Positions 1-30,853 of a DNA stretch of 30,853 nucleotides are shown here, piece after piece (the first letter of the stretch is position 1; each line of letters starts with the position of its first letter). Source of the DNA: a virus. The notes beneath the pieces are model-generated. The model saw only the letters and a program-made list of their open reading frames with translations, did no database searches and was not told the origin of the DNA. The DNA lies in the IMG/VR virus record IMGVR_UViG_3300029448_000242, positions 1-30,853 of that record. One strand, 5' to 3'. The translations under genes were made by a program, and so were the position numbers.

Positions 1-458
1 TTAGTCGTAATATCAGCTGGTACAGATGTATTAGCAGTTAATCTCCATTGGTCTGCTTCGGTGATACCCGCTGATATATTTCCACTAGCACCTAAAGATA
101 TAGATGTTCCATTAACAGTTACAGAGGAGTTAGCAAGTTTAGAGTTAGCAATACTTCCCGCTAACATATCATTTGAAACACTATTAGTTGAAGGGGAAAC
201 ACTGCCAATCGCTTTGCCTTGATAAATACAATACATAGTATCTGATGAAGTTATTGCTGATGCTAGTGTTAGGGTTGAGCCACTGACTGTATAGGCTACA
301 ATCGGTTCTTGCCTTACATTATTTAAAAATAATTCAATTTCATTTGCTGAACTAACTGCTCTATCAAGTGAATAGGTATCTGTGGCACTTGTAGTAAATG
401 TTTGCTTATCAAGTGTTAAGAACTTGTTTGCAGGTGCTTGTCCGATATACCCTGCCAT
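1..458 (-). CDS. Tail fibre protein, N-terminal part (runs off the left edge)
   Basis: The gene starts at ATG 458 and stays open to base 1, so only about 152 N-terminal residues are seen. It begins MAGYIGQAPANKF, followed by a Ser/Thr/Asn-rich beta-type sequence with fibre-like stretches such as ANSKLANSSVTVNGTSIS. The start resembles that of the Gly-rich fibre at 28923-30020 (MSSYIGATP), which suggests a shared domain that attaches fibres to the tail. It is the last gene of the tail operon, 3 bases after the gene before it. The missing C-terminus would carry receptor binding. The jelly-roll fragment at the right edge could be that C-terminus if the genome is circular; this is inference. Confidence 0.75.
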   Translation of the reverse strand, partial: MAGYIGQAPANKFLTLDKQTFTTSATDTYSLDRAVSSANEIELFLNNVRQEPIVAYTVSGSTLTLASAITSSDTMYCIYQGKAIGSVSPSTNSVSNDMLAGSIANSKLANSSVTVNGTSISLGASGNISAGITEADQWRLTANTSVPADITT

Positions 459-461
459 GTT

Positions 462-782
462 TTAACTTACGTCCGTTAATAGTTGTAAATGAATATCGCA
501 GTTGCCAGATGCGTCATCTGTTTGTGCTTGAATTTTATCTGATGTTTGTAAAACAATCTTTGGTAATGTAAGAGATGAACCACTAGGTAGAGATACATCT
601 TTAAAGATATATTTACTTGCGGTTGCTGAACTATCATATTTTTGAATTGATATATTCATAGCCGTTGTACCTGTGTTTGCGAATGTTCCTGCAATAACTA
701 AAGATTTGTTTGTTGCAGTATAGACATCTGTTAATGTTGCGTCTGTTAATGAAATTTGAGCATCATTAAAATTATTAGCCAT
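462..782 (-). CDS. Small tail-fibre-associated protein, hypothetical
   Basis: This 106-residue protein has no recognisable catalytic motif. It is rich in Thr, Ser, Asn and Asp with alternating hydrophobic residues, as in a small beta-sandwich. The C-terminal half, with SLPSGSSLTLPKIVLQTSDK, resembles the edge strands of virion decoration or fibre-head domains. It is packed between two other small fibre-type genes with gaps of 3 bases, so it is probably a virion component at the tail tip. The exact role is unknown. Confidence 0.65.
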   Translation of the reverse strand: MANNFNDAQISLTDATLTDVYTATNKSLVIAGTFANTGTTAMNISIQKYDSSATASKYIFKDVSLPSGSSLTLPKIVLQTSDKIQAQTDDASGNCDIHLQLLTDVS

Positions 783-785
783 GTT

Positions 786-1097
786 TTAACTCCCTAATGC
801 TACTGCAAATGGAATACTATTTGGGTCAGTTTCAGTGACACTTACTCCACTTGGTAGTGTTATTGCGTTTGTTGATGTGTTGATAGAAAACAATTCTAAA
901 TTATCAGCACCATCATATATCTTTACTGATAAAGTATTACTGACACTGTTGTCAATCCAAATTGTACCTGCCACTGCTGAAGTGGGTGCAGTGCTTCCAA
1001 TATGCTGAGAATTTAAGGCGTTTAATGTATCATTCAAATTACTTCTAAAAGTTCCGAATGCTACGTTATCAATAGTAATTTGTGAAACTTGTGACAT
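786..1097 (-). CDS. Small tail-fibre-type structural protein
   Basis: The protein has 103 residues. An N-terminal helical segment (FRSNLNDTLNALNSQHIG) is followed by the motif GSTAPTSAVAGTIWIDNS and a short beta region containing KIYDGADNLELFSI. The pattern 'S.AP....AGT.W.D.....L.....DG......' recurs in fibre and appendage proteins of many marine phages, where it marks a small beta module. The gene directly follows the gpJ-like tip protein with a 21-base gap holding an AAAAGG-type ribosome site. Its place fits a fibre or tip accessory protein. The assignment rests on motif and position only. Confidence 0.65.
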   Translation of the reverse strand: MSQVSQITIDNVAFGTFRSNLNDTLNALNSQHIGSTAPTSAVAGTIWIDNSVSNTLSVKIYDGADNLELFSINTSTNAITLPSGVSVTETDPNSIPFAVALGS

Positions 1098-1118
1098 TAC
1101 CTTTTTTCTATCCTATAT

Positions 1119-3980
1119 TTATGCAGATTTCAACCCATAACCATTTGCTTGATAGTCAAAAGTTCTTGAAATAGCAGTATCGCTTGAATTATTAAATGTA
1201 ATATCAAAACCATTAACAGATTTATTAGTGACTACAAAATAATCACCTGTTGCCATGTCTTGTCCTGTCACATTAACATTAGGTGTTGCATAGAAAGGAT
1301 TTGTAAAGGTGACACTATAAGTTCCTGCACCACTAGATAAATCATCACCTGTTTCAGTTCTATTCTGTAGATTTAAAGATACTGTTAAACCTTTCACTAA
1401 GGCTCTGGATTGATTATTTAAGCTGATTAGTCTGGCTCTAAATTTAAAAAATTTTCCTCTAAATGTTCCTTGTTGGGCAACTGATGTAAATGTAGATATA
1501 TCACCCAAACTAGTTTCACTAGCACCAATTTGAATATTTGTTCCTGCGTTGGTAGGCAAATTACCATCAAATGGTGCTTTGGCATTTTCAAATAGGTTTT
1601 CACCTCTACCAAAATCAAATAAATCATAGGGGTCGTCAGATACCATATCTAATTGGATTTTAAATGTAGCATCAAAAACAAAGGGTAAAGTAAAGGTAGA
1701 ATTAAAATCATAAAAACCACTACCAATAATATTTTTATTTATACCACCTGTTTCAAAAACAAATCCAGAAGGCACTGCATCAAACAATCCTGTCTTTTCA
1801 TCAAATGTGCTGATTGTGTCTAAAGTGATAACATTATCCCCTGATATTGTTCCTGTTTCTGTTCTTTTAAATGTATTGGTAAATGTTCCTGCAAATGTTG
1901 GGTGTTCTGAAACACTAGAGATAAGCTGATAACCTTGTGCAGTGACGTTTGAAGATACAATCAATGCAGGTTCAAGACTTTCATTTCCTAATTTATCAAT
2001 TGCCTTAATCCCTAAAGTAAAGGGTGGGTCTATTTTATTAAGAATAATACTGTTCGCACTTCTTCTAGGTACACGAACTAAATCAGTAGAATTAAACCAA
2101 GAATAACCACTTGATACTTTTTGATAACGTATTTCATAACTTTCAACATCTAAATCTGCAACAGGCAACCAAGATAATTGCATTTGGTCGCTACCTATTA
2201 ATGAAATACTAAATTCTTGTACGTTTGCAGGTGGTAGGGTTGCACCAATAACTTTATGTGTTCCTGTGACAAAAGAAGATTTAACACCAAGACTATTGAT
2301 TGCTCTTGCTCGTACTTCATAAGTAGCACCATCAATAGCATTTAATAACTGATATTCTAATGCTTTACCTTGAGATAAAATTCTAAAGTCATCAACAACT
2401 GCGTTTCCGTCTTTGTCTAAAGTCTGTTTAACCTCAATCTCAAAATCATCTGCAAAAGAATCTGGTGAATCACCAACAGTAATCAATAATCTAGTAATAA
2501 CTGTACCATCATTATATTCTACTAAATCATCATCTAATGTTATTGATGCAGGTGGTTGAACTGTAAATGGGTCTGGGAATGAAGTATCTGGTACGACTGC
2601 AACTTCTGTTTTTTCGTCAAAAGTGTACCAAGCATCTTGATGTTCTATTAAAGATAAGGCTACTTCAAAAGACGGATTGATTGCCATACCTACAACTCTA
2701 AATGGTTTAGCGGACATTCCTGTAATACTTGAAGTGATTGCCACAATATCACCAATGGCTAAATTCATAGCTGTATAATTAGCTGTTAATTCTAAACCTA
2801 AGTTGTTTCTACTTCTTTGTAAGACAATTTCACCAAACTCTAATGCTTGATAGGGATTAGTAATTGTTGGTAAATCAATAACACCTTCTTGTAAAAAACC
2901 ACCATCCGCAGTCTTTAATGTAGAATGGTCGGTATCATAAACAATCGTATCACTTTGATAATTTTTATCTGGATTAACAAAATTTACTTGTACTCTATTA
3001 TATTTTTCATTTTTTCTTTCACTAGATAGTTTAATACCACCAACAATATTATCTTCATTAAGTGTTAAGACACTTGAGCCTGTTGTTTCTATAATTAATT
3101 TATATTTACCTTGTGCATAAGGTAAAAAACCTCTCATTCCTTTAAGAAGTGTTCTTGTATTGTCTATTAGTTTTTGTCCTGTATCTATAACTGCATTACA
3201 ATCAAATAGATTAATATCACTAGCACCAGAATAAGGTGTCACTTGTGTTGTGGCTATTGTTGATGCGATATAAAAGCTAGGGATATCAATATCAGTAACA
3301 TCAATACCTTTCCCATATCTTGTATTGGTTAAATAATCTAATAAACACCAAGCAGGGTTAGTAGAAAAGGTGGCAGTCTGTGCTACAGAACTTGAATTAT
3401 AACTTACTACTTTTCTTCCTTGAACTAAGGCTTGAATTTTTGGAATACCAATATATTTATCAGCATCCCAAGTAATTCTAAATGCCACATAACACAATCC
3501 AGATAATTTATGGTTAGAAGTCCATGATGTTAATGTTGATAAAAGACTAGATGCTACTTGGCTATCAGTTCCATAAAAAGTCTGAACTTGGATAGTGTCA
3601 CCAAATCGACTATCATTAGAGGTGATAGTGCCACCATCACTAAAAGAACCAGAAAAAGTAACTTCTTTATCTTCAACAAGTATTTTTGTAATTGCATTAA
3701 CTTCACCTTCACATAAGACTAATGCACCATACAGGTATTGATTATCTGTGCCAGATGTTTCTAAAAATACTCTTGTTCCGCCTAATAATCTTGTACCATA
3801 AACAACAGGGATATTAGCATTATTAGATTGTTTATTAACAAGAACTCCTGTTGCTTCTGCATCTTGAGTAAATTCTGGTATTTCTGGTTTAGGTGCTAAC
3901 CAAGATACTGCCTTAGATATGGCAAATCCTGTAATAACAGATTTAATTATTGTTCCAAGTATTGCTGTAAAAAATGCCAT
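1119..3980 (-). CDS. Tail tip / host-specificity protein (lambda gpJ-like)
   Basis: At 953 residues this is the largest gene of the window. The N-terminus has a short hydrophobic helix (residues about 5-28) and then NIPVVYGTRLLGGTRVF, a signature of the tip attachment protein family of siphoviruses. The middle third fits the hub domains of that family (LSSERKNEKYNRVQVNFVNP and LELTANYTAMNLAIGD). Residues about 580-690 look like a fibronectin type III domain (QLSWLPVADLDVESYEIRYQ). The C-terminus is a beta-rich domain ending at ANGYGLKSA. It starts at a TAATG overlap with the gene before it. No separate gpK or gpI homologue lies upstream, so this is a shortened lambda-type tip. Confidence 0.88.
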   Translation of the reverse strand: MAFFTAILGTIIKSVITGFAISKAVSWLAPKPEIPEFTQDAEATGVLVNKQSNNANIPVVYGTRLLGGTRVFLETSGTDNQYLYGALVLCEGEVNAITKILVEDKEVTFSGSFSDGGTITSNDSRFGDTIQVQTFYGTDSQVASSLLSTLTSWTSNHKLSGLCYVAFRITWDADKYIGIPKIQALVQGRKVVSYNSSSVAQTATFSTNPAWCLLDYLTNTRYGKGIDVTDIDIPSFYIASTIATTQVTPYSGASDINLFDCNAVIDTGQKLIDNTRTLLKGMRGFLPYAQGKYKLIIETTGSSVLTLNEDNIVGGIKLSSERKNEKYNRVQVNFVNPDKNYQSDTIVYDTDHSTLKTADGGFLQEGVIDLPTITNPYQALEFGEIVLQRSRNNLGLELTANYTAMNLAIGDIVAITSSITGMSAKPFRVVGMAINPSFEVALSLIEHQDAWYTFDEKTEVAVVPDTSFPDPFTVQPPASITLDDDLVEYNDGTVITRLLITVGDSPDSFADDFEIEVKQTLDKDGNAVVDDFRILSQGKALEYQLLNAIDGATYEVRARAINSLGVKSSFVTGTHKVIGATLPPANVQEFSISLIGSDQMQLSWLPVADLDVESYEIRYQKVSSGYSWFNSTDLVRVPRRSANSIILNKIDPPFTLGIKAIDKLGNESLEPALIVSSNVTAQGYQLISSVSEHPTFAGTFTNTFKRTETGTISGDNVITLDTISTFDEKTGLFDAVPSGFVFETGGINKNIIGSGFYDFNSTFTLPFVFDATFKIQLDMVSDDPYDLFDFGRGENLFENAKAPFDGNLPTNAGTNIQIGASETSLGDISTFTSVAQQGTFRGKFFKFRARLISLNNQSRALVKGLTVSLNLQNRTETGDDLSSGAGTYSVTFTNPFYATPNVNVTGQDMATGDYFVVTNKSVNGFDITFNNSSDTAISRTFDYQANGYGLKSA

Positions 3981-4525
3981 TATTTTCTACCCCATAAAAT
4001 ATCTTGAACTGTCAAAGCTGAAAACTCCATTCCTTTATCTGTACTAAAGAATAATTGTTGGCTACCTTCGTTTGTTTTTCTACCTGCCACTCTACTAAAA
4101 TCTGCAAAATGAGAAGTACAACTTAAAATTAATCTTCCTGTATTAGTATCAATACTAAAACTTTCAATAAAACCTTTATCATAATTAAATGTATCTATTA
4201 GTGCATCAGCACTATCTAATAAACCAATATCAATAGTGACTTCATCATTACTGACATTGTTATTTAAAACAATAGATACAAAGGCATTATCTACTGCGGA
4301 AAGTTCTATTTGAAAATTACCTACATCTAATTCTGATTTTTCAGCTTTACCTCCAATAGATAATAAATGTCCACTAGCAGTATAAGTGTTTAAATTATGT
4401 GTAATATTTTTATAGTGATTGGTTATTCTTTGGGGAGTAGGGAATAATATTTCTATTAAGACAATAGGTTTAATACTCTGATTGGCTAACTCAGTTGTAA
4501 GATTACTAGATAATCCTCTAGTCAT
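3980..4525 (-). CDS. Minor tail protein, DUF2163 / gpL-like
   Basis: The protein has 181 residues. It begins MTRGLSSNLTTELANQSIKP and then PIVLIEILFP, like the DUF2163 family and related tail-hub proteins in which a short helix precedes a beta domain. The C-terminus TDKGMEFSALTVQDILWGRK resembles the 'D.GM.F......I.WG' ending of the same group. Such proteins lie between the distal tail protein and the gpJ-like hub and help build the tail tip. It is joined by TAATG overlaps to both neighbours. There is no cysteine cluster like that of lambda gpL. The family is reasonably recognised but not certain. Confidence 0.7.
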   Translation of the reverse strand: MTRGLSSNLTTELANQSIKPIVLIEILFPTPQRITNHYKNITHNLNTYTASGHLLSIGGKAEKSELDVGNFQIELSAVDNAFVSIVLNNNVSNDEVTIDIGLLDSADALIDTFNYDKGFIESFSIDTNTGRLILSCTSHFADFSRVAGRKTNEGSQQLFFSTDKGMEFSALTVQDILWGRK

Positions 4526-5124
4526 TACAACGCCTCTATAAAATCAACTTCAAATTTATATAAGTCTATATTATCCGTATTAAAGGTTTGAATATCATTT
4601 GTAAGTCTTACAGTAAAAGGAACATTATCATAAGTGATTGTTTCATCATCAGCTAAAGCACTTCTTAATGGTGGCTCAATAGTTAATGTTGATGCATTTG
4701 CAACTGGATTAACATCTTCAACAATCATATATACCTTGTCATGCCCACCAAATTTAATTAAATCACCTGCATGAAAAGCACCTGCTGAATTATTGTGATG
4801 TCCGTCTACTGCTATGGTAGTGTCACCTGCAGTGTGTACACCATTAACAGCAACATTATTTACTTCATGTCCTTTAGCACTAGAAATCACAGGTGGAACT
4901 ATTTGAAATGTTTCTTTTTGACTTCGTTGTTTAATTATAAAAGCATAAACAGGTGCGAATCTCTGTCTTGTCATAGGTGGATATGAAGCTGAAAACTTCC
5001 ATCTTTGCCCATCCACTTGAACTGAAAACATCTTTCCACTATCAGTAGTAGATGTAATTGTTTTTTGTTCTGATGTAAAACCGATTGACCTAAATTGTGG
5101 TGATGTTGGATAAGTACCACTCAT
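4525..5124 (-). CDS. Distal tail / gpM-like minor tail protein
   Basis: The protein has 199 residues. Its first part (FRSIGFTSEQKTITSTTDSG, then GQRWKFSASYPPMTRQRFAP) and last part (NTDNIDLYKFEVDFIEAL) look like the two halves of one beta domain. Between them lies an insertion at about residues 85-165 containing HNNSAGAFHAGDLIKFGGHD and the aspartate-rich loop PPLRSALADDETI. It directly follows the tape measure gene, where siphoviruses encode distal tail or gpM proteins that cap the tube and hold the hub. The assignment rests mainly on gene order. Confidence 0.65.
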   Translation of the reverse strand: MSGTYPTSPQFRSIGFTSEQKTITSTTDSGKMFSVQVDGQRWKFSASYPPMTRQRFAPVYAFIIKQRSQKETFQIVPPVISSAKGHEVNNVAVNGVHTAGDTTIAVDGHHNNSAGAFHAGDLIKFGGHDKVYMIVEDVNPVANASTLTIEPPLRSALADDETITYDNVPFTVRLTNDIQTFNTDNIDLYKFEVDFIEAL

Positions 5125-6995
5125 TAAACTAATGCTTCCTTCCCTTGTCTATTTAAAGCATCATTAATAACATTAATTATAGTGCTTCGTCTATTTGTAA
5201 GTAATTCATCAACACCTTGTGCATCCACAGTATTGATAGTGAAGTTAATATTAGTTGTTCCTGTCATTTGAGGTAATTGTTCATTAGGTATAATTGTTCC
5301 TGCTGTATCTGGCAGAAATAATTCAGCACCTCTTTCGCCCACTAAACTTGGTCTATTAACAGGTGGTCTGCCACCATCTGCAAAACCTAAAACTTTCCCA
5401 ATACTTCCTATTATACCTCCACCACCACTAATACCTCTACCAACCTCAAATGCTTTTTGCAATGCTAGAGCAAGTCTTTGTCTAATAATAATTCTCAATA
5501 AATCAGCTAATAAACTTCTGGCAAAATCTTTAAAACTTGCTTTACCTGTCATTATGGCATCAGTTAAACTATCAGCAAATCCATTGAACGCTTTACTTCC
5601 TAATTTTTCAAATTCATCATTAGTTTCAATAGCTTTAGTCATAGCATCTTGAAAACCTTTATCAAAACTTTCCATAGCTTGTCTTAATGCACTGACACTT
5701 TCTTCTGTTTCTTCAAAACCAATATTAATTTCTCTAAATGGTAAACTGCTTAAAGCATTATTGACTTCTTCTATTAAAAAACCAATATTCTCAAATTCTG
5801 TTGATGTTGGTTTAAATGTTTGTCTTAATTTATTTAATTCTTCTTTTAATAATTTTGCTTCAGATTGTAAAAGACCAAATTTTGGGTCACGAACATCTGC
5901 TAATGATTCTAATTCTGCTGATAATACATCAACTTCAGCAGACAAATCTTCTATTGTTTTTGGTTTTTCAAATAATTTAAAAAAATCATCTAATTTTCCT
6001 GTAGTGTCTGCAATAATAAAACCTGCGGCGGCAAGTAAACCAATGAGATTTTTCATTGCAGTTCTATTAAATTTAAGCATTGCAATAGATGCTCTACCAA
6101 TCCCAACTGCAAGTGCTAAAAATGCTTTTGATAAACCAAATACAGCTACTGCCATACCTAATTTTTTAAATGTTTCAAAATTTTCATTAACAAAACGAAC
6201 ACCATCAGCAAGTGTTGTGATGGCAACACTTAAACTTTTTCCTATTGATTGAGCAAGTTCATCAATTTGTTTTTCATTATTAGCAAAAAAAGTATCTAAT
6301 GCTTTAAATTCTCCTTTTAATTCATCAAAAAATTCTTGTGATACTCTTTTTTGAAATCCAAAATATTTATCCCCTATCATTGATAGAGTACCTTCAAGTG
6401 TAGTTGCTAAATCTGTAGTGGCTTTAGCAAATTCACCATCACCTGCAAATAATTCTTCAAATCTTGCTATTGTTTCTTCTGCGGTGACTTTTGCACCTGC
6501 TTGAAAACCTAATAAGGCTCTAACACCTCTTTCTCTAAATAAATCTGCCGCACCAATACCACCAGAAAAGGCTCTTTGAATTTGACTAGATGTGGTTTCA
6601 AAATCTAATCCTGTGACAGCGGCTACATTACCTGTTATTTCTAAAACCCTATTTAAATCTTCTGCGTCTTTAGCTACAACCGCTAAATTACCAGAGGCTC
6701 TTGATATTTGTTCTAGTGAAAAAGGTACTCTACCTGCAAATGTAGTTAAATTATCAAATGCAACTTGACCTTCTTCTAAGCTACCAAATAAAAATTTAAA
6801 TCTAACTTGTAGGCTTTCTACTTCTTTCCCTACATCAACAAATGACTTTACAACAGCACCTACACCCAAACCTACTAAGGCATTTTTAAGATTTATTACT
6901 GATGCTTTTGTTTGATTAAGATTGCCTTGAACTTGTTTTAAGGCTTGTTGAGATTTATCTTTAGCGATAATGTCAATATTTAGTCTTTTAGTCAT
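5124..6995 (-). CDS. Tape measure protein
   Basis: This 623-residue protein sets tail length. A charged coiled-coil start (SQQALKQVQGNLNQTKASVI) leads into the alternating helical and hydrophobic pattern of tape measures, with hydrophobic segments near residues 35-50 and 280-330. The segment FDNLTTFAGRVPFSLEQISRA is typical of short tape measures. The C-terminal part contains ADGGRPPVNRPSLVGERGAE followed by LFLPDTAGTIIP, a hallmark ending of the family. The length implies a tail of roughly 90-100 nm if about 1.5 angstroms per residue applies; this is an estimate. It starts at a TAATG overlap with the frameshifted chaperone product. Confidence 0.9.
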   Translation of the reverse strand: MTKRLNIDIIAKDKSQQALKQVQGNLNQTKASVINLKNALVGLGVGAVVKSFVDVGKEVESLQVRFKFLFGSLEEGQVAFDNLTTFAGRVPFSLEQISRASGNLAVVAKDAEDLNRVLEITGNVAAVTGLDFETTSSQIQRAFSGGIGAADLFRERGVRALLGFQAGAKVTAEETIARFEELFAGDGEFAKATTDLATTLEGTLSMIGDKYFGFQKRVSQEFFDELKGEFKALDTFFANNEKQIDELAQSIGKSLSVAITTLADGVRFVNENFETFKKLGMAVAVFGLSKAFLALAVGIGRASIAMLKFNRTAMKNLIGLLAAAGFIIADTTGKLDDFFKLFEKPKTIEDLSAEVDVLSAELESLADVRDPKFGLLQSEAKLLKEELNKLRQTFKPTSTEFENIGFLIEEVNNALSSLPFREINIGFEETEESVSALRQAMESFDKGFQDAMTKAIETNDEFEKLGSKAFNGFADSLTDAIMTGKASFKDFARSLLADLLRIIIRQRLALALQKAFEVGRGISGGGGIIGSIGKVLGFADGGRPPVNRPSLVGERGAELFLPDTAGTIIPNEQLPQMTGTTNINFTINTVDAQGVDELLTNRRSTIINVINDALNRQGKEALV

Positions 6996-7177
6996 TATCT
7001 TCTTTTACCTTGCATCTTTGCTTTATTCAATGCTTTTTGTTCTTCTTCGTGTTTGAGGTTATAATAAACTACCCACATATTAAATTCTTCTACAGGCATC
7101 TGTAGAATTTCACCGATAGTTTTATGTAGCTTTTCTGCTAAGAAAAAATGAAATCTGAAATTGGAATCAGAATTTAG
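6995..7177 (-). CDS. Tail assembly chaperone, frameshift (T) segment
   Basis: This 60-residue extension has no start of its own and lies in the -1 frame relative to the gene ending at 7174. It reads from CTA at 7177 and contains LAEKLHKTIGEILQ, MPVEEFNMWVVYYNLKHEEE and a basic end GKRR. The core 'M...EF..W..YY.L' is typical of the T parts of siphovirus tail chaperones, which recruit tube subunits to the tape measure. Its stop overlaps the tape measure start as TAATG. Without the frameshift these 180 bases would be an unexplained gap between two tail genes. This strongly supports a gpG/gpGT-type arrangement. Confidence 0.85.
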   Translation of the reverse strand, partial: LNSDSNFRFHFFLAEKLHKTIGEILQMPVEEFNMWVVYYNLKHEEEQKALNKAKMQGKRR

Positions 7178-7515
7178 TTTTTTTTTAAGTCTTTAGTATC
7201 TGATGATGTTCCGAGAATTTGACTAGCAACTCTACCAATGATATCTGGGTCTACAAACTTCTTCATTCTAATCTTGCTTTGTAAATCAAACATTTTTTGC
7301 CCATCTTTGGTTTCTGCTTTTTTTACAATAACATCAATTAAAACAGTAAGGTCATTATCATTAGAACCTTTAAATATTTCTGCTTTCTCAAGTAACGTAA
7401 AGGGTTTAACATAAATGGCGTCATCGCCTACTAAACCCCATTCCTCCACCTCAATAATTTTTATCTCTTGGTGTTTAAAGTGCTGAATAGCACCTTCCAA
7501 ATAATCTTTTGACAT
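7174..7515 (-). CDS. Tail assembly chaperone (G product)
   Basis: This 113-residue acidic protein contains KEEG-like mixed helix and strand: KIIEVEEWGLVGDDAIYVKP, then LLEKAEIFKGSNDNDLTVLI. It lies between the tube protein and the tape measure, the position of lambda gpG. It ends in TTA AAA AAA AAC TAA, so part of the ribosomes can slip -1 on A-AAA-AAC and make a fusion of about 173 residues with the segment at 6995-7177. The short and fused forms act together to hold the tape measure during tail assembly in known phages. The protein does not normally enter the virion. Confidence 0.85.
   Translation of the reverse strand: MSKDYLEGAIQHFKHQEIKIIEVEEWGLVGDDAIYVKPFTLLEKAEIFKGSNDNDLTVLIDVIVKKAETKDGQKMFDLQSKIRMKKFVDPDIIGRVASQILGTSSDTKDLKKN
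7177..7183 (-). promoter_or_regulatory. -1 programmed ribosomal frameshift site (A AAA AAC)
   Basis: Nine adenines (7186-7178) followed by C at 7177 give the classical X XXY YYZ heptamer A-AAA-AAC, set in the right phase of the upstream gene. The zero-frame stop TAA follows at once (7176-7174). After a -1 slip the frame is open for 60 codons to the tape measure start. The site sits where tail chaperone frameshifts occur in siphoviruses. Confidence 0.85.
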
Positions 7516-7521
7516 AAATTA

Positions 7522-7914
7522 TTATACAGTGTTGTGAGTTACGCCACCTGAGATTTGGAATGTAAAGTTTCTTGTAATTGTGCCATCCATAGTGACTGCT
7601 ACATCTGCACCAGTTACGATTGCAGTCGCTGTGTAGTATGCATCACCTGCATCTGCACCCTCTGGATATAATTCCAAAGTTGCACTTGTTCCAACATCTA
7701 ATGCTTCTTGTCCATTAGAATCAGTTTCATCCCAGTGACATTCTACAGTTGCAGTTGCATCTTTTCTTAATACCAGATAACTTTTTGCTGAATCTGTAAG
7801 GCTAGTATCCTCTACAGTGTCATTTGTTTCTGATAAGGAAAAGCCTGTGACTTCAGCTACAGTATTTGAGCCATTCCACTTTACAAGTCCGCTTGTTCCG
7901 ACATGTGTTGCCAT
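7522..7914 (-). CDS. Major tail tube protein
   Basis: The protein has 130 residues, mostly beta strand, beginning MATHVGTSGLVKWNGSNTVA and then EVTGFSLSETNDTVEDTSLT. The 'G..G.v.....t..v..vt.fsl....' start and the acidic middle with DSAKSYLVLRKDATATVECH are typical of small tube proteins of siphoviruses. It forms the hexameric rings of the tail tube. It has a strong ribosome site (AAGGAG, about 7 bases upstream), as expected for a protein made in many copies. It overlaps the end of the small gene before it by 34 bases. No Ig-like C-terminal decoration domain is present. Confidence 0.82.
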   Translation of the reverse strand: MATHVGTSGLVKWNGSNTVAEVTGFSLSETNDTVEDTSLTDSAKSYLVLRKDATATVECHWDETDSNGQEALDVGTSATLELYPEGADAGDAYYTATAIVTGADVAVTMDGTITRNFTFQISGGVTHNTV

Positions 7915-8072
7915 TCGTTTACTCCTTCTTGTTTATCTTCATCTACCTTTTTCTTTTTTGTAGATTTTTTTTCTGCTTCTAGTTTATAACCATTCGCAAG
8001 AAACTTGTCTATATTATTATCCCATACTTCTATGGAATTACCATCTTTGTATAGCTTAACTCTTTTAGCCAT
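7881..8072 (-). CDS. Small basic virion-region protein, hypothetical
   Basis: This 63-residue protein begins MAKRVKLYKDGNSIEVWDNN, continues DKFLANGYKLEAEKK and then has a KKKK tract. The pattern 'v.ly..g..iev......fl..Gy.le' followed by a lysine tract occurs in very small head-tail region proteins of marine phages. It resembles the 50-residue protein at 9455-9607, which also has a GF/GY-x-LE turn and a KKTKKKK tract. It starts at a TAATG overlap with the tail terminator candidate, and its end overlaps the tube protein start. The function is unknown. Confidence 0.65.
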   Translation of the reverse strand: MAKRVKLYKDGNSIEVWDNNIDKFLANGYKLEAEKKSTKKKKVDEDKQEGVNEWQHMSEQADL

Positions 8073-8515
8073 TATGCTGTACCTCGTACAAATTCATAAA
8101 ATACTCTTACCACAATTCTTATCCCACCTAAAGGATATAATGTTCCCTCATCAGAACTAACTTCCACTATTTTGGTTTCTAATGCGTTTCCACTTCTAGT
8201 TCTATCAGCATCTAAAGTTTCTTCTATAACCTCAATTAATTGGTTTCTTTTGGTATCTAGATTGGTTTCTGTTCCTTTAACATATCCAACTAATACATAA
8301 TCTATTGTACCACTTCTTTTTCCTGCCGCAGTATCACCTAATGAAAAATCCTCTCTTACCTCATCACCTGTAGAAATATATATTGCAGGAAACTGTGTAT
8401 CGGCTAATTCCTCTGGTAAAAATGGTTCACGAGTTATTTTAACTAATTCAATAGGTGAAGTGACTGCATCTAATACAGTAATTATATTTGCCGCTATATC
8501 TTCTCTTTTACTCAT
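8072..8515 (-). CDS. Tail terminator-like protein
   Basis: The protein has 147 residues. An N-terminal helix (REDIAANIITVLDAV) is followed by FPAIYISTGDEVREDFSLGD, a central strand GTIDYVLVGYVKG, a helix KRNQLIEVIEETLDADRTR and a final strand IRIVVRVFYEF. This alpha/beta order is that of the gpU / tail terminator fold, which caps the tube at the end that joins the head. It lies between the Mu gpG-like protein and the tube protein, as expected. It overlaps the gene before it by 4 bases. Confidence 0.75.
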   Translation of the reverse strand: MSKREDIAANIITVLDAVTSPIELVKITREPFLPEELADTQFPAIYISTGDEVREDFSLGDTAAGKRSGTIDYVLVGYVKGTETNLDTKRNQLIEVIEETLDADRTRSGNALETKIVEVSSDEGTLYPLGGIRIVVRVFYEFVRGTA

Positions 8516-8976
8516 AATCTCAGTTCTCTTTCTAACACATTAAAGAATATCTTTTCAATATTTGTTTCTTCTTTTTTGCTTATTCTAAAAAAGGGTCGGA
8601 TAATCTTTTTTCTACCTACACCTGCTTCATCATGGAAAAAGGCTTTTCTATTAGCTGATGCTTGTCTAAAAAATAATTCACCTTTACTTGGTGTTACTTT
8701 ACTTGTTAATGAACTAAACATTTGTCCTGTATCTGTTAAATCAACAACACCAGATTGTTTTACTAATCTTCTTTTGTATTTAGGGGAATAAGGTTTAAAT
8801 GCTCTGCCTCTAAAATCTATGCCTTTGCTTTGGGTTCGGTCTTTAATAGCCGCAATCTCAAAAGCAGTTGCATTAGCTAAGGCTCTTTTAATAGCTTTAG
8901 GAACTTGTCTAGATACTTTTTGAAGTGATTTACTTACTTGAACAGAATTGTCCTTGATGCGAACACTCGCTACCAT
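8512..8976 (-). CDS. Phage virion morphogenesis / tail completion protein (Mu gpG-like)
   Basis: The protein has 154 residues and is strongly basic. It contains KDRTQSKGIDFRGRAFKPYS followed by PKYKRR, then VDLTDTGQMFSSL. The 'G....G..f..ys..Y..rk......vdLt.tG.M..sl' series is characteristic of the phage virion morphogenesis family (Mu gpG / tail completion S). These proteins work at the head-tail or tail-completion interface. It starts at a TAATG overlap with the connector protein and lies just before the terminator-like gene. Confidence in the family is good; the exact place in the virion is inferred. Confidence 0.8.
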   Translation of the reverse strand: MVASVRIKDNSVQVSKSLQKVSRQVPKAIKRALANATAFEIAAIKDRTQSKGIDFRGRAFKPYSPKYKRRLVKQSGVVDLTDTGQMFSSLTSKVTPSKGELFFRQASANRKAFFHDEAGVGRKKIIRPFFRISKKEETNIEKIFFNVLERELRL

Positions 8977-9455
8977 TAACGAACTAATCTTAAATGATGT
9001 ATCGGTTCTTTTTCACTAGCACTAACTGTGCTATCGCCATCTTCATCATATTCAACACCATCTCTTAATACTGCGTTAAATTCTTCTGCATATTTGGCTC
9101 TGTAAAATTCTATTTGAACTTGGAAAGCATCTTGTCCATCACCACCTTGTGGGTCTTTCCATTTCGTTAATTGAGGATAAATATATTCTGCTAATGCTTT
9201 ATAAATAGTGGCTCTTTTAAACTGTGCAGGTGTTAATTTAGAACTATCTAATTCTAATGTAGTGACTTTAGTAATATCTTTATATCTGACTGTATGGCGA
9301 TATCTTTCCCACCATTCTTCTCTAATTTGTCTAATAACATCATCTTCTGCAAATTGTAATTGAGTATCAAAATCAGTGATACCATAACCCAGAATATCTG
9401 GTTGATAATCTGTCATGTTTGCACTAACTACTGAGAATACTGATGTTGCCGCCAT
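8976..9455 (-). CDS. Head-tail connector / head completion protein
   Basis: This 159-residue, mainly helical, acidic protein contains LQFAEDDVIRQIREEWWERY, then LTPAQFKRATIYKALAEYIY and a long helix AFQVQIEFYRAKYAEEFNAV. The mix of an N-terminal 'D..i..a...I' helix with 'L.rA.iykaL..iy' resembles adaptor proteins of the HK97 gp6 / SPP1 gp15 type, which bind under the portal. Its position after the capsid gene and before tail completion genes supports this. It starts at a TAATG overlap with the small gene upstream. Confidence 0.68.
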   Translation of the reverse strand: MAATSVFSVVSANMTDYQPDILGYGITDFDTQLQFAEDDVIRQIREEWWERYRHTVRYKDITKVTTLELDSSKLTPAQFKRATIYKALAEYIYPQLTKWKDPQGGDGQDAFQVQIEFYRAKYAEEFNAVLRDGVEYDEDGDSTVSASEKEPIHHLRLVR

Positions 9456-9607
9456 TAATCTTCTTTCTTCTTCTTAGTTTTTTTTGGTGCGGGTTTATCT
9501 TCTAGTAATTCAAAACCTCTCATTTTCCAATGAATAAAATTTTTTTCATAATCAAATTTTGTTCTGGTAATAACTTTATCGCCTTTTTTTAATTTAACTA
9601 ATTCCAT
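9455..9607 (-). CDS. 50-residue Lys-rich head-region protein
   Basis: This ORF has ATG at 9607 with an AAAGGA ribosome site, and TAA at 9455 forming TAATG with the connector gene. The protein begins MELVKLKKGDKVITRTKFDY, continues NFIHWKMRGFELLED and ends in PKKTKKKKED. The layout (short strand, aromatic helix, GF-x-LLE turn, lysine tract) parallels the protein at 7881-8072. It sits between the major capsid gene and the connector. It may be a small capsid accessory protein; no function can be assigned. Confidence 0.75.
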   Translation of the reverse strand: MELVKLKKGDKVITRTKFDYEKNFIHWKMRGFELLEDKPAPKKTKKKKED

Positions 9608-9631
9608 AATCGTTCCTTTATACATTTAACA

Positions 9632-9652
9632 GGTGGGGAGTATATCCCCACC
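9632..9652 (-). terminator. GC-rich hairpin after the major capsid gene
   Basis: Bases 9632-9639 and 9645-9652 form a perfect 8-bp stem (GGTGGGGA / TCCCCACC) with a 5-base loop. It lies about 12 bases past the capsid stop. On the minus strand the downstream sequence (TGTTAAATG) is only weakly U-rich. It could be a leaky terminator, or a barrier to 3' exonucleases that stabilises capsid mRNA. Either would lower downstream expression relative to capsid. Confidence 0.55.
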
Positions 9653-9663
9653 CATACTCTATA

Positions 9664-10509
9664 CTACTGAATAGATGAATCAAAGTGTAATTCAACACCA
9701 TAACTATCGTGCAATTCGCCTACTCCGTACACTGCAGATGCGACCACCTCATCTGCACGAAGACTAGCATCTCGCTGTGTTTCAATTTTGATGTCTTGCA
9801 TCATAGCGATTGCTAATGCATCCTTATGGAATACTGCACCCTTATAGTCACCTGCATTACCTGTGTTAGACATATTTGAAGTTTCAAATACACTAATACC
9901 TGCAATCTGACCTACAAAACCGCTTCTTAATGCTTCGTTCTGTAAATCACCTGCATTTGGGTTTGCAAATGTGTTTGTTAAGTTTGCTTTTAAGTCAAAA
10001 GCAATTTTTGGGTGTAATACTGCATAACACTCATTAAGAGGTAAACCCTCTGCTCTTAGTGTTGATGCCGCATTGAAGATAGAAGCTGCTGTAATAGCCG
10101 CTGTACCATCGCCTAATGTGACTGAAAATCCGTCAAATAATGCGATTAAGTCTTGGTCTATTTTCTTTGCAATACCTTCACCAAATAATCTACCGATATC
10201 TGCCGCTACGTTTCTTGGCGCGGAGTTTCTCGCTAAATCAGTTAGTGTAGTCATTACGCCTACTTCTGATGCAGTAATTGTCACTGATGACGGATTTACT
10301 GCAGTGTTTGATAAATCAGTTGCTTCATTAACTGCCGCCGCCGCGATAGCTGAGTAAATCGGTACTTCTACGGATTTACCACCACCTGCGATAGTGTAGT
10401 TTTTTACCAAGTTCTTCATTATTGATTGCTCTTGAATTACGAACTCAGCTTCAGCAACGATTTCTGTATATAGTTCACTTAACGTTGAACTTGTGCTTTC
10501 GTTTGCCAT
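9664..10509 (-). CDS. Major capsid protein (HK97 fold)
   Basis: The 281-residue protein forms the icosahedral shell. It begins MANESTSSTLSELYTEIVAE, a helical N-arm, followed by AGGGKSVEVPIYSAIAAAAV (the E-loop/P-domain entry) and VTITASEVGVMTTLTDLARN on the long spine helix. The C-terminal part has ALAIAMMQDIKIETQRDASL and VVASAVYGVGELHDSYGVEL, the A-domain and final strands common to this fold. There is no N-terminal delta domain; a separate scaffold is encoded just upstream. The base composition is noticeably less AT-rich than its neighbours, as often seen in highly expressed phage genes. Confidence 0.88.
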   Translation of the reverse strand: MANESTSSTLSELYTEIVAEAEFVIQEQSIMKNLVKNYTIAGGGKSVEVPIYSAIAAAAVNEATDLSNTAVNPSSVTITASEVGVMTTLTDLARNSAPRNVAADIGRLFGEGIAKKIDQDLIALFDGFSVTLGDGTAAITAASIFNAASTLRAEGLPLNECYAVLHPKIAFDLKANLTNTFANPNAGDLQNEALRSGFVGQIAGISVFETSNMSNTGNAGDYKGAVFHKDALAIAMMQDIKIETQRDASLRADEVVASAVYGVGELHDSYGVELHFDSSIQ

Positions 10510-10526
10510 TGTTATTTACCTTTCGT

Positions 10527-11246
10527 TTATTTTTTTAAGTTAATTGCAGTAACACTATCTCTAGATTTGCGATACTCAGCGTATGCTTTTCTATCGGCAG
10601 GGTTACTCATATCTAAGTCCGCAATGTTTAAAGTCTTTTGCGTAGTTGACTGACCCACATTAGACACACTTCCGCTCCCAGAGGGAGTTGCCGCTTGGAA
10701 ATGTGCGTTCTGCGTTAAAAACTCTTGTACTGCCTCATCAACAGTCAATAAGTCACCATCCTTGTTATAACGTGGAGTTCCATTAGAATCAACAACTTCT
10801 ACTTTGCCATCTTTGTTTAAATGGACATTATTCTTTAATAGAGATTTGATTTGTTCTGGATTGATGGCTTTATGTTTTGATGCCGCATTGATTAATTGCT
10901 TATCAACTCTTTCATCTCTTAACTCACTTTCTAATTTAGAAAGTTTTTCATTATATTCTTGAGTTTTCTTTTTGATGACTTCATCAAATTTACCTCGTTC
11001 AATCTGCTTTTCTTCTTCTGCTTTTTTTCTTTCTTCAATAACTTGTTTTGCTTCATCAAGTGATTGAACCCCAAGTTCTTCAGCAATTTGTCTTTCTCTG
11101 CGACTTAATCTTTCACCAACAACTTTGTCAATGTCAACTTGCATCCCTTTATTGTTGGTATATTCCTTTTTAGGTTCTTCTTGTTTTACTTCTACATTTT
11201 CTGTTGTTGTTGCTTCCACCTGTTCCGTTTTATTCTCGTCAGACAT
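10527..11246 (-). CDS. Capsid scaffolding protein
   Basis: The protein has 239 residues and is highly charged. An acidic, Glu-rich N-terminus is followed by a long coiled coil at about residues 35-115 (ERLSRRERQIAEELGVQSLD, then KKKTQEYNEKLSKLESELRD). A flexible Gly/Ser linker near residue 195 (ATPSGSGSVSNVG) and a small C-terminal segment follow, the usual layout of gp8-type scaffolds with a coat-binding end. It lies directly before the capsid gene, 17 bases away. The AAGGAG ribosome site is strong. It would be removed from the head before DNA packaging. Confidence 0.85.
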   Translation of the reverse strand: MSDENKTEQVEATTTENVEVKQEEPKKEYTNNKGMQVDIDKVVGERLSRRERQIAEELGVQSLDEAKQVIEERKKAEEEKQIERGKFDEVIKKKTQEYNEKLSKLESELRDERVDKQLINAASKHKAINPEQIKSLLKNNVHLNKDGKVEVVDSNGTPRYNKDGDLLTVDEAVQEFLTQNAHFQAATPSGSGSVSNVGQSTTQKTLNIADLDMSNPADRKAYAEYRKSRDSVTAINLKK

Positions 11247-11294
11247 AATATACTCCTTTAGTTAGTATTTATTTAAGAGATATATAAAAAATTT

Positions 11295-12224
11295 CTATTC
11301 TTCAATCAAATTTTCCCACTCTGGGTCGTATGGGATAAAGCTATGGCGGCATCTATATCCGCCTCTATTGATAAATGGGTCAGTTCCAGACTTTCCTGCC
11401 CACCTAGTAGATGCCCATAAATCAATGGCTTCTTGTTCTGAAAACACTTTATTGAGGTTATTTCTACAAAAGGGTCGTGTAGTCACAATATTCGTTCCTG
11501 TATATTTATAATTAGTTATCCCTGCTTCAGCGGCTTTATATTTGGTAAACTGTCCGTCAAACTGCATCAAACTATCGTGTGCCATTTGACTTGCATATCT
11601 TCGCATATTATCGCCATAAATATCAGCGGCATATTTAGACTGTAGTGTTTCTTTCGCTACAGATACTTGTGCCTTGATACTAGCATTGTTGGAGTATCTA
11701 TTTTTGTCTATGAAATCTACAAGGCGATTGATTTCTGTTTCATCACTTCTCTGGTAAACGCCATTTATTTTGGCTCTAATATTTTTTACCATATCTCTGA
11801 AGTCTTTGCCTACAATAGCGGATTGATAAACCTCGTTAGCTAATGTGTCTAGATAGGTGTTGGCAATATCTTCAAACCCACTAAAAGATAAAAACTTTAG
11901 TTGGTTAATGACTTCCAGATTAGGTTTCGTTAATGACTTAAACCTTGCAGGGATAGGTAGTGGTTTAATAAACTTCTGATATTCTTTGATAATCTCATCA
12001 TAGTCACTACGGATAATATCATCTACTTCTGATAGATAGTTTTCTTCAATTAATTTTTTTAGGTTCGGTCTAAGTTGAACTGCTAGTTGGGTGGTTAGCT
12101 TTTCACCACCTGCGGTTGATTTGGTTAAGTCAGCAATAATGTCATCTTCAAGTTTTTTAAGTACGCCAATAACTCTTTGTTCGTGAGTATCAATTAATTT
12201 GTTTAGTATTTCTTGTTTTGCCAT
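11295..12224 (-). CDS. Minor head protein, Mu gpF (MuF)-like
   Basis: This 309-residue, mainly helical protein ends in the MuF C-terminal signature: TRPFCRNNLNKVFSEQEAID, then W.GK.GTDPFINRGGYRCRH. The two cysteines with the RGG..CRH motif are typical of phage head morphogenesis proteins that bind the portal and enter the head in a few copies. The N-terminal two thirds are long amphipathic helices. Portal, small basic proteins, MuF, scaffold and capsid follow one another as in many siphoviruses. The annotated start has the ATG 3 bases past the stop of the gene before it. Confidence 0.87.
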   Translation of the reverse strand: MAKQEILNKLIDTHEQRVIGVLKKLEDDIIADLTKSTAGGEKLTTQLAVQLRPNLKKLIEENYLSEVDDIIRSDYDEIIKEYQKFIKPLPIPARFKSLTKPNLEVINQLKFLSFSGFEDIANTYLDTLANEVYQSAIVGKDFRDMVKNIRAKINGVYQRSDETEINRLVDFIDKNRYSNNASIKAQVSVAKETLQSKYAADIYGDNMRRYASQMAHDSLMQFDGQFTKYKAAEAGITNYKYTGTNIVTTRPFCRNNLNKVFSEQEAIDLWASTRWAGKSGTDPFINRGGYRCRHSFIPYDPEWENLIEE

Positions 12225-12227
12225 TCA

Positions 12228-12506
12228 TCAAATCTTAAAACCTTTTTTCCATGATTGCACTGCCCAATAGGCAGGGGATAGGTTTTTCTGTCCTTTGACT
12301 TTGGCTAATATGGGTCTAAATCTAGCCATAAAACTTCTTTGTCGAGCAGGGATATTTTTCTTAATAGATAGGTTAGGGTCGCCAAATCTGACTATCTGAA
12401 CATTACCTGTAGCTTTATTCTTTACATAAACACCAAACTTTTTTGATTTGCTTGGGGTTCTAAATGGTTTATTCAGCTTAACTTGACGACCTCTATAAAT
12501 AGCCAT
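12228..12506 (-). CDS. DUF6321-like basic protein
   Basis: The protein has 92 residues and is strongly basic. It contains QVKLNKPFRTPSKSKKFGVY, then NVQIVRFGDPNLSIKKN, PARQRSFMARF and AYWAVQSWKKG. The series 'LnKPfrtp...kKf.VYVKn...V..vrFGDPn..iK...p.R..SF.aR....' matches a small family known to me as DUF6321, which occurs near head genes of phages. The usual C-terminal 'RYWSCK.W' is AYWAVQSW here, so a cysteine of the family is missing. It starts at a TAATG overlap. The function is unknown; it may act in the capsid interior or prohead. Confidence 0.7.
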   Translation of the reverse strand: MAIYRGRQVKLNKPFRTPSKSKKFGVYVKNKATGNVQIVRFGDPNLSIKKNIPARQRSFMARFRPILAKVKGQKNLSPAYWAVQSWKKGFKI

Positions 12507-12604
12507 TATTTTTTCTTCCTTTTTTTGTGTGCTGAGTTTTTCATTAATCTACCATCTGGCATATAATGATAACCTCTAGGTGCTTTTTTACGTCTTTTTG
12601 CCAC
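12506..12604 (-). CDS. 32-residue Arg/Lys-rich peptide
   Basis: This tiny ORF runs from GTG at 12604 to TAA at 12506 and is linked to both neighbours (TAGTG before, TAATG after). The middle reads APRGYHYMPDGRLMKN, flanked by AKRRKK and HKKRKKK. The 'aPkGYHyMpdGrLM' core is not random low-complexity sequence and recurs in tiny proteins of marine phages. It sits in the basic cluster between portal and MuF genes. The likely role is in the virion, perhaps binding DNA or capsid; this is inference. Confidence 0.68.
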   Translation of the reverse strand: MAKRRKKAPRGYHYMPDGRLMKNSAHKKRKKK

Positions 12605-12681
12605 TATTTCTTTTTCTTCTTTCTTTTCTTCATCTTCATAGCAGATTTAACTGATTTTGTTTTTCCGTAATGTTTTGGCAT
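12604..12681 (-). CDS. 25-residue Lys-rich peptide
   Basis: ATG at 12681 is preceded by a GGAAAG ribosome site, and the TAG overlaps the GTG of the next gene. It reads MPKHYGKTKSVKSAMKMKKR plus five lysines. Peptides starting MPKHYG with a lysine tail occur in marine phage head clusters. The net charge is extreme for its size. It is probably made by coupled translation with its neighbours. Confidence 0.62.
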   Translation of the reverse strand: MPKHYGKTKSVKSAMKMKKRKKKKK

Positions 12682-12929
12682 ATTACTTTCCTTTCTTTTT
12701 CTTTTTTTTCATAATAGCTTTTTGCAGAGCCATTGGTAGTTTCTTTTGTTTCTTGGTTAGTTTCATTATGCTTCCTTTCTTCGTAATGTTTAAAACATAA
12801 TAGTTCTAACATACCATATCTATAATTAAAACCTATACAGGCAAATTTACCACAAAAGCATTTCTTTTGACCATGTTGTTGATGTGTCCAGTTATAGAAA
12901 TCATTAACTGAAACAGTCTTGCCTTTTAC
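12636..12929 (-). other. Start-less Cys-rich reading frame (possible -1 extension of 12926-13165)
   Basis: Past the stop of the gene at 12926, the -1 frame is open for 97 codons. The first half looks like a real protein: VSVNDFYNWTHQQHGQKKCF then CGKFACIGFNYRYGMLELLC and FKHYEERKH, with four cysteines that could bind zinc. There is no ATG, GTG or TTG before it in frame. The upstream gene ends AAA AAG AAA AAG TAA, so slippage on A-AAG would fuse the two. The last half overlaps two tiny genes with their own ribosome sites. Alternatives are a decayed gene or a start-codon error in the assembly. Confidence 0.4.
12683..12766 (-). CDS. 27-residue Lys-rich peptide
   Basis: ATG at 12766 has a good AAGGAAG ribosome site; TAA lies at 12683-12685. 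The peptide contains MKLTKKQKKLPMALQKAIMK followed by a lysine run ending KGK. The 'KKLP.ALQkAI' core is amphipathic and looks conserved rather than random. It is followed after one base by the 25-residue peptide gene. Like its neighbours it may bind DNA, portal or capsid interior; no evidence separates these options. Confidence 0.62.
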   Translation of the reverse strand: MKLTKKQKKLPMALQKAIMKKKKKKGK

Positions 12930-13165
12930 TTTTTCTTTTTGCGTAAGTCTAAGTCGTGTTTGCGACTACCTCGTAGGAATGAGTTTACTCTACCCATAGA
13001 CCAAGCCGCCATAGGAACTCTGCGACTACCTGCTGATAAAAACGCACCCTGTCCTCTACGATATACTTTTGCTAGTGTTCCATAAGTATATCTCTTTGAT
13101 GCCTTTGCTTTTCTTTTAAGTGTAGCGACTACTGTAGCTGATAAAGGTTTTCTTCTTACTGCCAT
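12926..13165 (-). CDS. Small basic head-region protein (DUF5824-like)
   Basis: The protein has 79 residues and many Arg and Lys. It contains KRYTYGTLAKVYRRGQGAFL, then SRRVPMAAWSMGRVNSFLRG and HDLDLRKKKK. The 'yTygtL.kVy.RG..A........p..WaMaRVNSFl.G.rk.D.DL' pattern matches a small phage family (DUF5824-like, from memory) often found beside packaging genes. The TAATG start is coupled to the gene before it. The A-rich end may allow a -1 frameshift into the Cys-rich frame that follows. The function is unknown. Confidence 0.68.
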   Translation of the reverse strand: MAVRRKPLSATVVATLKRKAKASKRYTYGTLAKVYRRGQGAFLSAGSRRVPMAAWSMGRVNSFLRGSRKHDLDLRKKKK

Positions 13166-13350
13166 TATGCTTTTGTCCTTGAACGCAATAATGACATGGG
13201 GATTCTTTTCCCTGCTTTATACAAAGCTGAAACTCTTTTGATTAATGATGCTCGTCTTGCTCTCTTAGCACCTTTTAGACCTGATAAATATTTCTTGGGT
13301 ACTTTAGTTTTCTTATCTTTAGGAACTCTACGCTTCTTCAATTTCTTCAC
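13165..13350 (-). CDS. Small basic head-region protein (DUF5872-like)
   Basis: This 61-residue protein is about 45 percent Lys plus Arg. It contains KVPKKYLSGLKGAKRARRAS then LIKRVSALYKAGKRIP and SLLRSRTK. The 'kkYlsGlkg..r..Ra..Ikr....Y..Gk.ip' pattern resembles a small phage family (DUF5872-like, from memory). The frame opens with GTG at 13350, inside the portal 3' end; TTG at 13341 has better spacing to the GAGG site, so the real start may be there. It ends in TAATG with the next basic gene. Confidence 0.66.
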   Translation of the reverse strand: MKKLKKRRVPKDKKTKVPKKYLSGLKGAKRARRASLIKRVSALYKAGKRIPMSLLRSRTKA

Positions 13351-14749
13351 CCTCTATTGTTGGTGTTGAAAATTGTCCAATAGTGACTGCCTTTGCGTCT
13401 ATCTCACCATCTATAGTATTAATCTTTTCATCATCATCTACAACTGCTCTAGCGATTTGTTTATCTACTTCTTTTAAGAAACTATCAGATTGAACACCAC
13501 TTGCTTTTGCCATTTGTAAGAACTGTAAGTCGGATGCATAATCTCTAAGGTTGAAACTATCTGGGTAAATGATTTCACCATCAAATTCTCTACCTTGCCA
13601 TTCAGCAAATAACTTCCAGATTTGTTCTTCTGCGTTTTGTAAATAATCAGCTTTCTCACTAAGTCTTGCGTTTAATAATTGAAACTCAGTTTGTAAGGCT
13701 ATGCCAGACTGTATTCTAGCTTCGGTGGCTCTTACTGCACCCATGTGTGTAATTCTATTGATAGATTCTACTTTCATATTGATGTTATTCATTATGCCAT
13801 CTAATGACTGTGAAGATGGTTGAATGAGATAGGGTTTTAAGTTGCTGTCTAAATCTTCTGGCATTTCAATAATAGAACCTGCACCTGCACTAGCTTCTAC
13901 ATTAGGTGTCTTAACTAAACTTGGGTGGTTAGATAATCTGATAAGTTGTTCAATCTCTGAGTAGTCATTGTAAATAGCTTTCTGTAATTCAGCTACATCA
14001 TTCAAATCAGATATACCAATACCTCGTCTTTGAGATTTTTGGTTATATAATATTACAGCAGGAACTTTACCTAGTTGGTTTGGCATTTCATCAATCAACA
14101 TAGGTTTAGAAGTTGAATAGCCTTTTGTAAATTCTGCAACTTTGTAAGTAGTAATATCTTCCATAGTCCAAACTCTAATAGTTGCCATGTCATCAAATAA
14201 ATCTTCTAGTAGTGTTAGTGAGGTTAAAACATATTTACCATTAATGCCTCGTTCAAAGTTCCAATTCAAAACATTCTCTGGAGTATATAAGCTGATGTAG
14301 GGTCGGATATCTAATTGTAATTCTTCTGCTCTTGATTGTGTTTGTACCGCAGGTTTATCTAGCACTGCCCAACAAGTACCATAGATAGATGCGTTCATTT
14401 GCATTTCTCTAACTACATTGTTAAACGACCTGCCATCTAAATCAGCATCATTAATAAAACTATCTAGCTGTTCATCACCTGTTAATGAACCATAGTTTCT
14501 TGTTGGTGGTACTCGGAAAAGGAAAGACGAATAGATTTGCACCACATTCTTACAATGATTGTCAATCGGAGTATTTTCTGCTCGTTTGAGATACTCCTCA
14601 TCAGTTTCTAAAATATATCGGTTAAGCTGATATCCATTCTGGTAATCTTGTCCGCCAAGATAGGACATCAAATGAAAGTGCCAATCGGCAAACTTTTCTT
14701 CATAATGTTTGTGTTTTTGTGTTAAAAATTCTCTACTGTATAATGCCAT
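13328..14749 (-). CDS. Portal protein
   Basis: The 473-residue protein forms the dodecameric ring through which DNA enters. ATG at 14749 overlaps the terminase stop as TAATG and gives MALYSREFLTQKHKHYEEKF; an earlier GTG at 14758 is less likely. Portal features are YLKRAENTPIDNHCKNVVQI (wing), then ISDLNDVAELQKAIYNDYSE and IEQLIRLSNHPSL, and the long helical stem and crown with GIALQTEFQLLNARLSEKAD and AEEQIWKLFAEWQ. The C-terminus is acidic. The order terminase, portal, MuF, scaffold, capsid supports the call. It resembles DUF4055-type portals of marine phages. Confidence 0.87.
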   Translation of the reverse strand: MALYSREFLTQKHKHYEEKFADWHFHLMSYLGGQDYQNGYQLNRYILETDEEYLKRAENTPIDNHCKNVVQIYSSFLFRVPPTRNYGSLTGDEQLDSFINDADLDGRSFNNVVREMQMNASIYGTCWAVLDKPAVQTQSRAEELQLDIRPYISLYTPENVLNWNFERGINGKYVLTSLTLLEDLFDDMATIRVWTMEDITTYKVAEFTKGYSTSKPMLIDEMPNQLGKVPAVILYNQKSQRRGIGISDLNDVAELQKAIYNDYSEIEQLIRLSNHPSLVKTPNVEASAGAGSIIEMPEDLDSNLKPYLIQPSSQSLDGIMNNINMKVESINRITHMGAVRATEARIQSGIALQTEFQLLNARLSEKADYLQNAEEQIWKLFAEWQGREFDGEIIYPDSFNLRDYASDLQFLQMAKASGVQSDSFLKEVDKQIARAVVDDDEKINTIDGEIDAKAVTIGQFSTPTIEGEEIEEA

Positions 14750-15966
14750 TAACTCCACCTCTGGGGTTTACTTGGTGTGAACTGTCTTTTGACAGGATAT
14801 AAATACTCCACTAAATATCCTAATGCATCATTCATGTGGTCGTAATTATTGTCCTTATCTGGCACAGTCGTTCCTTCTTTGTAAATTTGTCTTTCAATGC
14901 TTTTTAACATAGTTTTGCATTTTTTTGCAATAAATAATGTTCTGTCACCTACTCCGTTCTTTAGTTTGGTGTTCACCGCATTTATTCTATCTCTAATCAG
15001 TGGATGATTGTTTCTTACTCGTAAATGAAAACCTGCGTTCTTAAGTATAGCTAAATCAGTGACACCACCTGCTGAAGTTTTCCTTTGTTTTGATGCAGGG
15101 TCTGGATATATAAATATATGCTTATCTTTAAATCTATTTCTGATTTCTTGAACCATTTCGTCAGTATTACTACTGTAGATGACAATTTCATCATATACAT
15201 AAATATTATTTCCTTTTAGTTCAGATATAACTGCGGACATGGGGTCAATGTTAAAGTCCATGCCTATATGGATTTCACTTGTTTCTGGCTTGTAGTCATC
15301 TAAGACGTTTTCTTTTCTATCAAAGTTATAATAAATCTGTCCTGCATAATTAACAAATGATGCCATATATTCTTGATTAAATGTTCTTTCATCTAAGTCT
15401 TGTTTGGCTTGTTGTACTTCTGAAGCTGATACCTGTCCACCATCTAATGTAGTAAATTGAAATGACTTCCATTGTTCATCCTCATTCTCTTTTGTAAATA
15501 GATTATAACTCCAATTACCATAACCTCTGGGTGTACCACAAAATAATGCTGAACCATTCTTATCAGATAAAGTTGGTCGCAATACCTCATACCATGCGTG
15601 TTCTTTTACATCAGCAAATTCATCCATGACAAGAAAATCTAATCCCACACCTCTCAAACTATTTTCATTATCTGCACCTCTTAAAGATATTTCACTGCCA
15701 TTTCTTAATGTTAATCGTAAATCACTATGGTTCAGTTTTTTTAACCATTTATGTTTAGTCATTCGGTCAACTAAATCATTCCAGACTATATCTTTAGCCA
15801 TACGATAAGTGGGTGCTACATACCAAACTTTCTTTTTAGGATATCTGCTAAATTTAGCTAATTCTTGAATACATAAGAATGTCTTACCAAATCTTCTTCC
15901 TGTGATTAATACTCTAAATCTCTTATCACATTCTAGGATTTCTTTTTGAGGATTACTTAATGGCAC
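14749..15966 (-). CDS. terL: Terminase large subunit
   Basis: This 405-residue packaging motor has all parts. The Walker A motif is GRRFGKT (residues 23-29), and Walker B is FLVMDE (111-116) with Glu116 as the catalytic base. The coupling motif CGTPRG is near residue 143. The RNase-H-type nuclease domain follows, with HIGMDFNIDP (Asp237), IYPDPAS (Asp289) and NYDHMNDALGYLVEY near residue 382. The start is GTG at 15966, overlapping the small subunit stop as TAGTG. The protein is at the short end of the family. The packaging mode (headful or cohesive ends) cannot be told from the sequence alone. Confidence 0.95.
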   Translation of the reverse strand: MPLSNPQKEILECDKRFRVLITGRRFGKTFLCIQELAKFSRYPKKKVWYVAPTYRMAKDIVWNDLVDRMTKHKWLKKLNHSDLRLTLRNGSEISLRGADNENSLRGVGLDFLVMDEFADVKEHAWYEVLRPTLSDKNGSALFCGTPRGYGNWSYNLFTKENEDEQWKSFQFTTLDGGQVSASEVQQAKQDLDERTFNQEYMASFVNYAGQIYYNFDRKENVLDDYKPETSEIHIGMDFNIDPMSAVISELKGNNIYVYDEIVIYSSNTDEMVQEIRNRFKDKHIFIYPDPASKQRKTSAGGVTDLAILKNAGFHLRVRNNHPLIRDRINAVNTKLKNGVGDRTLFIAKKCKTMLKSIERQIYKEGTTVPDKDNNYDHMNDALGYLVEYLYPVKRQFTPSKPQRWS

Positions 15967-16271
15967 TAATCAACTGACCAAGCTAATGGTTGGTTATCAT
16001 CTGTCATTACACCACCATCTGATTGACCCAATTCATTCTTACCTAGCCAGATAGCCATAGCCGCATTACCATTCTCGGCAATCTTCCATTGTATCTGTCT
16101 TAAACGCAGTTTCTTCACACCTCTGCCTTTTGTTGTAAATTCCGAATAACTCTTTTCAATAAGGTCGGCACTACATCCATAAAAATCTGCGATTTCTTTA
16201 TTGGTACATCCATATGATGCTAGTTTTTGAACTTCCTCCCCATTAATATCGTATTTCTTCGGTCTTGCCAT
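15966..16271 (-). CDS. terS: Terminase small subunit
   Basis: The protein has 101 residues and binds the packaging start site. After MARPKKYDI comes a helix-turn-helix (GEEVQKLASYGCTNKEIADF then YGCSADLIEKSY), as in small terminases. The oligomerisation part contains LRLRQIQWKIAENGNAAMAI followed by WLGKNELGQ, typical of this family. It precedes and overlaps the large subunit gene. The AGAGGAAA ribosome site lies before ATG. Confidence 0.87.
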   Translation of the reverse strand: MARPKKYDINGEEVQKLASYGCTNKEIADFYGCSADLIEKSYSEFTTKGRGVKKLRLRQIQWKIAENGNAAMAIWLGKNELGQSDGGVMTDDNQPLAWSVD

Positions 16272-16301
16272 TTTATTTCCTCTTTCATTGGTAGAGTGTA
16301 C

Positions 16302-16760
16302 CTATTTTAATTTTGTACCACAATTAGGACAGGATTTCTCTGTCTTTATCTTGGGTACATCATCTTCTTTATCAAATGTAAAGAAATCTTCAAGTTCTTT
16401 AGTATCAAAGCCAGTAACCTCTAAATCATAATTAATATCTAGCAAGTCAGTAAATTCTTTGTTCAGTAAGGAAAAATCCCATTCACTATCTTCATTAGTT
16501 TTGTTATCAGCTATTCTGTATGCCTTTGCTTTTTCTGGCGATAAATCAGCAATCAATACAGGGATAGAAGTTAAATTTAAGATTTTTGCCGCTTCATATC
16601 TTGAATGTCCTGCAATGATAACTCCTGCTCTATCTACAACAATCGGTTGTTGAAAACCAAATTCTTTTATGCTGTTCGCAACTTTTTGAATATTCTTCTT
16701 CTTTCTTGGGTTTCTATTGTAAGGCTTGATATCAGAGATAGATTTTTGAAGTATATTCAT
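16302..16760 (-). CDS. ParB-like N-terminal domain protein (IbrB-like)
   Basis: From ATG 16760 the protein has 152 residues; this start overlaps the previous stop as ATGA, and an earlier start at 16781 is less likely. The ParB/Srx-type domain shows ISDIKPYNRNPRKKKNIQKV, then SIKEFGFQQPIVVDRAGVII followed by AGHSRYEAAKILNL. After it come AKAYRIADNKTNEDSEWDFS and DLEVTGFDTKEL, the linker that in many phages joins ParB domains to a DNA methyltransferase; here no methyltransferase follows. The C-terminus has CPNCGT, half a zinc knuckle. It is paired with a PAPS-reductase-like gene, as in IbrA/IbrB. The cellular role is unknown; it could act on DNA or nucleotides. Confidence 0.8.
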   Translation of the reverse strand: MNILQKSISDIKPYNRNPRKKKNIQKVANSIKEFGFQQPIVVDRAGVIIAGHSRYEAAKILNLTSIPVLIADLSPEKAKAYRIADNKTNEDSEWDFSLLNKEFTDLLDINYDLEVTGFDTKELEDFFTFDKEDDVPKIKTEKSCPNCGTKLK

Positions 16761-17566
16761 ATTCCACACATCCCTTCGCATTCATCTAATAATGAATATT
16801 GTCCTGTTTGGTCATCTTTTTCTCTTAAATCTGCCTCCTCTAAAGGAACACAACTTTGATGTAAATAAACTTCATCATATTCTTTCATCTTTGTAGATTT
16901 TCTTAATATTTTATCTATATGCACTGCTTCCTCCCAATCTCTTTTATTTTCTTTAATTCTTCGCCATTCTGCGTTTGAGTGAAATGGACAAAAAGTACAA
17001 GCACTTCTTGGTGGTTTAGGAAAATTATTTTTTTCCATCCATTCAATACAGTGATGCCTACGCATAGCTAATTCTACTAAAGGATATTCGTTTTCAATAT
17101 AAAAATGTTGGTTAGTTTTCATTCTTTGCATTTCATCATAAGAAATACCCATTACCATTTCTACTTTAGTATCTTTAGCAACCCTTTCACCTTTTTTATA
17201 ACCTAATAATTCTCTAACTTTTTTAACAACAGGTTTTATTTTATAATCAGCAGTACATTGTCTTTTCATAATTCCTGTTTTCCCTGTTTCAGAATTTTTC
17301 ATAAAAAATGGAATACTAGCAAATTTGAAATTTCCATTTGTATAATCTTCAATATCTTTCTTTAAATTTTTCTCTGATAAAATATAAATTGGATAACTAA
17401 GTTGTGATTTTAAATATTCTAACCAATCATAAACCTCTTTTGGTTCAGCACCAGTGTCAGCAAAAATACCACAATCAACCATAGGCACTTGACCCTTCTC
17501 AATCATTAAGGCAAGGGTGCTTGATTGAACACCTGCACCTAAAGATAATACTCTTAAATGTTTCAA
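16757..17566 (-). CDS. PAPS reductase / PP-loop family protein (IbrA-like)
   Basis: This 269-residue protein has an N-terminal PP-loop, SLGAGVQSST (residues 8-17), which binds ATP and forms adenylates in this superfamily. IFADTGAEPKEVYDWLEYL follows, as in PAPS reductases and phage relatives. The C-terminal half has ACTFCPFHSNAEWRRIKE, a Cys-x-x-Cys cluster for a metal or FeS centre, and more cysteines near the end (DECEGMCGI). The start is TTG at 17566, overlapping the previous stop as TTGA; no better start exists. Sulfate assimilation is unlikely for a phage. Nucleic acid or small-molecule modification together with the ParB-like partner is an inference. Confidence 0.82.
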   Translation of the reverse strand: MKHLRVLSLGAGVQSSTLALMIEKGQVPMVDCGIFADTGAEPKEVYDWLEYLKSQLSYPIYILSEKNLKKDIEDYTNGNFKFASIPFFMKNSETGKTGIMKRQCTADYKIKPVVKKVRELLGYKKGERVAKDTKVEMVMGISYDEMQRMKTNQHFYIENEYPLVELAMRRHHCIEWMEKNNFPKPPRSACTFCPFHSNAEWRRIKENKRDWEEAVHIDKILRKSTKMKEYDEVYLHQSCVPLEEADLREKDDQTGQYSLLDECEGMCGI

Positions 17567-17727
17567 TGGATTGTTGGGGTTGTTGTTATTTGTAGTCCTA
17601 ACATCTTCATGGCTAAATTAAGACTTTGTTCTGCTTCTTCTTTGGATAAGTAATTACCAAAATTAACATAAGCAGTAAAACTTCCGTCATCATTCTCTAC
17701 AATAATATAACTTTGCGGTTGTGACAT
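17563..17727 (-). CDS. 54-residue hypothetical protein
   Basis: From ATG 17727 the protein begins MSQPQSYIIVENDDGSFTAY and ends with a helix SKEEAEQSLNLAMKMLGL. An earlier TTG at 17754 would add nine residues. The 'yiIVEnDDGsftAYV..' strand-turn-strand with an acidic turn suggests a small alpha/beta domain. It is coupled to the PP-loop gene by a TTGA overlap, so it may belong to that unit. The function is unknown. Confidence 0.6.
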   Translation of the reverse strand: MSQPQSYIIVENDDGSFTAYVNFGNYLSKEEAEQSLNLAMKMLGLQITTTPTIH

Positions 17728-17750
17728 AACTGTTTTCTCATATTGATAAT
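17721..17750 (+). promoter_or_regulatory. Possible plus-strand promoter
   Basis: GTGACA (17721-17726) and GATAAT (17745-17750), with 18 bases between, resemble sigma-70 boxes and point toward the plus-strand ORF at 17784. The match is moderate, and in an AT-rich genome it could arise by chance. Confidence 0.3.
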
Positions 17751-17783
17751 TCAAATGTAGTTGTTAGTGAGTAGATTGCAACA

Positions 17784-17945
17784 ATGAATGTTTACAATAT
17801 TACTAACAAATCTATCAGTTTTTTTCTTAACCTGTTCAAGTTTGATAATAGTCCTAAAGGCATTGACAAGTTTGTAGAAGTAGAATTTAAAGAACAAGAT
17901 AGAGAATGGGCTAAAATCCAATTTATTAACCGCTATTCTCAATAG
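17784..17945 (+). CDS. Lone plus-strand 53-residue protein
   Basis: This is the only gene-like frame on the plus strand. It begins MNVYNITNKSISFFLNLFKF, followed by DNSPKGIDKFVEVEFKEQDR and EWAKIQFINRYSQ. Charged and hydrophobic residues alternate as in a folded protein. It exactly fills a 171-base gap between two minus-strand genes: its end overlaps the DUF1376 gene tail-to-tail by 20 bases, and its start lies 57 bases from the next minus-strand ATG. The minus-strand frame here lacks a ribosome site and is Phe/Ile/Asn-rich noise. No strong plus-strand ribosome site is seen either, which lowers confidence. The function is unknown. Confidence 0.5.
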   Translation: MNVYNITNKSISFFLNLFKFDNSPKGIDKFVEVEFKEQDREWAKIQFINRYSQ

Positions 17946-18699
17946 CTTTATCTAACTCTCTAATATAATCAACTGACCAAGATAAAGGCTTTATTCCCTT
18001 TTTTCTCATCTCTACATCACCATTAAACTTCCATTCTCGCATTTCCTCCTCTGTTTTTTCTTTAACACTAGAACCTTCATTTAAGAACCCCTCTGCATTG
18101 AGCCAAGTGCTTGGATGTTGTGCAAATTCTTTATCTTTTAATGCATTGTAGTATTGATTATATAACTTGCTAAGTTCTTCTGGTTTCTCAATCCAATCCT
18201 TGCTGATTTTAAGGTAGTTTTTTCTTGCCTGTCCTTTACTGACTTTATAACAGATATCATCCCAGAATTTATCAAAGTGTATATATATATTATTTTTATA
18301 GGTATTAGGTTTTAGGTATTGGGTATTAGATGGCATATGCATCGCATCTGCATCGGATATGCTTGGTTTACCCCACCTAGCTTCAGCACCTTTTTTAGCC
18401 TTTTCGTGCCTTTCTTTACTAGCAATTATTTCTTTACTACATCTTTTATTCTTGATTTGTTCGTTCTCTATGTAGATTTTGCCTTTTTTAATGAGTTCAG
18501 ATTTGACTCTATCAATATCTTGGTTAAATCCTCTTGTGATTAATTCCCAGATAACAGCGTCATCAAATAACCTGTCATCATTCGTATAAATTAAATCTAC
18601 TATTCTTCTAAATGCTAGTTCTGCATTTGAACTCAAAGTCATGCATCCATTTAACATATCGTCTGGAAAGTACGATACGAATATCATTTTCTTGTCCAT
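17926..18699 (-). CDS. DUF1376-type replication protein
   Basis: ATG 18699 follows a strong GGAGG site and gives 257 residues; a frame start at 18738 lacks such a site. The N-terminal DUF1376 domain reads MIFVSYFPDDMLNGCMTLSS, then ELAFRRIVDLIYTNDDRLFD and IYIENEQIKNKRCSKEI. A linker rich in Ser and Asn follows, then a C-terminal domain with FDKFWDDICYKVSKGQARKN and HPSTWLNAEGF, as in phage replication initiators of the O/DnaD-related type. Such proteins load the host helicase at the origin. It is the only replication initiator candidate here; no helicase or polymerase is encoded. Confidence 0.82.
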   Translation of the reverse strand: MDKKMIFVSYFPDDMLNGCMTLSSNAELAFRRIVDLIYTNDDRLFDDAVIWELITRGFNQDIDRVKSELIKKGKIYIENEQIKNKRCSKEIIASKERHEKAKKGAEARWGKPSISDADAMHMPSNTQYLKPNTYKNNIYIHFDKFWDDICYKVSKGQARKNYLKISKDWIEKPEELSKLYNQYYNALKDKEFAQHPSTWLNAEGFLNEGSSVKEKTEEEMREWKFNGDVEMRKKGIKPLSWSVDYIRELDKAIENSG

Positions 18700-18850
18700 T
18701 ATTACCTCCGTTATAACATCTAATACATTTGTATTCATTTGTGTACTGATTAATTTTAATTGACATGAATTTAGTATATTTACGATAACAGTCTATACAC
18801 TTAACCATATCTCTTTGGCTTTTAGGCACATACCCCCTGTATTTACCCAT
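18608..18850 (-). CDS. Small zinc-ribbon protein
   Basis: The protein has 80 residues and contains GKYRGYVPKSQRDMVKCIDC followed by YRKY and, 20 residues later, YKCIRC. The two CxxC pairs suggest a structural zinc site. The last 30 residues overlap the DUF1376 gene by 92 bases in another frame, which is long, so the C-terminus may be under little constraint. It starts in a TAATG overlap. It may be a small DNA- or protein-binding factor in the replication module. Confidence 0.6.
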   Translation of the reverse strand: MGKYRGYVPKSQRDMVKCIDCYRKYTKFMSIKINQYTNEYKCIRCYNGGNNGQENDIRIVLSRRYVKWMHDFEFKCRTSI

Positions 18851-19215
18851 TATTTTACAAATTCAGTAATAGGGATAAGTACCATTTCTGATGCATTGTC
18901 ATCACCACCATTTTTTACTTTTCCCATTCTGTAAAATTTTCTAGCTAAATATAATAATTTCTCTATGGGAATAATTATTATTCCTTCGGTGTAGGTATTA
19001 GCATCTAAAATAAATGCATAATATTCAGCTTCACTAACAGATATTCCAGAGGGTTTTCCTCTACATCTAAATTCAACTGCTAAGTTTTTAGAACCTTTCC
19101 AAATAGAATCTGTCTTAACTTCTACTTTGGATTTACCTAATATATCTCTAAGTTCTTTTTCTCTTATCTGAGCCTTACTTAAATCAATATCGAATTTATT
19201 ATCGTTATTAAACAC
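18850..19215 (-). CDS. PD-(D/E)XK nuclease, resolvase-like
   Basis: A GTG at 19215 with an AAGGA site 8 bases upstream gives 121 residues; a frame start at 19269 has no ribosome site. Motifs are REKELRDIL (helix with Glu), SKVEVKTDSIWKGSKNLAVE (Glu-x-Lys core) and RCRGKPSGISVSEAEYYAF. The 'vEvK.D......gNl.vE....GKPSGi....A.yy.f' series is typical of small phage PD-(D/E)XK nucleases that act on branched or recombining DNA. It overlaps the RecB/Cas4-like nuclease gene by 8 bases. The expected role is recombination or genome processing. Confidence 0.78.
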   Translation of the reverse strand: MFNNDNKFDIDLSKAQIREKELRDILGKSKVEVKTDSIWKGSKNLAVEFRCRGKPSGISVSEAEYYAFILDANTYTEGIIIIPIEKLLYLARKFYRMGKVKNGGDDNASEMVLIPITEFVK

Positions 19216-19969
19216 CCCAGATATCCTTTCTAGCTTGATAGAGATGTTTACTTCGCCAAATAAAATCATCTAAGTTTGGTTGATATAAAAAAGCAAAATC
19301 TTTCGGTTTGTCACATAACTCTAAAACCCTGTTCATACTTTTTAATCCATTGTTAATCTCAATCTCAAACTCATCAGTAAATTCTATGGGTTCAAGATGT
19401 GATTTACTTGGGGTGACAATAAATAAAAAACATTCAACATCCATCTTATAGGTTTCTTGTAGTGCCTTGCGGTAAAACCATTGCTGAAGTTTATCATAAT
19501 GGTTAATAGCCATTCTGCCTTTAGTCTTTAAGTCATACATAAAAAGTTTTTTTCCTTTTTTGTAAACAAAGTCACTAAATCCTCTAAATGGTATTCCTAA
19601 GACTTCAGTAAATAGTTCTTCTTGATAAGAATGTAATTTCATTCCTTTAACAACATTTTTAAATTTTGTTGCTTGTTCAAACATTTTAGGAATTAAATCT
19701 ACATATTTATCTACATCTTCTTTTTTTGGATGTTCTAAAAGTTCAGCTTTAAATTCTGCTGTATGTAAATTTGGTATTACATAATTTCCTTGAAGATATT
19801 TATAAAGCATATCTTCTACAACATTTCCTGCTAAAGCAGGTGGTGATGAAGTGCCTAATCTTTTATAAATTTTTTCTATAATAAATTGGCAAGTATAGTT
19901 TCTATATCCATTTAATTTGGATGGTGACATAGGGAGTAAATCCCATTTCTTAAAGTTTTCTAGTTTCAT
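19208..19969 (-). CDS. PD-(D/E)XK exonuclease (Cas4/RecB-like)
   Basis: ATG 19969, with GGAGGAG 4 bases upstream, gives 253 residues; a start at 19996 is not supported. The motif order is LAGNVVEDMLYKYLQG (Glu of motif I), FRGFSDFVYKKG (motif II Asp), LFMYDLKTKGR (motif III Asp-x-Lys) and DKLQQWFYRKAL (Gln motif). This matches the RecB/lambda-exo-like nucleases of phages that pair with single-strand annealing proteins. ERF is encoded nearby. No cysteines for an FeS cluster are seen in the right places, unlike Cas4. It probably resects double-strand ends for ERF-driven recombination. Confidence 0.82.
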   Translation of the reverse strand: MKLENFKKWDLLPMSPSKLNGYRNYTCQFIIEKIYKRLGTSSPPALAGNVVEDMLYKYLQGNYVIPNLHTAEFKAELLEHPKKEDVDKYVDLIPKMFEQATKFKNVVKGMKLHSYQEELFTEVLGIPFRGFSDFVYKKGKKLFMYDLKTKGRMAINHYDKLQQWFYRKALQETYKMDVECFLFIVTPSKSHLEPIEFTDEFEIEINNGLKSMNRVLELCDKPKDFAFLYQPNLDDFIWRSKHLYQARKDIWGV

Positions 19970-20219
19970 TGTACTCCTCCCAGAGTTCTTTAGCATAGTG
20001 TATTGGGTCTATGTTTATTTCTTCCCAATATAACCTTTCACCTCTTTTTTGAAAGATTGAATGACAGGGAAAACATAAAGGTATGCCAACACTGTCATCT
20101 CTAATCATAGCACCTACTCGGTACTTTCCTTGAAGATGATGAAATTGTATTTGAGAATAATTTAATTTTCCTTCTAAATTACAAATATAGCAGGGGTGGT
20201 TTTCACACACCCACTGCAT
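19950..20219 (-). CDS. HNH endonuclease (DUF968-like)
   Basis: The protein has 89 residues. Zinc and catalytic residues are visible: CYICNLEGKLNYSQIQFHHL (CxxC and His-His), then GIPLCFPCHSIFQKRGERLY (CxxCH). The 'QfHHl.G.....d....vpLC..cH....' order is that of the DUF968/Ref-like HNH group in phage recombination modules. It lies between the SSB-like and exonuclease genes and overlaps the latter by 20 bases, so it is probably part of DNA recombination, not a homing enzyme. Confidence 0.82.
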   Translation of the reverse strand: MQWVCENHPCYICNLEGKLNYSQIQFHHLQGKYRVGAMIRDDSVGIPLCFPCHSIFQKRGERLYWEEINIDPIHYAKELWEEYNETRKL

Positions 20220-20241
20220 ATATTTCTTATCCTTAATAATT

Positions 20242-20502
20242 TTAGAATGGCGGTTTGTCAGTTTCTTCTACCTTAATTTCGCCTTCGTTAATTAAGAATG
20301 TGTTGGGTTCAATTTTGATTGAAACCATGTCAGTAGGCTTACCATTATTTGTCTGGTCTTTTTTCCATAAAGCTACTTCGTATGGAATACCTGCTGTTAA
20401 GGTAACATCACTTTCAAAAACTACTTTTGCGTTCTTGTATAGTGGTTGACTGTCACCATCTTGTTTTCTGTCGTTTCTAAATAAATTTAACCAATTAGCC
20501 AT
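20242..20502 (-). CDS. SSB-like single-stranded DNA-binding protein (candidate)
   Basis: The protein has 86 residues. It contains WLNLFRNDRKQDGDSQPLYK, then VTLTAGIPYEVALWKKDQ and DMVSIKIEPNTFLINEG, a strand-rich order compatible with one OB-type domain. The C-terminus ends ETDKPPF, which resembles the acidic tip of bacterial SSB (DDDIPF) used to recruit partner proteins. It is coupled by TAATG to ERF and followed by HNH and exonuclease genes. The role is inferred from the tip and the neighbours; the overall fold is not recognised with certainty. Confidence 0.6.
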   Translation of the reverse strand: MANWLNLFRNDRKQDGDSQPLYKNAKVVFESDVTLTAGIPYEVALWKKDQTNNGKPTDMVSIKIEPNTFLINEGEIKVEETDKPPF

Positions 20503-20945
20503 TATAAACCTCCTTTGGTTGTTTGTTTGATTGGTTGTTGGGTTGGTTGTTTTACATTTGATGCAATATTTCCATCATCATCAAAATCTGCTTCTAAGTT
20601 CAGCATAGCTTGAATGTGGTATCTTCTAAAATAAGTTATACCACTTCCAATTTGTTGGGGTGTACTTTGTACTGTTCCGATTGCTGATTTAGAATGTATT
20701 GATTCATTCGTATCAATGTGAGTAAGTGTTGTTATTAGATACTGAATGTTATCTTCAAAGCTAAGAGTATAATGCAAAGATAATTTATTATCGTAAAGTG
20801 CGTCTTTACAAGATTTAAAAATATCTTCTAGTGTAGAATAAGTATGAACTCCGTTTTGAGTTTTGAAAAAATTATTCTTTCCACTTTTCTCTAAAGTTTT
20901 AAAGTTTTGTTTTGCGTTTTCTAACGCCTCTAGTAGTTTTGTCAT
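20502..20945 (-). CDS. erf: ERF family single-strand annealing protein
   Basis: The 147-residue protein has the ERF signature: GVHTYSTLEDIFKSCKDALY (the 'Y.tLedi...c...L' region) and STPQQIGSGITYFRRYHIQA then MLNLEADFDDDGNIAS (the 'qq.GSaiTYarRY.lqalLgl..d.DDDGn' region). ERF rings anneal complementary strands and can circularise genomes with redundant ends. The flexible Gln/Thr-rich C-terminus is typical. The ribosome site AGGAGG lies just before ATG. Together with the exonuclease, HNH and SSB-like genes it forms a phage recombination module. Confidence 0.92.
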   Translation of the reverse strand: MTKLLEALENAKQNFKTLEKSGKNNFFKTQNGVHTYSTLEDIFKSCKDALYDNKLSLHYTLSFEDNIQYLITTLTHIDTNESIHSKSAIGTVQSTPQQIGSGITYFRRYHIQAMLNLEADFDDDGNIASNVKQPTQQPIKQTTKGGL

Positions 20946-20959
20946 TAAGACCTCCTGTC

Positions 20960-21259
20960 TTAGTCTTTCGATAATATACTATGACCTCTATTTGTCATGC
21001 AAGTATTTACCATTTGTTTATAGTCGTATTCCCACTTATCTGGTAGCCAAAGAAGTGAGGGTCGCACATACCAATTATAGACAACCTTAGTTGCTTCCAA
21101 TGCGTCAGAAGTATTTTCTTTAGCAATGGCTCGGCAAGTTTGTAAGTCATCATTGAAACGATAGGCGACTTCTTTTCCATTATTACCCCTGCTATCATTT
21201 ATAGGGGTATATGTACAACTTGCTAGAAGTATTAACAGTAGTGTACTTAGTTTTGCCAT
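20960..21259 (-). CDS. Phage-encoded lipoprotein
   Basis: The 99-residue protein has a signal peptide with a lipobox: MAKLSTLLLILLASC, with Cys15 as the lipid anchor. The mature part contains DLQTCRAIAKENT and ends CMTNRGHSILSKD, two spaced cysteines that could form a disulfide. The 'CM..RGh.il' ending occurs in small lipoproteins of phage and bacteria with unknown role. Being in the early region, not beside lysis genes, it may alter the host envelope, for example by blocking superinfection; this is inference. Strong GGAGG site. Confidence 0.78.
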   Translation of the reverse strand: MAKLSTLLLILLASCTYTPINDSRGNNGKEVAYRFNDDLQTCRAIAKENTSDALEATKVVYNWYVRPSLLWLPDKWEYDYKQMVNTCMTNRGHSILSKD

Positions 21260-21362
21260 TTATTTTAACCTCCTGCCTGTCAAATAATGGTAGTTTAATC
21301 CAACCATCACGATTAATTAAAATATCAATGATGTGTTGAAATGGTTTCAGTTCTGGTTTCAT
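21195..21362 (-). CDS. 55-residue hypothetical protein
   Basis: ATG 21362 has a very strong CAGGAGG site 7 bases upstream. The protein begins MKPELKPFQHIIDILINRDG and continues WIKLPLFDRQEVKINGK. The '...iidiLi.rDGWiklPlf' segment looks like a folded helix-strand unit. It overlaps the gene before by 38 bases and the lipoprotein gene by 65 bases, so the last third is probably constrained by the other frame. The function is unknown. Confidence 0.5.
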   Translation of the reverse strand: MKPELKPFQHIIDILINRDGWIKLPLFDRQEVKINGKTKYTTVNTSSKLYIYPYK

Positions 21363-21486
21363 TTTCTACCTCCTGTGGTTCATATAGTTTTCCCAGTGCT
21401 GTGCAAAGTGGACATTGATGAACATGATTATCTTCATCAATAATATAATCATTTCCATCACATACTTTACAAACATCTTCTTTCAT
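21325..21486 (-). CDS. 53-residue zinc-ribbon-like protein
   Basis: ATG 21486 forms TAATG with the stop of the RHH-like gene and has a GGAGG site. The protein reads MKEDVCKVCDGNDYIIDEDN, then HVHQCPLCTALG. The two CxxC pairs (Cys6/Cys9 and Cys25/Cys28) make a small zinc ribbon; the tail is Glu/Thr-rich. Such proteins occur in early phage operons; the binding partner is unknown. Confidence 0.65.
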   Translation of the reverse strand: MKEDVCKVCDGNDYIIDEDNHVHQCPLCTALGKLYEPQEVENETRTETISTHH

Positions 21487-21674
21487 TATTTACCTCCGAA
21501 TGTGTTGTTGACTGCGAATGTAAACGCATCTGTTAGTGTCATAGATAAACCCATATCTTTTAGAGTTTGTCTAATCTTCACTACATCTTTTTTTCTTACT
21601 TTAATGGTAGTAAACATTTCAGTAGATTTTTGTTTACCACCAAACTTTAGTATTTTAGCTTTGATGTCAGTCAT
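21486..21674 (-). CDS. Ribbon-helix-helix-like small regulator (candidate)
   Basis: The protein has 62 residues. A basic N-terminus is followed by MFTTIKVRKKDVVKIRQTLK, then LSMTLTDAFTFAVNNTFGGK. A short strand (TTIKV), a helix and a second helix starting at a Ser/Thr turn give a ribbon-helix-helix pattern. It is the best candidate for a DNA-binding repressor in the early operon, so it may bind the repeated boxes at 22566-22614. The fold is inferred by eye. Strong GGAGG ribosome site. Confidence 0.5.
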   Translation of the reverse strand: MTDIKAKILKFGGKQKSTEMFTTIKVRKKDVVKIRQTLKDMGLSMTLTDAFTFAVNNTFGGK

Positions 21675-21973
21675 TATTTTGCACCTCCTTCCATTTTTAA
21701 ATGTTCATAATTATCTAACTCTTTCAAATATTTTTTTGGACACTTAAAACCATAATCACCAACTTTCATTAAATTATTATTTTCAATATAAAATTCATCA
21801 GTTCTTCCTTCTGAATTGCACCAACGAACTAATCTTATTGAATATTTAAAATTAGGATTATGCTCCTTTTTAATATTTGAAACCATTTCTGATAACTCAT
21901 TTAAATTATCAAAATATTCTACATATCTATTTTCATCAGCAGAAATCATTTGCCATTCGTAAAACACACTCAT
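21674..21973 (-). CDS. Hypothetical early protein, 99 residues
   Basis: No known family is recognised. The protein contains MSVFYEWQMISADENRYVEY, then FDNLNELSEMVSNIKKEHN and KYSIRLVRWCNSEGRTDEFY. It has mixed helix and strand, is soluble and has no membrane segment. It is coupled to the 28-residue membrane peptide upstream by an ATGA overlap and to the RHH-like gene downstream by TAATG. It probably counters or redirects a host function early in infection; this is inference from position only. Confidence 0.65.
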   Translation of the reverse strand: MSVFYEWQMISADENRYVEYFDNLNELSEMVSNIKKEHNPNFKYSIRLVRWCNSEGRTDEFYIENNNLMKVGDYGFKCPKKYLKELDNYEHLKMEGGAK

Positions 21974-22056
21974 TTATCAAACAACTCCTTAATAAAATAT
22001 AAAATAAAACCAATCATTCCTATATGAACGAATGTAGTCATAGCTAAGTTAAACAT
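21970..22056 (-). CDS. 28-residue single-helix membrane peptide
   Basis: ATG 22056 overlaps the previous stop as TAATG, with an AGGAGG site upstream. The peptide begins MFNLAMTTFVHIGMIGFILY and ends FIKELFDK. Nearly the whole sequence is one hydrophobic helix with a charged C-terminal end. Its stop overlaps the next start as ATGA. It may be a membrane-modifying peptide; the function is unknown. Confidence 0.62.
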   Translation of the reverse strand: MFNLAMTTFVHIGMIGFILYFIKELFDK

Positions 22057-22304
22057 TATTGTACCTCCTTTGCTTTTTTAATTAATGATTGAATGTAGTT
22101 CCAAAGGTCTTGTTTAGATTTTCCTTTGTAAATCAATTTTGCTTCACCATCATAGTCAATCTTGCATAATTCAAAATTACGATAGAAAGAAAAATAATGA
22201 CCAATGTTTAAATTACCATTTTCATCAAACATTTCTTTTTCTGTATTTGACCAAATATTTAAAGCATTAGTTGATGTTTTGATTTGTTCTTTATTAATTT
22301 TCAT
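22056..22304 (-). CDS. Hypothetical early protein, 82 residues
   Basis: Not recognised. It contains STNALNIWSNTEKEMFDENG, then LNIGHYFSFYRNFELCKIDY and a C-terminal helix KQDLWNYIQSLIKKAKE. Mixed alpha/beta, soluble. It follows a hairpin and an ACAGGAGG ribosome site, the same arrangement as the leader at 22647-22685. It lies in the early operon behind the promoter at 22555-22583. Confidence 0.68.
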   Translation of the reverse strand: MKINKEQIKTSTNALNIWSNTEKEMFDENGNLNIGHYFSFYRNFELCKIDYDGEAKLIYKGKSKQDLWNYIQSLIKKAKEVQ

Positions 22305-22318
22305 TTGTACCTCCTGTG

Positions 22319-22342
22319 AGGAACTGCCCTTAGGCAGTCCCC
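22319..22342 (-). other. RNA hairpin before the gene at 22056-22304
   Basis: On the minus strand, bases 22342-22333 pair with 22328-22319 around a 4-base loop. The centre is a perfect 6-bp stem ACTGCC/GGCAGT, extended by GC and GU pairs. It contains the stop of the gene before it and ends 3 bases before an ACAGGAGG ribosome site. There is no U tract, so a terminator is unlikely; mRNA processing, stability or translation control is more likely. Confidence 0.55.
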
Positions 22343-22521
22343 TTTTCTAATCTTACGTTATTGGGTGCAAAGTTCTGAATGTGAACTTCTTTACCATAAA
22401 AATCTAACGCCCAAGTTAAATCTACTTTTATTCTTTTTGGTGTAAATCCAACAACAACACCTTCTAACCACATTTCGTTTTGTTTGTGCCATTTAACTTC
22501 AACCTTGTCACCGATTTTCAT
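22330..22521 (-). CDS. First early gene, small SH3-like protein (candidate)
   Basis: ATG 22521, 8 bases after ACAGGAGT, gives 63 residues; an earlier ATG at 22548 lies at the predicted transcription start and would lack a ribosome site. The protein reads MKIGDKVEVKWHKQNEMWLE, then GVVVGFTPKRIKVDLTWAL. The 'iGdkVeVkw...e.W.eGvVvgftpkrikV' pattern is that of a small five-strand SH3/Tudor-like barrel, often nucleic-acid binding. It is the first gene after the early promoter, so it is expected to be strongly expressed at once after infection. Confidence 0.7.
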   Translation of the reverse strand: MKIGDKVEVKWHKQNEMWLEGVVVGFTPKRIKVDLTWALDFYGKEVHIQNFAPNNVRLEKGTA

Positions 22522-22554
22522 TTTCTTAACTCCTGTGTTTTTGTTCATATCTAT

Positions 22555-22583
22555 TTTATAAATTATTTATAACTATTTGTCAA
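22555..22583 (-). promoter_or_regulatory. Strong sigma-70 promoter for the early operon
   Basis: The minus strand carries TTGACA (22583-22578), a 17-base spacer and TATAAA (22560-22555). This is a full -35 match, ideal spacing and a five-of-six -10. Transcription would start near 22548, just before the gene at 22330-22521. It lies in the longest stretch without confident genes in the window. It is the clearest promoter seen. Confidence 0.82.
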
Positions 22584-22614
22584 ATCTTTTTATAACTTTT
22601 TTTATAATTATTTG
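22566..22614. repeat. Repeated TTTATAAyTATTTG boxes at the early promoter
   Basis: TTTATAACTATTTG at 22566-22579 and TTTATAATTATTTG at 22601-22614 differ at one base. A shorter copy, TTTATAACT, lies at 22589-22597. The first box covers the promoter spacer. Repeated boxes at a promoter suggest operator sites for a phage or host regulator, or origin iterons. AT-rich composition makes some chance similarity possible. Confidence 0.5.
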
Positions 22615-22646
22615 GGAATTGAATTATCTCAATAAATTGCTAGATT

Positions 22647-22685
22647 TTAGATAGTGTTTTTAGCATAAACATTTTCTTTTAACAC
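22647..22685 (-). CDS. Possible 12-residue leader peptide
   Basis: GTG at 22685 lies 4 bases after a perfect AGGAGG site and is followed by 11 codons and TAA (VLKENVYAKNTI). Nothing else nearby needs this ribosome site, since the next gene starts 160 bases on. It may be a leader peptide that controls RNA structure, or the remnant of a gene. An overlapping ATG frame of 10 codons also exists. Confidence 0.3.
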   Translation of the reverse strand: MLKENVYAKNTI

Positions 22686-22688
22686 TAT
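22651..22688. repeat. Inverted repeat in the early control region
   Basis: ATAGTGTT at 22651-22658 and AACACTAT at 22681-22688 form a perfect 8-bp inverted repeat with 22 bases between. It encloses the leader frame. It may be a protein-binding site or an RNA stem that opens or closes the AGGAGG site next to it. Confidence 0.45.
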
Positions 22689-22697
22689 TCCTCCTGT

Positions 22698-22725
22698 TTG
22701 GGCTATCTTTTACGAGGTAGCCCAA
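22698..22725. other. Hairpin before the leader ribosome site
   Basis: TTGGGCTA at 22698-22705 pairs with TAGCCCAA at 22718-22725, an 8-bp perfect stem. On the plus strand it extends by four more pairs including GU. In minus-strand RNA the loop holds CCUC, which could pair with GAGG of the AGGAGG site 4 bases downstream. No U tract follows on either strand, so it is not a plain terminator. Confidence 0.55.
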
Positions 22726-22751
22726 TCTAACCTCACAAAAAGATTAAAACC

Positions 22752-23048
22752 CTACTGTAAGTGCCTTAAAAACGGTTTTTTGGGTATAATTATGGGTACT
22801 TCCCACCTTAGTTCTCGTTCAATAGTGGATTTGATTATAGAATGTCCAGAACCTGCACAATCTTCACCCCACATGGTGGTTAATTTATAGGCTATATCGG
22901 TTTCTTCTAGGAGTTTGCCTACTACTTTCATAATGTTATTTTCTGGGGATAAATCAGCTAAGATTTCTCTGTATTCTTGCCAAGAGTTAGTGGATGATGA
23001 ATGGTCGTAAAATTCTAGGTAGAGTATTGTTTCAGTTTTTTTTTTCAT
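22752..23048 (-). CDS. Orphan hypothetical protein between lysis and early regions
   Basis: The 98-residue protein contains TILYLEFYDHSSSTNSWQEY, then LADLSPENNIMKVVGKLLEE and IERELRWEVPIIIPKKPFL. No family is recognised. It seems a small alpha/beta domain (strand-helix-strand). There is no clear ribosome site before ATG 23048; a TATAAT box overlaps the start but has no partner -35. It lies between the lysis-side hairpin and the early control region, separate from both operons. It could be a regulatory protein, without evidence beyond position. Confidence 0.6.
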   Translation of the reverse strand: MKKKTETILYLEFYDHSSSTNSWQEYREILADLSPENNIMKVVGKLLEETDIAYKLTTMWGEDCAGSGHSIIKSTIERELRWEVPIIIPKKPFLRHLQ

Positions 23049-23093
23049 TATACTTGAATTAACAAACAGAAAGGAAAGTTTGTGTGTATATTG

Positions 23094-23127
23094 AAAGGCG
23101 AGGTTTTCATCTCGCCTTTTTTATTTT
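23094..23127 (+). terminator. Strong intrinsic terminator in plus orientation
   Basis: AAAGGCGAG (23094-23102) and CTCGCCTTT (23111-23119) form a perfect 9-bp stem with an 8-base loop, followed on the plus strand by TTTTTTATTTT (23117-23127). Read on the minus strand the stem is followed by only UUU from the stem and then CAAUAU, so it is a weaker stop for the lysis operon that ends here. It may work in both directions with unequal strength. Confidence 0.72.
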
Positions 23128-23253
23128 GCCTATTCTTAACTTAGGTTTCTTGATGGGGATTTTGCCAAAAGTTAATTTTTTAAATGTTCTACCTTTACTA
23201 CCAATTATTCTAGGTTTGATTAAAACTGCTAGGGTTGAGGTGGTGGTAATCAT
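23107..23253 (-). CDS. 48-residue basic protein at the end of the lysis operon
   Basis: ATG 23253 overlaps the previous stop as TAATG. The protein begins MITTTSTLAVLIKPRIIGSK, followed by GRTFKKLTFGKIPIKKPKLR and an end IGKIKKAR. It is very basic (about one third Lys and Arg) with no membrane segment. Its stop lies in the loop of the terminator hairpin. The function is unknown; it was probably selected for compactness at the operon end. Confidence 0.55.
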   Translation of the reverse strand: MITTTSTLAVLIKPRIIGSKGRTFKKLTFGKIPIKKPKLRIGKIKKAR

Positions 23254-23384
23254 TAGTGCATTAAATTATGTCCAAAATAGACAATCACTAACACGATAAT
23301 TAACTTCCATAGATTTGACCAACTCCAATACGGGTCTGCCCAATCAAGGATAGCTTCGATAGGTTTCCAAATAAGTTTTCTCAT
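23253..23384 (-). CDS. 43-residue Trp-rich membrane protein
   Basis: ATG 23384 overlaps the holin stop as ATGA. The protein begins MRKLIWKPIEAILDWADPYW and continues SWSNLWKLIIVLVIVYFGHN. Five tryptophans lie in the first 26 residues; residues about 27-40 form one membrane helix. It follows lysozyme and holin, so it may be a second lysis membrane protein (antiholin or pinholin-like). Its N-terminus is positively charged and probably cytoplasmic. Confidence 0.65.
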   Translation of the reverse strand: MRKLIWKPIEAILDWADPYWSWSNLWKLIIVLVIVYFGHNLMH

Positions 23385-23794
23385 TTGCTTAATCCTTTCT
23401 GTTTCTCGTATGTTCTTAATCCTGCCATTCCTAGCAGTGCCATAACGAGAGGCATTAAAACACCCATGTCCAAACTTGGCAATGGTAAAGTTTCAATTTT
23501 AAATACAGCTAAAAAGAATGTGATAAATGGTTTTGCAACGTACTCAAAGAATATTCCTAGAGCCGCTGACATTCCAATTAGAGGTCGCCAACTTCTTTGC
23601 AACATTCCACTAATACCTGTTGCCGCTGACTTTGCATCAGCTAAATTTATTTCCATTTGTTTCAGATTGACTTGGTTTTCTAATTCTAAAAGTTTTGCTT
23701 TTGCGGCGGCTTTTTCTTCATCAGAAGTATGTAGTTCATCAACTATCTTTCCAACACTATCTACTAATCCACCACCTAATAATTTACTTAACAT
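23381..23794 (-). CDS. Three-helix holin (GTA_holin_3TM-like)
   Basis: The 137-residue protein begins MLSKLLGGGLVDSVGKIVDE and has an amphipathic helix (KAKLLELENQVNLKQMEINL). Then come SWRPLIGMSAALGIFFEYVA, a second hydrophobic segment FITFFLAVFKI and a third, VLMPLVMALLGMAGLRTYEK. 'sWRPl.g...a......' with 'R.yek.kG' at the end is typical of the three-transmembrane holin family of gene transfer agents and phages. It would form the membrane lesion that lets the lysozyme out. It starts at a TAATG overlap with the lysozyme gene. Confidence 0.87.
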   Translation of the reverse strand: MLSKLLGGGLVDSVGKIVDELHTSDEEKAAAKAKLLELENQVNLKQMEINLADAKSAATGISGMLQRSWRPLIGMSAALGIFFEYVAKPFITFFLAVFKIETLPLPSLDMGVLMPLVMALLGMAGLRTYEKQKGLSK

Positions 23795-24234
23795 TATGCA
23801 TCCCTTATCTTTTCTGCATAGTCTTTGGCTCTATGCGGTAATTGTCTTGCGTACTTACTATCAAGAAGTTGATTGTGTGCCTCAACATAATCTTTAGCTT
23901 CTAAGGCGGCTTTCATTTTTCGAAAACCTTGTAGGCGAGGTAAACCCATATTAAAGACTAAAGAAACGATAGTTTCTTGTATGGCATCTGGATGTTCTTC
24001 TAAGTTAATAAACTTCTTAGCACCTGTAATAGCAATTTGAATATCATTATCTAAAAGTTCCATGACTTCATCCATAGTCAATTCTTTTTCTAATAAATAT
24101 TCTTCCTCTGGTAGTTTTATCAAATGTCCACAGGCAGTAGTCATTGCGATTTCACCTAAGATAGGGTCGGCATAGGCTTTATAGCGGATGCCTTCTTTGA
24201 GAATTAAATCTTCACGAATTTTACTTATATCCAT
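23794..24234 (-). CDS. Endolysin, T4-type lysozyme (GH24)
   Basis: The 146-residue enzyme cleaves peptidoglycan glycan strands. Catalytic residues fit T4 lysozyme: Glu14 in LILKEGIRYKAYADP, Asp23 nearby and Thr32/Thr33 in MTTACGHLI, matching the E-8aa-D-5aa-T order. The usual 'GYGH' is ACGH here, a variant. The C-terminal domain has VSLVFNMGLPRLQGFRKMKA and QLPHRAKDYAEKIRDA (the 'R...E...' end). There is no signal peptide or SAR segment, so export depends on the holin. It overlaps the gene before it by 14 bases. Confidence 0.9.
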   Translation of the reverse strand: MDISKIREDLILKEGIRYKAYADPILGEIAMTTACGHLIKLPEEEYLLEKELTMDEVMELLDNDIQIAITGAKKFINLEEHPDAIQETIVSLVFNMGLPRLQGFRKMKAALEAKDYVEAHNQLLDSKYARQLPHRAKDYAEKIRDA

Positions 24235-24403
24235 TCTTCTTTTTAACCTTTGGGAGTAATTCTGTCAAAACCTTACTGATGTCTTGCTGTAAGACGTTTA
24301 AATAGCCTATATGTAAATCCAAGCTATTTCTTTCCGTTATTTCTGCTTTTTCTTCATTAGTCATAGTTAATCGTATCTCTTTTCCTATTTTTACTATTCT
24401 CAT
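24221..24403 (-). CDS. Small hypothetical protein before the lysozyme
   Basis: The protein has 60 residues: MRIVKIGKEIRLTMTNEEKA, then a helical, charged stretch DLHIGYLNVLQQDISKVLTE and a basic end KVKKKNGYK. The GGAGG site is 4 bases before ATG 24403. Looks like a short coiled coil. It is translationally linked to the lysozyme by a 14-base overlap. The function is unknown. Confidence 0.62.
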   Translation of the reverse strand: MRIVKIGKEIRLTMTNEEKAEITERNSLDLHIGYLNVLQQDISKVLTELLPKVKKKNGYK

Positions 24404-24411
24404 TATACCTC

Positions 24412-24753
24412 CTAGTCTAATACTTCATTGAGAATTTTAGTTATTATATTATCACCTTTGTAACTAATCAATTCGCACATCTTATTTTCATAAACATATA
24501 ACAAATTGACATTAAGGCGTTTTTGTTCATCTGATAATACCCTGCGGATAGTAGAACCTATTTTTGCACCACTCATTCTGATACTAGCGGTTTTCACATC
24601 TACTAAAAGAACTTCCCCTGTTTCTGGCTTGATGGCGACTAAATCCACTGCGGATTGAACTGATTTTTTGGTATAAACAAAATATCCTGCTTTGGTTAAA
24701 TAATATTCAGCAATAAGTTCGGATGCTATACCCTTTTGCTGTTTCTCATCCAT
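24412..24753 (-). CDS. PD-(D/E)XK nuclease, Hjc-like
   Basis: The 113-residue protein has the core of archaeal-type Holliday junction nucleases. It shows GIASELIAEYYLTKAGYFVY (motif I Glu), SVQSAVDLVAIKPETGE (motif II Asp) and VLLVDVKTASIRM (motif III Asp-x-Lys). The following RRVLSDEQKRLNVNLLYVYE fits the last strand and helix. It lies in the late region beside lysis genes, away from the recombination module, so it may resolve branched DNA before packaging. Substrate choice is inferred. Confidence 0.78.
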   Translation of the reverse strand: MDEKQQKGIASELIAEYYLTKAGYFVYTKKSVQSAVDLVAIKPETGEVLLVDVKTASIRMSGAKIGSTIRRVLSDEQKRLNVNLLYVYENKMCELISYKGDNIITKILNEVLD

Positions 24754-24770
24754 TTTAACAAAATGGCTTT

Positions 24771-24956
24771 CTAGTAGGTGGGTGAAGTAATATCAATACA
24801 AGAAAGAAAATATTTGCGAATATTTTGTTCATCTAACATTGACTTTAATAACATTCCTTGAGATTTGCAATCCTCTACGGATTTGTGTTGTTCGTTTACA
24901 TTGACACATTCACTATTAAGGCAAAACCACCCTAACAGGAATACGATTTTAGACAT
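24771..24956 (-). CDS. Small exported Cys-containing protein
   Basis: The 61-residue protein begins with a hydrophobic segment (MSKIVFLLGWFCLNSECVNV) that resembles a signal peptide, and has Cys residues near positions 12, 17, 30 and 53. A helix, DCKSQGMLLKSMLDEQNIRK, follows. It could be exported, perhaps with disulfides. It starts in a TAATG overlap with the coiled-coil membrane gene. It may belong to the envelope/lysis block; no family is recognised. Confidence 0.6.
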   Translation of the reverse strand: MSKIVFLLGWFCLNSECVNVNEQHKSVEDCKSQGMLLKSMLDEQNIRKYFLSCIDITSPTY

Positions 24957-25150
24957 TAGAAAAGTAATTCTTTAACTAACATAAATAGCTGACTAAAGAC
25001 ACCAATAGCAACAGTGTAGCCTACAAGTTTTATATTCTTAATATCGTTTTCAATATGTTTTAAATGATTGTTCTTAATGACATAGATATCCTTTTGAATT
25101 AAGGCTATCTCTTTATCTAGCTTGTTGATTTTCTCTGCTTGTGTCGCCAT
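24956..25150 (-). CDS. Small coiled-coil/transmembrane protein (XhlA-like)
   Basis: The 64-residue protein has an N-terminal coiled coil (EKINKLDKEIALIQKDIYVI then KNNHLKHIENDIKNIK) and a C-terminal membrane helix (LVGYTVAIGVFSQLFMLVKE). This layout is that of XhlA-type haemolysin/holin accessory proteins. It overlaps the gene before by 38 bases. Probably anchored in the inner membrane with the coiled coil in the cytoplasm or periplasm. A lysis-accessory role is inferred. Confidence 0.65.
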   Translation of the reverse strand: MATQAEKINKLDKEIALIQKDIYVIKNNHLKHIENDIKNIKLVGYTVAIGVFSQLFMLVKELLF

Positions 25151-25421
25151 TGAGGTTACTATCTAACTTAACTTGTGACTGTTTGTCAAATGTTTCTATT
25201 AGTTCCTTATCCTTCTTAATCTTCTCTTGATAATCAGCTAATTCTTTTTGTGTTTTAATTACATCATCAAATGTCATAGTCATCATTTGTTTTCTGATTT
25301 CAGCATTTCTTTCGTGTGCCTTTTCTAATCTCTCTAATAAGAACTGATTATGGGTTCTCAATTCTCTCAATTCTTTTTTTGCTTTTCTTAACTGACTTTC
25401 TATTTCTTTTATTGTTGCCAT
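25113..25421 (-). CDS. Coiled-coil protein, hypothetical
   Basis: The 102-residue protein is almost all charged heptad sequence: EIESQLRKAKKELRELRTHN then QFLLERLEKAHERNAEIRKQ. There is no membrane segment. The C-terminal 20 residues are Asn/Ser-rich and overlap the next gene. It is coupled by TAATG to the membrane-anchored coiled-coil gene before it, so the three coiled-coil proteins at 24956-25870 may interact. The function is unknown. Confidence 0.65.
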   Translation of the reverse strand: MATIKEIESQLRKAKKELRELRTHNQFLLERLEKAHERNAEIRKQMMTMTFDDVIKTQKELADYQEKIKKDKELIETFDKQSQVKLDSNLNGDTSRENQQAR

Positions 25422-25870
25422 TATTGTACTCCTGCTAATGGGTTATTAAGTGCCTTTCTTATCTTATCATCTATTTCTTTTTCTAAAATCTTAAAATCTT
25501 CTGATATTTCTCTTTCATTAGCTTTAACTCTATCTTCAATATCATTAACTACCTTATCTATGGCTCTTATATCCGATTTCATGGTTTTAATATCATCACG
25601 CAAGTCATTCTTTAGTGAAGTGGCTACATCATTAACAAGGCTAACTTCCTCTAATACCATTGAAACTTCTGATTTTAAGACTGCTATTTGTTCATCAATA
25701 TGGCTTAAATCTGGTGCAGTGTAGGATTGTATTTTTTCCTTCATATCTAGGTAATCTTGATAAAAGGTAAACCCAGTCCATCCACCACCAATAATTGTTC
25801 CAATAAGTGAAATGATAATAAAGATTTTACCACCTTTAAATTTCATTCCTTGATATTCTATTTCTGCCAT
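25421..25870 (-). CDS. Membrane-anchored coiled-coil protein
   Basis: The 149-residue protein has one membrane helix near residues 15-37 (GGKIFIIISLIGTIIGGGWT then GFTFY), followed by a long periplasmic-type coiled coil (VSMVLEEVSLVNDVATSLKN then DLRDDIKTMKSDIRAIDKVV). The layout resembles inner-membrane spanins, although no lipoprotein partner lies inside it, and the N-terminal charge suggests the helix is a signal anchor. It starts 13 bases before the end of the exported acidic protein gene. A spanin-like or envelope role is inferred. Confidence 0.65.
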   Translation of the reverse strand: MAEIEYQGMKFKGGKIFIIISLIGTIIGGGWTGFTFYQDYLDMKEKIQSYTAPDLSHIDEQIAVLKSEVSMVLEEVSLVNDVATSLKNDLRDDIKTMKSDIRAIDKVVNDIEDRVKANEREISEDFKILEKEIDDKIRKALNNPLAGVQ

Positions 25871-27225
25871 TGTAAATCCACTAATTCATTATGTCCTAAA
25901 TCATTGTTCATAAACAAGTTATACATCAAAATATTATTATCAATTATTTCTCTATCTGGCAAAGTTCTATTATCAAAAAATCCTTGTATCTGAGGTAATT
26001 GTGGTTGTTCAAAGAAACTTTTACTATCTGCTAATACTTGCATGACAACTAAAGTCTTTGTTTGATTATTGGCATCATATTTACCTTTATCACCCATTTT
26101 TTTCACTATCTTATTAGCCTTCTCTTGTTTGGTTTCTTTTACATCTTCTTTCGGTTCTTCTTTTGTTTCTTCAACAGGTTCATCTACAGGTTCATCAACA
26201 CTAGCGACTTCTATTTCCTCTACAGGTTCTTCTACAATTTCTTCTACCATTTCTTCCATTTCCACTTCTATGATTTCTTCCATCGATGCTTCTTCTATTT
26301 TTATTTCTTCAATCACAGGTGCATCTAATTCAGCTTCAATAGCTTCATAAGATATTTCCATTGGTTCTGGTTCTATGGGTTCAAACATAATAAAATCATC
26401 TTGTTTAGATACATCATTAAATTCAAAAACATCTTTGGCGACATCAATCATTTCTGGTTGGTCTAAATTCAAAGCAATAAAAGTTTCTAGCTTGGTTATT
26501 TCTTGAGTAATGATTGTTTCAATAACATTGTAGAGAACATTAATAGTCACATCATCAAAGACAACACCAACTGATAAGTTAATATCTCTGCCACCAACCT
26601 CAACAATGAGGTTTGTTAGTTTTCCAGAAAAATCAAAATTACCAGAATACTGCTGATATCCACTATCTATTCCTGTTGCTGATAATACATCTGTACCATT
26701 AAAGATTTCAGTTGTTCCATTTCTACCTGTAACTTTCATATAAATAGAATCTTCTTTATCCTGTTTATCTACTTTAATGGTGTATTGAGTTTCACCACCA
26801 TAATTAATATCTAGTTCTGAAATATCTATTATTTGGTAAAAAGTGGTTAAATTTGGGTCAGTAATCTCAGCACATCTATCTGTGCCTAATTCACCACAAT
26901 ATGTTCCTGTAGGCATAGACGCACTTCCTTGTCCACCCCAATCATAGTCCATATCACCTTCTTTAGATGTAGAAACAAATCCGTTAGTTCCGTCTAATAA
27001 ATCGCCACTATCTTGATTAGTGACTGTGGTTGTTGTTGTGGTAGTGGTTATAGTTTCAATAATAGTAATGCCTGTACTATCAGTTTCTTCTTCAATAACT
27101 TTATCTTCAACAATCACATCTGTGACTGAGGGGGAACATAAACCTAGTGTATCAGTAGAACAGTCTTGTGCCTTAGAATATGAGAAGCATACCAAGAGCA
27201 ATAAGACCAAAATCTTTAATTGCAT
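25858..27225 (-). CDS. Large exported acidic protein, unknown function
   Basis: The 455-residue protein starts with a clear signal peptide (MQLKILVLLLLVCFSYSKAQ, cleavage likely after KAQ), then DCSTDTLGLCSPSV, so two early cysteines lie in the mature part. A Thr tract (ITTTTTTTTV) precedes a beta-rich domain at about residues 75-240. Residues about 275-375 are extremely Glu/Val-rich with repeats such as EEPVEE and DEPVDEPVEE. The C-terminal 80 residues are ordered (KIVKKMGDKGKYDANNQTKT then GFFDNRTLPDREIIDNNILM). Similar exported proteins occur in marine phages. It may coat or modify the host envelope or be a virion appendage; unknown. Confidence 0.75.
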   Translation of the reverse strand: MQLKILVLLLLVCFSYSKAQDCSTDTLGLCSPSVTDVIVEDKVIEEETDSTGITIIETITTTTTTTTVTNQDSGDLLDGTNGFVSTSKEGDMDYDWGGQGSASMPTGTYCGELGTDRCAEITDPNLTTFYQIIDISELDINYGGETQYTIKVDKQDKEDSIYMKVTGRNGTTEIFNGTDVLSATGIDSGYQQYSGNFDFSGKLTNLIVEVGGRDINLSVGVVFDDVTINVLYNVIETIITQEITKLETFIALNLDQPEMIDVAKDVFEFNDVSKQDDFIMFEPIEPEPMEISYEAIEAELDAPVIEEIKIEEASMEEIIEVEMEEMVEEIVEEPVEEIEVASVDEPVDEPVEETKEEPKEDVKETKQEKANKIVKKMGDKGKYDANNQTKTLVVMQVLADSKSFFEQPQLPQIQGFFDNRTLPDREIIDNNILMYNLFMNNDLGHNELVDLQWQK

Positions 27226-27727
27226 CCCAATCCCCTTCTTTTGTTGGCTCTTTAATTGGTTCTGGTTTAATTAAAGCTGTACTGCCTTGAGGAACTTTAT
27301 CTGGATTTTGTTCCCATAAATCAAGTGCATCTTCACCAATAGATGACATATATGGACAGGGTGTGCCACTCATAATCATAGCATCAAATACTCTTGAGTC
27401 TTGACAAAGAATAGAAACACCTGCAACTTTCATTCCCATTGAATAAAGGCTTCTAGCTAATTTAATTCTTTCACAGTTCATGTCAGTAATGGTGACACCT
27501 GTACTAAACCCAATGACATTAGATTGAATAGCACCACTTACACCAGATTTACAAATATCACTATTGACTATATTGATGGCAGGGGAATTAGCAGTAGGGG
27601 GAGTATTATTAACTACTGTAGAACTAACAGTATTTGTTTCTGCATAAACTTTTTTACTAAATCCTAAACCTATAACTAAAGATATTAAGGCAAAAGAACA
27701 TAGCCATAAAAACCAATCATTTTTCAT
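27173..27727 (-). CDS. Exported/membrane protein with conserved Cys, unknown function
   Basis: The 184-residue protein has an N-terminal signal-type helix (MKNDWFLWLCSFALISLVIG) ending near VYAET, and a C-terminal hydrophobic segment (FGLIALGMLLIF). The middle reads TPPTANSPAINIVNSDICKS, then GVSGAIQSNVIGFSTGVTIT, NCERIKLARSLYSMGMKVAG and DAMIMSGTPCPYMSSIGEDA, with four cysteines. This series recurs in uncultivated marine phages as I recall it. It overlaps the acidic exported protein gene by 53 bases, so the two are probably used together. The function is unknown. Confidence 0.72.
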   Translation of the reverse strand: MKNDWFLWLCSFALISLVIGLGFSKKVYAETNTVSSTVVNNTPPTANSPAINIVNSDICKSGVSGAIQSNVIGFSTGVTITDMNCERIKLARSLYSMGMKVAGVSILCQDSRVFDAMIMSGTPCPYMSSIGEDALDLWEQNPDKVPQGSTALIKPEPIKEPTKEGDWDAIKDFGLIALGMLLIF

Positions 27728-28026
27728 TAGGGTTTAGTTGGAAATACGACTGCGTTTACTTCATCAACAGTAGTCAGTCCTTGGGTTATATCTCTTAATG
27801 ACTGTCTATATGTTTTCCAAGCAGTTGGAATTGTTGCACCTGTTTCTTTTGCTTTAGTGACTATCCAATCAGTTTCATTAAGTAGTGCATCTCTTTTTTC
27901 TCTAAGAAAAGTCATTTTTCTATCAAATTTACCATTATTCCATTCTTGTAATTGTAAATCTGCTTGTGCTTCTTCTTCAGCAGTAAACTGAACACGCACT
28001 CCGTCTATATAATGATATCTTGGCAT
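27727..28026 (-). CDS. Tail fibre assembly chaperone (Phage_tail_APC-like)
   Basis: The 99-residue protein contains FLREKRDALLNETDWIVTKA, then IPTAWKTYRQSLRDITQGLT. The 'Rd.LL.eTDw......p..w..YRq.LRdit' core is that of the phage tail assembly chaperone family. It follows the fibre at 28026-28619 by a TAATG overlap, so it probably helps that fibre fold or attach. Related to the chaperone at 30021-30353 by the same core. Confidence 0.82.
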   Translation of the reverse strand: MPRYHYIDGVRVQFTAEEEAQADLQLQEWNNGKFDRKMTFLREKRDALLNETDWIVTKAKETGATIPTAWKTYRQSLRDITQGLTTVDEVNAVVFPTKP

Positions 28027-28619
28027 TATTCATCTACTCCATAAAGACTTGCTGTTATTTGTGCAAAGTTTCCAGAACCTGCAAAAAATTTAATTCCTGT
28101 AACAACGGCTGTTGTATTAGTTTGAATTGATGCAAATTTTACTGTGTTTTTATTTCCGTTATGTGCTTGTTGATATCCAACACCATATAAAGTTGGATTA
28201 TTCCCACTAGCCACTTTTGGAATATATATTGTGCAAGAACTTCTAATATTTTCTCCACTACCATTATCATCAATAGCATTAAAAATCTGACCATAATCTG
28301 CTGATGTACTAGTTCCTGTACCGCCACTATTTGATGTGCTACGCATAGCTTGTGCAAATTCGTAATTTGAATCTGTGACTTCACCACCAGAAGTTATAAA
28401 TCTAAATCTTAAATCTGAATCTGCTGAGTTATATAAATTTTTAACATGAATAATATTTGTTCCTGTGCCACTTAAATTAGTAAATGAAACAGTAGATGCA
28501 CTTGTTGTGTCGGTTGTTGATATTAAACTATAACTACCACCTGCACCACTCACTGTACCTGTAAAGGCATAGTCATCAGCTAAATTCATAGACTCTGATT
28601 TAATTTTAATTATTGACAT
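28026..28619 (-). CDS. Tail fibre / receptor-binding protein
   Basis: The 197-residue protein begins MSIIKIKSESMNLADDYAFT, then GTVSGAGGSYSLISTTDTTS, and ends ITASLYGVDE. It is Ser/Thr/Gly-rich and mainly beta strand. The 'd.YaFTGTVSGAgg' segment is also present in the fragment at the right edge (DNYSFTGTVSGAGG), so fibres share modules. It starts and ends in TAATG overlaps with two small genes. It is probably one of three receptor-binding fibres. Confidence 0.75.
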   Translation of the reverse strand: MSIIKIKSESMNLADDYAFTGTVSGAGGSYSLISTTDTTSASTVSFTNLSGTGTNIIHVKNLYNSADSDLRFRFITSGGEVTDSNYEFAQAMRSTSNSGGTGTSTSADYGQIFNAIDDNGSGENIRSSCTIYIPKVASGNNPTLYGVGYQQAHNGNKNTVKFASIQTNTTAVVTGIKFFAGSGNFAQITASLYGVDE

Positions 28620-28921
28620 TAAATTCCAAACGCCTCCTTGATTTCTTCAGCAGTTAAACCTAGCTCTTGCAGTTTAGTTTTAGCTGATTGTTTTTTATTT
28701 TCTGCGTCAATGACTGCTTGTTTCTGTTCTTCTGTTCTATTATCTACAAAGACAGGTTTGTCATAACTTGAACCATTCCAAGTATCTCCAATATTTCCTG
28801 TGTGGTCTGTAGCTAAAACTTGACCTTCTTTAATTACAAAAGAGGGAACATTGTTAGCATCATCTACGACTACGATATTTTCTACTTTGTTAGTAGTTGA
28901 ATTTAAAATACATACTTTCAT
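28619..28921 (-). CDS. Tail assembly chaperone-like protein
   Basis: ATG 28921 after GAGGAG gives 100 residues; a longer frame from 29056 overlaps the fibre gene and is rejected. The protein reads MKVCILNSTTNKVENIVVVD, then GDTWNGSSYDKPVFVDNRTE and a helix QELGLTAEEIKEAFGI. The N-terminal strand domain with 'w.g..y..p' and a helical C-terminus is typical of small proteins that accompany tail fibres. It follows the Gly-rich fibre by one base, mirroring the two other fibre-chaperone pairs. Confidence 0.72.
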   Translation of the reverse strand: MKVCILNSTTNKVENIVVVDDANNVPSFVIKEGQVLATDHTGNIGDTWNGSSYDKPVFVDNRTEEQKQAVIDAENKKQSAKTKLQELGLTAEEIKEAFGI

Positions 28922-28922
28922 T

Positions 28923-30020
28923 TTATGCGTACTCCTCAATAACGACCATTCCATCTCCACCAGTGCCACCATTAGCAGTGGTGGTTTGATAACTAATAAA
29001 ACTACCATTTCCACCAGAACCATTATCACCATTAGCACCATTAGTAGTGGATGCACTTCCTCCTGAAGCAGAACGCAATTTTTTAACTACTTCTCCATCT
29101 GATGAAAGAAAACTACCTCCACCATTACGATTAAACCGAAAAAAGAAATAATCTGTTCCTTCAGAACCATTCACATTTCCATAACCTCCAGATTGTTCAT
29201 AAAACAAATTACGACCTCTAATATTTAATTGACCATTAGTTGCAGTGCCACCATTACCAGATGCTCCACTAAAATCTGAACCTCTTTTTACTCCCAAACC
29301 TTTTGTACCACCATTACCAGTCAGTGTTACTCCAGTACCAGCTGGGTTAAAAGTGGTATTACCACCATCTGTTCCATCTGCAAAACCAGTACCACCAGTA
29401 CCACCAGAGCCTATTGTAATCGAAGCAGTTGCTCCTAGTTCTGTAGAGTTGTAAGTGCGAATAGCAGTGCCACCACCACCTCCTCCACCGCCTCTTACTT
29501 GACCATTTGAAGTAGTAGCTTCAGAACCACCACCTCCACCTCCAGCACCCACACAATAAACTTTAACAAATTGTGTACCTGAGGTTGGGGTATAAGTTGA
29601 TGTTGTTGTAATGACTTGCATATCCACAAGAGATACTCCTGTAGGTACAGTCGCAAAACTATTGTCGCCTCTTAAAAATGTAGATGAGGATTTTGTTCCT
29701 GTTGCTGATAATTTAGATAAAGAAACTGTTGCATCACTTGGTACTCCAATATCTAAAACATTTCCTAATGCCATAATAAAATCAATAGTGTCCGATGAAC
29801 TTAATGAAGATGCAAAAGTTATGGTTGAACTGCTGACTGTAAAAGAAGTAGTCGGTGCTTGGATAACACCATTAACAGATACGATTAAATGATTAACACT
29901 TTCTGGTACAAAGTTAGCACTATCTAATTGCATTGTGTAAGATGCACTTCCGTCTGTGGTAATTGCATCTAACTTGTGATAGCCACCTATAGTTGGGGTT
30001 GCTCCGATATAACTACTCAT
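28923..30020 (-). CDS. Gly-rich tail fibre adhesin
   Basis: The 365-residue protein begins MSSYIGATPTIGGYHKLDAI, a tail-attachment domain shared with the gene at 1-458. A beta region (STFLRGDNSFATVP) is followed from about residue 155 by a domain full of glycine runs: KVYCVGAGGGGGGSEATTSN, then GGGGGGGGTAI and GSGGTGGTGF. The C-terminus is GGDGMVVIEEYA. Long glycine tracts of this kind form polyglycine-II sandwiches in fibre tips such as phage S16 gp38, with variable loops that bind receptors. It is probably the main receptor-binding tip. Confidence 0.83.
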   Translation of the reverse strand: MSSYIGATPTIGGYHKLDAITTDGSASYTMQLDSANFVPESVNHLIVSVNGVIQAPTTSFTVSSSTITFASSLSSSDTIDFIMALGNVLDIGVPSDATVSLSKLSATGTKSSSTFLRGDNSFATVPTGVSLVDMQVITTTSTYTPTSGTQFVKVYCVGAGGGGGGSEATTSNGQVRGGGGGGGGTAIRTYNSTELGATASITIGSGGTGGTGFADGTDGGNTTFNPAGTGVTLTGNGGTKGLGVKRGSDFSGASGNGGTATNGQLNIRGRNLFYEQSGGYGNVNGSEGTDYFFFRFNRNGGGSFLSSDGEVVKKLRSASGGSASTTNGANGDNGSGGNGSFISYQTTTANGGTGGDGMVVIEEYA

Positions 30021-30353
30021 TTATGCCTCTGGTCTTTCTGGAAATACCACTGCTTCAACATCTGCTACTGTAGTTATTCCGTTAGTAATATCTCTTAATG
30101 CTTGTCTATAAGTAGTCATCTCTGCACTCATAGTTACATCTGATAGTGCATAGAAATCTGTTTCTAATAATAGAGCATTTCTTTTAGCTCTTAAATTAGC
30201 CATAGCACTGTCAAAGGATTGAGGGGGTACAACAAAACTATCACCGACTTGTTCCATACCACAGATAACTGTATCTGCTACTTCTACAAATCCATCTTCT
30301 TGATAAGGTTGTTTTTGTACGACTATATTGTTTTCAATTTTTACCCAAGTCAT
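30021..30353 (-). CDS. Tail fibre assembly chaperone (Phage_tail_APC-like)
   Basis: ATG 30353 overlaps the fibre stop as TAATG and follows GGAAGG, giving 110 residues; a longer frame from 30368 is less likely. It contains VKIENNIVVQKQPYQEDGFV, then LRAKRNALLLETDFYALSDV and EMTTYRQALRDITNGITTV. The 'Rn.LL.eTDf......m......YRqaLRDIt' core matches the chaperone at 27727-28026, but the N-terminal strand domain differs. It should serve the fibre ending at 30353. Confidence 0.83.
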   Translation of the reverse strand: MTWVKIENNIVVQKQPYQEDGFVEVADTVICGMEQVGDSFVVPPQSFDSAMANLRAKRNALLLETDFYALSDVTMSAEMTTYRQALRDITNGITTVADVEAVVFPERPEA

Positions 30354-30853
30354 TATGCTACCTTCCATATTCTTACATCTGTGTAAACTTCTGTTGTTTG
30401 ACTGGCTGCTTGTCCTAGTCCATAATTACTTAAAGCAACACCTGCATAAAATCTAATTTCAAAAACTTTTTGTGCTGAAATCGTAAATCTACTTTTTAAT
30501 TGTAAAGCAGGTTTACCATATAAACTATTTGTAGTGTTACCAATTACTTCATTACTACTGTCAGTAACATTGTATAAGTATGCTTGTATACTAGCGTTAT
30601 TAAGTAAACAAGATAATTCAGCATCAATATAATAAGTACCACTAGGTAAAGTTATTTGATTGGATGACAAAGATGCTCCTGTAATTTCATTTGTTTTAAC
30701 TGTGTTTAAACTTTGTGTATTTATACCTACCGAAGCAGAACCTGCATCAGTTCCACTTGATAGTTCGTGTCTAACGTGAAGTAATTGACTTTCAAAGATA
30801 CCACCACCTGCACCACTTACAGTACCAGTAAAGCTATAGTTATCTGTTTCATC
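30353..30853 (-). CDS. Tail fibre protein, C-terminal part (runs off the right edge)
   Basis: The frame is open from the right edge for 166 residues; an internal start is not expected. It contains DNYSFTGTVSGAGGGIFESQ, then LLHVRHELSSGTDAGSASVG and SSNQITLPSGTYYIDAELSC followed by FTISAQKVFEIRFYAGVALS. It ends VRIWKVA. The 'LpsGtYyi.a........l......' series is a C1q/TNF-like jelly-roll module common at the ends of phage fibres. It may be the missing C-terminus of the gene at 1-458 if the genome is circular, or a separate fibre. Confidence 0.78.
   Translation of the reverse strand, partial: DETDNYSFTGTVSGAGGGIFESQLLHVRHELSSGTDAGSASVGINTQSLNTVKTNEITGASLSSNQITLPSGTYYIDAELSCLLNNASIQAYLYNVTDSSNEVIGNTTNSLYGKPALQLKSRFTISAQKVFEIRFYAGVALSNYGLGQAASQTTEVYTDVRIWKVA

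Follow-up and report, generated by a model that had tools for sequence, protein, structure and literature searches.

A nest of small basic genes beside the portal gene of a pelagiphage-like virus: candidate internal head proteins encoded as separate cassettes

What six very small, strongly basic proteins do for a virus that encodes them among its head genes is the question raised by this locus. The window, which is the whole stretch of DNA that was analysed, is a virus record of 30,853 bases, and its relatives are the Pelagibacter phages HTVC112P, 111P, 026P and 202P (portal identity 57-58%). The order of the genes on the minus strand is terminase, portal, the nest of small genes, MuF, scaffold and major capsid protein. 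On balance, we favour the reading that the nest encodes internal head proteins, polycations that would act at prohead assembly or packaging, be kept in the head and be released with the DNA. The features of the locus are given below in the order of the minus strand.

13328 to 14758, minus strand: portal protein (phrog_145, 5.4e-64), upstream of the nest
13165 to 13350, minus strand: g61, basic protein of 61 amino acids with a GTG start (phrog_38321), which appears to match the N-terminal half of the DUF5824 layout
12926 to 13165, minus strand: g79, basic three-helix protein of 79 amino acids (phrog_28338), the apparent C-terminal half of DUF5824 (PF19141)
12935 to 12941, minus strand: slippery heptamer C AAA AAG close to the 3' end of g79, candidate -1 frameshift site
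12636 to 12935, minus strand: putative extension of g79 in the -1 frame, with a CxC...CxxH zinc-knuckle-like domain (core 12765-12908)
12683 to 12766, minus strand: g27, MKLTKKQKKLPMALQKAIMKKKKKKGK, cassette of 27 amino acids (open reading frame and selection)
12604 to 12681, minus strand: g25, MPKHYGKTKSVKSAMKMKKRKKKKK, cassette of 25 amino acids; the slot holds MPYHYGK.. or MPxGKGTYGSKxGRPPKK.. in relatives
12506 to 12604, minus strand: g32, VAKRRKKAPRGYHYMPDGRLMKNSAHKKRKKK, cassette of 32 amino acids with a GTG start (open reading frame and selection)
12228 to 12506, minus strand: g92, basic protein of 92 amino acids (phrog_7595), apparently related to DUF5754/Tlr6F
11295 to 12224, minus strand: MuF-like minor head protein of 309 amino acids, downstream of the nest

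All six open reading frames described between portal and MuF in the original prediction were found, and their lengths (61, 79, 27, 25, 32 and 92 amino acids) are as claimed. They are indeed highly basic. Lys and Arg make up 25-52% of the residues, compared with a median of 11% for the window ORFs of at least 90 amino acids, the pI is 11-12, and the net charge is +13 to +24 per protein, which sums to about +106 for one set of six. The coupling of the genes by overlaps holds in part: g61/g79, g25/g32 and g32/g92 share 1 nt, whereas g27 and g25 are 1 nt apart and g79 and g27 are separated by a gap of 159 nt, which is occupied by a seventh conserved frame in the -1 phase. The overlap of g61 with the 3' end of the portal gene is 23 nt. 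Promoters and terminators inside the nest are at or below chance level. Elsewhere in the window, two paralogous proteins (27727-28026 and 30021-30368), each adjoining a fibre-like gene, read ..LREKRDALLNETDW..TYRQSLRDITQGLTTVDEVNAVVFPTKP and ..LRAKRNALLLETDF..TYRQALRDITNGITTVADVEAVVFPERP. The C-terminus of MuF looks polymorphic; in HTVC026P (L004, 6926-8752) the protein is lengthened to 608 amino acids and has a metallopeptidase-like motif, YHEFGHHVHQ, which is absent from the 309-residue MuF of the window.

Relatives were compared in a viral contig sample composed of 80 portal-selected and 80 g79-selected contigs. Pooled pairwise dN/dS, calculated by a simple Nei-Gojobori method at high synonymous divergence and with many AAA/AAG changes added by the lysine tails, is 0.135 for g61, 0.087 for g79 and 0.089 for g92, 0.054 for g27 and 0.154 for g32, and 0.238, 0.039 and 0.144 for three versions of the 25-residue slot. 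All six small genes, including those of 25-32 amino acids, are under purifying selection (dN/dS 0.04-0.24). Non-synonymous changes are far rarer than synonymous ones in every nest gene, so the equal frequency of the two that had been named as evidence against the genes was not found. The 1-nt overlaps are kept whichever cassettes adjoin, at the g61/g79 junction in 108 of 111 cases and at the junction of g25-type genes with a 60-residue gene in all 28 adjacent cases. The coding strand is A-rich and the frames are very short, as would be expected of chance lysine-rich frames without a product, but this reading is already contradicted by the selection test (dN/dS 0.04-0.24), by the conserved start/stop overlaps, and by the sequence after g79, which is open in the -1 frame in 21/21 against 0/21. 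We consider it so improbable that it can practically be set aside.

The interval between portal and MuF ranges from 12 to 2755 bp in the 88 loci that have both genes. In these and in further loci, the usual backbone is g61-g79-g92, and the tiny cassettes swap around it. The segment between g79 and g92 has a variable content, consisting of g27, peptides of the MPKHYGK, MPYHYGK or MPxGKGTYGSKxGRPPKK types, g32 and others, as well as a 60-residue protein (phrog_31838), a 47-residue protein (phrog_2423, DUF6496-like) and a 65-residue protein. The cores MPKHYG and APRGYHYMPDGRLM were found again in other contigs, and the 25-residue slot is also filled by MPYGKGTYGSKVGRP-type peptides (93 distinct, in 117 loci). 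The GRPPKK version, the MPQGKGTYGSKRGRPPKK peptide, is presumably AT-hook-like, to judge by resemblance. Two relatives (L014 and L015) have a 237-residue protein (MALSNLYNFPLGLSVQKGL..) inserted between portal and g61, where the nest starts, and other relatives have inserts of 71 or 218 residues between g92 and MuF.

Gene order had been proposed as a check. Besides contigs of the pelagiphage type, Prochlorococcus phage MED4-184 and one T4-like polyprotein have the order g61-g79-g92. In MED4-184, the series g61, g79, 60-residue type and g92 lies directly before scaffold and major capsid protein. The meaning that had been attached to a position beside the portal is not supported by the comparison. 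The nest block is also located upstream of terminase in some relatives, and in isolates the tiny genes, with g61 and g79 where present, follow the lysis gene while g92 is upstream of terminase. The portal-side place is therefore not essential, and the linkage to the head genes is loose. For g92 itself, most loci with a known neighbourhood have it close to the portal or upstream of terminase. Tiny ORFs that are unannotated in MED4-184 (L159) occupy segments 2946-3077, 3103-3174 and 3174-3272, before the g61 homologue; they include the DUF6496-like MPLRKGKSQKIISANIRK.. and MPSHYGSMKPKGKKKKVKKGGKK, with an MPSHYGS ORF among them. Segments that are wholly or partly unannotated in GenBank, in HTVC026P (L155, 5923-6186), HTVC202P (L156, 2590-2860) and HTVC112P (L158, 2760-2865), hold tiny basic genes of the g27, g25 and g32 types. 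The occurrence of the g32 motif in a protein named 'major head protein' in a cyanophage was rejected as proof of a head role, since the match covers 20 residues and the name is a database annotation only.

The seventh frame, the FRAMESHIFTED gene, encodes a Cys-rich domain with a conserved W, CxC and CxxH. It lies in the -1 frame after g79 and runs about 99 codons past the slip, which gives a predicted fusion of about 176 amino acids; towards its 3' end it overlaps g27 and g25, which are read in a different frame. For 40 codons past the g79 stop, the -1 frame alone is open in all 21 distinct stretches. Differences at the three codon positions of its first 20 codons number 372, 449 and 1311; in the portion ahead of the first ATG, pN/pS is 0.18. 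In 26 distinct loci, of which the window is one, the sequence before the conserved part contains no ATG, GTG or TTG, and in the window it has no CTG, ATT, ATC or ATA either. The C-terminus of g79 is R-K-K, encoded with C AAA AAG or A AAA AAG, and with A AAA AAA in two loci (L285 and L286). A slippery heptamer is present in the overlap in all frameshift-type loci, the commonest being C AAA AAG. The classic heptamer, known to be slippery, is A AAA AAG (PMC9307594). In counts not corrected for relatedness, CGN-AAA-AAG is found in 19 of 19 distinct frameshift-type g79 ends, compared with 4 of 47 ends that lack the domain and 0 of 4 in which the domain has its own start. The search for a downstream RNA stimulator gave no common stem, with fold z-scores of +0.4 to -2.7 against simple mononucleotide shuffles. 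The domain matched no meaningful Pfam family and nothing in the phage isolates that were compared.

Because this coding frame has no start and follows a slippery A-rich site, g79 probably has a second form, a g79-zinc-knuckle fusion made by programmed -1 frameshifting. A few ribosomes would slip at (C/A) AAA AA(G/A) near the end of g79 and yield the fusion in a low, fixed proportion, and the fusion is perhaps the copy that contacts a specific partner. The Cys-rich frame could instead be a separate gene, translated from a non-standard start by coupled reinitiation without frameshifting. Such an arrangement has parallels, as the domain has its own ATG or TTG start overlapping the end of g79 in 12 distinct loci and can begin after the portal in loci without g79. 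However, the 26 loci in which the three usual starts are missing and the restriction of CGN-AAA-AAG (19/19 in the frameshift type, 0/4 with an own start) make a separate gene quite unlikely in our view.

The g79 alignment matches DUF5824 (PF19141) in all 21 of its members, the best at 7.7e-18. The window g79 scores 17 bits (E 0.0071), below the cut-off of 25 bits, which is exceeded by g79 relatives with, for example, 37.6, 68.1 and 68.8 bits. Taken alone, g61 has no DUF5824 score. In T4-like phages, the g61-like part corresponds to positions 1-55 of the DUF5824 profile and the g79-like part to positions 63-125, and one T4-like ORF spans positions 1-123 with both parts. The g61 family aligns to the T4-like N-terminal part of DUF5824 with an hhalign probability of 81% (E 1.2e-5; HMM E 3e-5). 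From this division of DUF5824 in the T4-like ORFs and from the profile match of g61, g61 and g79 look like the halves of a single DUF5824 module, joined in the T4-like proteins and encoded by separate genes in the window. The AlphaFold2 (AF2) model of g79 has a pLDDT of 83 and consists of three helices.

The g92 family appears to be related, with lower scores, to a described domain. Thirteen of its 28 members match DUF5754/Tlr6F (PF19058) at E <= 0.1, the best at 1.9e-4, and all are below the curated cut-off of 27.4 bits, the best relative having 21.8 bits. The window g92 does not match the profile, and a close relative in a small contig matches it at 5.9e-6. Domains within larger phage proteins, one annotated XkdF and one ChaB, are also matched by g92, and giant-virus proteins less well. 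The AF2 model of g92 (pLDDT 90) has four strands followed by two helices. In BFVD it matched a CeV-01B protein, with a probability of 0.99 but a TM-score of 0.45, and also a Tunisvirus protein. The chromatin protein Cren7, which tops the Foldseek list, was rejected as a fold relative (E 0.75, TM about 0.28). Neither g79 nor g92 had a match in the PDB by sequence search up to E = 5, or a significant one by Foldseek of the AF2 models. DUF5754/Tlr6F is found in nearly all polinton-like viruses, several virophages, many giant viruses and some phages, and its function is undescribed (PMC4642659). The kinship of g92 with these proteins is putative, with scores below the cut-off.

The homologues in T4-like phages are the most informative about the inside of the head. 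HMMs built from the pelagiphage-type proteins match T4-like proteins with E-values down to 1.8e-26 for g92 (70 ORFs), 5.7e-15 for g79 (35 ORFs) and 3e-5 for g61 (11 ORFs). In phage T4, a 10-residue N-terminal sequence targets proteins to the capsid, and cleavage by gp21 follows L/I-x-E; each of the small, basic internal proteins is present in about 300 copies (PMC9026906). The T4-like (Kyanoviridae-type) sample comprises C48C1, HTVC008M and about 60 distinct related contig proteins with a g92 domain. These g92 homologues open with a few residues such as MKKFKQYIDEG or MKTFKEYE, followed by L/I/V-x-E and then the g92 domain. The residue at which free g92 starts is immediately preceded by [ILV]xE in 50 of 58 distinct homologues (47 if only [IL] is allowed); the background in other ORFs of the same loci is 0.0042 per residue. 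The N-terminus of the window g92, which has no [ILV]xE site of its own, coincides with the predicted protease-released N-terminus of the T4-like homologues. Free-standing T4-like g79 homologues start with sequences such as MINFKKYLDEG, MMKFKAYIAE or MLTFSKYITE. A targeting pattern modelled on IPIII, the fairer of two tests though also written with examples already seen, is found in 9 of 11 free g79 homologues versus 15 of 266 other ORFs (P = 3e-9) and in 9 of 58 g92 homologues (P = 0.02). A looser pattern, fitted after inspection, is present in 35 of 57 g92 homologues versus 18 of 552 other ORFs.

A polyprotein-like T4-like ORF of 1087 amino acids (L668, 22-3282) contains the g61, g79 and g92 modules in this order, with several motifs of the L/I/V-x-E type between them. 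It also carries a zeta-toxin/AAA kinase-like domain (Pfam 4.6e-14), and repeated motifs of the FEAYLNE/FESYLEE type act as separators. Four other T4-like ORFs (L626, L631, L633 and L636; 929-1079 amino acids) have nucleotidyltransferase and cytidylyltransferase regions together with g61-like and g92 parts, the g92 domain standing behind an ITE|A motif. In HTVC008M, g61/g79 are fused to a cytidylyltransferase, and enzymes of this family have been found in cyanophage virions (PMC10665884, PMC9146016, PMC9602691). No g61/DUF5824 part was found in the cyanophages concerned, so their cytidylyltransferases are supportive and were rejected as direct proof of the role of the nest.

None of the six window proteins has a capsid-targeting N-terminus, and a prohead protease was not recognised among the window genes either; the route into the head must therefore differ from that in T4. 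Under the reading that we favour, the nest proteins would enter the prohead alongside the scaffold or the DNA, remain inside the head as small DNA-binding polycations and exit together with the DNA. The small phage would encode directly the mature pieces that T4-like phages obtain by proteolysis. The part of the original prediction that saw internal virion peptides here gains from the T4-like g92 and g79 homologues with their targeting-type N-termini and L/I-x-E sites; the parts that gave weight to the portal-side place and proposed binding to portal or capsid are not supported. For the peptides of 25-32 amino acids, it is neighbourhood and selection that suggest a virion role.

The closest rival is a transient role, in which the nest proteins are late non-virion factors of assembly or packaging, polycations that act for a time at the portal, terminase or scaffold and are not retained. 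The place of g92 near the portal or upstream of terminase in most loci with a known neighbourhood agrees with it, as does the place of the block, which in MED4-184 and in contigs of the pelagiphage type lies between portal and scaffold. The block can, however, be far from the head genes, and the T4-like targeting N-termini and protease-site motifs point to retention in the mature head; we regard a transient role as unlikely. Packing in the head could also serve delivery, the peptides being ejected into the next host to take it over or to inhibit its defences, with exchange driven by those defences. T4 IPI is a precedent (PMC9026906), and the cassettes do turn over among relatives. Against ejected effectors stand the strong conservation of g61, g79 and g92 (dN/dS about 0.1), the apparent kinship of this backbone with families found in giant viruses, which have other hosts, and a Foldseek comparison of the AF2 models that found no effector-like fold. 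With such a backbone and such kin, a structural or DNA-binding role fits better, and delivery of effectors seems very unlikely. A wider proposal about internal head proteins is tentative, and we hold it for somewhat less than probable. DUF5824 and the DUF5754/Tlr6F-like domain, families that occur in phages, giant viruses, virophages and polinton-like viruses, would be genome-associated internal capsid proteins in general, which T4-like phages release from tagged precursors or polyproteins by the prohead protease, and which small pelagiphages encode as an array of mature cassettes, setting the dose of zinc-knuckle DUF5824 by -1 frameshifting.

If the favoured reading is true, internal head proteins also serve small phages of SAR11-type hosts, taken apart into exchangeable genes of 25-92 codons, and several of these genes lack an annotation in published isolates. 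From the targeting and cut-site patterns of the T4-like proteins, the DUF5754/Tlr6F-like domain gains a concrete candidate role, packing inside the head, and g79 becomes a likely case of programmed frameshifting in the head region. We found no description, in the open-licence literature, of the split, untagged cassette version, of the frameshifted zinc form or of a connection between capsid targeting and the two domains, DUF5824 and Tlr6F-like, and an earlier account may exist.

Internal head proteins are a known kind. With lambda G/GT, the locus would share a -1 slip late in a short gene, from which a minor, C-terminally extended product arises; there the products are tail assembly chaperones, whereas here the proteins and their place are others and the extension, read from sequence alone, carries CxC..CxxH. 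The phage cluster of MED4-184 and P-HS2 has the same series of families, phrog_38321, phrog_28338, phrog_31838 and phrog_7595 (g61, g79, a small gene and g92), before scaffold and major capsid protein, and, unlike in the window, no zinc-knuckle frame was found in it. The likeness to IPI, IPII, IPIII and Alt of T4 lies in the small, basic character of the proteins and in the targeting and L/I/V-x-E patterns of the T4-like g79 and g92 homologues. The internal proteins of T4 are tagged and processed by gp21, whereas the versions of the small phage are untagged, have the mature length and are encoded by genes that overlap by 1 nt.
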